A DNA stretch of 64,000 nucleotides from Ezakiella massiliensis (lineage in GTDB: Bacteria > Bacillota > Clostridia > Tissierellales > Peptoniphilaceae): assembly GCF_900120165.1 (NCBI RefSeq), contig NZ_LT635475.1, positions 62,001-126,000 on the forward strand. Reading direction: 5' to 3'. The position numbers and the translations under genes were made by a program. Position 1 is the stretch's first letter, and every line of letters starts with the position of its first letter. Below the pieces are notes generated by a model, which was given only the letters and a program-made list of their open reading frames with translations, was not told the origin of the DNA and did no database searches. This document shows, piece after piece, positions 1 to 64,000 of this stretch.

Positions 1-404
1 TTGTTAGAATTTGTGACGAAGAAGAAAGCCACTTCAAACCACTATACAGCTTAGACATGTCCATCAAAGAAAAGATTGAAACAGTTGCCAAGGAAATTTA
101 CGGCGCAGGCTCAGTCAACTTCACAAAGGCTGCATTAAATTCAATCAAACAAATCGAAGCAAACGGCATGGACAAAGTTCCAGTATGTATGGCAAAGACT
201 CAATATTCCTTGTCTGATGACCAAACTCTACTTGGCAGACCAGAGGGATTTGAAATAACAATTAGAGAAGTTAGAATCTCTAACGGTGCAGGATTCGTTG
301 TAGCCTTAACAGGTGATATTATGACAATGCCTGGACTACCAAAGGTTCCTGCAGCAAACAATATCGACATTTTACCAAACGGACAAATCGTCGGATTATT
401 CTAA
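1..404 (+). CDS. fhs: Formate--tetrahydrofolate ligase, C-terminal part (5' end outside window)
   Basis: The reading frame is open from base 3, so the gene enters from the left; the first in-window ATG (base 57) is internal and not a start. About 133 residues are visible of a family usually near 555. The visible part matches the conserved Fhs C-terminus: a KIE..A.EIYGA segment, PVCMAKTQYSLSDD, GRPEGF, then GAGFVVALTGDIMTMPGLP and a terminal IVGLF. The enzyme makes 10-formyl-THF from formate, THF and ATP in the cytoplasm, feeding purine synthesis, Met-tRNA formylation or one-carbon fermentation. A ribosome-binding site for the next gene follows the stop within 10 bases. Confidence 0.95.
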   Translation, partial: VRICDEEESHFKPLYSLDMSIKEKIETVAKEIYGAGSVNFTKAALNSIKQIEANGMDKVPVCMAKTQYSLSDDQTLLGRPEGFEITIREVRISNGAGFVVALTGDIMTMPGLPKVPAANNIDILPNGQIVGLF

Positions 405-414
405 GGAGGAAATT

Positions 415-717
415 ATGGATTATAACTCAAGACTAAAAAGCGAACAAACAGATAGCTTTTTCGAAGCGATTTTAAAGCTCGAAACAATTGAAGAATGCTA
501 CAGATTTTTTGAAGATATCTGCACAATTAAAGAAATTCAAGCAATTTCACAACGCTTAGAAGTAGCAAAACAACTTCGCGAAAACAAGACCTACAATGAA
601 ATTGAAGCTGAAACTGGTGCTTCAACAGCAACTATCAGCAGAATTAATCGTGCATTAAACTACGGAGCAGACGGCTACAACTTAATCTTTAAAAAATTAG
701 GATTATTCGAGGACTAA
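415..717 (+). CDS. YerC/YecD family TrpR-related DNA-binding protein
   Basis: This 100-residue cytoplasmic protein belongs to the YerC/YecD family, which carries a Trp-repressor-like helix-turn-helix. The N-terminal half is helical (FFEAILKLETIEECYRFFEDICT). Residues about 52-85 carry the HTH, with ISQRLEVAKQL, then YNEIEAETGASTATISRINRAL, the typical recognition segment. It starts at ATG 415 behind AAGGAGG and ends 3 bases before the next gene, so it is probably cotranscribed with the DtxR-like regulator. The ligand and operator are not known from the sequence. Tryptophan control should not be assumed, because this family is only distantly related to TrpR. Confidence 0.85.
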   Translation: MDYNSRLKSEQTDSFFEAILKLETIEECYRFFEDICTIKEIQAISQRLEVAKQLRENKTYNEIEAETGASTATISRINRALNYGADGYNLIFKKLGLFED

Positions 718-720
718 GCT

Positions 721-1089
721 ATGGCCAATGAATCCCAGGAGATGTATCTAAAGACAATTCTTTTGCTACATCTAAGAAACAAATCAGCCAGAAGTGTTGA
801 TGTTGCGAATGAATTGGGATATTCGAAAGCAAGTGTATCAAGAGCAGTTGGTATATTAAAAGACGAAGATTATATCACAATTGAACAAGGAGGCACCCTG
901 GCATTTACAGAGGAGGGCAGAAAAAAAGCCCTGGAGGTCTACGATAAATATATCTTTATCAAAGATGCTCTGATGATGATCGGTGTTGACGAAGAAACGG
1001 CTCATGAAGACGCTTGTAAGCTTGAGCATGTTTTGAGTGATAAATCGATTAAAAAAATAAAAGACTTAGTAATGAACAAAAGACGCTAG
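721..1089 (+). CDS. DtxR/MntR-family metal-dependent transcriptional regulator (short)
   Basis: At 122 residues this is a short member of the DtxR family, with a winged HTH (residues about 5-65, including YSKASVSRAVGILKDEDYI) and a dimerisation/metal segment. Residues C99, E102 and H103 form the CxxEH motif seen in DtxR/IdeR; MntR has Glu at the first position. The His normally near residue 77 is Tyr, so the primary metal site looks incomplete. The SH3-like C-terminal domain is absent. The family represses metal uptake genes when bound to Fe or Mn. Which metal this one senses, if any, is uncertain. It lies 3 bases after the TrpR-like gene, and its stop codon is inside the terminator stem. Confidence 0.8.
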   Translation: MANESQEMYLKTILLLHLRNKSARSVDVANELGYSKASVSRAVGILKDEDYITIEQGGTLAFTEEGRKKALEVYDKYIFIKDALMMIGVDEETAHEDACKLEHVLSDKSIKKIKDLVMNKRR

Positions 1090-1107
1090 CTGTAGCGTCT
1101 TTTTTCT
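1078..1107 (+). terminator. Rho-independent terminator after the DtxR-like gene
   Basis: An 11-bp stem (AAAAGACGCTA, pairing with TAGCGTCTTTT) has a GCTG loop and is followed by a T run. The TAG stop codon lies inside the stem. It separates the fhs-side operon from the 6S-like RNA. Confidence 0.9.
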
Positions 1108-1241
1108 TATGGAAATATATGAAGAGGCAATGATTTATATTAATTTCTTAATCACGATTATTGATAAATAAATATTCTAAATACCTCTGACTTTTAAAAG
1201 CAATTATTAACTAAAAATACAAATTTACTCACTCACAAAAC

Positions 1242-1270
1242 TTGAAAAAGCAAAACTCTTGAGTTATAAT
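1242..1270 (+). promoter_or_regulatory. Sigma-A promoter of the 6S-like RNA
   Basis: TTGAAA (1242-1247), a 17-base spacer, then TATAAT (1265-1270). This near-consensus promoter has no coding region behind it, which supports an RNA gene starting at about 1277. Confidence 0.85.
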
Positions 1271-1276
1271 ATATAT

Positions 1277-1468
1277 AGACCTACAAGGTGCGTTATGTTT
1301 TTTAATTCAACCGACAAATTAACTTAGGGAAACCTTATGTGTGCGACCTGGACAATATGCCTCTTCGTGTGGACATTGTACACTCGCACCAATTACCCAC
1401 CTGTTCATGGCGGGTGTGAATTACAAGACGGACGGCCTATGTGGGCCACCCCTTTGGGGTGTTTTTTT
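1277..1468 (+). ncRNA. ssrS: 6S RNA candidate (about 190 nt)
   Basis: This non-coding transcription unit has a strong promoter upstream and an intrinsic terminator at 1447-1468 (CACCCC, TTT, GGGGTG, T7). Its roughly 190-nt length fits 6S RNA. The ends can pair (GACCTACA near 1278 with TGTGGGCC near 1440). GGTGCG near 1287 pairs with CGCACC near 1384, and there is an internal hairpin (AATTACCCACC paired with GGCGGGTGTGAATT). The GGGAAACC segment and the ladder-like long-range pairing resemble Firmicutes 6S RNAs as I remember them. 6S RNA mimics an open promoter and sequesters sigma-A RNA polymerase. The 74-codon frame crossing it has no plausible protein character. The family assignment is from pattern, not from a covariance-model search. 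Confidence 0.65.
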
Positions 1469-1486
1469 ATTGAAAATATATTTTTT

Positions 1487-1520
1487 AGAGCAAAATAAGT
1501 TTTTATTTTGCTCTTTTTTT
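1487..1520 (+). terminator. Second intrinsic terminator downstream of the 6S-like RNA
   Basis: An 11-bp stem (AGAGCAAAATA, pairing with TATTTTGCTCT) is followed by a T tract. It sits 20 bases after the RNA's own terminator and gives tandem termination ahead of the adhesin promoter. Confidence 0.8.
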
Positions 1521-1581
1521 ATAAAATACAAAAGAAAAAACACTAAAGATTGCATATATCAATAATTGTAACCAAAATGTA

Positions 1582-1611
1582 TTGTGTAATTGATAGAAAA
1601 TAGGGTATAAT
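1582..1611 (+). promoter_or_regulatory. Probable promoter of the surface adhesin gene
   Basis: TATAAT at 1606-1611 lies 18 bases after TTGTGT (1582-1587). This implies a 5' leader of about 65 bases before the ATG at 1685. Confidence 0.6.
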
Positions 1612-1684
1612 ACGAATGTTAGTCACAAAATCGTTTTGAAAGAAATTTTTATATTAAATTTTGTAAATTAGAAAGGAAGGATAA

Positions 1685-4600
1685 ATGAATAAGAATGTAA
1701 ATTCGCCAAAAGACATAAACGAATACAAAATCGTCGTCCCTATGTCCAATGAAGCAGTAAACAAAATTAAATCAAATATTACTAAGTCAATCTTAGGAGT
1801 CTCTATAGCTGGGGTCATGATTGCAGGTGCAGCCACACAAGTTAAGGCTGAAACTGTTGAAAACCCAACTGCTATAGTTCAAGAAGCAAAAGAAGAGGTA
1901 AGAACACAATATGATCAAGAAATTGCATCTATTTTAAAAAGCAATTCTTCTACTGAAGATGAAGAAGTCGCTGAATTAAAAAGTGCAACAGTGAACCTTG
2001 CAGACGAAACTTCAGAAGAATCTGAGTCTGCTAGCGAAGAAGAAGCTATAACTGAAGACAAGGGCGATATTAGCTTAAAAGATTTTATCGCAGATGATTC
2101 TTTAAATAAGTTTTTTGATTTTGATAAAATTGAAAAAGAAGAAGAAAAATTAGAAATCTCAGAAGAGAATCCTGCAGAAGTTCAAAAGGCCGAAGCAGGA
2201 GAGCAAAAAGAAGATAAAAATCTTCAAAAAGCAGATGACCTAAACTATGCTAATGATGAAAAAAATGTAGGAGATTATAGGCAATCCGACCTACAACCGG
2301 GAAATGTAAATCAGGAGCTTCTTAGTTCTGATGAAAAGCAGGTAAAAGATGGCTTTAAATTTGAATTTGAAAACCCATCTGAAGATTCGCCAAGTAAGAC
2401 TGAATATGGTTATCAAATTACTATAGACAAGAAGACTGGTCAAAGAACCTATACTAAGATTACTGTTACAGACGGTGGACGTGTACCTGCACCAACAGGT
2501 GAAAAACCTATGATGGGCCAAGGAGAAAAACTTACTACTGAATCTCCTGATGTAACATACCAACCAACAGAGAATAGTACGATGGACAGTGCTGGAGTGC
2601 AAAGAAATTTAAACTACGTAGCTAGCGAAGATACCCTAAAGCACATTAATAACAAGGACAATCCTTCAACTTCCTTTGGTATGAAAGACGACTATACTAC
2701 AGAAAATCCAAGAGTTAAGTTTTTTGGAGATAACTTCTCCTTAGGTTACAAGGTAAACCCATGGCCAAATGAAAATGATAGCCTTAAGCTAATGAAGTTA
2801 AACGGAGAGTACAAAGAAAAGGTATTTGTCCAAGGCCAAGATATCAACACTGGTATCAAGGTAGACAATATCGATGACAACGCCAAAGAAAGACTAGTAG
2901 GTCAAGTCTATAACCCTAATACTGGGGAAGTAGTCCCAGGAGCTAGCGCCTACATTGGAAATGATGGAAATATCCATATTAAGATGCCGGAAGGTGCCCT
3001 AAAAAAGGACGAAAACGGCAAGACTGTCATCAATGAAGATTCTATCTTCAATACACCTGATTACAAGGCTCTTCAAAACCTAGATGTTAAATTTTTTGCT
3101 CGTCCGAGAACAGCTGAAGAATTTAAAAATATAGCAGAAACACCAGATGATTTTGGTGAAACAGGAACATACACAGGCTCAGGGGCAGGTACTGGTGTCG
3201 TTAACCACAAGGGAACTGATGTCACTATAGACAAGCAAGGCATAGACCGCTACGACCACTACAACCTTATTGGTAAATTTAAGCTAAACCTTGACGATAC
3301 AAGATACTACAACCAATCCTTTGAAGATGGCAATGGTGATGACACATCGAAAAACACATCGTCAAATATAAGACCAAACGAGCCTTTTAAAGTTAAGATG
3401 TTTACTCCTAAAGATCCTAGCAAAACAGATAAGTCTGCAGAAGAGATGAATGCGGCAGATGACAGAGGAGAAGCCAATGGTAGACTTATCATGGACTTCA
3501 TCAACAAAGCAAATGAAGGCAAGAGTGAAGATGATAAGTGGAAGATAGAAGCATCGCCTAATAATATATCAGAGTTTTCAATTACTGCTCCAGAATCTGC
3601 AAAGGCGGGAGATTTTATAGCTATCCCTGTTGAGTACACCTACACAAACGGCTCAAAGGACATCCACTGGTTCCACTTTGTAGTCCAAGAATCTGACAAT
3701 AATATACCAACTTATGAATCAGAAGCTGGTATAGCTGACAAAAAACTTACTCAAAAACCAGATCTTTCTAAAACTGAGAAAGACCTAAAGAAACTCCAGC
3801 CAAAATCTTATAAGCTTGTAAAAACAGAATACAAGGATGACAAGGGTAATACTTGGAAAGTAAGCATTGATGAAACAACAGGTGTAGTTACAGCTACAGT
3901 TCCAGATAATGAAAATATTCCTGATGATGGGGCAAAGCTTAAGGTAGATGTAAAAGTAACTTATGAAGAAGAAGTTGAAATTAATGGCCAAAAGGAAACT
4001 AGGACTTATACAGAAAAAACACAAGCTGAATTTTATTCTATTCCTGAAAACAGACAAGAAGTAAAGAAGAAATTTGAATCAGAACTTCCTTATAAGACGA
4101 CTTTCAAATATGACGATACAATTCTGGCAGGAAAAGTTGTAGAAGAAGGCGGAGTTGTGGGTAAACAAAACTTAGTATTCTCACAAATCGTTGTAGGTAA
4201 CAAAAAAGGTATCGTAGACGAAAATGGAAAATTTGTAGAGGGCAAAGAAGCTTTAACAACTGAAGTAGTAACACAAGCAGTTGACAAGATTATTAAGATT
4301 GGAACAAAACCAGCTACAACTACAGTAGAAATTCCATTTGACACAGAATATGAACTTGATTACACAAAGAAAAAAGGTGAAAAACCAATAGAAATCACAT
4401 CAGGTCAAAAGGGTGAAGTTACAGTTAAGACAACTAGAAACCCAGAAACTGGTGAGATTACAGTTACTCAAGAAGTAACTAAAAATGCAACAAATAGAAA
4501 GCTAAGTATTCCAGCAGGAACAGAAGGCAGTCACGAATACACGGAAGAAAAACCATTCACTTACGAAGTGGAGTTTGATCCAAACTTCTATACAAACTTT

Positions 4601-5935
4601 CCGGATGCAAAAGATAACTACAAGATAGTAACCGAAGGAAAAGTTGGAGAAAAAACAACTAAGTGGACTATTAAAAACTCTGAAATTGTTGGTGAAGCTG
4701 AAATAATAAGAGATACAGTTCCAACAAATGCAGTTATCAAAGTAGGACAAAAGGACTACACAGGTACAATAACACACAAGGAATCTCATGAAGTACCATT
4801 TGAAGTTGAATACAAATACTCAGATGAACTTGAAGCTGGTCAAACAAAGGTTGAACAAAAAGGCGAAAAGGGTTCATACGATGTAGAATATTCACAAAAA
4901 ATTAAAAATGGTGAAAAAGATGGGGAGGCTACTTCTAAAAAGACAAATGAAATAGAAGCTAAGAAAGAAATCATTGTAATAGGTACAAAACCTCTTACAA
5001 AGACAGTAGAAAAACCATTTAACACAGAATATCAATACGATGAAAATCTTGATGCTGGAAAGACTGAAGAAGTAACTCCAGGTAAAAATGGTAAAGTTAC
5101 AATCACAACAACTTATGACAAGGACCAAAAGAAAGTTGTAACTTCTGAAACTGAAGAAGCAGGCCAAAATAGAGTTGTTAAAATCGGTGGAAAGACCACT
5201 GGCGAAGTGAAAGTTAAATCTGAAATCCCATTTGAAGTAGAAATTATCGAAGACGATACTATGGACGCAGGTACTCATAAGATTGAACAAGAAGGCGAAA
5301 ATGGTGAAAAAGAAACTACAATAGTAATTGAAAACAGTGTAGAAAAATCTAAAACTGATAAGAAAACAAAAGAGGCGAAAAAGAAAATTATCAGAGTCAG
5401 CACAAAACCAAATGATGATATGTGCCCAGCTCCAAATCCAGACAAGCAAAATCCAGACAAGCAAAATCCAGATACACCAAACGGTGGTGGAGATTCAGAA
5501 AATCCTGACGAAGATAAACCAGATAAACCAGATACACCGGACACACCGGGTAAACCAGATGAACCAGGCGACACACATGAAGAGCCAGGTACACCAGGAG
5601 AAACCCCAGATCAGCCAGGCACACCAGGCGAAGAAACTCCATCTGATCCAGGCACACCGGGAAGTGAAGAACCAGGAGAAAATATTGAAAATCCTGATAC
5701 TCCTGATACAATAGAAAATCCAGAAGTAGAAGAAGTAGTAGATGAAACTCTTGACAATCCTAGCGAAACTCCTGAAAAAACAGAAGAAGTTTCATCAGAT
5801 GCTAAGACATTGCCAAAGACGGGTGGCAGCCTTAATGCGTCTTTATATGGATATTTAATGGGCGTTTTAGGTTCAGGTTTCTTGGGACTAGGAGCTCTGA
5901 AAAAGAAAAAAGATGAAGAAGACGAAGAAAACTAA
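1685..5935 (+). CDS. LPXTG-anchored G5-repeat surface protein (1416 aa)
   Basis: This large secreted, wall-anchored protein starts at ATG 1685 behind GAAAGGAAGG. It has a long leader: about 30 polar residues, then a hydrophobic core ending VKA around residue 56, the likely signal-peptidase site. Residues about 57-270 are Glu-rich and low complexity. Residues about 300-690 form a globular region ending with a WFHF.V segment. Six G5-like modules follow (starts near 797, 880, 953, 1035, 1108 and 1178), each beginning with (S/E)xxPFxxE and most ending with a IIxIGTK-like strand. Residues 1243-1370 are a Pro/Asp/Glu-rich spacer, then LPKTG (1376-1380), a hydrophobic segment and a charged tail. G5 domains occur in adhesins and glycan-binding surface proteins. 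The role as an adhesin or biofilm factor is inferred. It forms a single-gene unit. Confidence 0.88.
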   Translation: MNKNVNSPKDINEYKIVVPMSNEAVNKIKSNITKSILGVSIAGVMIAGAATQVKAETVENPTAIVQEAKEEVRTQYDQEIASILKSNSSTEDEEVAELKSATVNLADETSEESESASEEEAITEDKGDISLKDFIADDSLNKFFDFDKIEKEEEKLEISEENPAEVQKAEAGEQKEDKNLQKADDLNYANDEKNVGDYRQSDLQPGNVNQELLSSDEKQVKDGFKFEFENPSEDSPSKTEYGYQITIDKKTGQRTYTKITVTDGGRVPAPTGEKPMMGQGEKLTTESPDVTYQPTENSTMDSAGVQRNLNYVASEDTLKHINNKDNPSTSFGMKDDYTTENPRVKFFGDNFSLGYKVNPWPNENDSLKLMKLNGEYKEKVFVQGQDINTGIKVDNIDDNAKERLVGQVYNPNTGEVVPGASAYIGNDGNIHIKMPEGALKKDENGKTVINEDSIFNTPDYKALQNLDVKFFARPRTAEEFKNIAETPDDFGETGTYTGSGAGTGVVNHKGTDVTIDKQGIDRYDHYNLIGKFKLNLDDTRYYNQSFEDGNGDDTSKNTSSNIRPNEPFKVKMFTPKDPSKTDKSAEEMNAADDRGEANGRLIMDFINKANEGKSEDDKWKIEASPNNISEFSITAPESAKAGDFIAIPVEYTYTNGSKDIHWFHFVVQESDNNIPTYESEAGIADKKLTQKPDLSKTEKDLKKLQPKSYKLVKTEYKDDKGNTWKVSIDETTGVVTATVPDNENIPDDGAKLKVDVKVTYEEEVEINGQKETRTYTEKTQAEFYSIPENRQEVKKKFESELPYKTTFKYDDTILAGKVVEEGGVVGKQNLVFSQIVVGNKKGIVDENGKFVEGKEALTTEVVTQAVDKIIKIGTKPATTTVEIPFDTEYELDYTKKKGEKPIEITSGQKGEVTVKTTRNPETGEITVTQEVTKNATNRKLSIPAGTEGSHEYTEEKPFTYEVEFDPNFYTNFPDAKDNYKIVTEGKVGEKTTKWTIKNSEIVGEAEIIRDTVPTNAVIKVGQKDYTGTITHKESHEVPFEVEYKYSDELEAGQTKVEQKGEKGSYDVEYSQKIKNGEKDGEATSKKTNEIEAKKEIIVIGTKPLTKTVEKPFNTEYQYDENLDAGKTEEVTPGKNGKVTITTTYDKDQKKVVTSETEEAGQNRVVKIGGKTTGEVKVKSEIPFEVEIIEDDTMDAGTHKIEQEGENGEKETTIVIENSVEKSKTDKKTKEAKKKIIRVSTKPNDDMCPAPNPDKQNPDKQNPDTPNGGGDSENPDEDKPDKPDTPDTPGKPDEPGDTHEEPGTPGETPDQPGTPGEETPSDPGTPGSEEPGENIENPDTPDTIENPEVEEVVDETLDNPSETPEKTEEVSSDAKTLPKTGGSLNASLYGYLMGVLGSGFLGLGALKKKKDEEDEEN

Positions 5936-5980
5936 ATTTAAATTGATTTTAAGTTTTATGTTTAACTTTTAATTCAAAGA

Positions 5981-6007
5981 AAGGGCAGCTGAAATGCTGC
6001 TCTTTTT
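5981..6007 (+). terminator. Terminator after the surface protein gene
   Basis: AAGGGCAGC pairs with GCTGCTCTT (one G-T wobble) and is followed by T residues. Confidence 0.85.
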
Positions 6008-6020
6008 GTATGTAAAATTC

Positions 6021-6112
6021 TTTTCAAATGCAAGCTATAAGTAAAATAAAAATGCAATATTATTTTCAAATGCAAGCTATAATAAAAATAAAATTGCAAT
6101 ATTTTTTCAAAT
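6021..6112. repeat. Intergenic tandem repeat, period 41-42 bp
   Basis: Two nearly identical units start at 6021 and 6063 with TTTTCAAATGCAAGCTATAA, followed by an A-rich stretch and TGCAATAT. A third copy begins at 6104 but keeps only the first 9 bases. It lies between converging genes, after the adhesin terminator. Confidence 0.85.
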
Positions 6113-6133
6113 CGCCCCTCATTTTACGATAAA

Positions 6134-6166
6134 TAAAAAATCGCAAACCATATTAGATTTGCGATT
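6134..6166 (-). terminator. Terminator of the double-permease ABC operon
   Basis: On the minus strand, AATCGCAAA and TTTGCGATT form a 9-bp stem with a 10-base loop, followed by a run of T (A6 at 6135-6140 on the plus strand). Confidence 0.85.
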
Positions 6167-6209
6167 AGTCTAAGATAAAATTTTTAATTTAAGTAGGGCT
6201 TATAATTCC

Positions 6210-6872
6210 TTATGAAATGATTTTGCCATCTTCCATTTCAATAATTCTGTCGGCTTCCTTGGCCAGGTCCATGTCATGGGTTACCATTACGATGGTAGTT
6301 CCATTTTTGTGGGCTTGGTGGAGGAGGTCGACGATTTCACGTGAGTTTTTTTGGTCCAGATTTCCTGTGGGTTCGTCTGCCAAAATTACTCGTGGTTCAT
6401 TGGCTATTGCCCGAGCAAAGGCGACCCTTTGTTTTTGTCCGCCGGATAATTCTGTGGGCTTTTTTCTCTTTTCTTTTTTGAGGCCAACGATTTCAAGCAT
6501 GTCCTCGGCAACTACATCTCTTTCTCTCTTGCTAACGCCCCTATAGCCCAGCGGAACGGCAACATTTTCTATGAGATTGATTTCGTTTATTAGGTTAAAG
6601 GCTTGGAAGACAAAGCCAATTGTTTTATTTCTAAATTTGGCCAGGTCCGTATCCTTTAATTTTCTGACATCAACATCATCGAAATAATATTCTCCGCTGG
6701 TGGCTTGGTCCATGCCGCCCATAATGTTTAAGAGTGTAGACTTGCCACAGCCGCTCTTGCCGATTATGGCAACGAATTCGCCTTCATCAATGTCCAGGTC
6801 GATTCCCTTTAAGGCTTGGGTTTCAACTATTGAATCTGTGTATGTTTTGCATAGATTTCTGATTTTAATCAT
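6210..6872 (-). CDS. ABC transporter ATP-binding protein (LolD/MacB type)
   Basis: This 220-residue cytoplasmic nucleotide-binding subunit has Walker A GKSGCGKST (about residues 38-46), signature LSGGQKQR, Walker B VILADEPTGNLD and an H-loop VTHD. The DEPTGNLD form and FtsX-like partner permeases place it in the MacB/LolD/FtsE/BceA group, which powers export, lipoprotein release or peptide resistance rather than uptake. It is the last gene of the minus-strand operon, 9 bases after the second B-type permease. It is the only ATPase for two permease pairs, so both pairs probably share it. The substrate is unknown. Confidence 0.93.
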   Translation of the reverse strand: MIKIRNLCKTYTDSIVETQALKGIDLDIDEGEFVAIIGKSGCGKSTLLNIMGGMDQATSGEYYFDDVDVRKLKDTDLAKFRNKTIGFVFQAFNLINEINLIENVAVPLGYRGVSKRERDVVAEDMLEIVGLKKEKRKKPTELSGGQKQRVAFARAIANEPRVILADEPTGNLDQKNSREIVDLLHQAHKNGTTIVMVTHDMDLAKEADRIIEMEDGKIIS

Positions 6873-6881
6873 TTGGTCCTC

Positions 6882-8225
6882 CTATTCGTTTTGCAAAATT
6901 TCTATTGGATTTAGTTTGCGTGTTGCCCTAATTGAGAGGGCAGATGATATTATTAGAATAATTACTGCTGCTAATATTAGAATTAAAAATGGTTCTACAT
7001 TTGTCTTTATATTTAAGCCCCTGTAGGCCTTGTATTTTTCAAAAAATCTCCTCTCAGCAATATCTCCGTACATATATGCAGCGGCGACTCCAACGACCAT
7101 GCCATAGAAAATAAGGGCCGAGATCTCCATGAGGAGTTCTTTTATTTGATCTTTGACGGTGGAACCGCAGGCCAGAGATATGGCAATTTCTTTCTTGCGG
7201 CCTTGGTGGAGAAGCAAGAATATGCCAGATGTGATAACCGATACTATGACTAGGAGCAAGATGCTTATAAGCAGGTACTTGGACATGGTTTGTTTTTTGT
7301 ATTCTATCCAAGCTTCATTGCTAGCCCTGGGATCGTCAATAGCAAAGTTGGCATTGGGGTATTTTGATTTTAAATAGTCTATTGCCTGCCAAATTTCTTC
7401 GGGAGCTTTTTCAAAATTTTTAATTGAAATCCTCGGCGCTATATTATTATAGAACTCTGCCATTTTTCTATTTTGCCAAGGTCTAATAATCTTATCTATG
7501 TCTCTGGAATATTCGACAGGTACAATAATCATATATTTTCCCTTTGGCTGGTTGGGCAGGAGAGATTCATTTTTGCCATTTTCGATTGTCTGAATGACTG
7601 GACTGGTTATCAGCATTTTTTCTTTGGTATCCACTGGCATGTCCATAAATTCAAACTCTTGGTTCAAAAACTTAATGGAATTTGCAGTGAAGTCTATATC
7701 CATGTCATTTAGTTCCAAGTAATGACCGCCCTTTGCACCAAAGCTAACCATGCCATCATCTATTGTAACTTGAGCTCTGGATTTTTGCAATTTGCTTAAA
7801 ATCTCAACGACTTTTTTGGCTTCTTCACCTATATAAGCCGTTCCTGCTTGGGGACTGATACCAAAAGTCTCTTTCATCTCGTCATGGCTCATAAAGACCA
7901 AGGCGATTTTACCAGTTCTGCTATATTCAAAATTCAAAGTAGCATTTACTGTGTAGTGGGATTTTGTGTTTTTAAATATATTTTCATTGATGTAAGTATA
8001 GTCGTCATAAGTTAAATATTCAACTGTATTTGGCCTAGCCATAATAGAAGTGGTTGAGTCTTCGATATATTTCAGGGTAGAGTCTAACTCTTTTTTGTCT
8101 ACTATATACTGTGAATATGAATAGAATAAGAGGGCAGAGCCCAGGGCTATTTCCAATACTAAAAATATATAGAGGGCTATCCTATGATACAATCTTAAAT
8201 TTACACGATGTTTGGAATATTTCAT
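6882..8225 (-). CDS. FtsX-like ABC permease, copy B1
   Basis: This 447-residue membrane protein has an N-terminal membrane segment (residues about 15-37) and an extracytoplasmic domain of about 270 residues. Three C-terminal membrane segments form the FtsX domain (from about 315, with GRKKEIAISLACGS between the first two), and the protein ends LNPIEILQ. This is MacB-type topology. The start ATG follows GGAGG and lies 1 base after copy A1. It is a paralogue of 9913-11268, with matching N- and C-termini and a diverged extracytoplasmic domain, as expected if the two pairs handle different ligands. Exporter function is inferred from the family. Confidence 0.85.
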   Translation of the reverse strand: MKYSKHRVNLRLYHRIALYIFLVLEIALGSALLFYSYSQYIVDKKELDSTLKYIEDSTTSIMARPNTVEYLTYDDYTYINENIFKNTKSHYTVNATLNFEYSRTGKIALVFMSHDEMKETFGISPQAGTAYIGEEAKKVVEILSKLQKSRAQVTIDDGMVSFGAKGGHYLELNDMDIDFTANSIKFLNQEFEFMDMPVDTKEKMLITSPVIQTIENGKNESLLPNQPKGKYMIIVPVEYSRDIDKIIRPWQNRKMAEFYNNIAPRISIKNFEKAPEEIWQAIDYLKSKYPNANFAIDDPRASNEAWIEYKKQTMSKYLLISILLLVIVSVITSGIFLLLHQGRKKEIAISLACGSTVKDQIKELLMEISALIFYGMVVGVAAAYMYGDIAERRFFEKYKAYRGLNIKTNVEPFLILILAAVIILIISSALSIRATRKLNPIEILQNE

Positions 8226-8226
8226 T

Positions 8227-9357
8227 TTATCCTCCTATCATTTCGTTAATTGGCTCTGAGGTAATTTTTATGGCGGCTAAAGCCCCGATTACAAGAGCTA
8301 ACAATATGTTTATAGCTAGCACAAAAATGTAAAGCCATTTATTTATCAAAATTGATGTCATGTAGGATAATTGATTGTAAAAAATATTTATAGCTATAAA
8401 ACTAATCAGGGTAGAGACAAGCATATATCCAAGGATTTCCAAAGTTGAATCTAACTTTATATCCTTTGGACTGGCGCCCAGACTTAAGTGGATGCCGATA
8501 TTTCGCTTCCGCCATTTAATAAGGCCAAAGTATAAGACTACAAGAGAAATTATAGACAGGATAAAGATAATAATTATTGGAATAATATCTTTTGAAATGG
8601 CATTCTCTACATAGTAATCCAAAAGCTCATTCCTATCCTTGTATTCTTCAACTCTTATATTACTTAGATTTGGAGCCTTGAAAATACGGTCTAGCTTGTG
8701 GGTTAGAGAGCTGATATCTCCCTGTGACAAATTTTTTATATACAAATGCAGACCCATGCTAACATTTGCAAATAGGTCTTCGTAATTTTCTATTGACATA
8801 AATATGTAGTCAAAGCACTTGTATTCATCTACAATGGCACAAAGCTCAAAGTCTTTACCATTTATATTTACCATGTCCCCAACAAATAGGTTTAGTTTGT
8901 TAGCTAGAGATTCTATAAGGGCAATGGCATCCTCACTATAAATTTTATTGACATCTCCATCCAAGACTACAGAGGAATCATCAATAAAGTTCTCTCCAAG
9001 TCCTGCTATTTGTAAATTCAATATATGGCCATTAATGGCAATGTTGGTCCCAGTTGACATAGCAAAATTGTAGTCATTGTCAAACTCATATGCCATAGCT
9101 TTTTGGACAAAGTCTGCAGTTAATTTATTTTCAGTAGAATAGTTTCTGGAATAGGACAATCTGGCATATACTTCGTCAGGATCATAAGAGATTTGATTTA
9201 AGTATGACCGATAGTTGATAGTGGCCAGAATCGTTGAGCTAGCCCAGGTTAAAATAAAAACAGATATAAGGATGGCGCAGAAAATTGTCAGAGAAATCTG
9301 CCGGCTGGACCTTATATTTGTTTTAATTCGATTAAAATTAAATTCAAAATTTTTCAT
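8227..9357 (-). CDS. FtsX-like ABC permease, copy A1
   Basis: This 376-residue permease has an N-terminal membrane segment (ISLTIFCAILISVFILTWAS), an extracytoplasmic domain and three C-terminal segments, the first followed by the cytoplasmic KWRKRNIGIHLSLGASPKDI loop typical of FtsX domains. It is shorter than and different from the B permeases, so each A/B pair is a heterodimer candidate. Its first 116 bases are almost identical to the start of copy A2, far more alike than the rest of the gene. It starts at ATG behind GGAGT, 80 bases downstream of the small secreted protein gene, with no clear terminator between. Confidence 0.82.
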   Translation of the reverse strand: MKNFEFNFNRIKTNIRSSRQISLTIFCAILISVFILTWASSTILATINYRSYLNQISYDPDEVYARLSYSRNYSTENKLTADFVQKAMAYEFDNDYNFAMSTGTNIAINGHILNLQIAGLGENFIDDSSVVLDGDVNKIYSEDAIALIESLANKLNLFVGDMVNINGKDFELCAIVDEYKCFDYIFMSIENYEDLFANVSMGLHLYIKNLSQGDISSLTHKLDRIFKAPNLSNIRVEEYKDRNELLDYYVENAISKDIIPIIIIFILSIISLVVLYFGLIKWRKRNIGIHLSLGASPKDIKLDSTLEILGYMLVSTLISFIAINIFYNQLSYMTSILINKWLYIFVLAINILLALVIGALAAIKITSEPINEMIGG

Positions 9358-9437
9358 TACAACTCCTTTGCTTTAATAAAAAGAAGACTCCAAGCAAGTT
9401 CCATATGATGATTTAATTAATATGTCTTAATGACAAT

Positions 9438-9794
9438 TTAATATGATCCGTGACACTCCATCCTATAGCTTTTAGAACGATCTAACTTGCTATGTCCACA
9501 ATTAAAGCACTTATAGTAATACTTTGTCTCTGTGCTATAATAATAGTCATAGCCATTTGGATAATGAGTACATTTACTATCGTAAGCAAATCTTTCCATT
9601 TCGCTACTGGTGTCGACAAGTTCAAGTGTTCCATTACCACAAGCTTGACATTGTCTAAATGCACCACGAGAAACAATGATTGGCTCATGTCTGATAGCAT
9701 CAGTCGTTAACTGCATGCTTTTTGCCATAGCAGGTGTTACTAAAAAAGATACAACTGCTAATGTAATTAACAAAAGTGATGTAAACTTCTTCAT
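9438..9794 (-). CDS. Small secreted Cys/His-rich protein (zinc-ribbon-like)
   Basis: This protein has 118 residues, with a clear signal peptide (KK start, hydrophobic core, AMA cleavage near residue 24). The mature part has about 94 residues with six Cys arranged as C49-x2-C52, C75-x-H77, C96-x2-C99 and C114-H115. The two CxxCG knuckles resemble a zinc ribbon. Tyr-rich stretches flank the second one. It resembles small secreted proteins I have seen in Clostridia, none with an assigned function that I can name. It sits between the two permease pairs of the ABC cassette, so it may be an exported partner, a binding subunit or a metallochaperone. It has its own AAAGGAGG site and a possible TATAAT at 9811-9816 (minus). 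Confidence 0.8.
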   Translation of the reverse strand: MKKFTSLLLITLAVVSFLVTPAMAKSMQLTTDAIRHEPIIVSRGAFRQCQACGNGTLELVDTSSEMERFAYDSKCTHYPNGYDYYYSTETKYYYKCFNCGHSKLDRSKSYRMECHGSY

Positions 9795-9912
9795 AATATT
9801 CCTCCTTTATATTATAGTATAGAACTTGCTTATGTCTTCTTAGTTCCATGTTACCCAACTAAATTAAAAAATAAACACATATATATATAATTAACATTTA
9901 TATTAGATTCTT

Positions 9913-11268
9913 CTATTCGTTTTGCAAAATTTCGATTGGATTTAGTTTTTTTATAGCTTTGATTATCAAAATGGAGCTGGTTAGTAAGATTATTAGTCCA
10001 GTTATTAGCAAGACTATAAAGGGTTCTATATTGGTAACAATGGTAGTGCCTGTCATATAATTGGTCTTGGCTATACTAATTTGTTCCACTATATCTCCGT
10101 ACATATATGCGATGGCAACTCCCACAATCATTCCATATAATATTAATAGACCTATCTCCAAAATCAATTCTTTAATTTGAGTTTTAATTGTCGATCCACA
10201 TGCTAAGGATATGGCTATTTCTTTTTTACGACTTTGGAGTAGGAGCAAAAATATACCTGATGTTATTAAGGATACAGTTGATAACAATAGGATACTTGTA
10301 AGCATATATTTATACATGCTTTGCCTTTTTTCTTTTATCCATTTTTTATTTAAGGCTCTGGGGTCATCTAAAGAAAAATTAGCCTCGGGATGTTTAGATT
10401 TTAAGTAATCAATAGCCTGCCAAATTTCTTCGGGGCTTTCTTTAAAATTTTTAACGACTATTCTTGGATCGATAGTTGTATATATTAAAGCTAGAGTTGG
10501 ATGTTTCCAAGGTCTAATAATTTTATCTATATCCCTGGCATATTCAGCGGGTACGATAATCATAAAGCGGCCTTCTGGCTGTATACGTATACACATATAC
10601 TTGTGTATTTGATCTGATTTTAATTGTATGACGTCGCCAGTTGCTATGGCATTGTTTTTTGTATCTTCTGGCATATCTACAAATTCTAATTCTGTATCTA
10701 AATTTGGAAATTTAATAGAAGACTTTGTAAATTCTATATCCATATCATTTAATTCGTAATAGTAACCCTTATCTGGGAAATAACCAACACTGTTACTATC
10801 AACTTCAAAATGTGGCCTTTTCTTTTTTAAACCAAGAATTTTCTGCAGATCTTTTTTGGCCATTTCACCTATGTAGGCCTTGCCAGGTTCTTGGTCAATG
10901 CCAAAAGTTTCCTTGAGTTCCTCTGGGCCCATGAAAACTAGGGCAATATTAAAGCTATCATAACCAATTCCAAAATTCAGATTTGTATTGACAGTATATG
11001 AAGCTTGAGTGTTTTTAAAGATATTTTCTTTTAGATATAGGTAATCATCATAGGTTATATTTTTTGTTAAATTTGGGTTAGCCAAAATTGCAGATGTTGA
11101 GGCTTCGATATATCTATTAGTTTTATCAAAGTCTTTTTTATCAGCTATAAAGTGAGAATGTGAATAAAACAAAAGGGCAGATCCTATTGCAATTTCAAGA
11201 ATTAAAAATAAATATAGGACAATCCTATGGTATATTCTTAAATTAACACGGTGTAATGAATATTTCAT
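9913..11268 (-). CDS. FtsX-like ABC permease, copy B2
   Basis: This 451-residue paralogue of B1 has an N-terminal membrane segment (about 15-37), a large outside domain, and three C-terminal segments with QSRKKEIAISLACGS and the LNPIEILQ ending. The first 50 and last 30 residues are close to B1, while the middle is more divergent. It starts 1 base after A2, so A2 and B2 are translationally coupled. No ATPase gene follows this pair; 118 bases separate it from the small secreted protein gene. Confidence 0.85.
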   Translation of the reverse strand: MKYSLHRVNLRIYHRIVLYLFLILEIAIGSALLFYSHSHFIADKKDFDKTNRYIEASTSAILANPNLTKNITYDDYLYLKENIFKNTQASYTVNTNLNFGIGYDSFNIALVFMGPEELKETFGIDQEPGKAYIGEMAKKDLQKILGLKKKRPHFEVDSNSVGYFPDKGYYYELNDMDIEFTKSSIKFPNLDTELEFVDMPEDTKNNAIATGDVIQLKSDQIHKYMCIRIQPEGRFMIIVPAEYARDIDKIIRPWKHPTLALIYTTIDPRIVVKNFKESPEEIWQAIDYLKSKHPEANFSLDDPRALNKKWIKEKRQSMYKYMLTSILLLSTVSLITSGIFLLLLQSRKKEIAISLACGSTIKTQIKELILEIGLLILYGMIVGVAIAYMYGDIVEQISIAKTNYMTGTTIVTNIEPFIVLLITGLIILLTSSILIIKAIKKLNPIEILQNE

Positions 11269-11269
11269 A

Positions 11270-12403
11270 TTAGCCTCCTATAATTTCAGTAATTGACTTG
11301 GATGATATCTTTTTGGCTGAGAATATGCCTATGACTATTGATGTCAGTGCAGAAATAACTAGGACTAAGAGATAAAGGAGGGGTCCTTTATAGATACTAG
11401 AAATATAAGCCAAGTATTTATAAAAGATATTTATAATCAAAAAGCTTATAAGAGTTGAGGTAAACATATAGATAAAGACCTCTAGACTAGCATCCATAAT
11501 AATATCTTTTTTCCTTGCGCCCAAGCTCATGTGTATGCCTATGTTTCTTTTTCTCCACCTGATTAATCCAAAATACAAGATAAATATGGCTATTATTGCC
11601 AAAACAAATACCATTATAATTGGGATGATTTCATCACTTATGGCTTTACTTATATAGTCATCAAGGACTTCGTACCTTTTATTTACATTTTCTACTTTAA
11701 TATCCCAGAGATTTGGGTTTTTGAAAAGTCTATTAAGTTTGTGGACCAAAGAACTTCGCTCAAGTCCAGATAAATTATCTATGTATAAGTCCAGAATATT
11801 GTTTTGATTGTAAAATAATTTATCGTAATTTTCTAGACTCATAAAAATAGGGGTGAAACATTTATACTCATCTATAATTGCTGCTAAGGTAAAATCGCTC
11901 CCATTTATATTAACCTTATCGCCCAGAGATAATTTTAATTCTTCAGTCATAGATTTTTTAATAGCTATGGCATTTTCTGTATATATTTTATTCGGATCGC
12001 CAGAAAAAATTACAAAGCTATCGTCTATAAAGTTTTCGCTTATGCCAGTTATCTCACAAGCAACAATATCTCCGTTAATGGTGGCAGTTGGACCAGTGGA
12101 AATAGAAAAATTGTAGGGAGAATTGAAATTCTCATCCATAGTTTTCCTTATGTAATTAATATCCATGGGATTATCATTAAAATTAAAAGAACCACTGAAC
12201 ATAAGTCTTGCACGGGTTTCGCTGTCATTATATCTTATATTGTCCAGGTAGGCTCTGTGATTTATAGTAGCTAGTATTATCGAGCTGGCCCAGGTTAAAA
12301 TAAAAACAGATATAAGGATGGCACAAAAAATTGTCAGAGAAATCTGCCGGCTGGACCTTATATTTGTCTTAATTCGATTAAAATTAAATTCAAAATTTTT
12401 CAT
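11270..12403 (-). CDS. FtsX-like ABC permease, copy A2
   Basis: This 377-residue first gene of the minus-strand cassette is a paralogue of A1. It has the same topology: an N-terminal membrane segment, an outside domain, and three C-terminal segments with a RWRKRNIGIHMSLGARKKDI loop. Its first 116 bases differ from A1 at only 3 positions, but the outside domain differs strongly. It starts at ATG with GGAGC upstream. The roughly 100 bases before it are AT-rich without a convincing -35/-10 pair. No histidine kinase or response regulator lies next to it, unlike typical bacitracin-resistance BceAB loci. Confidence 0.82.
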   Translation of the reverse strand: MKNFEFNFNRIKTNIRSSRQISLTIFCAILISVFILTWASSIILATINHRAYLDNIRYNDSETRARLMFSGSFNFNDNPMDINYIRKTMDENFNSPYNFSISTGPTATINGDIVACEITGISENFIDDSFVIFSGDPNKIYTENAIAIKKSMTEELKLSLGDKVNINGSDFTLAAIIDEYKCFTPIFMSLENYDKLFYNQNNILDLYIDNLSGLERSSLVHKLNRLFKNPNLWDIKVENVNKRYEVLDDYISKAISDEIIPIIMVFVLAIIAIFILYFGLIRWRKRNIGIHMSLGARKKDIIMDASLEVFIYMFTSTLISFLIINIFYKYLAYISSIYKGPLLYLLVLVISALTSIVIGIFSAKKISSKSITEIIGG

Positions 12404-12500
12404 TTGAGCTCCTTTGCTTTACTATAATAATCTGCCTCTTGGTATGTCCTTACCCGATTAGATATATAAATAAACTTATATTTATATATAAGGTAAAATT

Positions 12501-12773
12501 TTAATTGAGATTGACTCCATAGAGGGTGGCGATTGCGACTAATTGTAGGGCTGTTAATATTGGTATTACAAGTAAAAACAGGGGCTTTTGAGTTTTGTGG
12601 CGGAAGATTTTCATTGACAATGTGGCGCCAACTCCTCCGAACAGTAGGGCGAGTAAAAATAAATTTTTCTCACTTATCCTCCAACGGTTATTTATGGCTG
12701 CAAATTTATCATAGGCATAGACCGCAAAGCTAATAATATTCATTGTTAGAATTAAATAAAATAAAGATTCCAT
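12501..12773 (-). CDS. DUF1294 family small membrane protein
   Basis: This protein has about 90 residues. I chose the ATG at 12773, because the in-frame TTG 12 bases further upstream overlaps the TTGGAGGT Shine-Dalgarno sequence. DUF1294 features are present: an N-terminal membrane segment, YAYDKFAA, RISEKNLFLLALLFGGVGATLSM, FRHKTQKP, and a second membrane segment at the C-terminus. Function is unknown; the family is integral to the membrane. It is divergent from the 12854 gene, and the two start regions are about 80 bases apart. Confidence 0.8.
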   Translation of the reverse strand: MESLFYLILTMNIISFAVYAYDKFAAINNRWRISEKNLFLLALLFGGVGATLSMKIFRHKTQKPLFLLVIPILTALQLVAIATLYGVNLN

Positions 12774-12806
12774 ATCTACCTCCAAATTAATTATACTTAA
12801 ATGGTT

Positions 12807-12833
12807 TTGTTATTTCAAGATTTATGTTATAAT
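12807..12833 (+). promoter_or_regulatory. Promoter candidate for the tandem TIGR00300 genes
   Basis: TTGTTA (12807-12812) and TATAAT (12828-12833) are 15 bases apart. An AGGAGGT ribosome-binding site and ATG 12854 follow immediately, giving a very short leader. Confidence 0.5.
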
Positions 12834-12853
12834 TAAATCATTAGGAGGTAGAT

Positions 12854-13909
12854 ATGACAGTTTTTCCAGTAAGTAAGATTAAAAAGATTAATGAAGATGC
12901 TTATAAAAATGCGACTTTTAAAAAAGTGGAAAAAGACGGCTGCATGCCTGTTGGCGCTTATTTGACCAAACCTTATGTGGAATACATAAAGGTTGACGGA
13001 GAATTTAAGCTACCGACAAACCATTTTTTAAGGGGAGTTGTGGTTAATGATGGAGAATTAAAATGTGTTCAACCTAGGGACTTAAAGGTTGGGGACATGG
13101 TTTTAATTGGCGATTGCCCATGTGAAAAGTGCGGAATTTATAGGGCAGATGCCTTTAGTGATGATTTAGACGGCGGAGACATGCCAATGTTTAAGGGCTC
13201 ATCTGACGCCTATGAAAAACTTCTTGCTATGATGAAGGAAGTTAAGGCAAGGGGAGGCAAGATTGCCTGGGTACTTGGACCTGCAGTTGTTTTTGACTAC
13301 GATACTAGAAATGCTCTAGCAAACTTGGTTGATGCAGGTTATGTTCAAGTTTTACTTGCAGGTAATGCCATGGCTACTCATGACCTTGAAGGGGGCTTTT
13401 TAAACACAGCTCTTGGGCAAAATATTTATACTCAAGAGTCAGTTCCAAATGGCCACTACAATCACTTGGACTTGTTAAATGAAGCCAGACACTATGATTC
13501 ATTGAAGGCTTTTATCGAATCAGGCAAGGTTAAGGATGGCTTTATTAAAAAGTTAGTAGAAAAAGAAATGCCAATTGTGCTTTGTGGATCAATCAGAGAC
13601 GACGGACCTCTACCAGAAGTTCGCCACAATGTTACTTGCGGACTAAATGCCATGCACGATGCCGTCAAGGATGCAGATATTATTATAACCCTGGCAACCC
13701 TCTTGCACTCAGTGAGCGCTACAGAAGTTGCTCCTTTGTATAGGGTTAAGGGCGATGAAATCTACGGAACTTATATTTGTTCAATTGACATCAGTGACTA
13801 TGCGACAAATTCTGTGGTAAATGAAAGAGAAGGACAACTTGTAGATAGTATTGTTACTAACGTACAAGATTTTTGTGTAAATGTTAGAAATGCTTTAGTG
13901 GAGGAATAA
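12854..13909 (+). CDS. TIGR00300 / ornithine cyclodeaminase-like Rossmann protein, first copy
   Basis: This 351-residue cytoplasmic protein matches the domain shared by archaeal-type ornithine cyclodeaminase and the C-terminal half of cyanobacterial ArgZ/AgrE. The N-terminal part is a beta-rich 'LOR/SDH' region with CPCEKC (residues about 93-98). The C-terminal part has a nucleotide-binding core: WVLGPAVVFDYDTRNALANLVDAGY, LLAGNAMATHDLE, GHYNHL, then GSIRDDGPLPE and TLATLLHS. In the family this domain converts ornithine to proline and ammonia. This copy keeps GSIRDDGPLPE and the His loop but lacks the family's GVLxSGIMY segment. It is followed directly by a paralogue. The enzymatic assignment is family-based and unproven. 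Confidence 0.72.
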   Translation: MTVFPVSKIKKINEDAYKNATFKKVEKDGCMPVGAYLTKPYVEYIKVDGEFKLPTNHFLRGVVVNDGELKCVQPRDLKVGDMVLIGDCPCEKCGIYRADAFSDDLDGGDMPMFKGSSDAYEKLLAMMKEVKARGGKIAWVLGPAVVFDYDTRNALANLVDAGYVQVLLAGNAMATHDLEGGFLNTALGQNIYTQESVPNGHYNHLDLLNEARHYDSLKAFIESGKVKDGFIKKLVEKEMPIVLCGSIRDDGPLPEVRHNVTCGLNAMHDAVKDADIIITLATLLHSVSATEVAPLYRVKGDEIYGTYICSIDISDYATNSVVNEREGQLVDSIVTNVQDFCVNVRNALVEE

Positions 13910-14965
13910 ATGGCTTATAATTTTCAAAAATATCAAGAACCAGATTGGACTCAAGAATTTTTAGTAAACGCCCCTAATTGCAAATATGTGGAAGCTCCTA
14001 TGGACGGGGTTGCTCCAGATAACTATCATGCGCTTTCAATTTATCCTGAATACTTTAAGATAGATGGCAATTGGGTCTTGGCAGTTGAAAGTAGGATGGA
14101 TACTTGTCCTATTATCACCAGCCCAACCAGCGTTGAAATCATTGAATTTAGAAATCTAAAAAAAGGCGACAAGGTTATTGTTGGCAGGACAGAAGATGCC
14201 AGCGAAGGAATTTATATGTACACCAAGGGCTTTGCCACAGGTGGAGAAGGCGGAGATACTTTTGCCTTTAGAACTGGCAGAAGCCGTGAAACTGCTTACT
14301 CAAAAGACTATGATGAGCTCTATGAAATCATGAAATATGTTAAATCATTTAATGAGCCAATTACTTGGGTTATTGGACCATCACTTGTAAATGATAAACG
14401 CGCTTCAAAGGCTTTTGAAAGCCTGATCAAAAAGGGTTATGTAGATGCGATTTTAACAGGGGATACTTTTGCTACTGTTGACATTACAAAAAATCTTTTT
14501 GAAAACTCAGATAGAGATTTTGATTCACTAAAATATGATGCAATTAGTACCATTAGACAAGCTGGATCAATCAAGGATACTGTTGACCAAGGTGTTTTAA
14601 AGAGCGGTATTATGTACACAATGGTAAAGGAAAACAAGGACTTTGTACTTGCAGCAAGTATCAGAGACCCATACACAATGCCAGAGACCATCGACAATGT
14701 ATATGAAGCTCAAAACAAAATGCGTACCCATACCAGAAAAACTGGCATGCTCATTTGTCTATCAACAGTACTTCATACAATTGCATCAGGCAATATGACC
14801 CCATCTTACAATGAATTTGATGGAGAAATCAGACCTGTATTTATTTACTCAATCGACTTGCAAGAGTTCTCTGTAAATAAATTATCAGACCGTGGTACCC
14901 TAGAAGTAAAGACTATGGTTACAAATATCCACGACTTTGTTTCTCATATTGACCGCAATCTGTAA
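13910..14965 (+). CDS. TIGR00300 / ornithine cyclodeaminase-like Rossmann protein, second copy
   Basis: This 351-residue paralogue starts at ATG 13910, immediately after the stop of the first copy, so the two are coupled. It has the same fold order: a beta-rich N-terminus, then WVIGPSLVNDKRASKAFESLIKKGY, ILTGDTFATVDI, AGSIKD, GVLKSGIMY, SIRDPYTMPE and CLSTVLHTIASGNMTP. The residues it keeps (AGSI, GVLxSGIMY, LHxIASGNxxP) are largely those the first copy has lost, and the reverse is also true. The pair may therefore form one functional heteromer. It is monocistronic with its partner and ends before a strong terminator. Confidence 0.72.
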   Translation: MAYNFQKYQEPDWTQEFLVNAPNCKYVEAPMDGVAPDNYHALSIYPEYFKIDGNWVLAVESRMDTCPIITSPTSVEIIEFRNLKKGDKVIVGRTEDASEGIYMYTKGFATGGEGGDTFAFRTGRSRETAYSKDYDELYEIMKYVKSFNEPITWVIGPSLVNDKRASKAFESLIKKGYVDAILTGDTFATVDITKNLFENSDRDFDSLKYDAISTIRQAGSIKDTVDQGVLKSGIMYTMVKENKDFVLAASIRDPYTMPETIDNVYEAQNKMRTHTRKTGMLICLSTVLHTIASGNMTPSYNEFDGEIRPVFIYSIDLQEFSVNKLSDRGTLEVKTMVTNIHDFVSHIDRNL

Positions 14966-14980
14966 ATTCAGATTTATTTG

Positions 14981-15006
14981 GCCAGGGCTTTTGCCTTGGC
15001 TTTTTT
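14981..15006 (+). terminator. Terminator after the TIGR00300 pair
   Basis: GCCAGGGC pairs with GCCTTGGC around a TTTT loop and is followed by T6. Confidence 0.85.
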
Positions 15007-15027
15007 AATTTATTTTTACAATAATCT

Positions 15028-15057
15028 TTGCTTTAAAATACAAATCTATGGTATAAT
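15028..15057 (+). promoter_or_regulatory. Promoter candidate for the ABC-2 exporter
   Basis: TATAAT at 15052-15057 lies 18 bases after a weak TTGCTT (15028-15033), just upstream of the AGGAGG site. Confidence 0.55.
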
Positions 15058-15078
15058 GACCTTGTGTTAGGAGGTAAT

Positions 15079-15972
15079 ATGGAATTAAAATTAATTGATA
15101 TAGATAAATCCTATGGTAAAAACCATGTTTTACATGGAATTAGTTTTAATGTTGAGAGCGGCCGGCCGCTTGCTTTTTTGGGCAGGAATGGTGCGGGCAA
15201 GTCCACAACAATTAAAATACTTATGGGAGTTATTTCAAAAGATGGAGGCAAGATTACTCTAAATGGAGAAGATTTTTCAGCTAAGAACTTTAAGATTGGT
15301 TATTTGCCAGAGGAAAGGGGCATGTACCAAAAGGTTAAAATTTTAGAGCAGCTGGTTTATTTTGCAAAGTTAAAGGGCTATGATCCTCATGCAGCAAAAA
15401 AATCTGCCCTTGAACTTTTAGACCGCGTTGGCCTGGAAGAATATGCCAACAAAAAACTAGAGGTTTTAAGTAAGGGTAACCAACAAAAAGTTCAAATCGC
15501 CCAATCGCTGATCGGTGATCCAGAGATTATTATTATGGACGAACCTTTTTCTGGTCTTGACCCTATCAACTCAAACTTGCTTCGCGATTTGATTTTAGAA
15601 AGGGCAGGCAAGGATAAGCTCATGTTTTTCTCTTCCCATCAAATGGGTTATGTAGATGAAATTTGCGATGACCTAGCTATATTAAACGGCGGTAGGGTTG
15701 TAGTTAATGGATCAATTGACGGACTCAAAAGAAAGATAGCCGGCAATAATGTATATATTGATCTATTAAATGTGGACAATGTTGGCGTGGCGAGAGACTT
15801 GAATGAAAAGGGTTTTGCTACATCTATCAAAGACGAAAAGATAATTGTAGACCTGACAGACAAGAATCAGGCAGAACTTTTGAATGCTATAAATGAGATG
15901 GGTCTAAAGATTGATAACTACGGAATCTTTAAACCGACACTTTCAGATATATTTGTAGAGTATGCGAGGTAA
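15079..15972 (+). CDS. ABC-2 type exporter ATP-binding protein (NatA-like)
   Basis: This protein has 297 residues from the ATG at 15079; the GTG five codons upstream overlaps the AGGAGG site and is rejected. Walker A is GRNGAGKST, the signature is the divergent LSKGNQQK, Walker B is IIIMDEPFSGLDP, and the H-loop is SSHQM. The LSKGNQQKVQ signature and about 80 extra C-terminal residues fit the NatA/YhaQ exporter group rather than import ATPases. It pairs with the permease 6 bases downstream. The substrate (Na+, drug or peptide) cannot be read from the sequence. Confidence 0.9.
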   Translation: MELKLIDIDKSYGKNHVLHGISFNVESGRPLAFLGRNGAGKSTTIKILMGVISKDGGKITLNGEDFSAKNFKIGYLPEERGMYQKVKILEQLVYFAKLKGYDPHAAKKSALELLDRVGLEEYANKKLEVLSKGNQQKVQIAQSLIGDPEIIIMDEPFSGLDPINSNLLRDLILERAGKDKLMFFSSHQMGYVDEICDDLAILNGGRVVVNGSIDGLKRKIAGNNVYIDLLNVDNVGVARDLNEKGFATSIKDEKIIVDLTDKNQAELLNAINEMGLKIDNYGIFKPTLSDIFVEYAR

Positions 15973-15978
15973 ACAAAG

Positions 15979-17166
15979 ATGTTAACAGTATTTAATTTTG
16001 AATTTTTAAACGCAGTGAGAAAAAAAGCCTTTATAATTTCTATGGCTATTATGTTTTTGTTTACAATTTTGTTTTCTTTTGTGCCAAAGCTTGTGGCCAA
16101 ATTTTCTTCAGGGGACAATCAGCCAATCGGGGTTTATTCTGATTTGTCATATATCGATGAAGCAGCCTTGGCAGATGCTTATGAGTCTGAATTTGTAAAG
16201 TACGATGACCCAGATAAGATGGAAGCAGACTTAAAGAAGAATGATTTGGATGCAGCAATTTTAATCAAGGGCGACCAAAGAAAATTGATTATGAAATCTT
16301 CTTCCATGGGGGCTATGAATAAATATGAAAATCTGGCCCAAATCGCTACTAATATTGAAAAGCAAAAAGAACTCAATGACATGGGTGTTGACTCAGCTAT
16401 TACAGACAAGTTCTTGGAATCCAATTATTACGAGCCTATTAGTTTGGAAACTGACGGAGCCAAAAACTTTTGGCTGGTCTATATTGCACTCTTTGTATTG
16501 TATTTCCTCATAATGATGTTCTCAAATCAAGTGGCCATGAGTATAGCTCGTGAAAAATCGGACAGGACTATGGAGCTTTTGATTACAGCTGCCAAGCCAT
16601 CTGATTTAATTTGCGGCAAGGTCGCTGCCTATGGATTGGTGGGAGTGATTTCACTATTAGTACTCTATGGTGGCATGATTATCGGCACAAAATTTGGCGG
16701 AGAAACAGCCATGGATATAGTTGAGTCCTTAAACTTGACTCAGCTAATAAAAGTTGATCAAATTATAGTTACCTTTGTATTTTTTATCCTGGGTTATATC
16801 TTATATCTCTTTATGATGGCAGCTGCTGCTAGCTTGGTCAGCAAGATCGAAGATGTCAACACAGCTATACAACCGCTTACAATGGTATTTGTAATTTCAT
16901 TTTTCGTTTCATATTTTGGAATGATGAATCCTGGAATTGTTTTAAAAGTTGCTAGCTTTGTTCCATTTTCATCGCCATTTGCTATGATTGCCAGGTATGG
17001 GGTTGAAACTGTTCCTGTCATAGAGGTTATAATTTCTGCAGCAATTCTCTTTGTAAGTACAGTTTTGATTGCAAAGTTCTCAATCAAGGTCTACAAGCTG
17101 GGAAGTTTTAACTACGGGACCAAGGTTAATTTCTTTAAAAGTTTATTTAAGGCTATTAAAGATTGA
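15979..17166 (+). CDS. ABC-2 type permease (NatB/YhaP-like)
   Basis: This 395-residue membrane protein has an N-terminal segment (about residues 14-32) followed by an outside domain of about 140 residues. A cluster of membrane helices begins near residue 165 and includes the hallmark SDRTMELLITAAKPSDLICGK loop of ABC-2 exporters (PF12698 type). The helix cluster continues to about residue 370, and the tail is basic. It follows the ATPase gene by 6 bases and completes a two-gene exporter; a strong terminator ends the unit. Confidence 0.87.
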   Translation: MLTVFNFEFLNAVRKKAFIISMAIMFLFTILFSFVPKLVAKFSSGDNQPIGVYSDLSYIDEAALADAYESEFVKYDDPDKMEADLKKNDLDAAILIKGDQRKLIMKSSSMGAMNKYENLAQIATNIEKQKELNDMGVDSAITDKFLESNYYEPISLETDGAKNFWLVYIALFVLYFLIMMFSNQVAMSIAREKSDRTMELLITAAKPSDLICGKVAAYGLVGVISLLVLYGGMIIGTKFGGETAMDIVESLNLTQLIKVDQIIVTFVFFILGYILYLFMMAAAASLVSKIEDVNTAIQPLTMVFVISFFVSYFGMMNPGIVLKVASFVPFSSPFAMIARYGVETVPVIEVIISAAILFVSTVLIAKFSIKVYKLGSFNYGTKVNFFKSLFKAIKD

Positions 17167-17190
17167 TGAAATTAAAAATTTAAGCAAGGA

Positions 17191-17212
17191 AGAGCCTTCG
17201 GGCTCTTTTTTT
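17191..17212 (+). terminator. Terminator after the ABC-2 exporter
   Basis: AGAGCC-TTCG-GGCTCT stem-loop followed by a T run. Confidence 0.92.
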
Positions 17213-17250
17213 ATTTGATAAAAACTGCTATAATATGTATAGGAGTAAAT

Positions 17251-18072
17251 ATGAAAAAAATTTGTATATATTTAAATGAATATCCAGCGAGTATAGAAGT
17301 TGCAAAAGAACTTGAAGAAAGATTTCATGCACTCGGCATTGATACAGTGAGGCATGACATAAATTCGAATGCTATATTCGAGGGTCAAGTTGATTTTAAT
17401 ATTGTAGTTGGTGGGGACGGAACTTTTTTAAAGGCGGTCACCCTGTCAAATTATTCTAAGAAGCCTTTTATTGGTATCAATACAGGCGGTCTTGGATTTT
17501 TTCAAGAGGTTAAGAGGCATGAACTGGCCAGCCTGGTCCATCATATAACCGTTGACAAGTACACCACAAATCCGACTCGACTTTTAAAGTGTACAGCGTA
17601 CAGGACTGACGGGTCTAGCGTAGAATACTTGTGCGTTAATGAAGTTCTGGTCAAGGGGCTTAATTCAAAAGTCCTCCACATGGATGTTATGATTGGCGAC
17701 AATTTCTTGGAAAGATTTTCCGGAGACGGCCTCATAATTTCTACATCAATTGGGAGCACGGCCTACAATTTCTCAGTTGGAGGAGCTATTGTCTATCCGG
17801 CTTTTGAAATTATGCAGCTAAGTCCGCTGGCGCCAATATCAAGTGCCAGCTACAGGTCACTTTTAAATTCGGTTGTAATGCCGGGGCGTTTTGAAGTTAT
17901 TTTATCGCCTGAAACCAAGTATGAAAAAGGCATAATGATCGTTCAAGACGGGACTGAACACTTGATTGAAAATATAGATAGGATAGTAACGACTATGTCA
18001 GATGTATTTATAAATCGCTTGCACATAGACGAAGACAGTTACTGGAGCAATTTGAGAGATAAATTTATTTAA
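17251..18072 (+). CDS. nadK: NAD kinase
   Basis: This protein has 273 residues from the ATG at 17251 behind AGGAG; a TTG frame extension upstream lies in the promoter/terminator region and is rejected. The family's GGDGT motif is at residues 54-58 (IVVGGDGTFLKA), followed by GINTGGLGF, the VNEVLVK strand, and GDGLIISTSIGSTAYNFSVGG in the substrate/NAD site. It phosphorylates NAD to NADP in the cytoplasm, supplying reductive biosynthesis. The gene lies 35 bases before metG with no terminator between, so cotranscription is likely. Confidence 0.95.
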   Translation: MKKICIYLNEYPASIEVAKELEERFHALGIDTVRHDINSNAIFEGQVDFNIVVGGDGTFLKAVTLSNYSKKPFIGINTGGLGFFQEVKRHELASLVHHITVDKYTTNPTRLLKCTAYRTDGSSVEYLCVNEVLVKGLNSKVLHMDVMIGDNFLERFSGDGLIISTSIGSTAYNFSVGGAIVYPAFEIMQLSPLAPISSASYRSLLNSVVMPGRFEVILSPETKYEKGIMIVQDGTEHLIENIDRIVTTMSDVFINRLHIDEDSYWSNLRDKFI

Positions 18073-18107
18073 GATTTTATTATATATAAGAGTTTTTAGG
18101 AGGGAAT

Positions 18108-20000
18108 ATGAGTAAATATTATTTAACAACACCAATTTATTATCCCAATGGCAATTTGCACATTGGTCATACTTATACAACTATCGTTGCAGATGTAATC
18201 AAAAGATACAGACAGCTCAAGGGCGATGAAGTATTTTTTGTAACTGGCACAGACGAACATGGGGAAAAGATCGCTACAACTGCTGAAAAGGCAGGTGTGA
18301 CTCCAAAGGAATTTACAGACGGTATTGTAGCTTCTACCAAGAAACTATGGTCCGATTTGGGGATTAAATACGACTGCTTCAGAAGGACAACTGACGAAGA
18401 ACACGTAAAGGCTGTACAAGAGATTTGGCAAAAACTCGTGGATAACGACGATATTTATAAGGCCAAGTACAAAGGTCTATATTGCGTGCCTTGTGAATCA
18501 TTCTTCACAGAAGCACAAACCAACGATGGCAAGTGCCCAGATTGCGGCCGCGAATTGCAAGAACGCGAAGAAGAAAGTTATTTCTTTAGGCTAAGCAAAT
18601 ACAAGGACAAGATCCTCGAATGGTACAAGACCGCTGACATTGAACCAAAGAGCGCCATGAATGAAATGGCAAACAACTTTGTAAATGATTTGGAAGACTT
18701 ATCTGTTAGTCGGTCATCAATATCTTGGGGCGTTCCAGTTCCAGGCGATGAAAAGCACGTTATCTATGTATGGATTGATGCTCTTAGCTGCTATCTAACA
18801 GGTATTGGCTATGGTTTTGATGAAGAGCTCTTCAATAAATTTTATCCAGCTGACCTTCACTTGGTTGGCAAGGAAATTTTGCGTTTTCACATTGTAATTT
18901 GGCCAGCACTTTTGATGGCTCTTGGTCTGGAGCTACCTAAGAAGGTTATAGCCCACGGATGGATTTTATTCGACGGTGACAAAATGAGTAAGTCCAAAGG
19001 CAATGTTTATTATCCAGAGCCAATTATCCAAGCCCTTGGTAGGGATGTGTTAAAGTACTTTATCCTTAGAGAATTTTCCTTTGGCAGCGACGGTAACTTT
19101 ACCATTGACAAGCTAGTCCAAAGATACAATTCAGACTTGGTAAATGACCTAGGCAACTTGGTAAGTAGGACCCTGTCAATGATTGAAAAATATTTTGATG
19201 GAATTATACCTGAACCAAATGAATACAATGACTTGGACAAGGAAGTTCTAGAGCAAATTAAAATTTCATCCGATAAATTTTACAAGCAAATGGATGATTT
19301 TAAATTTAATTTTGCCCTTGAAGATGTCTTTGTACTCATCAGAAGGGCTAACAAATATATAGATGAAACTGAACCATGGAAGCTGGCTAAGGAAGACACA
19401 GAAAGGCTAAAAACAGTTCTATACGTCCTCTGTGAATGCATAGTCGCAGCTGCAGAGCTTCTGAGCCCTGTACTTGAAGATACAGCCAAGGAAATTTACA
19501 ACAAATTTAATTTGACTGATGAAATTAAGGTAAAACCGGGCCTAAAAGTTGTCAAGGGCAAGAACTTATTTGACCGTGCTGATGACGATAAAATTGATGA
19601 AATTATTAATCTAAATAATGAACTCGCTGAATCCAGAAAAATAAAATCAGCGACTGAGACAAATGTTGAAACAAAACCACAAATCGAATTTTCTGATTTT
19701 GAGAAATGCGATTTCAGAGTTGGCTTAGTAAAATCAGTTGAGAACCATCCAAATGCTGACAAGCTTTATGTATTAAAGGTCGACATTGGTGGAGAAGAAA
19801 GAACTATTGTAAGCGGACTCAAAGATCATTATAAGCCAGAGGAAATCGTAGGCAAGAAGCTGGCAATGATTGTAAACTTAAAGCCAGTAAACCTCCGCGG
19901 AGTTGAAAGCAATGGTATGATTTTGGCTGCAGAAAGCGGAGATGCACTCTCACTCTTAAGGGCAGATAGGGATATTGATCCAGGTGCAAAGATAAGATGA
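18108..20000 (+). CDS. metG: Methionyl-tRNA synthetase with C-terminal tRNA-binding domain
   Basis: This 630-residue class I synthetase has HIGH at residues 18-21, a Cys-rich zinc knuckle (YCVPCE..., then CPDCG, about 126-146) and KMSKS near residue 292. An anticodon-binding helical region follows, then a C-terminal EMAP/Trbp111-like OB domain (from about 525, FRVGLVKSVENHPNADKL). It charges initiator and elongator tRNA-Met. It starts at ATG behind AGGAGGG. No T-box leader fits in the 35-base gap upstream. It overlaps tatD by 4 bases. Confidence 0.97.
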   Translation: MSKYYLTTPIYYPNGNLHIGHTYTTIVADVIKRYRQLKGDEVFFVTGTDEHGEKIATTAEKAGVTPKEFTDGIVASTKKLWSDLGIKYDCFRRTTDEEHVKAVQEIWQKLVDNDDIYKAKYKGLYCVPCESFFTEAQTNDGKCPDCGRELQEREEESYFFRLSKYKDKILEWYKTADIEPKSAMNEMANNFVNDLEDLSVSRSSISWGVPVPGDEKHVIYVWIDALSCYLTGIGYGFDEELFNKFYPADLHLVGKEILRFHIVIWPALLMALGLELPKKVIAHGWILFDGDKMSKSKGNVYYPEPIIQALGRDVLKYFILREFSFGSDGNFTIDKLVQRYNSDLVNDLGNLVSRTLSMIEKYFDGIIPEPNEYNDLDKEVLEQIKISSDKFYKQMDDFKFNFALEDVFVLIRRANKYIDETEPWKLAKEDTERLKTVLYVLCECIVAAAELLSPVLEDTAKEIYNKFNLTDEIKVKPGLKVVKGKNLFDRADDDKIDEIINLNNELAESRKIKSATETNVETKPQIEFSDFEKCDFRVGLVKSVENHPNADKLYVLKVDIGGEERTIVSGLKDHYKPEEIVGKKLAMIVNLKPVNLRGVESNGMILAAESGDALSLLRADRDIDPGAKIR

Positions 20001-20758
20001 GTTTGTTTATAGATAGCCACACTCACTTGGACGACCCATCCTTTGATGAGGACAGGGATCAGATAATTAGAAATTTTAAAGATGATGGCGTTTTATTCGC
20101 TGTCAATGCGTCAAGTGATTTAAAATCTTCTCTTGCCTCTGTAGAGCTTACAAAGTACGAAAATATTTACGCTGTTGTGGGCGTTCATCCACATGAGGCC
20201 AAGGACTTTAAAGAAGAAGACATATTAGAATATAAAAAGATGCTTGAAAATCCAAAGGTAGTAGCCATTGGTGAATGCGGACTAGACTATCATTATGATT
20301 TGTCCGATAGGGAAACTCAGAAAAAAGTTCTTGAACGCTTTATACACTTTGCAAATGAAGTAGATTATCCATTAGTGATCCACACCAGGGAGGCGACCAA
20401 GGATACGATTGATATGCTAAGGGTCATGCGGAAGGGCAAGACTCTGATCCATTGTTTTACTGCGCCCGTTGAAGTGGCCAGGGAATATTTGGACATGGGT
20501 TATTATTTATCAATCGGTGGGGCTGTGACTTTTAAAAATGCAAAGCACGTTGTTGACTCAGTAAAGTTTGCACCCCTCGACAGATTGCTTTTGGAAACCG
20601 ATGCTCCTTATATGACGCCAGTTCCTTTTAGGGGTAAGCGCAATGAGCCAAAATATATTTCATATGTAGTAAAGAGAATTGCAGAATTAAAATGTATCTC
20701 ACCTGAGGAAGTCATTGAACAAACCACAAAAAACGCTAGGGAATTTTATAATATATGA
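19997..20758 (+). CDS. tatD: TatD family metal-dependent deoxyribonuclease
   Basis: This 253-residue TIM-barrel hydrolase has the metal ligands HTH (residues 8-10), a conserved Glu in IGECGLDYHYD, HTREA, HCFTA and ETDAPYMTP near the C-terminus. TatD enzymes are 3'-5' exonucleases acting on single-stranded DNA/RNA. Its start overlaps the end of metG by 4 bases, and its end overlaps rnmV. The metG-tatD-rnmV-rsmA order is widely conserved in Firmicutes and supports orthology to the YabD lineage. Confidence 0.95.
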   Translation: MSLFIDSHTHLDDPSFDEDRDQIIRNFKDDGVLFAVNASSDLKSSLASVELTKYENIYAVVGVHPHEAKDFKEEDILEYKKMLENPKVVAIGECGLDYHYDLSDRETQKKVLERFIHFANEVDYPLVIHTREATKDTIDMLRVMRKGKTLIHCFTAPVEVAREYLDMGYYLSIGGAVTFKNAKHVVDSVKFAPLDRLLLETDAPYMTPVPFRGKRNEPKYISYVVKRIAELKCISPEEVIEQTTKNAREFYNI

Positions 20759-21306
20759 TCAAAGAAATTATAATAGTTGAAGGCAAAGACGATATAACCA
20801 AAGTTAAACAGGCTTTAGATGCAGATGTGATCGCCACAGGTGGTATTCATATATCAAAGCCCAAGATGGATGAGATTGTTGAAATCACCAAGACCAGAGG
20901 AGCCATTATCTTAACTGATCCCGACTCTCCAGGCGAGACTATCAGAAGGAAGCTCAAAGAAAATTTAAAATGTCCGATAAAAGATGCTTATATAAATCAA
21001 AGAGATGGGGTAAAGAATGGCGATGTTGGCATCGAAAATGCCAGCGCCGATGTTATAAGAAAGGCAATTGAGTCGGCTAATCCCATGGTCCAAACACAAG
21101 AAAAGATTTACGATAGTAAATTTTTGTTTGAACATGGATTTACAGGCTTGGATAATTCTAAATATTTAAGAGAAAAGGTGAGCGAAAAACTCGGCATAGG
21201 TAAGCCCAATGCCAAGGAATTTATCAACAGATTAAATTCATTTGCAATTGAGGAAGAAAAAATTCTACAAGCCATCAGAGAAGTTCAAGCTGAAGGGGGA
21301 AAATAA
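20755..21306 (+). CDS. rnmV: Ribonuclease M5
   Basis: This 183-residue Toprim-domain endonuclease matures 5S rRNA from its precursor. The N-terminal Toprim has VEGKDD (acidic Glu, residue 7-8 region) and TDPDSPGETIRRKL carrying the DxD pair, followed by GVENA-like VGIENAS. The C-terminal RNase M5-specific region starts near residue 120 (FEHGFTGLDNS). It overlaps tatD by 4 bases (ATGA) and is followed by rsmA one base after its stop. Confidence 0.95.
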   Translation: MIKEIIIVEGKDDITKVKQALDADVIATGGIHISKPKMDEIVEITKTRGAIILTDPDSPGETIRRKLKENLKCPIKDAYINQRDGVKNGDVGIENASADVIRKAIESANPMVQTQEKIYDSKFLFEHGFTGLDNSKYLREKVSEKLGIGKPNAKEFINRLNSFAIEEEKILQAIREVQAEGGK

Positions 21307-21307
21307 T

Positions 21308-22138
21308 TTGACTAGAATTTATCATTTGAATAGGACCAGAGAAATTATTGATTCCTACGGTTTAGACTTTAAAAAGAGCCTGGGACAAAACTTTTTGATA
21401 GACGGCAATGTTTTAAAAAAGATTGGAGACACTGCAGGTGTAAATGAAGAGACAAAGATTCTTGAGGTTGGACCAGGTATAGGTTCACTCACAGAAGAGC
21501 TTTTGATTAGAGGAGCTGAGGTCCACTCGATTGAGATCGACCAAAGATTTTTTCCAATCTTGGAAGAAAACCTAGAAGCCTATCCCAAATTTAAATTGTA
21601 CCAGGGCGATGCGACCAATGAAGAGCTTTTCTCTAAGGCAGCCCAAGGGATGACAGACTTTGTTGCAAACCTGCCTTATGTAGTAACGACTCCTATACTT
21701 GAAAATATTTTTACACTGGGAAAATTTAAGTCAGCGACAGTCATGGTTCAAAGGGAAGTTGCTGCAAGGATGACTGCAGAAGTTGGCAGCAAAGATTACT
21801 CGGCCTTGTCAGTCTTTGTAAAATATTTTTCAGATGCTAGGGGGGCCTTTGTAGTTAAACCGGGAGGCTTTATTCCTAGACCAAAAGTAGATAGTGCAGT
21901 TGTTTATATGAAGCTAAAAGATAACAAGGACCACAAGGCTTTTATGAGGTTAGTTCACGCAGCTTTTGGCATGAGAAGGAAGACGATTTTAAATTCAATT
22001 AGCATGGGCCTAGGCGCTGATAAGCAATTAATAGAAGATGCCTTGGTAGATGTTAATATTGATCCAGGCAAAAGAGCTGAGAATTTAGGTCTGGAAGATT
22101 ATATCAAGCTAGAAGATAGGTTGAAGGATATATTGTAA
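21308..22138 (+). CDS. rsmA: 16S rRNA A1518/A1519 dimethyltransferase
   Basis: This protein has about 276 residues. The TTG at 21308 is chosen as start: it is one base after the rnmV stop, has GGGGGAAA upstream and aligns with the usual N-terminus. The open frame upstream overlaps rnmV and has no start signal. KsgA features are KSLGQNFLID, the SAM motif EVGPGIGSLTEEL, the catalytic NLPYVVTTP and a C-terminal helical domain. It dimethylates two adjacent adenines in the 3' hairpin of 16S rRNA during 30S maturation. Confidence 0.95.
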   Translation: MTRIYHLNRTREIIDSYGLDFKKSLGQNFLIDGNVLKKIGDTAGVNEETKILEVGPGIGSLTEELLIRGAEVHSIEIDQRFFPILEENLEAYPKFKLYQGDATNEELFSKAAQGMTDFVANLPYVVTTPILENIFTLGKFKSATVMVQREVAARMTAEVGSKDYSALSVFVKYFSDARGAFVVKPGGFIPRPKVDSAVVYMKLKDNKDHKAFMRLVHAAFGMRRKTILNSISMGLGADKQLIEDALVDVNIDPGKRAENLGLEDYIKLEDRLKDIL

Positions 22139-22150
22139 GTGGAGGTAAAA

Positions 22151-22453
22151 ATGGAAGAAAAATATATTTTTAATGAAGATACTGTATACGATTTTGTAGA
22201 GATGTTAAAGGCACTTGCAGATTCAAGCAGGCTAAAGATTATTCATGCACTTATGGATGGGACCTTGTGCGTGTCAGATATTTCCGAAAAGACAGGTCTC
22301 GGCCAGTCTCTAGTAAGCCACCATCTGAGTATTCTAAGAGCTGTAAGAGCGGTTAAGCCAAGAAGAGAAGGGAAAAATATTTTTTATACAATCGATGACG
22401 ATCACGTAAAAGATATTTTTGTAAAGGGAATGAACCACGTTTCACATAAATAA
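22151..22453 (+). CDS. ArsR/SmtB family zinc-type repressor (CzrA-like)
   Basis: This 100-residue winged-helix repressor starts at ATG 22151 behind GGAGGT; the GTG upstream overlaps that site. The recognition helix region is DISEKTGLGQSLVSHHLSIL. The C-terminal helix carries D83-x-H85 and H96-x2-H99. That spacing is identical to the alpha-5 Zn/Co site of CzrA and SmtB (Asp, His, then His and His from the partner subunit), so zinc sensing is a strong inference. The alpha-3N Cys pair of CadC/ArsR is absent. Targets in this class are usually metal efflux genes; none is adjacent. It follows rsmA by 12 bases and is closed by a terminator. Confidence 0.88.
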   Translation: MEEKYIFNEDTVYDFVEMLKALADSSRLKIIHALMDGTLCVSDISEKTGLGQSLVSHHLSILRAVRAVKPRREGKNIFYTIDDDHVKDIFVKGMNHVSHK

Positions 22454-22465
22454 ATAATTTTTATA

Positions 22466-22497
22466 AATGGAGGCAAGGAATATGGCCTTCATTTTTT
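22466..22497 (+). terminator. Terminator after the ArsR gene
   Basis: AATGGAGGC pairs with GCCTTCATT (one wobble) around a 10-base loop, followed by T6. Confidence 0.8.
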
Positions 22498-22567
22498 GTT
22501 GAGAATTTTGTTTATTTTATATGAATTAGGGTATAAAAAGAATATAGAAAAACTAGGAGGTATATGT

Positions 22568-22798
22568 ATGAAAAAAATTGTAATTTACACAAGTGATAAT
22601 TGTCAATTCTGCCACATGGCAAAAGATTGGCTAAAAGAAAACAACTTCGAATTCGAAGAAAAGAATATTAGCGAAGATAAGGAAGCTATGCTTGACCTAA
22701 GAAAACAAGGTTTTGCTGGCGTTCCAGTAATTTTTGTTGATGATGAAGTTATTTTAGGATTCAACCAAGAAAAACTTGAAAAGGCACTAGGACTATAA
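22568..22798 (+). CDS. Glutaredoxin/NrdH-like redoxin
   Basis: This 76-residue thioredoxin-fold protein starts at ATG 22568 behind AGGAGG. The active site is C12-x2-C15 (NCQFC). The cis-Pro is in GVPVIFVDDEVILGF, the typical substrate-binding loop of the NrdH/Grx group. It is a small cytoplasmic disulfide reductase, possibly fed by thioredoxin reductase, since Gram-positive anaerobes usually lack glutathione. Its TAA overlaps the ATG of the DUF1858 gene, so the two redox proteins are coupled. A weak promoter (TTGTTT, 18 bases, TATAAA) lies at 22508-22537. Confidence 0.9.
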   Translation: MKKIVIYTSDNCQFCHMAKDWLKENNFEFEEKNISEDKEAMLDLRKQGFAGVPVIFVDDEVILGFNQEKLEKALGL

Positions 22799-22995
22799 TG
22801 AGCGATTTCAAAGTTACTAAAGACACTTATCTAAGCGAGCTTTTAGAGAAAAAACCTGAAGCTGCTTACATCTTGATGAGTTATGGAATGGCTTGCGTAG
22901 GATGCCCTGCAAGCTTGATGGAAACAGTAGAAGAGGCTAGTATGGTCCACGGTCTTAACCTTGATAGGTTAATGGCTGACTTAGAAAGATTATAA
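22798..22995 (+). CDS. DUF1858 redox-disulfide domain protein
   Basis: This 65-residue protein consists of one DUF1858 domain, also described as the hybrid-cluster-protein-associated redox disulfide domain. The CxxCP motif is C33-x2-C36 (ACVGCPAS), followed by a helix with VEEASMVHGLN. The domain occurs alone or fused to redox enzymes; its reaction is not established. The start overlaps the glutaredoxin stop by one base, which suggests a functional pair, perhaps with the redoxin reducing the CxxC disulfide. Confidence 0.88.
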   Translation: MSDFKVTKDTYLSELLEKKPEAAYILMSYGMACVGCPASLMETVEEASMVHGLNLDRLMADLERL

Positions 22996-22998
22996 AAT

Positions 22999-23033
22999 AA
23001 AAGCCCACGCATTTGATTTTTGCGTGGGCTTTT
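22999..23033. terminator. Bidirectional terminator between DUF1858 gene and mnmH
   Basis: A 13-bp stem AAAAGCCCACGCA/TGCGTGGGCTTTT has A/T tracts on both sides. It can end both converging transcripts. Confidence 0.9.
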
Positions 23034-23038
23034 GAATT

Positions 23039-24040
23039 TTACATATTTATTAATTTTAAAATTTCCTTGGCGCATTCTGCGTCATTTTTATTTTCAATTA
23101 CTATTGTATTTGCATCTGGTCTAAATTTGTAATTGTGGTCGTAGTATTTTTCACAGAGAATTTTTGCTGCCAGCTTGTATTCTTTTGATTTAATACTATT
23201 AACTACTGCTTCATAATTTTCTTTTGAAATATATTTTTCGATATTGGATAAGGCGGACAAGAGCTCGGAATCTGAAGATTGGTTTACATATTCAAAGATA
23301 AGCCTATCTACTCTATATTCAATAGGGGATTCAATATAAATCTTCTTGGCTGCTAGCATCTTGTCCCACAAGTTTTGGGGAAGGACGATATTTCCGATGC
23401 GTTTACTTTCGCCTTCAATTAAAAAGTTTTTATTAGTTGAATGCCTTAACTGTTCAAAGACTAGGGCCTCAAAGGTTTTTTGTGAATGAGGTTTACCCAT
23501 GCCAATTGAACCAAGGACAGAGCCCTTGTGATTTGCCAGAGCCTCTAAGTCAATAACTGGATAATCTTCTTTTAAAATATTTAAAATATTTGATTTTCCT
23601 GAACCAGTAGGACCATAAAGGGCGATTAGATTTATATCTTTAATTAAATCAGGCAAATTTGCATTGACTATTTGCCGATAGTGCTTGATGCCACCTTTTA
23701 GTTGGCAGACATTGTAGCCTAAGCTAAAGAATAGGGCAGCAACAGTCTTTGACCTAAAGCCGCCTCTGGCACAGTAAAAGACAATTTTTTTATCATTTTG
23801 TTCGATAATTAAATCTAAAAATTCTTTTAATTTTCTTGACCCAAATTTCAAAGCCTTGGCTTTAGCTAAATCTTTTTCGCCATTGTCATATAGGGTTCCT
23901 ACAATTTTTCTCTCTTCAAAGTTTAAAATAGGCATTGACAGAGCACCAGGTATATGGAAGTCCTCGTATTCTTCCTGTGTTCTCACATCTATTAATATTG
24001 AATTTTTATTTATTTCATCATAATCTATAATATCGTACAT
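23039..24040 (-). CDS. mnmH: tRNA 2-selenouridine synthase
   Basis: This 333-residue protein has two domains. The N-terminal rhodanese domain has catalytic C90 in FYCARGG. The C-terminal P-loop domain starts near residue 138 and has GPTGSGKS at 143-150. This is the SelU/YbbB (MnmH) architecture: it replaces sulfur by selenium in the wobble 2-thiouridine of tRNA-Lys, -Glu and -Gln, using selenophosphate via a geranylated intermediate. Its presence implies that SelD and selenium use exist elsewhere in the genome, consistent with the selenoprotein gene at 48583-48879. It is a single-gene unit; the start ATG is preceded by AGAGG. Confidence 0.93.
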   Translation of the reverse strand: MYDIIDYDEINKNSILIDVRTQEEYEDFHIPGALSMPILNFEERKIVGTLYDNGEKDLAKAKALKFGSRKLKEFLDLIIEQNDKKIVFYCARGGFRSKTVAALFFSLGYNVCQLKGGIKHYRQIVNANLPDLIKDINLIALYGPTGSGKSNILNILKEDYPVIDLEALANHKGSVLGSIGMGKPHSQKTFEALVFEQLRHSTNKNFLIEGESKRIGNIVLPQNLWDKMLAAKKIYIESPIEYRVDRLIFEYVNQSSDSELLSALSNIEKYISKENYEAVVNSIKSKEYKLAAKILCEKYYDHNYKFRPDANTIVIENKNDAECAKEILKLINM

Positions 24041-24106
24041 AAAACCTCTAAGGGAATATTATAACAAGAGATAAATTAAAAATCAAATTAATTTTATAAA
24101 AAAACT

Positions 24107-24775
24107 TTACTTCAAAGTAAGAACTGCTTCTTTTATTCTGCAAAGCTTCATGGGCACGCCTTCGACTTGATAGGGCTCTAGTACTCCTTCTACTAGAACT
24201 TCAGTCCCATCCTCAGGAATTTGCTCTGGCTTGTTTTTAAAAGAGATTTCCAAGCCTTGGGCACAGCACTGGAGGGCGTCCTTTATAATGCAGTACTGGC
24301 TCTGACCATTCCCATCTGCATTGGGGTAAGTGTAGAGGAGACCATTTACTCGGATGGATTTACCTGCGGCCGCATCAGGATCGGTGACAATCATATAGAC
24401 AGTAGCAAATATCATATCAGCACCCATGTCTGTCAGATCAAAATTGTAGCCGTTATCGTTTTTGTTCTGTTCTTCGAGTTCATCAAGCAGGTCTTTTGTA
24501 TTGGCAATTTCAATATTATCTAAATTTGCCATATCTGTGTTTTGCTCGTCCTTATTTTTATTGGCATCGAATAAAATTTCGCTTTTTTTATTTTTTTCTT
24601 TTAAATTTTGCTGGCCCATCTGCTTTCTAATATCTTTTTTTATATCCTCGCTTTTTATATTATTATTATTATTATTATTAATCATGTCGGCGGGATTTTT
24701 ATTTTCTTTTTGGCAGGCCAAAAAGGCTATTAAGAGTAATACAATTATAGAAATTTTGCTTAAAGTTTTTTTCAT
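24107..24775 (-). CDS. Lipoprotein of a zinc-type ABC operon, OB-like C-terminal domain
   Basis: This 222-residue lipoprotein has a signal peptide ending in the lipobox LIAFLAC (Cys at about residue 21). A low-complexity Asn/Lys/Asp linker follows (including a run of seven Asn), then a compact C-terminal domain from about residue 120. That domain is beta-rich: GKSIRVNGLL, YCIIKDALQCCAQGLEISF, GTEVLVEGVL. The CC-x-QG motif and strand pattern suggest an OB-like fold that could bind a metal through paired cysteines. It starts 2 bases after the permease stop, so it is coupled to zinc uptake. The exact function is unknown to me; similar lipoproteins accompany zinc ABC genes in Firmicutes. Confidence 0.75.
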   Translation of the reverse strand: MKKTLSKISIIVLLLIAFLACQKENKNPADMINNNNNNNIKSEDIKKDIRKQMGQQNLKEKNKKSEILFDANKNKDEQNTDMANLDNIEIANTKDLLDELEEQNKNDNGYNFDLTDMGADMIFATVYMIVTDPDAAAGKSIRVNGLLYTYPNADGNGQSQYCIIKDALQCCAQGLEISFKNKPEQIPEDGTEVLVEGVLEPYQVEGVPMKLCRIKEAVLTLK

Positions 24776-24777
24776 AT

Positions 24778-25614
24778 TTAAATCCTTTTTCCGATGATAC
24801 TAGCAATCATAAATACTAGTGCATTTATAAATACAATTGTCGGACCAACTGGGAATCCAAAAACTATGGATACGCAGATTCCAAAGACTGCCATCAGAAT
24901 AGAAGATATGGCTACAAAAATACTAATACTTTTAAAAGACCGGCAGATTTTTACTGCAGTCATAGTGGGGAAGACCATAAGGGCACAGACTAATAATGAT
25001 CCTACAAGTCGCAGAGAGATTGAAATTGTAAGAGCAATTATAATAGCGAGCATGAAATTTAATTTTTCTAAATTTAGGCCGCTTGCCTTGGCATAGGATT
25101 CATCAAAGGTCAGCAAGAAAATTTTATTGTAATAGAAAATAAAAAATAAAATTATTATGCTTGCAAGGACCAAACATATCAAGATGTCAGTCTTTGTAAG
25201 TGTGAGAATCGAAAGTGATCCGAACAATGTCGTGCATACATCCACGGCAACATTTGGACCGCTTTTAAAAACATTCATCAATATATAGCCAAGGGCAAGG
25301 AAAAATACGCTTATCATTGCAAGCGAAGCGTCTGACCTAAAGTGAGATTTACTTTTCTTTAGTAGAATCACTGAGGAAGCGACAGTTACAGGAAGTATTA
25401 GATATATTTCTTTTGTAAGGCCGATTACAGAGGCCATAGACATAGACCCAAAGGCAACATTTGACAAGCTGGTCCCAATATGGCTGTATCTTTTTAAAAC
25501 TAAAACTAACCCTAAGAGGGATGAAGATACGGCTATTAAAATCCCGCTGATAAAAGCGTATTTAACAAAGGGAAACTGCCAATATTCAATTATCTTATCA
25601 ATAAAATTAATCAT
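24778..25614 (-). CDS. Metal (zinc/manganese) ABC transporter permease, ZnuB family
   Basis: This 278-residue protein with seven or more membrane segments is of the ABC-3 family. It shows VSSSLLGLVLVLKRYSHIGTSLSNVAFGS near the N-terminus, a middle DVCTTLFGSL loop, and the C-terminal LVGSLLVCALMVFPTMTA motif typical of ZnuB/MntB. It imports the metal delivered by the adjacent solute-binding protein. It lies 35 bases after that gene. No ATP-binding subunit is encoded in the operon, so the ATPase must come from elsewhere. Confidence 0.9.
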   Translation of the reverse strand: MINFIDKIIEYWQFPFVKYAFISGILIAVSSSLLGLVLVLKRYSHIGTSLSNVAFGSMSMASVIGLTKEIYLILPVTVASSVILLKKSKSHFRSDASLAMISVFFLALGYILMNVFKSGPNVAVDVCTTLFGSLSILTLTKTDILICLVLASIIILFFIFYYNKIFLLTFDESYAKASGLNLEKLNFMLAIIIALTISISLRLVGSLLVCALMVFPTMTAVKICRSFKSISIFVAISSILMAVFGICVSIVFGFPVGPTIVFINALVFMIASIIGKRI

Positions 25615-25649
25615 AAATCACCTTTGAAAAAAATTAAAGTTGATAAACA

Positions 25650-26744
25650 TTATTCTAGGCCTTGAATAATTGATTTTAGATTGTCCTTCATGTAGTCGAT
25701 GTAGGTTGCTTCTTGTGCCTGGTCTTTGTTTACGCTTTCCATCGAATTTAATTTTAAAATTTTAATGTCCTTCTTGGAATTTTCTATTATAGTTCTTGCA
25801 ATTTTTCCATCTGAGTCAGTTAGAGTAAATACAGAATTTATATTTAGCTCGTCGAGTTTTTTTACTAAAAATACAATGGTGTCAAAGCTGGCTTCAGCAT
25901 CAGCTGAGCAACCAGTAAAGGCTGCATAATAATCCAGATCATAATCCTCAGTTAGATATCTAAATGGAAAACGGTCAGCAAAAATTAAGGTCCTGTCTTT
26001 AGAAGAATTAATTTCTTTTGTATATTCATTATCGAGATTAGTTAATTTTTGCAAATAATTATTTAAATTTTTTGCATATAAATTTTTGTTTTTGCTATCA
26101 ATTTCAGACAATTTTTCTTCGATAGCTTTGCAAATTAGCTGAGCATTTTTTATAGACAACCAGACATGTTCATCTTCATGATGGTGGTCATGGTGGTGTT
26201 CGTGACTATGCTCGTCCTCGTGATTGTGATCGTGATTATGCTCGTCGTTTTCATCATGCTTGTCCTCTTCATCGTGATTGTGGTCATGATCTGCATCTTT
26301 GTGATCGTGGTCATCATGCTCGTGGTCGTGATCGTGATCATGGTGGTCCTCCATACCTTCTTTTACTTCTTCGTCAAGAATATTGTCTTCAAGGACGTCC
26401 ATAAGTTTTATAACTTTTAGGTCAGGATTTTCTGATAAAATTTTGTCAGCCCACTTATCTGAATGGGATCCTAAATATACAAACAAATCACTTTCTTTAA
26501 TTTTTTTAATATCCTCTGCTGATGGTTCATAATTGTGAAGGCTAACGCCAGTATCTGTTAGATAGGAAATATTTACATCTCCACCCTTGGTAATTTCTCT
26601 GACCCAATCGTAAGTTGGGAAAATATTTGTTACTATATTTAATTTTGCTTGCGTTTCAACAGTTGAGTTTTTGCTCGTGCAGGCATTTGTTAAAAAAAGT
26701 AAGCCAATAGTTAATATACATAGAATAAATTTTTTAATTTTCAT
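25650..26744 (-). CDS. znuA: Zinc ABC transporter substrate-binding lipoprotein, His-rich
   Basis: This protein has about 364 residues. The ATG at 26744 is chosen because an AGGAGG site precedes it; the upstream in-frame start lies before that site. It has a lipoprotein signal with lipobox LTNAC. Cluster A-I SBP features are IFPTYDWVREI, GVSLHNYEPS (metal His), a long His/Asp-rich loop (about residues 135-205, dozens of His) and EDEHVWLS (second metal His). FADRFPFRYL and a C-terminal Asp/Glu ligand region follow. The His-rich loop is typical of zinc-specific ZnuA/AdcA. It is the first gene of the minus-strand operon and is preceded by a promoter and a Fur-family-like operator. Confidence 0.93.
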   Translation of the reverse strand: MKIKKFILCILTIGLLFLTNACTSKNSTVETQAKLNIVTNIFPTYDWVREITKGGDVNISYLTDTGVSLHNYEPSAEDIKKIKESDLFVYLGSHSDKWADKILSENPDLKVIKLMDVLEDNILDEEVKEGMEDHHDHDHDHEHDDHDHKDADHDHNHDEEDKHDENDEHNHDHNHEDEHSHEHHHDHHHEDEHVWLSIKNAQLICKAIEEKLSEIDSKNKNLYAKNLNNYLQKLTNLDNEYTKEINSSKDRTLIFADRFPFRYLTEDYDLDYYAAFTGCSADAEASFDTIVFLVKKLDELNINSVFTLTDSDGKIARTIIENSKKDIKILKLNSMESVNKDQAQEATYIDYMKDNLKSIIQGLE

Positions 26745-26765
26745 TTTCTTTCCTCCTAATGAAAT

Positions 26766-26780
26766 CAATAATCATTATCA
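26766..26780 (-). promoter_or_regulatory. Fur/Zur-type operator candidate
   Basis: CAATAAT-C-ATTATCA on the plus strand is a 7-1-7 dyad matching 13 of 15 positions of the Fur-family consensus TGATAATnATTATCA. It lies 4 bases downstream of the -10 box, covering the expected start of znuA transcription. Confidence 0.6.
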
Positions 26781-26784
26781 ATTT

Positions 26785-26813
26785 ATATTACTATTAAAAA
26801 TCGATTTTGTCAA
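26785..26813 (-). promoter_or_regulatory. znuA promoter
   Basis: On the minus strand TTGACA (26813-26808), a 17-base spacer and TAATAT (26790-26785). The -35 matches consensus fully. Confidence 0.8.
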
Positions 26814-26894
26814 GATAATTTTTCTTAAAAGAATTAAAAGACTTGCAATTTATAAAAATAAATAGTATAATAACATCATTGTTTTTGAATACGG

Positions 26895-26980
26895 GCCGGA
26901 GTGGCGGAATTGGCAGACGCAGTGGATTCAAAATCCACCGGTGATGAGCCGTGCGAGTTCGAGTCTCGCCTTCGGCACCA
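26895..26980 (+). tRNA. tRNA-Leu (anticodon CAA)
   Basis: An 86-base class II tRNA. The acceptor stem is GCCGGAG/CTTCGGC, with encoded CCA at 26978-26980. The anticodon stem is GTGGA/TCCAC with loop TTCAAAA, giving anticodon CAA at 26929-26931 (reads UUG). The variable arm is long (CGGTGATGAGCCG), and the T arm contains GTTCGAGTC. Confidence 0.96.
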
Positions 26981-26983
26981 TTA

Positions 26984-27019
26984 AAGAGGAAGTTCAGTAG
27001 GACTTTCTTTTTTATTTAT
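26984..27019 (+). terminator. Terminator after tRNA-Leu
   Basis: AAGAGGAAGT pairs with ACTTTCTTTT (two G-T wobbles) and is followed by a T tract. Confidence 0.7.
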
Positions 27020-27056
27020 TTTTTTGTGGCAAACGTTAGTATTATAACATTTGCCC

Positions 27057-27085
27057 TTGTATTATAAAAAAATTTATGTTAGAAT
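27057..27085 (+). promoter_or_regulatory. Promoter of the nusA operon
   Basis: TTGTAT (27057-27062), a 17-base spacer, then TAGAAT (27080-27085). Confidence 0.65.
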
Positions 27086-27099
27086 AGATGTAGATGAGA

Positions 27100-27125
27100 A
27101 AGAGTGGCCAGAACCACTCTTTTAT
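27100..27125 (+). promoter_or_regulatory. Terminator-like hairpin in the nusA leader (attenuator candidate)
   Basis: AAGAGTGG-CCAGAA-CCACTCTT followed by TTATTT lies between the promoter and the nusA start. A leader terminator upstream of the rimP-nusA operon mediates NusA autoregulation in Bacillus. This hairpin sits in the equivalent place. Confidence 0.6.
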
Positions 27126-27145
27126 TTGTGAGTTGGGAGGTTTAA

Positions 27146-28495
27146 ATGAATAGGGAATTTATTGAAGCTTTAGATGAAATTGAAGCAGAGCGTGGCGTTC
27201 CTAAGGACGTTATTATTGAATCGATTTGCTCAGCCTTGGTTTCAAGCTATAAGAAAAACTACAATACTGCAAGCAATGTCGATATAGACATTAGTATCTC
27301 AGAAGATGATGGTTCTGTTCATGTTTTTAATCTGAAAAATGTGGTGGAGGAAGTTGAAGACGAAGCTACAGAAATTAGCGTAGAAAATGCTCAAAAGTAT
27401 ATTGCAAATCCAAGCCTTGGTGATGTTGTTAAAGTTGAAATTACTCCAAAAGACTTTGGTAGAATTGCTGCACAAACTGCCAAGCAAGTTGTAATTCAAA
27501 AGCTAAAGGACGCTGAAAGAGAAGTAATTTATAACGAATACATCGACAGGGAAAATGAAATTATCACTTGTCAAATCAATCGCATAAGGGCTAATAGCTG
27601 CTATGTTGACTTGGGCAGACTAGAAGGCGTGCTTCCATCTGTTGAACAAAGCATGAATGAAACCTATACTGTTGGCGATAAATTAAAGATGCTTATTACA
27701 GAAGTTAAGAAGACTGGCAAGGGTGCTCAAATTGTTTTAAGTAGGAGCCATCCTAATCTGGTTAGAAAACTTTTTGAATTGGAAGTGCCTGAAATTTCTG
27801 AGGGTACTGTGGAAATTTTCCACGTAGCTAGGGAAGCAGGTAGCAGATCTAAGATTGCAATCTTTAGCCGTGACCCAGATGTAGATCCACTAGGAGCTTG
27901 TGTTGGTTTCCAAGGGACCAGGGTTAGAAATGTTGTAAATGAATTAAACGGTGAAAAAATCGACATCATAATCTGGAGCAATGACATGTCCGTATTTATT
28001 AAAAATGCCCTTGCACCAGCGACTGTTACAGAAGTATTTATAGACGAAGAGGAACATTCATCAGTTGTATTTGTTCCTGAAGACCAGCTCTCACTTGCCA
28101 TTGGTAAGGAAGGTCAAAACGCAAGGTTGGCAGCTAAGCTAACCAATTGGAAGATTGACATAAAGAGCGACAAGTATTTGGATGAATACAGGAAAGAATA
28201 CGAGTCAATGATGGCAAATAAATCTGCTGACAAAGAAAATCACGAAGATGATTATGACGATATCTACGATGATTATGAATCTGACTATGAATTTACAGAT
28301 ACAAACTATGACGATGAAGACGACGTCGATTATAGTAAGATGAAGAACTATTATTCAAAGGACTACTATGATTACGATGACGAAGAAGTTACTGATTATG
28401 ACTTATATAAGGACGAATTAGACAAGTTTGAAGATGTAGATGATGAAAACTTGGATATGGATTTAGACGAAGAAGATTTGTATGACCAAGACTAA
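27146..28495 (+). CDS. nusA: Transcription termination/antitermination factor NusA with acidic tail
   Basis: This 449-residue protein has an N-terminal RNA-polymerase-binding domain (1-125), an S1 domain (from about 133, ITCQINRIRANSCYVDLGRLEGVLP), then KH1 and KH2 (SRSKIAIFSRDPDVDPLGACVGFQGTRVRNV, and LSLAIGKEGQNARLAAKLTNWKIDI). The conserved core ends near residue 360. About 85 further residues are almost entirely Asp, Glu and Tyr, which Firmicutes NusA normally lacks. It starts at ATG behind GGGAGG and overlaps ylxR by 14 bases. It modulates pausing and intrinsic termination. rimP, usually upstream, is absent here. Confidence 0.96.
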   Translation: MNREFIEALDEIEAERGVPKDVIIESICSALVSSYKKNYNTASNVDIDISISEDDGSVHVFNLKNVVEEVEDEATEISVENAQKYIANPSLGDVVKVEITPKDFGRIAAQTAKQVVIQKLKDAEREVIYNEYIDRENEIITCQINRIRANSCYVDLGRLEGVLPSVEQSMNETYTVGDKLKMLITEVKKTGKGAQIVLSRSHPNLVRKLFELEVPEISEGTVEIFHVAREAGSRSKIAIFSRDPDVDPLGACVGFQGTRVRNVVNELNGEKIDIIIWSNDMSVFIKNALAPATVTEVFIDEEEHSSVVFVPEDQLSLAIGKEGQNARLAAKLTNWKIDIKSDKYLDEYRKEYESMMANKSADKENHEDDYDDIYDDYESDYEFTDTNYDDEDDVDYSKMKNYYSKDYYDYDDEEVTDYDLYKDELDKFEDVDDENLDMDLDEEDLYDQD

Positions 28496-28763
28496 AAAAG
28501 AGGTTTTAAGAACTTGTATTGTTTGTAGGAAACAATTCTTAAAGGAAGACCTTGTCAGAGTTGTTAGAACTGCGGACAGTGGAGTCGTGGTTGACAATAC
28601 AGGGAAAATAAATGGTAGAGGTGCCTATATCTCAAAAAACGAGGATGTTATTAATGACAAGAGTTTGAGATTTAGGATTCAAAACGCTTTAAAGGTCAAG
28701 TTTTCAGATGAAGAATTTGAAAAGCTTTTAAGCGATATAAAGGAAGGAGCTATGCTTGAGTAA
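28482..28763 (+). CDS. rnpM: YlxR/RnpM family RNA-binding protein
   Basis: This 93-residue YlxR-family protein has the hallmark [20 protein letters not shown] at the N-terminus and GRGAYIS in the middle. YlxR (RnpM) binds the RNase P RNA and modulates its activity in Bacillus. It lies in the conserved nusA-ylxR-infB operon. The ATG at 28482 lies inside the end of nusA, and its own end overlaps the infB start by 8 bases. The ylxQ (L7Ae-like) gene usually found between ylxR and infB is missing. Confidence 0.92.
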
Positions 28764-31143
28764 AGTTAGAATATACGAATTAGCCAAGGAATTAAATATA
28801 TCTAGTAAGGATATGCTTAATATGCTTTCTGCTCTTAATATTGATGCAAGTTCACATATGGCAAGCATTGATAAAGAATTGGCAGATAAAGTTATTGATC
28901 AAGTTACGCTGGCAAGAAAAAAAGTTGAAGCAAGACTTATTGAACAACAAAATAAAGATAAAAAAGACAGGCAACAAAAAGATTTTAAAAATAAGAATCG
29001 CGGAGACAATCGAAACGACAATCGCGGCGATAGAAGAAGAGATGGACGCGATAACAGAGATAATAGAGACAACCGCAACAAAGATAATAGAAATAAAAAG
29101 CCATTTAATAAAAACAATGATTTTAGGAAAGATGACTTTAAAAAAGATGATGGCAGAGATTTCCATAAGAAGCCAAACAAGAGGCAGCAAGATAAAGAGG
29201 AAAGCCTGGATACTTTTGTAGTTGAAAAACCTAAAATCAATATGAACAATAAAAAGAAATCTAACAACCGCAAATACGAAGAAAAAAGATTTGAGGATGA
29301 AAACAAGGATTTCTTTGAAAAGACTAGACAAAAAGAACGCAAGAAAAAGAAAAAGAAAGACGATACTCCAAAGCAACCTGCAGAAGATTTAGTAGTACAA
29401 ATTCCAGAGTCTATTACTGTTGGAGATTTTGCTGAATTAATTGGCGCTTCTTTGAGTCTTGTAATGGGTAAGTTAATCCAATTGGGCATGATGGTTACTC
29501 AAAATGAATCTATAGATTACGATACTGCAGAGTTAATTGCAGAAGAGTTTGAAGTTACAGTTGAACCTCAACTTTCTAATGAAGAAATTATTTTGGATGA
29601 ATTTGATTTAGACTTTGAGGACAAAGAAGAAGATTTAAAACCACGTCCACCTATAGTTACTGTTATGGGTCACGTTGACCACGGTAAGACAAGCTTGCTA
29701 GATGCTATTAGAAATGCTCGAGTAAGAACTGGTGAAGCAGGAGGAATTACCCAACACATCGGTGCTTACACCGTAAATATTGATGGGAAAAAGATTACAT
29801 TCTTGGATACTCCGGGCCATGAAGCTTTTACTTCCATGAGGGCTAGAGGAGCTGAGATCACAGATATATCGATTCTAGTTGTAGCTGCTGATGACGGGGT
29901 TATGCCACAAACAATTGAGGCTATAAACCACTCAAAGGCTGCAGGCGTTCCAATTATTGTCGCTATCAACAAGATGGATAAGCCAACAGCAAATCCAGAT
30001 AGAATAAAGCAAGAGCTTTTGGAACAAGGTTTAACACCAGAAGATTGGGGCGGCACAACTATTTGCGTTCCTGTTTCTGCTAAGGAAGAGCAAGGCATTG
30101 ATGACCTTCTAGAAATGATTTTACTTGTAAGTGAAGTTGCAGAACTAAAGGCAAATCCAGATAGACTTGCAGTAGGTACCATTGTAGAAGCACAATTAGA
30201 CAAGGGCAGAGGCCCTGTTGCAACAGTTCTTGTTCAAAAGGGAACTCTAAGAGTTGGAGATGACATTGTTTCAGGTATTGCATCTGGTAGAGTAAGGGCG
30301 ATGTTTGACGACAAGAATAAGCCAATTAAAAAAGCTGGTCCATCAACACCAGTTCAAATTCTTGGTTTATCTGATGTACCAGAAGCTGGCGATTTGATTT
30401 ATGCATGTGAAGATGACAAGACAGCTAGAAATATTGCAGACCGTAAGCGTGAAATGCTAAGAGAACAAGAGCTCCGCGATAAGACCAAGGTAAGTCTTGA
30501 TTACCTATATGATCAAATCAAAGCTGGTGAACTCAAAGACTTAAATATTATTATTAAGGGTGATGTTAGAGGTTCAATTGAAGCGCTCAGTAATTCATTA
30601 TTAAAGGTTTCAAACGATGAAGTTAAGATCAATATCATTCACACTGGTGTTGGCGGCGTAAGCGAAAGTGACGTTATGCTTGCTGAAGCATCAAATGCTG
30701 TTATCATTGGCTTCAATGTAAGACCAAGCTTGCCTGCAATTGATATGGCTGAAGAAAAAGATGTTGATATAAGAACATACAAGGTCATTTATGAAGCTAT
30801 AGAAGACGTTGAAAACGCTGTTAAGGGTATGCTAAAACCTGTTATTAAAGAACAAGTAATTGGCAGGTCAGAAGTTAGAGATACATTTAAACTTCCAAAC
30901 GGCACTATCGTTGCTGGTATTTATGTACTAAGCGGTAAGATTACAAGAAATGCAAAGGTCAGAATCCTTAGGGACGACGTTATGATATTTGATGGAGATG
31001 TTTCATCACTCAGACGTTTTAAGGATGACGTAAGAGAAGTTCAATCAGGCTATGAAGCAGGTATGAGCATTGATAAATTCAACGACGTAAAAGTTGGAGA
31101 TGCCTTCGAAGCTTATGAAATGGTAGAGGTAGCTAATGAATAA
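28756..31143 (+). CDS. infB: Translation initiation factor IF-2
   Basis: This 795-residue GTPase starts at TTG 28756, behind AAGGAGC and overlapping ylxR. Order: an IF2N domain (residues 1-50, [21 protein letters not shown]), a low-complexity Asn/Asp/Arg/Lys linker (about 70-200), a second IF2N, then the G domain from about residue 297. G1 is [10 protein letters not shown]3 is DTPGHEAF and G4 is NKMDKP. Domains II, III and IV follow. It delivers fMet-tRNA to the ribosome. It overlaps rbfA by 8 bases. Confidence 0.97.
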
Positions 31144-31489
31144 TAGAAGACAGGAAAGACTTAATTCAGAAATCATGAAGGTGGTTTCAACTGCTCTTAG
31201 GGAAATCCGCGATCCAAATGTTTCAGATATGACAACACTTACTGAAGCTTCCATTACAAATGACTTTAGCTTCTGTGATTTAAAATTTTCTGTAATGGGA
31301 AGTGAGAGAGAAAAAGAAAAGACCATTGAAGCTTTACAAAATGCAGAAGGTTTTTTCAAAAGCCATATTGCAAAAAATATTAGGATGAGAAAAATTCCTG
31401 AGCTAAGAATTAAACTTGATGAATCAATTGAGTATTTAAGCAGGATTAACGAAATTTTAAAAGGACTTGATCTAGAAGATGAAGATTAA
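31136..31489 (+). CDS. rbfA: 30S ribosome-binding factor A
   Basis: This 117-residue KH-fold protein needed for 16S 5'-end maturation starts R..R...EI, followed by [10 protein letters not shown], a central [11 protein letters not shown] strand, a helix with [26 protein letters not shown], and a short acidic tail. It overlaps infB at its start and nrnA at its end by about 10 bases, within the infB operon. Confidence 0.95.
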
Positions 31490-32450
31490 AGATAAGGCTA
31501 TAAAATTTATGGAAGCCGTGAATAAGGCTGAAACAATTTTTATATCTAGTCATATTGGGGTGGATTGCGACAACATTGGGTCTGTAACCGCCCTATTTGG
31601 CGTTTTAAAGGGTATGAATAAGGACGTTTATATGCTGGAGTCCGACACGATGCCGGACGCCTATAAATTTTTGCCAAACATAAATGAGTTAAGGGATCCG
31701 GAGTCACTTGATTTTCTTCCAGATTTATATGTATCTTTGGACTCAGGCGATTTAAATCGACTTGGTCCTAATGTGGAAACTTTTAAAAAGGCAAAGTATA
31801 AAGTTGTAATCGATCACCATGATACAAATCCTGGCTATGGAGATTTAAATATAATTGATCCAGAGATGAGTAGCACTTGCCAGCTTTTATATGAAATTTT
31901 TGAGGCCCTTGATCTTGAAATATCAAGCGATGTTGCGACTTCATTATTTTCGGGAATATCTACAGATACTGGTAGGTTTTTGTATGACAATGTCAGCCCA
32001 AGGACTTTTGAAATAGCAGGAAAATTAATAGAGCTTGGGGCAGATAGGAGTCTTGCTAATTTTAACTTGTTTATGAATAGGCCTCTTAGAAAACTTGAGA
32101 TTTTAAAAGTTGGCTTGGACAAGGCAGAGTTTTTACTTGACGGTTACTTGGCCATAACTGACATTAGTCAAAAAGATTTAGAGGATACAGGGGCAAGCGT
32201 TGATGACTTGGACGAGATTGTAGCCTTTATTAGAGATACTGAGGGCGTCGAAGTTTCTGCTATTATAAAAGAATACGGAGATAATTTTTACAAGGTCTCC
32301 TTGAGAAGCAAAACCTGTGTGAATGTTGGCAAACTTGCTCAGGACTTAGGCGGAGGTGGCCATATTAGGGCTGCAGGTGCTAGTGTTTACGGAAATATTG
32401 AAGAAATAAAAGAAAAGATAATTGCCTATGTTAGAGAAAACAAGTGTTGA
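31479..32450 (+). CDS. nrnA: DHH-family phosphoesterase (NrnA-type nanoRNase/pAp phosphatase)
   Basis: This 323-residue DHH/DHHA1 protein has metal-binding motifs in SHIGVDCDN, VSLDSGD, VIDHHDTN (the DHH motif) and SGISTDTG. The C-terminal DHHA1 domain has GGGGHIRAAG. NrnA degrades short oligoribonucleotides from the 5' end and dephosphorylates pAp. The rbfA-nrnA-truB order is typical of Firmicutes. Confidence 0.93.
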   Translation: MKIKDKAIKFMEAVNKAETIFISSHIGVDCDNIGSVTALFGVLKGMNKDVYMLESDTMPDAYKFLPNINELRDPESLDFLPDLYVSLDSGDLNRLGPNVETFKKAKYKVVIDHHDTNPGYGDLNIIDPEMSSTCQLLYEIFEALDLEISSDVATSLFSGISTDTGRFLYDNVSPRTFEIAGKLIELGADRSLANFNLFMNRPLRKLEILKVGLDKAEFLLDGYLAITDISQKDLEDTGASVDDLDEIVAFIRDTEGVEVSAIIKEYGDNFYKVSLRSKTCVNVGKLAQDLGGGGHIRAAGASVYGNIEEIKEKIIAYVRENKC

Positions 32451-33315
32451 TGGCCTGATTTTAATAGACAAGGCTGAAGGAATTACCAGCTATGATGTAA
32501 TTCGTAAAATAAAAAAAATACTCAAAGAGTTAAATATTAAAACTAAAATCGGCCACGCAGGTACATTAGATCCCTTTGCAACTGGGCTTTTGGTTGTGCT
32601 TTTGGGCAGGTATACAAGATTATCGGATTACATTATGGATGCCTCTAAAGTTTATTCTGGCATAGTTGACATAGGAAATGCAACAGACACTGGTGATCTA
32701 ACTGGAAAGGTAATTGAATCAAAAACCGTAACGGAGGACGAAGTAAATAATCTTATAGTTAATTCTATAAACTATATTGGAAATTTTATGCAGACGCCTC
32801 CTCAGTATAGCGCACTCAAACATAATGGCAAACCCTTATATGAGTATGCTAGAAAGGGCGAGTATGTTCACAAAGACCCCAGGCCAATTAAAGTGAAAAG
32901 CTTTGAGATGAAAAGAGAAAATTGCCAAGTGACATTTAGAACTGAGGTTTCAAAGGGCACTTATGTCAGGACACTTGTCGAAGATTATTGTAAAGAATAT
33001 GGGGTGCCCGCAAATTTAAAGACCTTAAGGAGAGAGAGCTCAGGGTCTTTGAATCTGGAAAAGGCCATTGGTATTGATGAATTGAATCCGGATAATTTTT
33101 ACCAATCAATTCTTAAAATCGACGACATTAAGACTTCGTATAAAAGAATGGATTTAGATAAAGATAGTGTTGATAAACTTTTCAATGGGATAAGAATTGA
33201 AAGCTCTTTAGAAGATCAAGGACCCCTTCTTTTATCTAGCGTGGGAAAAGTTTTTGCACTTGGTGAAATCAAGGAAGGTCTTATTAGGACGATTTGTTTT
33301 TTAGGTGACAAATGA
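32428..33315 (+). CDS. truB: tRNA pseudouridine-55 synthase
   Basis: This protein has about 295 residues from ATG 32428; a TTG two codons upstream is the alternative, and both lie in the end of nrnA. Family motifs are GLILIDKAEGITSYDV, GHAGTLDPFATGLL with the catalytic Asp, a YSALKHNGKPLYEYARKG segment and a SKGTYVRTL strand. It makes pseudouridine 55 in the T loop of tRNAs. It overlaps ribF by 4 bases. Confidence 0.95.
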   Translation: MLEKTSVDGLILIDKAEGITSYDVIRKIKKILKELNIKTKIGHAGTLDPFATGLLVVLLGRYTRLSDYIMDASKVYSGIVDIGNATDTGDLTGKVIESKTVTEDEVNNLIVNSINYIGNFMQTPPQYSALKHNGKPLYEYARKGEYVHKDPRPIKVKSFEMKRENCQVTFRTEVSKGTYVRTLVEDYCKEYGVPANLKTLRRESSGSLNLEKAIGIDELNPDNFYQSILKIDDIKTSYKRMDLDKDSVDKLFNGIRIESSLEDQGPLLLSSVGKVFALGEIKEGLIRTICFLGDK

Positions 33316-34172
33316 AATATATAATTACAATTGGAAATTTTGACGGCCTCCACAAGGGTCATCAAGAAATCATTAAGAAAACAAAAAATATGGCTGATGA
33401 TTTAAAGGTAAAGTCCAGGCTTATTACCTTTAAATCCCACACAAGGTCTTTGGATTCTTTAATTTTATCGCCAGAGGACAAGCTTTCAATGATAAAAGCT
33501 ATGGGCATAGATGAAGTTGTGGAATTGGATTTTAGCGAAGTCAAGTCTATGAGCCCAAAAGAATTTTTAGATGCATACTTTGAGGACGCCAGGGGAATTA
33601 TTGTTGGAGAAGATTTTAGGTTTGGGCAAAATCGAGCAGGATCTAGCCAGGACCTGGTCGACTATGGATTAAGTAAAGATATTGAAGTTAAAATTATCAA
33701 AGACTTGTATTCTGAAGATGGAAAAATATCATCCACTCATATAAGAGACCTATTAGAAGAGGGCCAGGTCCATAAGGCTAGAGAGCTTTTGACTTATGAT
33801 TTTTTTGTTAAATCAAAAGTAGAGCACGGCTATAGGCGGGGAGAAACTCTTGGTTTTAAAACGGCAAATATAAATTGGCCAGACCATATAGTAAAGGTCA
33901 AATACGGGGTTTACTATACAAATTTTGAAGTCGATGGACAGATTTATGACGCCATGACCATGGTCGGAGTTGCCAAAACTTTTAATAAGGATTTTTCTTG
34001 TGAGTCTTATATTTTCGATTTTGATAAGGATATTTACGACAAGGAAGTTATATTATATTTCAAAGATTTTATGAGAGAGAATAAAAAATTCGATTCCAAA
34101 GAAGATCTTATCTTGCAACTTAAAAAAGATAAAATAAAAACCTTAGAACTTGCAAGTTTATATGATAAATAG
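33312..34172 (+). CDS. ribF: Bifunctional riboflavin kinase / FAD synthetase
   Basis: This 286-residue protein has an N-terminal nucleotidyltransferase domain with GNFDGLHKGHQ (HxGH-type), GEDFRFGQ and SSTHIRDLL. The C-terminal flavokinase domain starts near residue 160 (VEHGYRRGETLGFKTANI, the G-x-TANI motif). It converts riboflavin to FMN and then FAD. Its ATG overlaps the truB stop. No FMN riboswitch is present at this position; the gene is translated from the infB operon. Confidence 0.93.
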   Translation: MKYIITIGNFDGLHKGHQEIIKKTKNMADDLKVKSRLITFKSHTRSLDSLILSPEDKLSMIKAMGIDEVVELDFSEVKSMSPKEFLDAYFEDARGIIVGEDFRFGQNRAGSSQDLVDYGLSKDIEVKIIKDLYSEDGKISSTHIRDLLEEGQVHKARELLTYDFFVKSKVEHGYRRGETLGFKTANINWPDHIVKVKYGVYYTNFEVDGQIYDAMTMVGVAKTFNKDFSCESYIFDFDKDIYDKEVILYFKDFMRENKKFDSKEDLILQLKKDKIKTLELASLYDK

Positions 34173-34173
34173 C

Positions 34174-34202
34174 TTTACAATTTTATGTTTTTATGTTAAT
34201 AT
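34174..34202 (+). promoter_or_regulatory. rpsO promoter
   Basis: TTTACA (34174-34179), a 17-base spacer and TAATAT (34197-34202), starting just after the ribF stop. Confidence 0.65.
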
Positions 34203-34207
34203 ATAGG

Positions 34208-34280
34208 CGTACCTTGACAAGGGTCTGGGCTTACCTCAGCCTGATGCTTTGTTTAGGTGGATTTTATTAGGAGGTAAATT
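34208..34280 (+). promoter_or_regulatory. Structured rpsO leader (S15 autoregulation candidate)
   Basis: About 73 bases of comparatively GC-rich leader lie before the ATG. They contain an ACCTT-GACA-AGGGT hairpin and an adjoining GGGCT/AGCC-type pairing, then AGGAGGT. S15 leaders commonly bind their own product in other bacteria. The assignment is by position and structure only. Confidence 0.5.
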
Positions 34281-34547
34281 ATGATTAAAGGTGAAAAGAA
34301 ACAAGAAATTATTGAAAAATTTCAAAAACACGCTAATGACACAGGTTCAACAGAAGTTCAAATTGCTATTTTAACAGAACGCATGAACGAACTAAACGAA
34401 CACTTGAAAGCCAATCCAAAGGACAATCACTCAAGACGTGGCCTATTAAAGATGGTTGGTAAGAGAAGAAATCTTTTAAGATACTTAAAAGATACAAACC
34501 TAGATTCATATCGTGAATTAATCCAAGAATTAAACATCAGAGGATAA
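34281..34547 (+). CDS. rpsO: 30S ribosomal protein S15
   Basis: An 88-residue S15 of normal length. Conserved features are [48 protein letters not shown] and LLRYLKDTN. It binds 16S rRNA helices h20-22 early in 30S assembly. It has its own promoter, leader and terminator. Confidence 0.98.
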
Positions 34548-34552
34548 TTTTT

Positions 34553-34575
34553 AACCGGCTTTGGCCGGTTTTTTA
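34553..34575 (+). terminator. rpsO terminator
   Basis: AACCGGC-TTTG-GCCGGTT stem-loop followed by T6. Confidence 0.93.
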
Positions 34576-34603
34576 TTTGCCTAAATTTATAATTAATATT
34601 TGT

Positions 34604-34641
34604 AAAAAAAATCGCCCGAGATAAATCGAGCGATAGTTTTT
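34604..34641. terminator. Terminator of the C69 dipeptidase gene (possibly bidirectional)
   Basis: ATCGCCCGA/TCGAGCGAT (one mismatch) has A7 before it and T7 after it. It is placed to end the minus-strand dipeptidase transcript. Confidence 0.75.
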
Positions 34642-34660
34642 TTATTTATAGTGTTATACC

Positions 34661-36142
34661 TTAGGCGTCTGATCTTGAAAAGCCGTTTTTCATCAAGCAG
34701 CTTGCAGTGTAGAGGACTTTATCAAGCAGGTCATCTGTTTGAGTTCTTAGTTCATCAGCAATCTTTTGGTTGGCTTGTCCTAAGAATTCTTTAGCGTCTG
34801 CAGGTTTACTTTCAACAAATTCTTTGTCAGTTTCTTTAATAATTCTGGATAAAGTTGCTTGACATTCTTGTTGGTATCTTTCTATGTGATTTGCAGTTTC
34901 ACTGAAGTGGGCGTCAGCTAGAGCTCCTATAATTCTATTGGTCCAATAGAAATCATCAGTAGTTACCTTGCCACTGGTATTCTTCAAATAATCAGGTGTA
35001 TCCATAACATTTGGATAGAAAGGAACGACAGCATTAAATACATTTGATCCCAGGCTTAGCCATTCGATGCTCTTGATTTCATCTGGGCAATAAGGTCTGA
35101 TTTGTACAAGGCCCATAAAGTTGTTACGGTTGATTCCAATTGGTCTGAATTTTCCTTTTGCAAGACCGTCAGTGTGTTTTGCATAGCAGTCGTATTCAGT
35201 ACCTTGGAAGTGGTGGGATAGGGCATATTTAATGTCTTCGACTGTAATTTTTCTTTCAGGAATTTGCATCCATGGAATATCGTCTGAATCAGGTCTAAAA
35301 TCAGCGTCTATATCATCCCAATAGTAAGTGCTTGGATTAAAATATCTTTGTAAAATCCATGCACGTGGTGTGTTATAAGTGTGGTCTGAGTCGCTGTGGC
35401 TACCAAAGGCATCGCGTGGATTTAGGCTTTCATCGAAGGAAAGGTCTAGATGATTTTCTTTGACAAATTCCCTTAAATCTTTTGAGCACATAAATTCTTT
35501 TTGATCAGCAAAAGCATCTTCTAAATCAAAGTGATCAAGGCCCAATTGGTTTGGCATAATTACATAGCATTCATCAGGAACCCTTCTTGCAATCCAGTGA
35601 TGGCCGCCAACGGTTTCTAGCCACCAAATTTCATCTACATCCTGGAAGGCAATTCCGTTCATTTCGTATGTTCCATATTTTTCAAGTAGTTCACCAAGGC
35701 GAACAACGCCTTCACGGGCAGATTTTATATAAGGGAGGACAAGGGTAACCATATCTTCTTCACCGATGCCTCCAAATTTTTCTGGCTTGTCATCTTTTGC
35801 TGGAATATATCTTACAAGTGGATCAGCTGCCAGGACTCTTTCGTTTGTGGTCAGAGTTTCTGTAGCAGTCATAGAAACATTTGCTTCATTAACTCCACAA
35901 GCTCCCCAAACGCCTTCATCTTCAATAGCATTTGGCATACAAGTGTATCTCATTGGATTATCTGGTAAATCAATTTCAACCTTTGAAATTACAGATTTAT
36001 ATTTTTTGGGTTGGTCTTCAGCTTTAACCACGATAAATTTTTTTGGATTAAAAACTCCGGAAGGGGAGTCTTCGTTTCTAGCTACAAGGGTTGAACCGTC
36101 ATAGCTAGCTTTTTTACCTACTAATATTGTTGTACATGCCAT
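34661..36142 (-). CDS. C69 family dipeptidase (PepD type)
   Basis: This 493-residue Ntn-hydrolase of peptidase family C69/U34 begins MACTTILVGKKASYDGSTL. The conserved Cys-3 near the N-terminus is the expected nucleophile, and ARNED follows. Middle features are WGACGVNEANVSMTATE and WWLETVGGHHWIARRVPD. No signal peptide is seen, so it is cytoplasmic. It probably hydrolyses dipeptides for amino-acid fermentation. It is monocistronic; the start is preceded by AAGGAG. Confidence 0.92.
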   Translation of the reverse strand: MACTTILVGKKASYDGSTLVARNEDSPSGVFNPKKFIVVKAEDQPKKYKSVISKVEIDLPDNPMRYTCMPNAIEDEGVWGACGVNEANVSMTATETLTTNERVLAADPLVRYIPAKDDKPEKFGGIGEEDMVTLVLPYIKSAREGVVRLGELLEKYGTYEMNGIAFQDVDEIWWLETVGGHHWIARRVPDECYVIMPNQLGLDHFDLEDAFADQKEFMCSKDLREFVKENHLDLSFDESLNPRDAFGSHSDSDHTYNTPRAWILQRYFNPSTYYWDDIDADFRPDSDDIPWMQIPERKITVEDIKYALSHHFQGTEYDCYAKHTDGLAKGKFRPIGINRNNFMGLVQIRPYCPDEIKSIEWLSLGSNVFNAVVPFYPNVMDTPDYLKNTSGKVTTDDFYWTNRIIGALADAHFSETANHIERYQQECQATLSRIIKETDKEFVESKPADAKEFLGQANQKIADELRTQTDDLLDKVLYTASCLMKNGFSRSDA

Positions 36143-36250
36143 TTTAAAATCTCCTTAATTTATATTTAAGTTTTTAAGGCAACCTAGTAAACCTAATGAT
36201 AAGTCTTATCATTTATTTAATTATACTCCTATAAGTTTTGTTTTGCAAAT

Positions 36251-36293
36251 AAAAAAGCCCTGGTCAGCGAAAAATATCCGCCAACCTAGAGCT
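36251..36293 (-). terminator. Terminator of the stalk/PrcB-like protein gene
   Basis: An imperfect 14-bp stem (AGCCCTGGTCAGCG against CGCCAACCTAGAGCT) is followed on the minus strand by T6. Confidence 0.75.
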
Positions 36294-36299
36294 GAGATT

Positions 36300-37133
36300 T
36301 TATTTATCAACTGTATTTATATTTATGTCAACTACTTTCACACCAAAGTCATTTTCAATACCCATTACGTTAACTTCAATAGTGCAGTTAGGATAAGAGA
36401 TTACTTGTGTAACCATAGCGTCAGTTGGTGGGCTTATTACAAGCGGCCTAATAATTATATCTTTACCATCGTATACAACGCGTTCACATCTCAACTGATA
36501 TCCTCCAGTGTTAAATTGTTTCGCGAAGGTAATTGTGAGCTTGCCATTTTTAACCTTGTAGACAAAGCCTTCATTTTTAATAGGCTCTTTAGTCTCTATC
36601 GTCTTGTAGTCAAGGGATGTTCCGGGCTCGATTTTTTCAACAGACATATCTCTAGCCTCCAAATAAACAGTCTTTTCTGGTATATCGTAAGTGATTTTGA
36701 TGTTAAAAACATCAGCTAAATCTCTAAGCCTAAAGTAATTATGACCAGCAATTAAAATTGCACTTAAGTCATGGTTAACATTGTCAATATCAAAGCGTGC
36801 ATCACTTATATTTGCAGATTTTACTTTGTCAAGCTTTTGTAATTCATCACCAATTGGCTCATATGGATAGGCGGTAATAGCAGATATTTGTTTGCTTTTA
36901 TTGTTGTAAAGAAGCTTAAAATCTTTATTGATATTAGTTAAAAGCATTGAAAAATCTCTGAGCTTAACATAATTTTCATTGTTATAAACAATGGAGGGCA
37001 GGTCAATGTTGGCCTGGCCTATACTTACTTTTTGTACAAAGTCACTTACCTCTACCTTTTCACCATTAGCTTGTACACCAAGAGTTAATAAGAGGGAAAA
37101 GCAGATAAGCATTAAAACAAATTTTTTGTACAT
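36300..37133 (-). CDS. Secreted protein with copper-amine-oxidase-type stalk repeats and PrcB-like C-terminal domain
   Basis: This 277-residue protein has a signal peptide (hydrophobic residues 5-22, cleavage after VQA). Two stalk-like segments follow: YNNENYVKLRDFSMLL (about 50-70) and GHNYFRLRDLADVFNIKITYD (about 130-150). This YVKLRD pattern is typical of the copper amine oxidase N-terminal domain. The C-terminal 90 residues (FNTGGYQLRCERVVYDGKDI, PPTDAMVTQVISYP) match the PrcB C-terminal domain seen in Treponema dentilisin complexes and in many secreted Firmicutes proteins. No enzymatic site is seen, so a cell-surface binding or stabilising role is inferred. It lies 9 bases downstream of the YitT gene, so probably in one operon. 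Confidence 0.78.
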   Translation of the reverse strand: MYKKFVLMLICFSLLLTLGVQANGEKVEVSDFVQKVSIGQANIDLPSIVYNNENYVKLRDFSMLLTNINKDFKLLYNNKSKQISAITAYPYEPIGDELQKLDKVKSANISDARFDIDNVNHDLSAILIAGHNYFRLRDLADVFNIKITYDIPEKTVYLEARDMSVEKIEPGTSLDYKTIETKEPIKNEGFVYKVKNGKLTITFAKQFNTGGYQLRCERVVYDGKDIIIRPLVISPPTDAMVTQVISYPNCTIEVNVMGIENDFGVKVVDININTVDK

Positions 37134-37142
37134 AATTCCTCC

Positions 37143-38003
37143 TTAATCTAAAATGCTTTTGAAACCTAAACCTAAAACTTCGCTGGAGTTTTTAATCCAT
37201 ACAAAAGCATTTGGGTCGTTTTCTTTCAAGAAATTTTTTAATAGGACTAGTGATCTTCTATCTATAATGGTAACAATAACCTTGATATCTTGTCTTGAGT
37301 AAGCTCCTTCTGCATGATATAAAGTACAAGTGCGGACCAAATCATTGTGGATAAAGTTAACGATTGGCTCGATATTTTGACTAACAATAGTAACTTCTTT
37401 TGAGAGGTTCATACCGTCAATTGTAAAGTCAATAATGATACCATTTATAATTACAGCAAATAATGAATAGAGACCGATTTTGCTACCATAGGCTATACCT
37501 GCAACGAGTGTGATGGCTAAGTCAGCGTACAATACAGCACGGCCAAGTTCGATACCGGTAAATTTATTAATAATCTTGCCCAGAATATCTGTACCACCTG
37601 TTGAAGCACCTTGGTTAAATACAATGCCTATACCAACGGCTGAAATAATTACACCGCAAAATAGGTCGAGCATAATGTCTCCGGAGAGGGAAGCTTGGTT
37701 GGGGTACATCCATTCAAGAATTTTAACAATACCAGATGTTCCAAGACTTGCTATTATGGTTTTTGCGCCAAAGGCAGGGCCTATAAGTAAAAAAGCAATA
37801 GCAAATAAGAATATATTTACAATTAACATTATTGTACCAACTTCTAAGTTTATAAAAGATGATAAAACAATCGCAAGACCATTAGCTCCGCCAGCTGCTA
37901 TATCATTTGGCATGAGGAAAAAATATACGCCAACACCTACAAGTATAATACCAATAGTAATTAATAAGTAAGATTTAAACCTTTGTGCATTTTTATTTTT
38001 CAT
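37143..38003 (-). CDS. YitT family membrane protein (DUF161/DUF2179)
   Basis: This 286-residue protein has five membrane segments in the first about 200 residues, with PNDIAAGGANGLAIVLSS and FNQGASTGGTDILGKIIN, the hallmark loops of YitT proteins. A cytoplasmic DUF2179 domain follows at the C-terminus (EVTIVSQNIEPIVNFI, RQDIKVIVTIIDRRSLVLLKNFL). Transport function is unproven. It is the first gene of a two-gene minus-strand unit and starts at ATG behind AGGAGG. Confidence 0.93.
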   Translation of the reverse strand: MKNKNAQRFKSYLLITIGIILVGVGVYFFLMPNDIAAGGANGLAIVLSSFINLEVGTIMLIVNIFLFAIAFLLIGPAFGAKTIIASLGTSGIVKILEWMYPNQASLSGDIMLDLFCGVIISAVGIGIVFNQGASTGGTDILGKIINKFTGIELGRAVLYADLAITLVAGIAYGSKIGLYSLFAVIINGIIIDFTIDGMNLSKEVTIVSQNIEPIVNFIHNDLVRTCTLYHAEGAYSRQDIKVIVTIIDRRSLVLLKNFLKENDPNAFVWIKNSSEVLGLGFKSILD

Positions 38004-38073
38004 AAAAGCCTCCTTTGTGTAAGTCCATTGTAACAGAAAAGATAAAAAAATAAAAGAGAATACTCGGCTAATG

Positions 38074-38102
38074 TTGAAAAAATATCAAAGTGGGTATATG
38101 AT
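38074..38102 (+). promoter_or_regulatory. Promoter of the glycerate-kinase-like / malic enzyme operon
   Basis: TTGAAA (38074-38079), a 17-base spacer and TATGAT (38097-38102). Confidence 0.75.
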
Positions 38103-38120
38103 TAAAGGAGATGAAATTGG

Positions 38121-38177
38121 ATGGATATGCAAGATTTTACAAGCTATGATTATATTAATAAAGTGATTTTATTATGA
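38121..38177 (+). CDS. Possible 18-codon leader peptide overlapping the next gene
   Basis: ATG 38121 lies 10 bases after AAAGGAG and opens an 18-codon frame. Its TGA overlaps the ATG of the 38174 gene (ATGA). The downstream gene has no ribosome-binding site of its own, so translation may be coupled through this short frame. Evidence is positional only. Confidence 0.4.
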   Translation: MDMQDFTSYDYINKVILL

Positions 38178-38830
38178 TTGATGAGATATATTTTTTTGGA
38201 GATAAAAACTTGTCCGATGACTTTGTTAAAGTTATAGGAGAGTCTTCAATTTTACTTACACCAGAAAAATCTAATATGGTAAATTTATCAGCCGATTCTA
38301 TTCAAATTGGAGAAGAGCTGATGACTTTATTTAAAAAGTATGATAATATATATCTTGACCTTAGGGAAATTGAAACCAATGATTTGGGAATGGGTATTTT
38401 GTCAGCCTTAGGTTGTACTTTTTATGATGAGGCTGGTGAAGAAATTTTGCCAAAGGGAACTAATCTTTATTACATCTATAGAATTGACTTCAAGAGGGTA
38501 TTGCCTGACCATAAAAAACTCAGACTTATCTTGTCAAAGCCACGTGAAAATTGTTCCAATATAATTTGTGGCAGGCATTATAGGACAAGCCCTTTTGAAG
38601 GTGAGTTACTTATAAGATCACTTCACAATGTTATGATCAGGCTAGAGGATTGTGGCTACAATACCTTGGCCGATTTAAAAACCTTTGATTCAGGTGGGAT
38701 CAGCACATTTCTTGCTTCAGTTTTAAATGAAGAGGGAGTTAAATATATTTTTGATAAGGACATCAACCCCTTAGAATTTGGGGATGATATATATTACGAA
38801 ATTTTTGGAGGTAAAAATGGAAAATCATGA
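38174..38830 (+). CDS. Degenerate glycerate-kinase-like protein
   Basis: This protein has 218 residues, while glycerate kinases have about 370-380. Residues about 58-110 follow the glycerate kinase (GckA/GlxK) pattern: a strand, then TND-LGMGILSALGCTFYDEAGEEIL and a -L--I-RID segment. This parallels GGSATNDGGxGxLxALGxxFxDxxG. The N-terminal nucleotide loop and the GGSA part are missing, and the later DVxNPLxG loop is replaced by a Cys-containing segment (ENCSNIICG). It is probably catalytically inactive or has a changed function. It overlaps the malic enzyme start by 14 bases, so the two are coexpressed. The assignment is by motif pattern and is moderate. Confidence 0.5.
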   Translation: MIDEIYFFGDKNLSDDFVKVIGESSILLTPEKSNMVNLSADSIQIGEELMTLFKKYDNIYLDLREIETNDLGMGILSALGCTFYDEAGEEILPKGTNLYYIYRIDFKRVLPDHKKLRLILSKPRENCSNIICGRHYRTSPFEGELLIRSLHNVMIRLEDCGYNTLADLKTFDSGGISTFLASVLNEEGVKYIFDKDINPLEFGDDIYYEIFGGKNGKS

Positions 38831-39971
38831 TTACAAAGCTAAGGCTTTAAAATTGCACGAAGATTATCAAGGAAAGATTGCAGTTTATTCAAAGTATGAA
38901 CTAAAAGAAAAGGATGACTTGGCATTACTTTACACACCTGGTGTTGCAGAACCATGTAAAAAAATTGCTGAAAATAAAGAAGATGTTTATAAGTACACAG
39001 CTAAAGGCAACTTGGTTGCTGTTGTTACAGATGGGTCAGCTGTTTTGGGACTAGGCAATATCGGTGCAGAAGCAGGTATGCCTGTTATGGAAGGAAAGGC
39101 AATTTTATTCAAACATTTTGGTAATGTTGATGCTTTCCCAATTTTGGTTGATACAAATGATGTTGATACAATTGTTGAAACAGTTAAACATATTGCTCCA
39201 ACTTTTGGTGGAATTAATCTTGAAGATATTGGTGCACCTAGGTGCTTTGAAATTGAAAGACGACTAAAAGAAGAACTTGATATACCGGTTTTCCATGACG
39301 ACCAACACGGAACTGCAATTGTAGTTACAGCAGGAATTATTAATGCTCTAAAGATTGTTGATAAAAAACCTGAAGACGTAAAAGCTGTTATCAATGGATG
39401 TGGTGCAGCGGGTGTAGCAATTTTAAAAATGTTTAGAGCCCTAGGAATTAAAAATAATATTATCCTTGACTCCAAGGGAATTGTTTACAGAGGAAATCCA
39501 AATAACAACTGGCTAAAGGATGAAATTGCAGAAATTTCAAATAAAGACAATGAACAAGGCAAACTCGCAGATGCGATTAAGGGAGCTGATATATTTATCG
39601 GCGTTAGTGTTGCAGGAGCTTTGACTCAAGAAATGGTTAAAACAATGAATGAAAAAGCTATAATTTTTGCTATGGCTAACCCAACTCCAGAAATTTTCCC
39701 AGACGAAGCTAAGGAAGCTGGGGCTTATGTAGTTGGAACTGGCAGAAGTGATTTTCCAAACCAAATTAACAACCTCCTTTGCTTCCCAGGTTTATTTAGA
39801 GGAGCCCTTGATGCAAGAGCTCAAATAACCGAAGAAATGATGATGGCAGCTGCTCACGCAATTGCAGATCAAGTAGGAGACAAGTTATCAGCAGATTTTG
39901 TTATTCCAGAACCAATGGATATGGAAGTGCCAAAGGCAGTTGCTGAAGCTGTTAAAAAAGCTTCAAAATAA
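38817..39971 (+). CDS. NAD(P)-dependent malic enzyme (short bacterial form)
   Basis: This protein has 384 residues from ATG 38817 behind GGAGGT; the longer upstream frame has no such site. Motifs are YTPGVAEPCK, VVTDGSAVLGLGNIG, the catalytic MEGKAILFKHFG, FHDDQHGTAIV, and the Rossmann segment INGCGAAGVAIL. It decarboxylates malate to pyruvate and links to the PFOR gene in this window (pyruvate to acetyl-CoA). It lacks the phosphotransacetylase-like C-terminal domain of the long MaeB form. It is cytoplasmic; cofactor preference is not readable. Confidence 0.94.
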   Translation: MENHDYKAKALKLHEDYQGKIAVYSKYELKEKDDLALLYTPGVAEPCKKIAENKEDVYKYTAKGNLVAVVTDGSAVLGLGNIGAEAGMPVMEGKAILFKHFGNVDAFPILVDTNDVDTIVETVKHIAPTFGGINLEDIGAPRCFEIERRLKEELDIPVFHDDQHGTAIVVTAGIINALKIVDKKPEDVKAVINGCGAAGVAILKMFRALGIKNNIILDSKGIVYRGNPNNNWLKDEIAEISNKDNEQGKLADAIKGADIFIGVSVAGALTQEMVKTMNEKAIIFAMANPTPEIFPDEAKEAGAYVVGTGRSDFPNQINNLLCFPGLFRGALDARAQITEEMMMAAAHAIADQVGDKLSADFVIPEPMDMEVPKAVAEAVKKASK

Positions 39972-39988
39972 ATATAAAAATAAATTTA

Positions 39989-40020
39989 AAAATCTGGCTG
40001 ATTGTAGGCCAGATTTTTTT
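39989..40020 (+). terminator. Malic enzyme terminator
   Basis: AAATCTGGC pairs with GCCAGATTT around a 9-base loop, followed by T7. Confidence 0.9.
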
Positions 40021-40022
40021 AT

Positions 40023-40056
40023 AAAAAAAGTGCTCGATTTCTATCGGGCACTTTTA
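40023..40056. terminator. Terminator of the threonine aldolase gene (bidirectional)
   Basis: AAAGTGCTCGAT/ATCGGGCACTTT (one wobble), TTCT loop, with A7 before and T after. It ends the minus-strand ltaE transcript. Confidence 0.85.
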
Positions 40057-40097
40057 AAATTATATTAATAAATAAAATAAAATTCTTATTTTAAAGG

Positions 40098-41132
40098 CTA
40101 TAAGAGTTCATTGATTTTATCAATGAGCTTATCGATATTTTCTTCCTTTGTCGCCCAAGAAGTGCAAATTCTGTAACAAGTGTGATCTTGGTCAATCTTC
40201 TTTACAAATTCAAAGGCAAATTCGTCTTTGAGTTTTTCTACAAAAGAATTTGGAAGGATAGGGAATTGTTGGTTGGTATTTGAGTGTACTTCAAACTCAA
40301 TACCCTTTGCTTCTAATGCATCTCTGACTTTAATAGCAAGTCTATTGGCATTTTTGCATATATCAAAGTATAGATTGTTGGTAAAGAGTGCTTCGAATTG
40401 CGAACCTAGCAAGCGACCTTTTGCAAGTAATTGGCCAGCTTGTTTTACACTATTTAAAAAATTAACTTCAAAATCATCTCTTAAAAGAACAATAGCTTCA
40501 CCACATAGTGCGCCGCATTTGGTTCCTCCAATATAAAATGCATCACAGTTATTTGCAATTGTTTCTAGGTCGAGGTCGCAGCCTTCTGATGTAAGGCCGT
40601 AGCCAAGTCTAGCCCCGTCAATATATAAGTATAAATTGAGCTCTTGACATTTTTTATAAATACTTTCCAATTCAGATTTTGTATACATAGTTCCAAGCTC
40701 TGTAGGAATTGTTATATAAACCATTTTGGGGATAACTAGGTGGCAGGAAGGTTCATAGGTAACTTCATCCATAATCTCTTGAATTTGATCTGGATTAATT
40801 TTGCCGTCTTTGCTAATAACACTTGTAACCTTATGGCCTCTGGATTCTACTGAACCAGATTCGTGAACATTTATATGTCCTGTTTGAGTACAAATTTCAG
40901 TTTCGTATGGCCTTAGGACATGGCTAATAAAAGCGACATTAGTCGGTGTGCCTGAAACCATAAAATGAACTTCAGCATCAGGGCGTTTGATGGCTTTTTT
41001 TATTAGTTCTTTTGCATGAGCAGAATAAGAGTCATTACCATAGCCGAACTCTTGGCTGTTATTAGCATTAATTATATTTTCGATAACTTTTGGATGGGCT
41101 CCTTCATTATAATCACAATTCAAATAAATCAT
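40098..41132 (-). CDS. ltaE: Low-specificity L-threonine aldolase
   Basis: This 344-residue PLP enzyme (fold type I) has the N-terminal NCDYNEGAHPKV, substrate loop GTPTNVAFISHVLRPYE, and YIDGARLGYGL (Asp pairing with the PLP nitrogen). The Schiff-base Lys is in YIGGTKCGALCGEAIVL. It cleaves threonine to glycine and acetaldehyde in the cytoplasm. It is transcribed divergently from the threonine dehydrogenase operon, giving two alternative threonine-to-glycine routes at one locus. A consensus promoter (41210-41238) drives it. Confidence 0.92.
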   Translation of the reverse strand: MIYLNCDYNEGAHPKVIENIINANNSQEFGYGNDSYSAHAKELIKKAIKRPDAEVHFMVSGTPTNVAFISHVLRPYETEICTQTGHINVHESGSVESRGHKVTSVISKDGKINPDQIQEIMDEVTYEPSCHLVIPKMVYITIPTELGTMYTKSELESIYKKCQELNLYLYIDGARLGYGLTSEGCDLDLETIANNCDAFYIGGTKCGALCGEAIVLLRDDFEVNFLNSVKQAGQLLAKGRLLGSQFEALFTNNLYFDICKNANRLAIKVRDALEAKGIEFEVHSNTNQQFPILPNSFVEKLKDEFAFEFVKKIDQDHTCYRICTSWATKEENIDKLIDKINELL

Positions 41133-41209
41133 TTTTACCTCTTTTTTATATGTACTAGAAGTTTATATTTAGCATTTGATTCGTAATTTGCTTCTTCCAG
41201 CAATCATAA

Positions 41210-41238
41210 AGTATACTCCTTTAAAGCCTGTATGTCAA
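41210..41238 (-). promoter_or_regulatory. ltaE promoter
   Basis: On the minus strand TTGACA (41238-41233), a 17-base spacer, then TATACT (41215-41210). Confidence 0.8.
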
Positions 41239-41385
41239 CTATTTGCAAATCTTTAAGAGCATTTTATAATATAACTTTTTATTTAAATATTTACTATAAA
41301 TTTAACAAAATATTTATTAGTGTGAATTATACAATATATTTTTTAAATTCATTTAACAAGAGTTTAATTTATTCTATTAAATCGC
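41239..41385. other. AT-rich gap between divergent threonine genes
   Basis: The stretch between the two divergent -35 boxes is strongly AT-rich and has no coding character on either strand. It is long enough for regulator binding. I see no clear operator dyad in it. Confidence 0.6.
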
Positions 41386-41414
41386 TTGAAATAATAAAAA
41401 ACTTAATGTATAAT
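41386..41414 (+). promoter_or_regulatory. Promoter of the threonine dehydrogenase operon
   Basis: TTGAAA (41386-41391), a 17-base spacer and a perfect TATAAT (41409-41414). Confidence 0.85.
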
Positions 41415-41428
41415 AAAAAGGTAGGTAG

Positions 41429-41490
41429 AATATTATTCGTTTTTTTGAATAGTATTTGTTATTTATAAGGTTGAGGCTTTCCTATTCAAA
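41429..41490 (+). promoter_or_regulatory. Leader with two mutually exclusive hairpins
   Basis: Hairpin A pairs 41429-41439 with 41446-41456. Hairpin B pairs TTTGAATAG (41444-41452) with CTATTCAAA (41482-41490). They share bases, so only one can form. The segment after B can also pair with the ribosome-binding region (TTTCC near 41478 with GGAGA at 41510). It matches no riboswitch class I recognise. Confidence 0.45.
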
Positions 41491-41521
41491 AGCTAAAATT
41501 TTTTGCAAAGGAGAATCTAAA

Positions 41522-42469
41522 ATGAAAAGAATACTCATAACCGGAGCGTTGGGTCAAATTGGAACGGAGCTAGCTTTGTATTTAGCCGATATTTATGGCA
41601 AAGAAAATATCTTGGCAACAAATCGCTCTGAAAAAAACTTGGAAGACATTGGTGACATTAGATTTGAAAAATTGGATGTTACAGATGCACAAAGATTGCA
41701 TGATCTTGCCAAGGACTTCAAGGCTGACACAATTATTAACTTAGCTGCTATCCTATCAGCTAGAGGAGAAACAATGCCACAACAAACATGGAAGGTTAAT
41801 GTTGATGGTATTGTAAACACACTTGAAGTTGCCAGAGAACTAGGAACAAAAGTTTTTGTTCCATCATCAATCGCTGCCTTTGGAGAGGGTACACCACTTG
41901 ACAATACACCTCAAGATACAATTCAAAGACCAAGCACTATTTATGGTGTAACAAAGGTCGCTGGAGAATTGTTATGCGATTACTACTTCCACAAGTATGG
42001 AGTAGACGTAAGAGGAGTTCGTTATCCAGGAATCATTTCTCACCAAACTTTACCGGGAGCAGGTACAACAGACTATGCTGTTCATATTTATTATGACGCA
42101 GTTAAAAAAGGAGCCTACACTTCATATATAGCTGAAGGCACACACATGGATATGCTTTATATGCCAGACGCTTTAAAGGCTGTTGTTGATTTAATGGAAG
42201 CTGATCCAGCAAAATTAAAACATAGAAATGCATTTAATATCACAGCTATGAGCTTGACCCCTGAAATTTTAGATGCAAGCATCAAAAGACATATGCCTGA
42301 CTTTAAACTTGACTATGATGTAGATCCAGTTAGACAAGCAATCGCTGAGTCTTGGCCAAATTCGCTAGATGATTCATGTGCTAGAGAAGAATGGGGATGG
42401 AAACCAGAATACGACCTAGATAAAATGACAGCAGATATGTTAGAAAATCTAGAAAAGAAATTAAAATAA
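41522..42469 (+). CDS. L-threonine 3-dehydrogenase, SDR type
   Basis: This protein has 315 residues from ATG 41522 behind AAAGGAG. It is an extended SDR: the NAD loop GALGQIGTEL is at the N-terminus, there is NLAAILSARGE, and the catalytic YGVTK has a Ser/Thr upstream (PSSIAAFG). It is of the epimerase-like threonine dehydrogenase group rather than the zinc-dependent MDR form. It oxidises threonine to 2-amino-3-ketobutyrate, which the next gene's product cleaves. The pairing with kbl 27 bases downstream makes the assignment firm. Confidence 0.92.
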   Translation: MKRILITGALGQIGTELALYLADIYGKENILATNRSEKNLEDIGDIRFEKLDVTDAQRLHDLAKDFKADTIINLAAILSARGETMPQQTWKVNVDGIVNTLEVARELGTKVFVPSSIAAFGEGTPLDNTPQDTIQRPSTIYGVTKVAGELLCDYYFHKYGVDVRGVRYPGIISHQTLPGAGTTDYAVHIYYDAVKKGAYTSYIAEGTHMDMLYMPDALKAVVDLMEADPAKLKHRNAFNITAMSLTPEILDASIKRHMPDFKLDYDVDPVRQAIAESWPNSLDDSCAREEWGWKPEYDLDKMTADMLENLEKKLK

Positions 42470-42496
42470 AAAAATTGTAAAACACAAGGAGGAAAC

Positions 42497-43681
42497 ATGA
42501 GCGTTCACGATTTAAAATTCTTACAAGAAAAAGTTGACCAACTTAAAAAAGACGGAGTTTACCGTAAGCTACCTGTATTGGAAGGAAAGAACTCATCAAC
42601 AATCAAACTTGACGGCCATGAAATGGTTAACCTGTCATCAAACAACTACCTTGGCCTTGCCAATCATCCTAAGCTAAAAAAAGCTGCTCAAGAAACTATT
42701 GAAAAATATGGCGTTGGAGCAGGTGCAGTTAGAACAATTATCGGTAATATGGACTTGCACGAAAATCTTGAAAAGAAATTAGCAGAATTCAAGGGAACAG
42801 AAAGAGTTTTCATTTACCAATCAGGCTATGACTGCAACATCGGAACTATTCAAGCTATTATGGAAAAGGGCGACTTGATTATTTCAGACGAATTAAACCA
42901 CGCTTCCATTATCGATGGTATCAGAATGACAAAGGCTGATAAGGCGATTTTCAAACACTCAGACATGGAAGACCTAGAAAGAGTCTTAAAAGAAAATCAA
43001 GGCAAATACAAAACAACACTTATTATTACTGACGGTGTATTCTCAATGGACGGAGACTTAGCAAAGTTACCTGAAATTGTAGAATTAGCTGAAAAATATG
43101 ACGCTTTAACCTATGTTGATGATGCTCATGGTTCAGGCGTTATGGGTAAGCACGGTGCAGGTACAGTTGACCATTTTGATTTGAACGATAAAGTTGATTT
43201 TGTTATTGGTACACTCTCAAAGGCTATTGGCGTAAAAGGTGGCTATGTTGCATGTAATGAAGTCGCTTATGAATGGTTAAACCACAGAGCAAGACCAGTT
43301 TTATTCTCAACAACGCTTTCCCCAGGGGATACAGCTGCATGTATGGCATCAGTTGAAATCCTAATGGAATCAGATGAACTCCAAAAGAAACTTTGGGACA
43401 ACGCCAAATATTTCAAAGAAAGATTGGGCAAACTAGGTTTCAACACAGGACATTCAGAAACTCCAATCACACCAGTTATCATTGGTGATGAAGCAAAGAC
43501 CATGGAATTCTCCAAGAAATTAAAAGAATACGGCGTATTTGGTTCAGCTATTGTTTTCCCAACAGTTCCAAAGGGAACAGGCAGAATCCGCTGCATGATT
43601 TCTGCTGCTCACAGCAAAGAAGAACTAGACAAAGCTGTTGAAGCTTTTGAAAAAGCTGGCAAGGATATGGGAATCTTATAA
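42497..43681 (+). CDS. kbl: Glycine C-acetyltransferase (2-amino-3-ketobutyrate CoA ligase)
   Basis: This 394-residue alpha-oxoamine synthase is a PLP enzyme. Motifs are [58 protein letters not shown], and the PLP Lys in [15 protein letters not shown]. It splits 2-amino-3-ketobutyrate with CoA to glycine plus acetyl-CoA, completing threonine degradation. It starts at ATG behind AAGGAGG and is terminated right after the stop. Confidence 0.95.
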
Positions 43682-43700
43682 TAACAAATACTATTTTAGG

Positions 43701-43730
43701 AGGGAGATTTTAAATCTCTCTCTTTTTTTA
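43701..43730 (+). terminator. Terminator after kbl
   Basis: An AGGGAGAT/ATCTCTCT stem is followed by T7. Confidence 0.75.
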
Positions 43731-43793
43731 TTTTTTTAATTAACATTTGACCAGAATTAAAAATCAAGCTTAAATTTATTTTTTAATTTTACA

Positions 43794-43822
43794 TTGAAAA
43801 CTATCCCTATATCTGTTAAAAT
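43794..43822 (+). promoter_or_regulatory. rarA promoter
   Basis: TTGAAA (43794-43799), a 17-base spacer and TAAAAT (43817-43822). The start codon at 43840 is so close that the leader is only about 10 bases and consists mostly of the ribosome-binding site. Confidence 0.7.
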
Positions 43823-43839
43823 GATGGGTGGAGGTAGGC

Positions 43840-45153
43840 ATGGATTTATTTGAATACAACAGGCAAAATCAAAGAGAAAAATTTGCTCCCTTAGCTGAAA
43901 AGTTAAGGCCAAAAACTTTGAATGATGTTCTAGGACAAGATGAAATAACAAAAGATGGCGGTATGATTAAAAATGCTATGAAGACAAATAACCTGCCATC
44001 TATTTTATTATACGGGCCACCGGGAACAGGCAAGACTACAATTGCAGAGATAATTGCCAAGGAAATGAATATGAATTTCTTTAAGGTTTCTGCAGTTAGC
44101 TCAGGAATTAAAGAACTCCGTGAGGTGGTTGAAAAATCTGCAGAAAACTTGCGGATGAATATGGGTAGAAGTATTTTATTTGTAGACGAGATTCACAGAT
44201 TTTCTACTTCTCAACAAGATTTTTTGCTTCCCTATGTAGAGGCTGGTGACCTTGTACTGATTGGGGCCACTACTGAAAATCCATTTTTTGCAGTTAACAA
44301 GGCTCTGATTTCCAGATTGATCTTAATTGAATTAAAATCTCTAAATTCAGAGGCGCTTGAAGAGCTTTTAGACCGTGCTCTTAATTTATATTCTAAAGAA
44401 AATAATTTAACTATAGAAATAACTCCAGAGGCCAAAGAGTTTTTGGTCAAGCGTGCTGACGGCGATGCAAGGAGGCTTATAAATAGCTTTGAAGTTTCTG
44501 TTTTAAATGGTAGACACGAAAACAACAAGCTTTATATTGATGAACACACTGTTAGGGATAATTTTATGAATGCGACTCTAAAATATGATTCAACTGATGA
44601 GCATTATGATACGATTTCTGCTTTTATAAAATCTATGAGGGGCAGTGACCCAGACGCAGCCATATTTTATTTGGCCAAGATGCTTTTGTCTGGAGAAGAT
44701 CCAAGATTTATTGCCAGACGTATGGTGATATTTGCAAGTGAAGATGTTTCAAATGCAGATCCCATGGCTCTAAGCGTAGCGACCAATGCCTTTTATGCAA
44801 CAACGGTCATAGGCATGCCAGAGGTCAGGATTAATTTGGCTCAAGCTGCAGTTTATTTAGCTTGCGCTCCAAAAAACAATAGTTCATATTTGGCCATTAA
44901 TGAGGCCATGAGTTTTATTAGAAAAAATGGTTCATATAGGGTTCCAAGTCATTTGAGAGACGCCCACTATCAAGGTTCTGAAAAGTTAGGAGTTGGTGGA
45001 TATATTTATCCCCATAGTTTTGAAAATGGATATGTAGACCAGTCTTATTTACCAGATGAAATTAAGAACATAAAATTTTATGAGCCTAAAGATATAGGAT
45101 ACGAAAAAGAAATGACTAAATATTTGAGGAGGTTAAAAGGGGAAGATGAGTAA
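43840..45153 (+). CDS. rarA: Replication-associated recombination protein A (MgsA/RarA)
   Basis: This protein has 437 residues from ATG 43840 behind GGAGGT; an upstream GTG overlaps that site. It is an AAA+ clamp-loader-like ATPase: PLAEKLRPKTLNDVLGQDE, Walker [10 protein letters not shown], Walker B FVDEIHRFS, ATTENPFFAVN (sensor 1), and a C-terminal MgsA tetramerisation domain with SMRGSDPDAAIFYLAKML. It acts at stalled replication forks. It overlaps the next gene by 8 bases. Confidence 0.95.
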   Translation: MDLFEYNRQNQREKFAPLAEKLRPKTLNDVLGQDEITKDGGMIKNAMKTNNLPSILLYGPPGTGKTTIAEIIAKEMNMNFFKVSAVSSGIKELREVVEKSAENLRMNMGRSILFVDEIHRFSTSQQDFLLPYVEAGDLVLIGATTENPFFAVNKALISRLILIELKSLNSEALEELLDRALNLYSKENNLTIEITPEAKEFLVKRADGDARRLINSFEVSVLNGRHENNKLYIDEHTVRDNFMNATLKYDSTDEHYDTISAFIKSMRGSDPDAAIFYLAKMLLSGEDPRFIARRMVIFASEDVSNADPMALSVATNAFYATTVIGMPEVRINLAQAAVYLACAPKNNSSYLAINEAMSFIRKNGSYRVPSHLRDAHYQGSEKLGVGGYIYPHSFENGYVDQSYLPDEIKNIKFYEPKDIGYEKEMTKYLRRLKGEDE

Positions 45154-46162
45154 ATTTTTAAAGAAAAAAGGCGTTAATATTTCAGCTAAAATATATTTTA
45201 TAGACACTTTAAGTGCTATGGCTATGGGTTTATTTTGCTCGCTCTTGATGGGAACAATTTTAAACACCATAGGCACGCAATTTAATATTGAAATCCTATC
45301 AACTACTATTTGGGATGCGGCGAAATCAATGACGGGTCCTGCCATTGCAGTCGCAGTTGCCCACGCATTGAAGGCGCCAGCCCTTGTAATTTATTCATCT
45401 ATAATAACTGGCTATATAGGCAATGAAATGGGTGGTGCAGTTGGCGCATGGTTTGCAGGAGTAATTGCTGTTGAAATAGGTAAGCTCGTTGCAGGAGAAA
45501 CAAAGGTTGATATCTTAGTTACACCCATTTGTACAATACTTATGGGAACCCTAGCTGCAATTACAATTGGACCTGTACTTTCAAAGGTCATGATTAAATT
45601 GGGTGAGCTTGTTATGCTAGCTACAGAAATGAGACCATTTTTTATGGGCATAGTCGTATCAGTAATTGTTGGAATGGTTTTAACACTTCCTATAAGCTCA
45701 GCTGCCTTATGTATGATGATTGGATTATCCGGCCTAGCAGGAGGCGCTGCAACAGCTGGTTGTTCAGCGCAGATGATTGGCTTTGCAGTTATGAGTTACA
45801 AAGAAAATGGAATTGGTGGTTTAATTAGCCAAGGGCTTGGCACTTCCATGCTTCAAATTCCAAATATAATTAAAAATTGGAAGATATGGATTCCACCAAC
45901 AGTTGCCGCTGCTATTACTGGACCAATCTCATCTGTTGTCTTTAAAATGACCAACATACCAATCGGATCGGGCATGGGAACATCTGGCCTAGTTGGACAA
46001 ATTGGAACTATTACATCTATGACTGCTGATGGAGTGGGCCCAAGCAAAATTTATCTCTCAATTGCCATTGTTCACATTATTTTGCCAGCTATAATATCAC
46101 TTTTACTTTGCAATTTGCTTAAGAGTATTGGATGGATTAAAGAAGGCGATTTAAAATTATAA
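45146..46162 (+). CDS. PTS EIIC-like membrane protein (PfoR/PTS_EIIC_2 family)
   Basis: This 338-residue, very hydrophobic protein has about ten membrane segments. It resembles the PTS_EIIC_2 (PF13303-type) group, to which the so-called PfoR regulators belong: an N-terminal ISAKIYFIDTLSAMAMGLF, GGAVGAWFAGVIAVEIGKLV, and Gly-rich SGLAGGAATAGCSAQM. No IIA or IIB domain or gene is nearby, so phosphotransfer cannot be claimed, and the substrate is unknown. It is coupled to rarA by overlap, a context I do not find functionally informative. Confidence 0.75.
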   Translation: MSKFLKKKGVNISAKIYFIDTLSAMAMGLFCSLLMGTILNTIGTQFNIEILSTTIWDAAKSMTGPAIAVAVAHALKAPALVIYSSIITGYIGNEMGGAVGAWFAGVIAVEIGKLVAGETKVDILVTPICTILMGTLAAITIGPVLSKVMIKLGELVMLATEMRPFFMGIVVSVIVGMVLTLPISSAALCMMIGLSGLAGGAATAGCSAQMIGFAVMSYKENGIGGLISQGLGTSMLQIPNIIKNWKIWIPPTVAAAITGPISSVVFKMTNIPIGSGMGTSGLVGQIGTITSMTADGVGPSKIYLSIAIVHIILPAIISLLLCNLLKSIGWIKEGDLKL

Positions 46163-46189
46163 ATTTAATATAAAAAATATTAAAAACAA

Positions 46190-46219
46190 TTGAATTTCAA
46201 AGACTTTTTATGTTATTAT
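46190..46219 (+). promoter_or_regulatory. Promoter candidate for the cysteine desulfurase / thiI pair
   Basis: TTGAAT (46190-46195) and TATTAT (46214-46219) are 18 bases apart. Confidence 0.5.
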
Positions 46220-46244
46220 ATATCTTGTGTAAAGGATGTGAAAT

Positions 46245-47366
46245 ATGATTTATTTTGACAACGCTGCAACCACAAAGCCATCGAAAAATGCTGTGGATGC
46301 ATTTTTAAAATCTTGTGATGTATACTGGGCAAACCCTTCGGCCTTGCATAGCTTTGGCGAAGAGGTTTTCTTTGAGTTAAAAAAATCCAGAGACAATATT
46401 AAAAACTTACTTAATATTAAAAAAGGCGAAATATATTTTACGTCATCAGCCACTGAGTCCATTAATTTATTTTTCAAGGGGCTTTTGAAAAAAGAAGACC
46501 ATTTAATTATTTCCGAATATGAACACTCAGCTGTATATGAGTCAGCCAAGCTTTTTGAAAATGAAGGTGGAGAAGTTACTTATTTAAAAGCAAGAAATGG
46601 TATTATAGATCCAGAAGATGTCAGGGCAGCCATTAAAGATAATACAAAACTAGTTGCAATTATGTTTGTAAATAACGAAATTGGAGCCATTAATCCTGTT
46701 CAGGAAATTTCCAGGCTAATTAAAAATACAAATCCTAATATAAAATTTTTCGTTGATGGAGTCCAAGCTGTTGGCAAGACTCCTGTAGATTTAAATGAAC
46801 TAAATTGTGAAGGCTTTACCCTAAGTGCCCATAAATTCCACGGCTTAAAGGGGACTGGGCTCTTGTATGTGAAGGACACCCATATTCATCCGCAAATTTT
46901 GGGCGGCGGTCAAGAATCTGCTATGAGGTCGGGAACAGAAAATGTTGGAGGCATATTTGCACTTGATGCAGCCCTTGCTGACGCTGTGAACAATTTAGAA
47001 AAAAACATCGACTACGTAGGATCTATAAAGCAAAGATTTATAGATAATTTAAAAGATTTTCCAGAAGTAAGGATTAATTCACCGGAAACTTCTGTTCCTA
47101 ATATTTTAAATATCAGCTTCAAGGGCATAAAGGCCGAAGTCTTGGTACACATGCTTGAAGAATCTGAAATATATGTAAATACAAGTTCTGCTTGCAGCAA
47201 GAATGGTCATAAAAAATCCAGGACTCTGCTAGCTCTCGGTCTTTCGGATGAAGATATCAGGGGAGCACTTAGGTTTTCATTTTCAGATTACAATAGTCTT
47301 GAAGAAGTGGATTTTGCATGTGAAAAAATAAAAGAAGCTGTTGAAAGGATGAGATTAATATTATGA
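46245..47366 (+). CDS. Cysteine desulfurase (NifS/IscS-like)
   Basis: This 373-residue PLP enzyme starts MIYFDNAATTKPS. The PLP Lys is in SAHKFHGLKGTGLLYV, and the active-site Cys loop SSACSKNGHKKSRTLLALG is of the longer class I form. It moves sulfur from cysteine to the partner ThiI. The 4-base overlap with thiI supports a dedicated role in 4-thiouridine formation (NifZ-like arrangement in Bacillus). Some NifS proteins also act on selenocysteine, which is relevant in a selenium-using cell. Confidence 0.93.
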   Translation: MIYFDNAATTKPSKNAVDAFLKSCDVYWANPSALHSFGEEVFFELKKSRDNIKNLLNIKKGEIYFTSSATESINLFFKGLLKKEDHLIISEYEHSAVYESAKLFENEGGEVTYLKARNGIIDPEDVRAAIKDNTKLVAIMFVNNEIGAINPVQEISRLIKNTNPNIKFFVDGVQAVGKTPVDLNELNCEGFTLSAHKFHGLKGTGLLYVKDTHIHPQILGGGQESAMRSGTENVGGIFALDAALADAVNNLEKNIDYVGSIKQRFIDNLKDFPEVRINSPETSVPNILNISFKGIKAEVLVHMLEESEIYVNTSSACSKNGHKKSRTLLALGLSDEDIRGALRFSFSDYNSLEEVDFACEKIKEAVERMRLIL

Positions 47367-48520
47367 GAAAATGCATATCTTTAAGTTATGGTGAGATTGC
47401 TCTAAAAAAAGAAAACAGGCCATACTTTGAAAATATTTTAATAAAAAACATCAAAACAGCTTTGAAAGATTTGGATATTTCACTTAAAAAAGACCAATCT
47501 AAAATCTATATTTATACTGAAGAATATGAAAAAGCCATTGAACTTTTAAAACCAATTTTTGGAATTTCCTATATTTCTTTGCAGTTTGAAACTGACCAAG
47601 ATATGGATTCTATTTATGAAACTGCCATTGCAGCTATGGATTACGAAAGGGATAACTCAGTTGTCAAAACTTTTAAAGTTGAGACCAAAAGGGCAGATAA
47701 AAAATTCCCCCTAAAGAGCCCTGAAATTTCAAGACTGGTTGGAGGTCATATCCTAAAACATTATAAGGATTTAAAAGTAGATGTAAACAATCCAGATATA
47801 ATTTTAAGGGTTGATATTAGAAAAAACGCCTTTGTATCTGGCAATCGTATAAAAGCCATGGGCGGTATGCCCGTTGGATCAAATGGAAGAGCCTTGTCGC
47901 TTTTGTCTGGTGGTATAGATTCTCCAGTTGCGTCAATACTTGCCATGAAGCGTGGACTTTCTTGTGACTTTATACATTTTCACTCTTATCCATTCACAAG
48001 TGCTAAATCTTTTGACAAGACAAAAGATTTAGCTATTTTATCATCAAAATACCAGCCACACGCTATGTTATTTTCCTTTAACCTAGTTAAGATTCAAGAG
48101 GAAATAACTAAGAATTGCGATATAAGATTTACTACAATTTTGCAACGCAGGTCAATGATTAGGCTTGCTACAAGACTTTGCAAGGACCTCGATAGGTCAG
48201 CGCTTGTTACAGGTGAAAATCTGGGTCAAGTGGCCAGCCAAACCTTGTCTGGCATGAGCGTTGTAGACCCTGTTACAGATTTAATGATACTAAGACCACT
48301 TATATGTTTTGACAAAAACGAAATAGTGGGATTGGCAAGACAATATGGAACTTATGAGACCTCAATTCTTCCATACGAGGACTGCTGTACAGTTTTCGTA
48401 GCCAAACATCCAAAGACAAATCCAACCTTAGACCAAGTTTTGGCAGAGGAAGCAAAAATAGATTTTGCAAGTCTTGAGGATGAAATTTACAAGAGCAGGG
48501 AAGAAAACTTAATTAAATAA
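47363..48520 (+). CDS. thiI: tRNA 4-thiouridine synthase ThiI (no rhodanese domain)
   Basis: This 385-residue protein has a ferredoxin-like N-terminus, a THUMP domain (about 60-165) and a PP-loop ATPase with SGGIDSPVAS (about 178-187). YEDCCTVFVAKHPKTNP lies near the C-terminus. The E. coli-type rhodanese extension is absent, as usual for Firmicutes paired with a dedicated desulfurase. It thiolates U8 of tRNAs. It overlaps the desulfurase gene by 4 bases. Confidence 0.95.
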   Translation: MRKCISLSYGEIALKKENRPYFENILIKNIKTALKDLDISLKKDQSKIYIYTEEYEKAIELLKPIFGISYISLQFETDQDMDSIYETAIAAMDYERDNSVVKTFKVETKRADKKFPLKSPEISRLVGGHILKHYKDLKVDVNNPDIILRVDIRKNAFVSGNRIKAMGGMPVGSNGRALSLLSGGIDSPVASILAMKRGLSCDFIHFHSYPFTSAKSFDKTKDLAILSSKYQPHAMLFSFNLVKIQEEITKNCDIRFTTILQRRSMIRLATRLCKDLDRSALVTGENLGQVASQTLSGMSVVDPVTDLMILRPLICFDKNEIVGLARQYGTYETSILPYEDCCTVFVAKHPKTNPTLDQVLAEEAKIDFASLEDEIYKSREENLIK

Positions 48521-48555
48521 AATTTATTGATTGCTGGAAAGAGGATTATATGCAA

Positions 48556-48579
48556 TAAAAAAGACCCTTTCGGGTCTTA
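48556..48579 (-). terminator. Terminator of the selenoprotein gene
   Basis: On the minus strand AAGACCC-GAAA-GGGTCTT followed by T6 lies 4 bases after the TAA stop. The T tract exists only in the minus orientation, so it belongs to the minus-strand gene. Confidence 0.88.
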
Positions 48580-48582
48580 GTC

Positions 48583-48879
48583 TTAAGCTTGCACTGCAAG
48601 CTCTTCAGCTATATATTGGTCAAGTTCGGCTTCATCAAAAATAAGCCTTTCATTGTCGCCAATAGCTAAGCATGGTAATCCTAGTTTTCCAGATTCAATT
48701 ACCGGTTTAAATTCTGGAGCATTCTCTCTTAGGGCTAAATATTTTTTGAGAAAGCCTAGGGATGATGTGATATCTAGGTATAAGAACCTTATACCAGCCT
48801 TTTCAAGTTTTTCCTTGAATGGGCCACAGCTAACTCACATGCTGCTACCATATACAATTTTCTTTTGCATTTTTGCCAT
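48583..48879 (-). CDS. Glutaredoxin-like selenoprotein, UxxC motif (in-frame TGA read as selenocysteine)
   Basis: A 98-codon minus-strand frame runs from ATG 48879 to TAA 48583, interrupted only by TGA at codon 15 (48837-48835). Read as Sec (U), the protein begins MAKMQKKIVYGSSMUVSCGP: a beta strand, then U15-x2-C18 exactly where thioredoxin-fold redoxins carry CxxC. Next come a helix (FKEKLEKAG), a second strand (RFLYLDITSS) and a cis-Pro loop GLPCLAIGD, all as in glutaredoxin-related proteins. A GGAGGTG site lies 9 bases before the ATG, and a terminator follows the stop. A SECIS-like hairpin begins 13 nt into the UGA-containing segment. The selenium trait is supported by mnmH. It is a probable thiol/selenol oxidoreductase. 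Standard gene finding would miss or truncate it. The alternative, a nonsense pseudogene, is less likely given the intact reading frame. Confidence 0.87.
48796..48825 (-). promoter_or_regulatory. Bacterial SECIS candidate
   Basis: Counting the U of UGA as 1, nt 14-16 (GCC) pair with 39-41 (GGC). Nt 19-24 (UUCAAG) pair with 31-36 (CUUGAA). The apical loop is GAAAAA (25-30). The distance from UGA to the loop is about 22 nt, within the range used by bacterial SelB-dependent SECIS elements. Confidence 0.6.
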
Positions 48880-48899
48880 TGTTAAACACCTCCAGAAAT

Positions 48900-48905
48900 A
48901 TTATA
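48900..48905 (-). promoter_or_regulatory. -10 box of the selenoprotein gene
   Basis: TATAAT on the minus strand lies 20 bases before the start codon. The -35 region is not convincing. Confidence 0.45.
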
Positions 48906-48964
48906 CCACAATTAATTATATATAAAACTTTAATGATAATTTTTATAAAAAAGGAAGTGATAAA

Positions 48965-49999
48965 ATGTCTGAAAAATTTTTAAGTTTACAAAATATTCAT
49001 AAAGAATACGATGGACAAATCGTACTCGATGATTTAAATTTGGACATCAAAGAAGGGGAGTTTATAACTCTATTGGGGCCTTCAGGTTGCGGCAAAACCA
49101 CAACTTTGCGTATGATTGGAGGATTTATTCAACCGGATTCTGGCCAAATTCTCTTTGAAGGTAGAGACATAACTCACCTAAAACCTAATGAAAGAAAAGT
49201 AAATACTGTTTTCCAAAAGTATGCACTATTTCCACACTTAGACGTTTTTGAAAACATAGCCTTTGGTTTGAGACTTAAAAAAGTTGATGAGGCAACTATC
49301 AAGAAAAAAGTTTCAAGAATGCTTGACTTAGTAAACTTATCTGGTTACGAGAAGAGGGCAGTTACATCACTTTCAGGAGGTCAACAACAAAGAATTGCTA
49401 TAGCCAGAGCTCTGGTTAATGAACCAAAAATTTTACTTTTAGACGAACCTCTTGGAGCTCTTGACAATAAATTGAGAAAGGGCATGCAGACCGAACTTAT
49501 TAACATGCAATGGGAACTTGGCATTACCTTTGTTTTTGTTACCCACGACCAAGAAGAAGCCCTTTCAATGAGCGATCGTATAGTAGTTATGAACGATGGA
49601 AAAATTGAACAACTTGGCAAGCCAATAGACATTTATAATGAGCCTGCCAATGCTTTTGTTGCAGACTTTATTGGCGAAAGCAATATTTTTGAAGGCGTCT
49701 ATAATGGAGATTATAGTGTTACATTTGCTGACCATGCCTTTAAATGTGTTGATAAGGGTTTTGCAGCTGGCGAAAAAGTTGATGTTGTTCTTCGCCCGGA
49801 AGATATTATTATTTCTAAAACAGATAACGGCAAGGTCAAAGGTGTTGTTGAAAATGAAATCTTTAAAGGTGTTCACTATGAAATACTCGTAAATGTTGAT
49901 GGTGAAATATGGAAGGTTAAGTCAACCCTATCAAGCAGTGAGGATTCTACAGTTTGGTTAGACGTTGACCCAGAAAACATCCATGTTATGAGGAAGTAG
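48965..49999 (+). CDS. potA: Spermidine/putrescine ABC transporter ATP-binding protein
   Basis: This 344-residue importer ATPase has Walker [10 protein letters not shown] (about 38-46), Q-loop [11 protein letters not shown], signature LSGGQQQR, Walker [13 protein letters not shown] and H-loop VTHDQEEA. The C-terminal TOBE regulatory domain starts near residue 240 ([10 protein letters not shown]...VVLRPEDI). It energises polyamine uptake together with potBCD, which follow directly in the same order as in other bacteria. The ATG is preceded by AAGGAAG. Confidence 0.94.
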
Positions 50000-50001
50000 C
50001 G

Positions 50002-50826
50002 ATGAGAAGACTGAACGTAAATAAAATTATTTATACATTTTGGTCATTGCTCTTCATAGTAATACCTGTAATTTTAATTTTATATCTGGGCTTTACAGTT
50101 ACAGACAATGGTGTAACGAGCTTTTCACTTTCTAACTTCAAGAGATTTTTTGAACCAATTTATTTAAATATTCTTTGGAGGAGTTTAAAGCTTGCTTTTT
50201 ATTCAACTCTAATTTGCTTGATAATAGGCTATCCATTTTCATATTTTATAGCTGAGTCTCCAAACAAGGAAAATTATATTTTATTTGTAATGATCCCAAT
50301 GTGGATGAACTTTTTGCTAAGGACCTATGCCTGGATAACCCTTTTGGGAAGAAATGGTATTATAAATAAATTTTTGGTCAGCCTTGGCTTTGCAAAGATG
50401 GAGTTAATGTATAATGACTTTGCAATAATGATTGGTATGATATATAACTTTTTACCTTTTATGATTCTACCTATTTTTACAGCTATTACTAAACTTGATC
50501 CTTCATTAATAGAAGCTGGTTATGACTTAGGTGCAAGCAAGAGGCAGGTTTTTAGAAAAGTTATTTTCCCATTGACTAAAAGTGGAGTCTTAACTGGTAT
50601 AACCATGACTTTTATTCCTGCAGTTTCAACCTTTGTTATATCCCAATTACTAGGCGGTAACAACTTTAACTTAATTGGTAATATCATCGAGCAACAATTC
50701 AGATTTACAGGAGACTGGAACTTTGGCTCGGCCATAAGTATTGTCCTTATGATTATTATATGGATTCTAATTAAGCTGTCCGATAACAAGAAAACTGAAA
50801 ATAAACTTGAAGGAGGTATAATCTAA
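50002..50826 (+). CDS. potB: Spermidine/putrescine ABC transporter permease PotB
   Basis: This 274-residue permease has six membrane segments and the EAA loop EAGYDLGASKRQVFRKVIFPL near residues 170-192, which contacts PotA. A FLLRTYAWITLLG motif is typical of PotB. It starts 2 bases after potA and overlaps potC by one base. Confidence 0.94.
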   Translation: MRRLNVNKIIYTFWSLLFIVIPVILILYLGFTVTDNGVTSFSLSNFKRFFEPIYLNILWRSLKLAFYSTLICLIIGYPFSYFIAESPNKENYILFVMIPMWMNFLLRTYAWITLLGRNGIINKFLVSLGFAKMELMYNDFAIMIGMIYNFLPFMILPIFTAITKLDPSLIEAGYDLGASKRQVFRKVIFPLTKSGVLTGITMTFIPAVSTFVISQLLGGNNFNLIGNIIEQQFRFTGDWNFGSAISIVLMIIIWILIKLSDNKKTENKLEGGII

Positions 50827-51623
50827 TGAAAAACTTTTTGAAGAAATTTTATACCTACTTTATTTATTTTTTCTTTTATATGCCGATTATTGTCTTAATT
50901 GTATACTCATTTAATGCCACCAAATCTCGCGTTGTCTGGGGGGGCTTTAGCCTAAGATGGTACAAAGATCTATTTCAAAACAGGCAAGTACTCATGAGTT
51001 TTTACAATACATTTTTTATTGGTATTGTTTCTACTGCAATTTCTACTGTAATTGGAACTATTGGTGCAATAGGATTATATAGCTCCAAGGGTAGATTTAA
51101 GAGCCTAATGCTCGATATAAACTACCTGCCCATACTAAATCCTGATATTGTTATTGCAGTTAGTCTAGTAGCTCTATACAATTTCTTAAGGATTAGATTT
51201 GGATATGTAACTATTATTCTTAGCCATGTTGCATTTCTAACCCCTTATGTATTATTTAATGTAATGCCAAGGCTTTACAGCATGGATCCTAACCTATACG
51301 AGGCAGCCCTTGATTTGGGTGCCAACAGGAGGCAAGCCTTTTTTAAGGTCCTCTTGCCTGAAATTAAACCGGGCATTTTAAGTGGGGCCTTGATGGCATT
51401 TACACTTTCAATTGACGATTTCGTTGTAAGTTTTTTCACTACAGGCAACGGAATCCAAAACATTTCTATAACCGTATGGTCAATGGCTAGACGCGGGATT
51501 AATCCAGTTATTAATGCTTTGTCCGCACTTATGTTTGTCATTATGGTTTCACTTGTAGTGGTTATTAATTTAAGAAATAAAAAGGAGAAAGAAAACCAAC
51601 TTGGAAAAGCTAAGAAAAACTAA
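50826..51623 (+). CDS. potC: Spermidine/putrescine ABC transporter permease PotC
   Basis: This 265-residue second permease subunit has six membrane segments. It has the N-terminal YMPIIVLIVYSFN, GGFSLRWYKDLF (typical PotC), and the EAA loop EAALDLGANRRQAFFKVLLPEI. It overlaps the start of the first potD by 23 bases. Confidence 0.94.
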   Translation: MKNFLKKFYTYFIYFFFYMPIIVLIVYSFNATKSRVVWGGFSLRWYKDLFQNRQVLMSFYNTFFIGIVSTAISTVIGTIGAIGLYSSKGRFKSLMLDINYLPILNPDIVIAVSLVALYNFLRIRFGYVTIILSHVAFLTPYVLFNVMPRLYSMDPNLYEAALDLGANRRQAFFKVLLPEIKPGILSGALMAFTLSIDDFVVSFFTTGNGIQNISITVWSMARRGINPVINALSALMFVIMVSLVVVINLRNKKEKENQLGKAKKN

Positions 51624-52662
51624 TATTATTTTTATGATTATAGTTATAATTACTTCTGCATTTTTATTGGCTTGCCAAGGGCAAGACCAAGGAAAAGATG
51701 AAAAAGAACTTGTAATTTATAACTGGGGCGACTATATGGACCCCGCACTTATAGAAAAATTTGAAAAGCAAGAGGGCATAAGAGTTATTTACAATGAATA
51801 TGCCACTAACGAAGACTTGTTTGTAAAATTAAAAAATTCCAACGAGCAGATCGATCTTATAATTCCATCAGATTATATGCTTGAGAGACTTATAAAAGAG
51901 GATTTAATACAAAAGATAAATAAGAACAATATTAAAAATCTAAAAAATGTAAATCCAATTTTTATAAATCAAGAGTGCAATCCAAACGGGGACTATGGCG
52001 TTCCTTATCTCTGGCAAACAGTAGGGATTATATACAATTCTGAAAAATATCCGGACGGCCTCTATGCATGGGCAGACTTGTGGAATGAAAAATATGATAA
52101 GGATATGGTTCTCTACAATGCTCAAAGGGATGTCTTGACAATAGCCTTAAAAAAGCTGGGCTATTCTATTAACACTGATAATATTTCAGAGTTGAAGGAA
52201 GCAGAAGAAGAACTCTTGAAGCAAAAAGAGATTAATTATGCTTACCTTGGAGACGAAATCAAGGACGTACTTGTAAATGAAGACGCTGGCATAGGCGTTG
52301 TTTACTCTGGTGATGCTGGTATTATTATGAGCCAAAATAGCAAATTTAAATTTGTTATTCCAAAGGAAGGCTCAAATATGGCCATTGACTTTATGGCAAT
52401 TCCCAAAAATGCTGAACACAAGGAAATAGCAGAAAAATTTATTGATTTCATGCTCCAAGAAGAAAACGCACTTCAAAACACAGAATATCTTATGTACAAC
52501 ACGCCTATTGACAGCGTCAAGGAAAAGCTGCCAAAAGAGATATTGGCCTATGACTTATATCCATCTGAAGATGAGTTAAAGAGGCTCACGGTTTACAAGG
52601 ATATGAGCAAGTACAACAAAATTTACGACCAAATTTGGACAGAAATAACTTCTGGCTTATAA
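51601..52662 (+). CDS. potD: Spermidine/putrescine-binding lipoprotein PotD, first copy
   Basis: This 353-residue polyamine-binding lipoprotein starts at TTG 51601, with AAAGGAG upstream inside potC. The lipobox is AFLLAC (Cys about residue 25). The mature part shows LVIYNWGDYMDP, DLIIPSDYMLERL, GVPYLWQTVGIIYN and GVVYSGDAGII, the polyamine pocket segments of the PotD/PotF family. It delivers polyamines to PotBC. Confidence 0.93.
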   Translation: MEKLRKTNIIFMIIVIITSAFLLACQGQDQGKDEKELVIYNWGDYMDPALIEKFEKQEGIRVIYNEYATNEDLFVKLKNSNEQIDLIIPSDYMLERLIKEDLIQKINKNNIKNLKNVNPIFINQECNPNGDYGVPYLWQTVGIIYNSEKYPDGLYAWADLWNEKYDKDMVLYNAQRDVLTIALKKLGYSINTDNISELKEAEEELLKQKEINYAYLGDEIKDVLVNEDAGIGVVYSGDAGIIMSQNSKFKFVIPKEGSNMAIDFMAIPKNAEHKEIAEKFIDFMLQEENALQNTEYLMYNTPIDSVKEKLPKEILAYDLYPSEDELKRLTVYKDMSKYNKIYDQIWTEITSGL

Positions 52663-52691
52663 AGAGTCATTTATAAAAAAAGGGGGGTAAA

Positions 52692-53729
52692 TTGAAAAGA
52701 ATATTAAGAGTAATTTTAATTGCAATATTAACTTTATTTGTCCTAAGCGGATGCTCGTCTTCTAAAGAAAAGCTATATGTTTTTAATGTTGGAGACTATA
52801 TGGATATGGATCTTATTAAAGAGTTTGAAGAAGAGTTTGATTGCAGGGTTATTTATGAAGAATTCGCTTCAAATGAGGACCTTTTTGTAAAGATAAAAAC
52901 ATCCAAACAAGCTTATGATGTAATTTTCCCATCAGACTATATGGTTGAACGCCTTGTAAGCCAAGACTTGGTTCAAAAGCTTGATAAGGACAAAATTGAA
53001 AATTATAAATATATTGACGATTATTATTTGAACAGAGATTTTGATCCAAACAACGATTTCTCACTTCCATACATGGCAGGGACTGTTGGCATAGTCTACA
53101 ATGCAGAAAAATATCCTGAAGGGATTCATAAATGGGCCGACCTGTGGGACGAAAAGTATGAAAGGGATGTTGTCCTTTATTATTCTCAAAGAGACGTGCT
53201 CATGGTTGCCTTAAAAAAACTCGGCTATAGTATGAACACACAAAACCCTGATGAACTTGAAGCAGCAAAAACAGAGCTTATTATGCAAAAGCCATTGATA
53301 TATGGGTATTTAGGCGATGAAATAAAAGACATATTGGTTGCAGAAGACGCCAATATCGGAGTTGTATATTCAGGTGATGCTGGAATTATAACATCACTCA
53401 ATGATGATTTTAAATACTCCATCCCAAAAGAGGGGACTAATCTGTGGATAGACTTAATGGCGATTCCAAAGAGCGCTCAGAATCCAGAACTTGCTTATGA
53501 GTTTATAAACTTTTTATTAAGACCTGATATTCAAGCTAGAAACGCAGAGTATCTTCAATATTCAACAATTTCATCAGAGGCCAAGAAGATGCTTCCAGAT
53601 GAAATTAAAAATAATCCAGCCCTATATCCACCAGAAGAAGATCTAAAGAACACTGAAGTTTTCACAGATCCAACTGATGTTATCGAACTATACGATAGGA
53701 TTTGGACTGAGGTTTTATCTGGCCTATAA
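52692..53729 (+). CDS. Spermidine/putrescine-binding lipoprotein PotD, second copy
   Basis: This 345-residue paralogue of the preceding gene lies 29 bases downstream. It starts at TTG behind a GGGGGG-rich site; the lipobox is VLSGC (Cys about residue 21). It is collinear with the first copy (VFNVGDYMDMDLI, DVIFPSDYMVERLV, SLPYMAGTVGIVYN, GVVYSGDAGIITS, IWTEVLSGL) but clearly diverged: NWGDYMDP has become NVGDYMDM, so the Trp near the pocket is lost. Both copies end the same way and probably share the PotABC core with different ligand preference. Confidence 0.9.
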   Translation: MKRILRVILIAILTLFVLSGCSSSKEKLYVFNVGDYMDMDLIKEFEEEFDCRVIYEEFASNEDLFVKIKTSKQAYDVIFPSDYMVERLVSQDLVQKLDKDKIENYKYIDDYYLNRDFDPNNDFSLPYMAGTVGIVYNAEKYPEGIHKWADLWDEKYERDVVLYYSQRDVLMVALKKLGYSMNTQNPDELEAAKTELIMQKPLIYGYLGDEIKDILVAEDANIGVVYSGDAGIITSLNDDFKYSIPKEGTNLWIDLMAIPKSAQNPELAYEFINFLLRPDIQARNAEYLQYSTISSEAKKMLPDEIKNNPALYPPEEDLKNTEVFTDPTDVIELYDRIWTEVLSGL

Positions 53730-53737
53730 TTATTATT

Positions 53738-53766
53738 GACCGCTTTTATTTGCGGTCTTTTTTTAT
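53738..53766 (+). terminator. Terminator of the pot operon
   Basis: GACCGC pairs with GCGGTC around a TTTTATTT loop, followed by T8. Confidence 0.92.
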
Positions 53767-53837
53767 AATATATTGATGATAGAATTAATTTGTGGCTTTA
53801 ATTTTTATAAAACAATTCCAAATCCAATGATGATTAA

Positions 53838-53875
53838 CACACGCATTTGTGTTTTTTTATATACACATGGGTATA
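53838..53875 (+). promoter_or_regulatory. Hairpin region ahead of ftsH
   Basis: AACAC...GTGTT followed by T7 looks like a weak terminator. The same GTGT can pair instead with ACAC a few bases downstream. It could be a residual terminator or an attenuator in the ftsH leader. Confidence 0.4.
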
Positions 53876-53909
53876 AATAATCAGAAAATCAAGACGAAGA
53901 GGTGATTAA

Positions 53910-55724
53910 ATGTTTAAGGATAAAAAACCTTTATATATTTATTATAGTATAGTTATCGCACTAATGCTTATTTTTAATTTAGTCCTCCTTCCATATATGC
54001 AAACAAAAAAAGTGGAAGAAGTTGGTTATTCAGAATTTTTAACCATGCTTGAAGAGGATAAAATTAAAAAGGTAGAAGTTCAAGATAGACAAATACTATT
54101 CACAACACTAAATGAAAAGAATGAAGAAGTTATTTATAAAACCGGACCTTTTAGAAATAATGAATTAGCCAAGATGTTACAAGATAAGGGAGTGGAATTT
54201 GGCAGCCCAATAATTCCAGAGCCAGGAATTCTTGCTAGCATTTTAAGTTGGGTACTTCCACTTGTATTATTTATTTTTGTTGGTCAGTTACTTAGCAGGC
54301 AAATGCTAAAATCAATGGGCGGCGGTCGCGGCACAATGAGTTTTGGCAAATCAAATGCAAAAGTTTATGTAAAAGCTGAGACAGGTAAAACCTTTGCAGA
54401 TGTTGCTGGTCAAGATGAAGCCAAAGAAGCCTTGAAGGAAATAGTTAGCTTCCTTCACAATCCAGCCAAGTATGCAAGCATCGGTGCAACTATGCCTAAG
54501 GGTGCACTTTTGGTTGGCCCTCCAGGAACAGGTAAGACCTTGCTTGCTCAAGCTGTTGCCGGAGAAGCAAATGTACCCTTCTTCTCTATATCTGGCTCGG
54601 AATTTGTAGAGATGTTTGTCGGTATGGGTGCAGCCAAGGTTAGAGACTTATTTAGACAGGCAAATGAAAAAGCACCTTGCATTGTTTTCATCGACGAAAT
54701 AGATACAATTGGTAAGAGACGTGATGGAAACTACGGCGGAAATGATGAAAGAGAGCAAACTCTTAACCAACTTTTATCTGAAATGGATGGCTTTGATGGT
54801 CGCAAGGGTGTAGTTATATTAGCTGCAACCAACAGACCAGAAACACTGGATCCAGCCTTATTAAGACCGGGCAGATTTGACAGAAGAATTCCTGTTGAAT
54901 TACCAGATTTAAACGGCAGAATTGCAATTTTAAAAGTTCACGCAAGAAAAGTTCGCACTGAAGACAATATTGACTTTAAAACTCTGGGTCTATCCACAGC
55001 TGGGGCCAGCGGCGCTGACCTTGCAAATATGATTAATGAAGGCGCCTTAAATGCAGTAAGGGCTGGCAGGCAGTTTGTAACTCAAAAGGATATTGAAGAT
55101 GCGATTGATGTAGTAATAGCTGGATACGAACGCAAGTCTATGATCGTTAGCCCAGAAGAAAAACGCATTATATCCTACCACGAAATTGGTCACGCTGTTG
55201 TAGCTGCTGCTCAAACTCACTCGGCCCCCGTTCACAAGATTACAATTATTCCTAGAACATCTGGAGCTCTCGGCTATACAATGCAAGTCGAAAAAGAAGA
55301 AAAGTTTTTGAAATCTGACAAGGAAATCTTTAACGATATGGCGACACTTTGTGGTGGCCGTGCAGCAGAAGAATTGATATTTAACACCAGAACCACAGGT
55401 GCGTCAAACGATATCGAGAGAGTAACAAATCTCGCTCGTAATATGATAGCAACCTATGGTATGACAGATGAATTTGATATGGCCGGATTTACTACCATGC
55501 AAAACCAATACTTGGGTGGCAATAGGACAATAGATGCTAGTGAACAAACCATCAGACAAATTGACGAAGCAACCATTGCCTTGGTAAAAAAAGCCCATGA
55601 AACAGCCATAAATATTTTAAAAGACAATATGGAAGCCATGCATGCAACTGCAGAATTCCTGCTTGAAAAAGAAACAATAACCGGCGATGAATTCATGGAA
55701 ATTTTCAACAGGTACCAAGCATGA
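53910..55724 (+). CDS. ftsH: ATP-dependent zinc metalloprotease FtsH
   Basis: This 604-residue membrane protease has two N-terminal membrane segments (about 8-27 and 105-128) flanking a small outside domain. The AAA domain has Walker A GPPGTGKT (about 207-214), Walker B FIDEID and the SRH with [19 protein letters not shown]. The M41 protease domain has the zinc site HEIGHA near residue 425. It degrades misfolded membrane proteins and some regulators. Its length is slightly below the usual 610-650 residues because the tail is short. It overlaps the next gene by 4 bases. Confidence 0.96.
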
Positions 55725-56266
55725 TTTATATAGCCAGACATGGTGAAACAGATTACAATAAAATAGGCCGCCTCCAAGGACAAAGGGATATAGCCCTTAA
55801 CGAAGTAGGTAGAGCCCAGGCTCTTGAGCTCAGAGAAAGACTCAAGGGCCTTTCTTTTGACGAAATATATTCATCAGATTTAAAAAGAGCTTTTGAAACT
55901 GCATCCATAGTTGCAAATGGCAAGGCGGTTATCCAAGACCCCCGTCTAAGAGAAATCTGCCTAGGGTCTTGGGAGGGCAAAACCTATGAATATCTTCTAG
56001 CAAATGACCCCAGATACGAAATATTCTTTAACGATCCCAGTACGATCACAGGAGCAGACCACGAACCTTATTTAGATGTAATAAAGCGAACGGACGAATT
56101 TTTTGCTTCCTTGGACACAAGCAAGAATATTTTGGTAATCACCCATGGCTTTGTAATTTATAATTATTTTATGAAACTAATACCAGACATAAAACCCATA
56201 GGCAATTGTGAAATATTAAAATATGATAGGGATAAAAATATTATTTTAAGAGAAGAAAATAAATAA
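55721..56266 (+). CDS. Histidine phosphatase family protein (phosphoglycerate mutase-like)
   Basis: This 181-residue protein has the catalytic RHGET at residues 5-9, the GRLQGQRDIALNEVGRAQA loop, SSDLKRAFETA, EICLGSWEG and the second catalytic His in VITHGF. The length and motifs fit the small CobC/GpmB-like branch, whose substrates vary. A specific substrate cannot be named. Translation is coupled to ftsH (ATGA overlap). Confidence 0.88.
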   Translation: MIYIARHGETDYNKIGRLQGQRDIALNEVGRAQALELRERLKGLSFDEIYSSDLKRAFETASIVANGKAVIQDPRLREICLGSWEGKTYEYLLANDPRYEIFFNDPSTITGADHEPYLDVIKRTDEFFASLDTSKNILVITHGFVIYNYFMKLIPDIKPIGNCEILKYDRDKNIILREENK

Positions 56267-56273
56267 AAATAAT

Positions 56274-56301
56274 TTGATTTTCGAATTAAATAGGGTATAA
56301 T
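56274..56301 (+). promoter_or_regulatory. Promoter of the aminopeptidase P gene
   Basis: TTGATT (56274-56279) and TATAAT (56296-56301) are 16 bases apart. Confidence 0.7.
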
Positions 56302-56320
56302 ATAAAGCAGGAGGTTTGTT

Positions 56321-58105
56321 ATGAATTCTATTGAAAAATTATCTAAGCTAAGAGAGCTTATGAAGAGAGATGGAATTGATTATTTTGTAATTCCTACTAG
56401 TGATCCGCACATGAGTGAGTATGTTCTTGAAAGGTTTAAGTCAAGAGTGTATTTGACAAATTTCACGGGTTCAGCTGGCTATGCTATTGTAAGTCAAAAT
56501 GAAGCTTTGCTTTGGGCTGATGGTCGTTACCATGTTCAAGCCGCAAATGAAATAAAGGATACTCCATTTAAACTTATGAAATGGGGACTTGAAGGTGTTG
56601 ATACTTGGCAAGAATGGCTAGATAAAAATGTCAAAAAAGGCGATATAGTTGGTTTTAATGGCTATATTACATCTGAGGGCCTGTGCGAAGAAATAAAAGA
56701 TTTGCTTGGTGACAGGGCTGAATTTAAATACGACAAGGATTTGGTTGGTGAATTTTGGGAGGATAGACCTGAACTGCCAAAGGGCAAGGCCTTTATCTTA
56801 GATGAAGAATTTACCGGCGAATCACCAATGAAGAAGCTTGAAAAGATTAGAGAGGATATGAAAAAGGCTGGGGCAAATTATATGTTTATATCCACACTTG
56901 ATGATATTGCATATACTTTGAACTTGAGGGGGCACGATGACAACTTCACTCCTTATGTAGTTTCATATCTTATTATCGATAAACACAATGCAACTTTATA
57001 TGTTAATGATTTTAAATTAGATCAAACTGTAAAGGGTTACTTGCAAAAGAATGGAATTAAGTTTAGAGATTATGATGCTATAACAGATGATCTAAGACAC
57101 TTCAAAGAAAATGACTATGTATGGATTAATTCTGGAAAGATTTCAAGTCTTCACTATAAGATTTTAAATGAAAATACAAATATTATAGACAAGGCTCTGC
57201 CAACAACTATGATGAAGGCTGTTAAAAATGATGTAGAAATCTCCAACACAAAGAAGGCTCACATCATTGACGGGGCAGCTCTAACCAGGTATTTATTCTG
57301 GATGAAAAACAATGCTGGCAAGGTTGAATTAAACGAATACACTGCCCAAGAAAAACTGCACGAATTTAGGGCTGAGGGCGAAAGCTTTATTTCAGAATCA
57401 TTCGGAACGATTTCCGCTTACAAGGGCAACGCTGCCATGGCTCACTATTCTGCAAATGAACACAAGCATGCAGATATTACAAACGATGGTATTTATCTGG
57501 TTGACTCTGGCGGACAATATTACGAAGGTACAACAGATGTTACTAGGACAATTACACTTGGCAATCCAACAGAAGAAGAAATTCGCGATTATACATTGAC
57601 TTTGATTGGTCATATTAATTTATATATGGCTAAGTTCTTGAAGGGAACTTGTGGCTGCCATTTGGATGTGCTTGCCAGAGGCAGAATGTGGGAAGAGGGC
57701 ATTGACTTTAAACACGGAACTGGCCACGGTGTAGGCTTTGTACTGGGCGTTCACGAAGGTCCAATGAGCATATCAAGAGCTCTTATAAATGTTCCTTTAC
57801 AACCTGGTATGGTTATTTCAAACGAGCCAGGTATATATCGTGAAAACAAACATGGTATTAGAATTGAAAACCTAATTACAGTTACTGAATTTAAGTCAAC
57901 TGAATTTGGTAGCTTCTATCAATTTGAAAACCTAACTTATACTCCTTATGATAAGGACTTGATTGATGTAAATCTCTTAAACGAAGACCAAATCAAATAT
58001 ATCAACGACTATCACAAGGCTTGTTATGACAAGTTGATTTCAGGTATGAAAACTGACGAGGAAAAGCAAATGCTTAAGGAAGCATGTAGTCCACTTGAAG
58101 TTTGA
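56321..58105 (+). CDS. Xaa-Pro aminopeptidase (aminopeptidase P, three-domain form)
   Basis: This 594-residue M24B peptidase has two creatinase-like N-terminal domains (1-160 and 160-310) and the pita-bread catalytic domain. Metal ligands are in YLVDSGGQYYEGTTDVTRT (two Asp), HGTGHGVGFVLGVHEGP (His) and SNEPGIY and GIRIENL (two Glu). A C-terminal helical tail follows, as in the long eukaryote-like form. It is cytoplasmic, without a signal peptide. It removes the residue before Pro from peptides, fitting peptide use. Confidence 0.95.
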   Translation: MNSIEKLSKLRELMKRDGIDYFVIPTSDPHMSEYVLERFKSRVYLTNFTGSAGYAIVSQNEALLWADGRYHVQAANEIKDTPFKLMKWGLEGVDTWQEWLDKNVKKGDIVGFNGYITSEGLCEEIKDLLGDRAEFKYDKDLVGEFWEDRPELPKGKAFILDEEFTGESPMKKLEKIREDMKKAGANYMFISTLDDIAYTLNLRGHDDNFTPYVVSYLIIDKHNATLYVNDFKLDQTVKGYLQKNGIKFRDYDAITDDLRHFKENDYVWINSGKISSLHYKILNENTNIIDKALPTTMMKAVKNDVEISNTKKAHIIDGAALTRYLFWMKNNAGKVELNEYTAQEKLHEFRAEGESFISESFGTISAYKGNAAMAHYSANEHKHADITNDGIYLVDSGGQYYEGTTDVTRTITLGNPTEEEIRDYTLTLIGHINLYMAKFLKGTCGCHLDVLARGRMWEEGIDFKHGTGHGVGFVLGVHEGPMSISRALINVPLQPGMVISNEPGIYRENKHGIRIENLITVTEFKSTEFGSFYQFENLTYTPYDKDLIDVNLLNEDQIKYINDYHKACYDKLISGMKTDEEKQMLKEACSPLEV

Positions 58106-59912
58106 TATTAAAGAAGAATTAAAAAAACTCCCGGCCAAACCGGGAGTTTATATTATGAAGGATAAGGCTGACAACATTATCTATGTGGGCAAGGCTAAGA
58201 GTCTGAAAAACAGGGTAAGATCTTACTTTCAATCAGGCAATAAGGCTATGAAGGTGGAGGCAATGGTAAAAAACATTGACCACTTTGAATATATTATTGT
58301 CGATAGTGAGGTTGAGAGCCTGATTTTAGAGAGTAATTTAATTAAGACTCATGCGCCTAAATACAATATCCTGCTTAGGGATGACAAGTCTTATCCTTAT
58401 ATAAAAATTACAAATGAAGATTATCCAAGGATTATCAAAACTCGTGAGCTAAAAAACGACGGGGGCAGGTACTACGGTCCATTTCCAAACGCTTATGCAG
58501 TTAATATTGCTGTGGAAAAGTGGGAAGACATGTATAAGCTCCGCAGGAGAAACAAAAATATAGAGAAAATTTCTGAGCCTTGCTTGAATTATTATATACA
58601 CAAATGCGATGCCCCGTGTGCTAGGTTTATTAGCGTGGAAGATTATGCAAAAAAACTGGTTGAGCCTATAGACTTTTTGGAAGGCCGCAACAAAAAGGTA
58701 ATTGAAAGATTAGAAGACCAGATGCTTGCCTATGCCAAAGAAATGGAATATGAAAAGGCAGCTGAGATAAAATATGCCATTGAGCAGATGAGCTTTTTGA
58801 AAGAAGAGCAAAAGATCACCAAACCCTTGGGAGATTCGGCTGATTATATTGCCTATGCAAAATCAAATGATATATTCCTAGTCGAAGTTTTCTTTAAAAG
58901 GGACGGAAAGATGATTGGCAAGGATAATTTTGTCCTTAATAATATTTCAGAAAATGAACATCAGATGATGGAAGAATTTATTAAGCAGTATTATGTAAAT
59001 ATTGCCAATCCGCCATCAGAATTATTAGTTGAAATTGAGCCGGATAATATTGATCTCTTGGAAAAAGCTTTGAAAGGAAAGGGGACATTGTCGACAAAAA
59101 TTTCTGTGCCAAAGCGTGGGGAGAAACGTAATACGATTATGATGGTCAAGAAAAATGCCATGGAAGAGCTTGCCAAGCACAAAAGCAGGCTCTTGCAAAG
59201 GACCAAAACCAACGAGAGGGCGCTTTTAAATCTGGCTGAAATTATCGGCACGGGTGAATACCCATCTATAATTGAGTCCTTCGATATTTCTCACATACAA
59301 GGGACGGATGCGGTTGGCGCCATGGTCGTATTTATTGAGGGAAATCCAAATCGTAACGGCTACAGGAGATTTAAAATAAAAAATAAAAACACTGGAGATG
59401 ACTTGGCCAGTATGCGAGAGGTTTTAACGCGCAGGTACAAGAGGCTAGTGGAAGGTTCCAGAGGTTTTAATGAGGCGCCTGATTTAATAATGATGGACGG
59501 TGGCCAGACGCAAATAAATGTTTGCAAGGAGGTTCTGGAAAGTCTTGAACTAGATATACCTGTGATGGGAATGGTCAAAGACGACTTTCATAAGTCAAGG
59601 GCAATTCTATACGAAGGCGAAGAGTATGAACTTAAAAACTACAGGGACCTATATACTTTTGTAAGCACTTTACAAAACGAAGTCCATAGGTTTGCTATTT
59701 CTTACCACAAGTCTTTGAGGGGGAAGACTATGATTAAATCAAGGCTTGATGGAATTAAAGGCATTGGACCAAAAAGAAAAAAAGTCCTCATGGAAAAGTA
59801 TGGGAGCATAGAGAAAATTAAAAACGCAGATGTGGAGGAATTAAGTTCTCTACCTGGTATGAATACCAATGCAGCTCTAAGTGTAAAAGAGGAATTGGCT
59901 AAGTACGATTAA
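58095..59912 (+). CDS. uvrC: Excinuclease ABC subunit C
   Basis: This 605-residue UvrC starts at TTG 58095 inside the end of the peptidase gene, with AAGGAAG about 14 bases upstream. The N-terminal GIY-YIG nuclease (KPGVYIMKDKADNIIYVGKAKSL) makes the 3' cut. There is a UVR motif (ERLEDQMLAYAKEMEYEKAAEIK), an RNase H-like domain (IESFDISHIQGTDAVGAMV, DLIMMDGG) for the 5' cut, and a C-terminal helix-hairpin-helix pair. It performs nucleotide excision repair. The Cys-rich insert (EPCLNYYIHKCDAPCARF) is of the iron-sulfur type found in many UvrC proteins. Confidence 0.96.
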   Translation: MKFDIKEELKKLPAKPGVYIMKDKADNIIYVGKAKSLKNRVRSYFQSGNKAMKVEAMVKNIDHFEYIIVDSEVESLILESNLIKTHAPKYNILLRDDKSYPYIKITNEDYPRIIKTRELKNDGGRYYGPFPNAYAVNIAVEKWEDMYKLRRRNKNIEKISEPCLNYYIHKCDAPCARFISVEDYAKKLVEPIDFLEGRNKKVIERLEDQMLAYAKEMEYEKAAEIKYAIEQMSFLKEEQKITKPLGDSADYIAYAKSNDIFLVEVFFKRDGKMIGKDNFVLNNISENEHQMMEEFIKQYYVNIANPPSELLVEIEPDNIDLLEKALKGKGTLSTKISVPKRGEKRNTIMMVKKNAMEELAKHKSRLLQRTKTNERALLNLAEIIGTGEYPSIIESFDISHIQGTDAVGAMVVFIEGNPNRNGYRRFKIKNKNTGDDLASMREVLTRRYKRLVEGSRGFNEAPDLIMMDGGQTQINVCKEVLESLELDIPVMGMVKDDFHKSRAILYEGEEYELKNYRDLYTFVSTLQNEVHRFAISYHKSLRGKTMIKSRLDGIKGIGPKRKKVLMEKYGSIEKIKNADVEELSSLPGMNTNAALSVKEELAKYD

Positions 59913-59946
59913 AGCTTGATAAATAGATAATATCAAGCTTTTTTTG
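59911..59946 (+). terminator. uvrC terminator
   Basis: AAAGCTTGATA/TATCAAGCTTT (11 bp), followed by T residues. The stem starts within the stop codon. Confidence 0.92.
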
Positions 59947-59971
59947 TGGTCGGGCTCGTGATTTGAATCAC

Positions 59972-60001
59972 TTGACAAAATACAGCATATGGTATAATAT
60001 T
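59972..60001 (+). promoter_or_regulatory. nifJ promoter
   Basis: TTGACA (59972-59977) has TATAAT at 59993-59998 (15 bases) overlapping TAATAT at 59996-60001 (18 bases). Either can serve as the -10. Confidence 0.65.
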
Positions 60002-60027
60002 AAGACATAATGAATTAGGAGGTAATT

Positions 60028-63000
60028 ATGACTAAACATTTTAAAACGATGGATGGTAATACCGCTGCCGCTCACGTAAGTTACGCATTTACAGAAGTCG
60101 CAGCCATTTATCCTATCACACCATCTTCAAACATGGCCGAAGTTACAGATGAATGGGCTTCACAAGGAAGACTAAATCTATTCGGACAAAAAGTACTGGT
60201 AAAAGAATTACAATCAGAAGCAGGTGCTGCTGGAGCTGTTCACGGTTCTCTTCAAGCAGGCGCATTAACCACTACATACACAGCAAGCCAAGGTTTGTTG
60301 TTAATGATTCCAAACATGTACAAGATCGCTGGTGAATTATTACCGGCTGTTTTCCATGTTTCTGCTAGAGCTGTTGCGTCACATGCGCTTTCAATTTTTG
60401 GCGACCACTCAGACGTTATGGCTTGCAGACAAACAGGTTTTGCTATGCTAGCTAGTGGTTCTGTTCAAGAAGTTATGGACCTAGGAAGCGTTGCTCACCT
60501 TGCAACAATCAAAGGCAGAGTTCCATTTGTTCACTTCTTCGACGGATTTAGAACAAGCCACGAAATTCAAAGAATCGAAGTTATGGACTACGAAGAATTA
60601 AGAGGTTTAGTTGACTATGATGCAATCAAAGAATTCAGAAACAGATCATTAAATCCAGAAAGACCTGTTACTCGCGGTACTGCTGAAAATCCTGATATTT
60701 TCTTCCAAGCTGCTGAAGCTTCAAACCCATATTATGAAAACATTGTAGAGATTACTAATGATTACATGAAGGAAATTTCAAGAATTACAGGCAGAGATTA
60801 TGCACCATTTAACTATTATGGTGACCCTGAAGCTGAAAGAGTAATCGTTGCTATGGGTTCAGTAACAGATACAATCGAAGAAACTGTTGATTACCTAAAT
60901 GCTAAAGGCGAAAAAGTTGGTGTTATGAAGGTTAGACTTTATAGACCATTCTCAGCTAAATACTTCTTTGACGTTCTACCTAAGACTGTTAAAAAGATTG
61001 CAGTTCTTGATAGAACAAAAGAAAAAGGTGCTGGTGCAGAACCTCTACACCTAGACGTTCTAGAAATTTTCCACGAACATGAATTACAACCTAAGATTGT
61101 TGGTGGTCGTTATGGTCTATCATCAAAAGACACAACCCCATCACAAATTAAAGCTGTTTATGATAACCTATCTTTGGATGAACCAAAAGATAAATTTACA
61201 ATTGGTATCGTAGATGACGTTACACACACAAGCTTAGAAGTAAAAGACATCATAAACACAGAACCAGAAGGAACAATCAAATGCAAATTCTGGGGCTTTG
61301 GATCAGACGGTACTGTTGGTGCTAACAAATCAGCTATCAAGATTATCGGTGATGACTCAGGTCTATATGCTCAAGGTTACTTTGCCTATGACTCAAAGAA
61401 ATCAGGCGGTGTAACAACATCACACTTAAGATTTGGTAAGCAACCAATCAAGAGCACATACTTGATTACACACTCAGACTTTATATCATGCTCAAAGCAA
61501 GCTTATGTTCACAGCTATGACCTACTAGAAGGTCTAAGACCTGGCGGAACATTCTTACTAAACTGCCTATGGGATGATGCAGAACTTGAAGAACATCTTC
61601 CAAACCACATGAAGAGATATATCGCTGAAAACGACATTAACTTCTACACCATCAATGCAACAAAGATTGCTGCAGAAGTTGGTCTAGGCGGAAGAATCAA
61701 CATGGTTATGCAAGCTGCATTCTTCAAATTATCAGAAGTATTACCAGTAGATGAAGCTGTTCGTCACTTAAAAGACGAAATCGTTCACAACTACGGTAAG
61801 AAGGGTGAAGCAATTGTTAACATGAACTTTGAAGCTGTTGATAAGGGTATTGGAGCTCTACACAAGATTGAAGTTCCTGAAAGCTGGAAATCACTAAAAG
61901 ATGACGATAAAAAAGATGACGAATCAAGACCAGAATTCATCAGAAACATTGCAGATGTTATGAACTCAATGAAGGGTGATACTCTTCCTGTTTCAGCATT
62001 CACAGGCAAATATGCGGACGGTACATTTGAAATGGGCACATCAGCTTATGAAAAGAGAGCTATTGCTGTTACAGTTCCAGAATGGAAGATTGAAAATTGT
62101 ATCCAATGTAACCAATGTTCACTAGTTTGTCCACACGCTGCTATCAGACCATTCTTAGTTAGCGAAGAAGAACAAAAGAACATGCCTGAAACATTTGAAA
62201 CAAAGAAAGCAAATGGTAGAGGCTTAGATATTTATCAATACAGAATCCAAGTTTCAGTAATGGATTGTACAGGTTGCGGTAACTGTGCTGACATTTGTCC
62301 TGCTAAGGAAAAAGCACTTGTTATGGAAATGTTTGAAGACCAATATCATCCACAAAAAGAAAACTGGGAATTCGCAATGTCCTTATCTGAAAAGAGAGAC
62401 ATTATGGATAAATACAGCTTGAAGGGCAGCCAATTCAACATGCCATACCTTGAATTCTCAGGAGCATGCGCAGGTTGCGGTGAAACACCATACGCAAAAT
62501 TAATCACACAACTCTATGGTGACCATATGTTAATTGCAAACGCAACAGGTTGTTCATCAATCTGGGGTGGTTCAGCTCCAAGTACTCCATACTGCACAGA
62601 CTGCAATGGAAGAGGACCAGCATGGGCTAACTCATTATTCGAAGACAACGCTGAATACGGCTTTGGTATGCACCTAGGTATCAAGCAAATTAGAAACAAG
62701 ATCCAAGACCTAATGGAAGAATTAATTGAACTCAACGTAAACGATGAGCTAAATGAAATCCTAAAGAACTGGATTGAAAATAGAGAAGACACACCTGCAA
62801 CTAAAGACGCTTATGGTGCATTAGTAACAGGCAAATTCGATCTCAAGGGCGATGCTAAGGCTGAAGAACTATTCAAAGAAATTATGGATAGAAAAGACTA
62901 CCTTATCAAAAAATCTGTATGGATCTTCGGTGGTGACGGCTGGGCATACGACATCGGATTCGGTGGACTTGACCACGTACTAGCAAGTGGTGAAGACGTT

Positions 63001-63579
63001 AACGTTATGGTATTTGATACAGAAGTTTACTCAAATACAGGTGGTCAATCATCTAAATCAACACCTCTAGCAGCAGTTGCAAAATTTGCAGCAAGCGGTA
63101 AGAGAATTAGAAAGAAAGACCTAGGTCTAATGATGTCAAGCTACGGCTACGTATATGTTGCTCAAATTGCTCTTGGTGCTAACATGAACCAAACAATCAA
63201 GGCTCTAAAAGAAGCTGAAAGCTACAAGGGACCATCACTAATCATTGCTTACGCACCATGTATTGCACACGGTCTAAGACAAGGTATGGGCAGAACAATT
63301 GCTACAGAAAAACAAGCAGTTGACTGTGGTTACTGGCATCTATATCGCTTCGACCCAAGACTGGAAGAAGAAGGCAAGAATCCATTTGTTCTTGATTCAA
63401 AAGAACCTAAGGAATCATTCCAAGACTTCATCAACAGCGAAGTTAGATACACAGCTCTCAGACGTTCATTCCCAGAAGAAGCTGATGAACTATTCAAAGC
63501 TGCTGAATACGAAGCAAAGAGAAAATACCAAGTTTACAAACAAATGGCCGAAAGAGAAGGCATTGTTGTTGAAGACTAA
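60028..63579 (+). CDS. nifJ: Pyruvate:ferredoxin (flavodoxin) oxidoreductase
   Basis: This is a 1183-residue single-chain PFOR, normal length for the family. Order: domain I (AYPITPSSNM-like IYPITPSSNMAE, about 30-42), domain II, the gamma-like domain (GFGSDGTVGANKSAI, about 430), and a two-cluster ferredoxin domain with CIQCNQCSLVCPH and CTGCGNCADICPA (about 690-755). Then come CAGCGETPYAKL and the TPP site GDGWAYDIGFGGLDHV with SNTGGQSSKS. It converts pyruvate and CoA to acetyl-CoA, CO2 and reduced ferredoxin, the central step of anaerobic fermentation. The start is behind AGGAGGT. Codon use is visibly more regular than in its neighbours, as expected for a highly expressed gene. Confidence 0.97.
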   Translation: MTKHFKTMDGNTAAAHVSYAFTEVAAIYPITPSSNMAEVTDEWASQGRLNLFGQKVLVKELQSEAGAAGAVHGSLQAGALTTTYTASQGLLLMIPNMYKIAGELLPAVFHVSARAVASHALSIFGDHSDVMACRQTGFAMLASGSVQEVMDLGSVAHLATIKGRVPFVHFFDGFRTSHEIQRIEVMDYEELRGLVDYDAIKEFRNRSLNPERPVTRGTAENPDIFFQAAEASNPYYENIVEITNDYMKEISRITGRDYAPFNYYGDPEAERVIVAMGSVTDTIEETVDYLNAKGEKVGVMKVRLYRPFSAKYFFDVLPKTVKKIAVLDRTKEKGAGAEPLHLDVLEIFHEHELQPKIVGGRYGLSSKDTTPSQIKAVYDNLSLDEPKDKFTIGIVDDVTHTSLEVKDIINTEPEGTIKCKFWGFGSDGTVGANKSAIKIIGDDSGLYAQGYFAYDSKKSGGVTTSHLRFGKQPIKSTYLITHSDFISCSKQAYVHSYDLLEGLRPGGTFLLNCLWDDAELEEHLPNHMKRYIAENDINFYTINATKIAAEVGLGGRINMVMQAAFFKLSEVLPVDEAVRHLKDEIVHNYGKKGEAIVNMNFEAVDKGIGALHKIEVPESWKSLKDDDKKDDESRPEFIRNIADVMNSMKGDTLPVSAFTGKYADGTFEMGTSAYEKRAIAVTVPEWKIENCIQCNQCSLVCPHAAIRPFLVSEEEQKNMPETFETKKANGRGLDIYQYRIQVSVMDCTGCGNCADICPAKEKALVMEMFEDQYHPQKENWEFAMSLSEKRDIMDKYSLKGSQFNMPYLEFSGACAGCGETPYAKLITQLYGDHMLIANATGCSSIWGGSAPSTPYCTDCNGRGPAWANSLFEDNAEYGFGMHLGIKQIRNKIQDLMEELIELNVNDELNEILKNWIENREDTPATKDAYGALVTGKFDLKGDAKAEELFKEIMDRKDYLIKKSVWIFGGDGWAYDIGFGGLDHVLASGEDVNVMVFDTEVYSNTGGQSSKSTPLAAVAKFAASGKRIRKKDLGLMMSSYGYVYVAQIALGANMNQTIKALKEAESYKGPSLIIAYAPCIAHGLRQGMGRTIATEKQAVDCGYWHLYRFDPRLEEEGKNPFVLDSKEPKESFQDFINSEVRYTALRRSFPEEADELFKAAEYEAKRKYQVYKQMAEREGIVVED

Positions 63580-63633
63580 TATATAACTTAAGTCAAAACT
63601 TTATAAGTTTACGCACACTGACTAAGTTTAATC

Positions 63634-63668
63634 AAAAGATCTCGATATTAAATCGGGATCTTTTTTTG
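63634..63668 (+). terminator. nifJ terminator
   Basis: AGATCTCGAT/ATCGGGATCT (one wobble), flanked by AAA/TTT, followed by a T run. Confidence 0.92.
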
Positions 63669-63740
63669 TGGAATAAATACAAATTTAATAATAAAGAGAA
63701 ATGAGAGTGCAAATAGAATGAAATATTTAAAATAATATGT

Positions 63741-63746
63741 TATAAT
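63741..63746 (+). promoter_or_regulatory. -10 box ahead of der
   Basis: TATAAT lies 17 bases before the start codon. No clear -35 is seen. Confidence 0.4.
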
Positions 63747-63762
63747 ACTGTTAGGAGGGCCT

Positions 63763-64000
63763 ATGAGAAGAGAGATAGTTACAATAGTGGGGAGGCCGAA
63801 TGTTGGTAAGTCCACACTTTTTAATAGAATAACAAAATCAAGATCTTCTATTACAGAAGATACGCCGGGTGTTACCAGAGATAGGCTTTATCGTAAGGCC
63901 GAGTGGCTGAACAAGCCTTTCTTGTTAGTTGATACTGGTGGTCTTGATGCAAAGAGCGAAGATAATTTTATGAATGATATTTATGAGCAGGCTGAGGTTG
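63763..64000 (+). CDS. der: GTPase Der, N-terminal part (3' end outside window)
   Basis: This frame starts at ATG 63763 behind AGGAGGG and runs off the window. The first 79 residues show the first G domain of Der (EngA): G1 [12 protein letters not shown], switch I region [12 protein letters not shown], and G3 DTGGLD. Der has two tandem GTPase domains and a KH-like domain and is needed for 50S ribosome assembly. Only the first domain start is visible here. Confidence 0.95.

Follow-up and report, generated by a model that had tools for sequence, protein, structure and literature searches.

A minus-strand frame in the 64-kb window analysed here (G000:C1:62001-126000, from the 1.74-Mb single-contig genome of Ezakiella massiliensis, G000) is very probably a functional selenoprotein gene, in which the UGA at codon 15 would be read as selenocysteine (Sec) and whose predicted product is a small oxidoreductase of the glutaredoxin fold. 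The UGA is almost certainly a Sec codon, since relatives carry either Cys or the same UGA at this active-site position and since the genome holds the full machinery for Sec.

Translation of the frame gave 98 residues followed by TAA, with a single TGA at codon 15, just as a preliminary description of this DNA had claimed. The active site reads M-U-V-S-C, and the U-x2-C that had been placed at the redoxin active site is thus found as UVSC, aligned to the catalytic Cys of solved glutaredoxins. The cis-Pro loop proposed for the later part of the chain is represented by GLPC, in which Pro69 is the putative cis-Pro. A good ribosome-binding site and a terminator had also been ascribed to the frame; these correspond to a GGAGG and to a terminator-like hairpin (Table 1), of which the hairpin scan found one compared to a mean of 0.2 in shuffled sequence. 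A promoter scan returned two matches, both at other places and a yield not above that of shuffled sequence, and the TATAAT box of TGGTATAAT was not among them. It should be underlined that the frame alone proves little, since the 64-kb window contains 11 frames that have a single TGA and run to 98 codons or more; it is conservation that takes this frame beyond chance. On the plus strand it is shadowed by an ORF of 90 aa with a TTG start (48653-48925), and it is flanked by genes that by eye are thiI-like (47363-48520, plus) and potA-like, encoding an ABC ATPase (48965-49999, plus). Rfam models at their gathering score detected nothing in the 64-kb window beyond one tRNA. Further along, after the potA- and potBC-like genes, lie two similar tandem genes (51601-52662 and 52692-53729), judged by eye to be spermidine/putrescine-binding-like.

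Table 1. Features at the redoxin locus, in positions of the 64-kb window.
Feature	Position	Strand	Basis
Glutaredoxin-like selenoprotein frame, 98 codons, UGA as Sec	48583..48879	minus	translation and homologue comparison
UGA codon 15, Sec of the UxxC active site	48835..48837	minus	opposite Cys in Cys-form relatives; TGA in 18 other genomes
Shine-Dalgarno sequence GGAGG	48889..48893	minus	by eye; conserved in four species
Extended -10 promoter-like box TGGTATAAT	48900..48908	minus	by eye; GGTATAAT or GGTATCAT in four species
Intrinsic-terminator-like hairpin and T run	48561..48578	minus	hairpin scan; conserved in sister G046
SECIS-like hairpin, upper stem UUCAAG/CUUGAA, 6-nt loop GAAAAA (48808-48813), loop start 21 nt past UGA	48793..48830	minus	folding and model constraints
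Second hairpin GGUAUAAG-GUU-CUUAUACC, adjoining the first	48777..48795	minus	folding, species comparison

The homologues were examined in two sets of genomes. In the family set, 99 of 130 genomes gave matches at E <= 0.001, the weak ones including other redoxins, and in six genomes a TGA was found exactly at the first active-site Cys: three species of Ezakiella (G000, G047 and G049, with CPDC in G046) and, outside the genus, G051, G085 and G074. A profile search of 391 genomes of the class, a set that overlaps the family set in part, produced a match in 149 and revealed 13 further genomes with TGA at the same codon, in the forms UPDC, UPGC, UGGC, UQDC, UPQC, UPEC and UKDC. The TGA-bearing genomes therefore number at least 19 (6 from the family and 13 from the class), as read in the loci that were retrieved, and CxxC was seen in 37 other genomes whose loci were retrieved and placed. 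All 19 Sec forms found keep both the second Cys of UxxC and the Pro loop. Position 15 had been singled out in the preliminary description as the place to compare, and the close homologues indeed keep the frame with Cys or TGA there, further damage not being seen. An in-frame UGA opposite Cys or UGA in homologues, one of the criteria for a selenoprotein gene, is thus what the alignment presents.

Five weak class matches with one TGA (G283, G211, G184, G238 and a second match in G335, E ~1e-5) were left out of the count of 19; these may be other selenoproteins, and the loci of G283 and G211 showed no clear member of the redoxin group. A plasmid collection gave four weak matches, of which the one from Acetoanaerobium was translated (37%) and is a Cys form. 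The Acetoanaerobium noterae record in question (L082, NZ_CP154629.1) carries this Cys-form redoxin on 2.6 Mb deposited as a plasmid, which judged by its size looks like a chromosome. The gene-neighbourhood comparison found no conserved neighbour or partner gene across the redoxin loci. Some Cys-form copies are located after a gene that by eye is glycyl-tRNA-synthetase-like, and in L033 and L036 (G120 and G111) a Cys-form relative shares one 233-aa ORF, starting MKILLDADGSP, with about 145 preceding unidentified residues, either as a candidate fusion or with a possible inner start.

With regard to the machinery, the genome of E. massiliensis contains, at 182769, a tRNA-Sec whose anticodon is UCA, and the mutually adjoining genes selB, selA and selD at 282254-286539. 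The absence of selB or tRNA-Sec had been named beforehand as grounds against a selenoprotein; both are present, as are selA and selD, and SelA, SelB, SelD and tRNA-Sec together in one genome are a further criterion for a selenoprotein gene. In-frame TGA codons also occur in GrdA and GrdB (G000:C1:492534-494075) and in SelD (285616-286539), the selenoproteins of glycine reductase and selenophosphate synthetase; in GrdB the TGA lies just beyond the end of the Pfam match, within UxxCxxC. A selenoprotein MsrA, which work on Alkaliphilus oremlandii is said to suggest as a possible partner, was discarded, as neither of the two MsrA matches in the genome has an in-frame stop. SelB scored above its curated cut-off in all 19 TGA genomes. 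Within the family, SelB was present in 6/6 TGA genomes compared to 42/124 others (Fisher p = 0.002), and within the class in 13/13 compared to 3/9 of the Cys-form genomes tested (p = 0.001), both p-values being optimistic because the rows are related and the counts not independent.

A SECIS-like hairpin had been claimed to follow the UGA, and both its folding and its geometry bear this out. The bacterial SECIS model given in PMC13188914 has a loop of 3-9 nt on a stem of 4-16 bp, a G in the first two loop positions, a distance of 16-37 nt from the UGA and a minimum free energy of -7.5 kcal/mol or lower. The window hairpin lies within all these limits, with a 6-nt loop that begins with G, a 6-bp upper stem, a distance of 21 nt and an energy of -12.7 kcal/mol. 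Downstream of the UGA, a 66-nt stretch folded better than expected (z = -3.1, none of 200 shuffles as good), as did a 51-nt stretch (z = -2.1, 7/200 as good). When codons were shuffled synonymously, the hairpin was equalled by 2/100 and by 11/300 shuffles. Among the homologues, the hairpin was in the best 5% of such shuffles in 8/18 Sec rows compared to 1/37 Cys rows, and the ranks of the two groups differed with a Mann-Whitney p of 1e-6, which is likewise optimistic for these related rows. The loop started 21-23 nt past the UGA in 17 of the 18 Sec rows, a set that excludes G335, and the limits on loop, spacing, G and energy, applied with stem length not enforced, were passed by 10/18 Sec and 7/37 Cys rows (p = 0.011, read with the same caution).

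The scan nevertheless does not amount to a validated SECIS detector, as its results on the positive controls of the same genome were mixed: 223/300 shuffles were as good for GrdA, 68/300 for SelD and 13/300 for GrdB, although GrdA and SelD are sure selenoproteins. Plain folding gave no excess for the TGA forms of G051 and G074 (z = 0.2 and 1.2, respectively). Covariation was dropped as the main proof of a SECIS, since only one of eight pairs had changed on both sides in the 14 Sec rows outside Ezakiella; these rows omit 5 of the 19 (the three of Ezakiella, G051 and G085), the hairpins of which are in another register. The second hairpin forms a perfect 8-bp stem that the three TGA species of Ezakiella retain and that, as judged by eye, is disrupted in the Cys species; this hairpin could be part of a longer element.

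Selection past the UGA was judged from the three Sec species of Ezakiella. Over codons 16-95, the one pair with unsaturated synonymous sites (G000-G049) gave dS 2.28, dN 0.131 and dN/dS 0.057, while the pairs G000-G047 and G047-G049 were saturated at synonymous sites, with dN 0.065 and 0.141, respectively. The low dN/dS indicates that the protein after the stop is maintained, that is, it is under purifying selection. It is also evident that synonymous choice is frozen near the UGA, in the region of the hairpin. At sites with one amino acid in all three species, identical codons were found at 13/19 positions in codons 16-36 compared to 11/45 in codons 37-95 (p = 0.0016). Moreover, where the 11th codon from the UGA encodes Leu, it is CTT in 18/18 Sec rows compared to 14/29 Cys rows (p = 0.0002, optimistic for related rows), the Sec rows being drawn here from 19 with G335 included.

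These observations bear on two ways of reading the TGA other than as Sec, both of which we rejected on conservation. A CxxC redoxin could have become a pseudogene through a nonsense mutation from TGT or TGC to TGA: Cys relatives are common, one base change would be enough, and at this locus one close sister carries a Cys form. Against this, the same TGA occupies the same codon in 19 genomes, every one of which has SelB; the frame is otherwise undamaged and is under purifying selection past the TGA; and the synonymous codons of the hairpin region are frozen, all of which makes a pseudogene very improbable. The other reading takes the UGA as a true stop, as it is in table 11, which would leave a 14-residue leader with a hairpin directly after it and the remainder either translated by re-initiation or regulatory only. 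However, codons 1-14 are in frame with the remainder and line up with the N-terminal strand of Cys-form redoxins, and a fold without them would miss both its first strand and its nucleophile; we consider a leader peptide extremely improbable.

The product, as predicted from its sequence, is a small redoxin of the glutaredoxin fold, nearest to the YruB and Uxx-star models and below their cut-offs. A profile of the group compared to solved glutaredoxins matched 7c10 best (E 2.8e-8) over the CxxC region, where the catalytic Cys lies opposite codon 15, and a second, weak piece placed GIP on the VP loop (Pro loop) of the 7c10/7c12 glutaredoxin. These two PDB entries, the closest solved sequences by profile, have CPHC opposite CxxC; unlike the window protein they contain Cys only, and their 84 residues do not include the RD..EF stretch of the window's subgroup. 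With PF00462 the window protein scored 15.4 bits compared to a gathering score of 22.9, whereas 8/8 chosen relatives scored above it. Its best NCBIfam match was YruB (TIGR02196), at 26.3 bits with a cut-off of 88.55; this model matches 21/22 members of the alignment at E <= 0.01, with scores far under the cut-off among the rows listed (best listed 53.2 bits). None of the nine rows with scores listed had an NCBIfam model reaching its cut-off, and as far as seen the subgroup is without a curated model of its own.

The Uxx-star models (NF041212, NF041114 and NF041211) likewise describe glutaredoxin-like proteins with Sec at the first active-site position. To our knowledge, these families are without a second Cys. 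The window's subgroup, in contrast, keeps UxxC, and its listed scores fall under the Uxx-star cut-offs. For Uxx-star family 1, Table 1 of PMC13188914 gives the motif as UxxT. The same paper suggests that SaoB, SaoC and UXX-star proteins may use their Sec to bind a metal, and together with the weak profile similarity to Uxx-star models this raises the alternative that Sec here serves metal or metalloid binding or other chemistry. We consider that role unlikely, since 19/19 Sec forms keep the second Cys and a Pro loop, features that mark a dithiol redox relay, and since the window protein scored far under the Uxx-star cut-off (20.6 compared to 66 bits for NF041212).

For the redox role that we prefer, the frame would be transcribed as a unit of its own between the promoter-like box and the terminator. 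Conservation and the machinery suggest that the UGA would be decoded by SelB and tRNA-Sec, helped by the hairpin with its apical loop 21 nt downstream. As judged by family knowledge and the alignment, Sec15 would be the attacking nucleophile of UVSC, with Cys18 as its resolving partner, the substrate groove would have Pro69 as its cis-Pro, and the most likely reaction would be the reduction of protein or low-molecular disulfides via a selenenyl-sulfide relay. A search of the genome with PF04262, which covers a single ligase family, found no glutamate-cysteine ligase; recycling by an enzyme of the thioredoxin-reductase type would therefore be likelier than recycling by glutathione, the reductase partner being a guess. 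We thus infer a glutathione-independent oxidoreductase.

Within Ezakiella, the site between potA and thiI shows three states: Sec in E. massiliensis, Cys in its closest sister G046 and no redoxin in two congeners (G045 and G048), where potA adjoins thiI. Between G000 and G046, the DNA is 92.1% identical in potA, 94.7% in part of potB and 94.2% in thiI, whereas identity is 71.5-77.6% for the redoxin together with its promoter. In 60-nt windows, some 100 nt before the UGA, identity drops from 98% to 68%, and it is back to 92% at about +260, which delimits an island of low identity of about 360 bp (window ~48577-48937, G000:C1:110577-110937, compared to locus L014 of G046) with 55-80% inside; a second dip, to 80-83%, lies inside potA. 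The redoxin pair has dS 1.73 and dN 0.184, compared to dS 0.41 and 0.30 and dN 0.016 and 0.007 for potA and thiI, respectively, and the last 60 codons of thiI, nearest to the redoxin, have dS 0.84. Identity and dS thus both indicate that the redoxin alleles are more diverged than their neighbours. This pattern would arise if one lineage had its allele replaced by recombination, or if an ancestor carried both alleles and its descendants lost different ones; locally faster change is the weaker reading. We give about an even chance to the idea that homologous recombination in the genes on either side swaps a whole redoxin cassette (Sec, Cys or absent) at this site within the genus. If true, such cassette exchange would be a natural experiment on when a single enzyme retains or abandons selenium.

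In a tree of 55 rows (18 Sec and 37 Cys), the Sec rows all fell within a single supported part (97/88), which also takes in 11 Cys rows. Five state changes are needed, at least four of them on starred branches, in a tree with a midpoint root, 88 columns, many forks open and G335 excluded, which indicates that Sec and Cys have been swapped more than once. According to PMC13188914, prokaryotes seldom change Sec to Cys, with FdhA and SelD as the main documented cases. That close relatives alternate between Sec and Cys suggests a common fold and role for both forms.

The window gene adds to an existing kind, since UxxC glutaredoxin selenoproteins are already known: Table 1 of PMC13188914 has glutaredoxin, with UxxC, among the verified selenoproteins and counts the Uxx-star families among the predicted ones, and PMC1794560 mentions Sec glutaredoxins in Alkaliphilus metalliredigenes (two), Moorella thermoacetica and Geobacter sulfurreducens. 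Such Sec glutaredoxins (PF00462) are also of the small glutaredoxin fold, with Sec first in UxxC and with Cys homologues; the window's subgroup differs from them by a stretch of some 12 additional residues that separates the active-site half from the GIP loop, seen by eye as LKxFLxxRDxxxEFxxxKxxGxIGIP. In the open-access literature we found no report of this UxxC redoxin subgroup and none of a UPDC selenocysteine glutaredoxin, and no paper among the matches listed dealt by title with Ezakiella selenoproteins; COG4545 occurred in one paper, which by its listing concerns gut microbiota in radiation proctitis. Earlier selenoprotein lists may hold the subgroup under the name glutaredoxin.

With the present gene, a UxxC redoxin group that is present in several families of the class joins the likely selenoproteins. 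As the nine rows listed all stayed below the cut-offs of the NCBIfam models, genes of this kind may be truncated or skipped in annotation. Finally, the occurrence of Sec, Cys and an empty state at one syntenic site in one genus offers a clean case for studying what keeps Sec over Cys.
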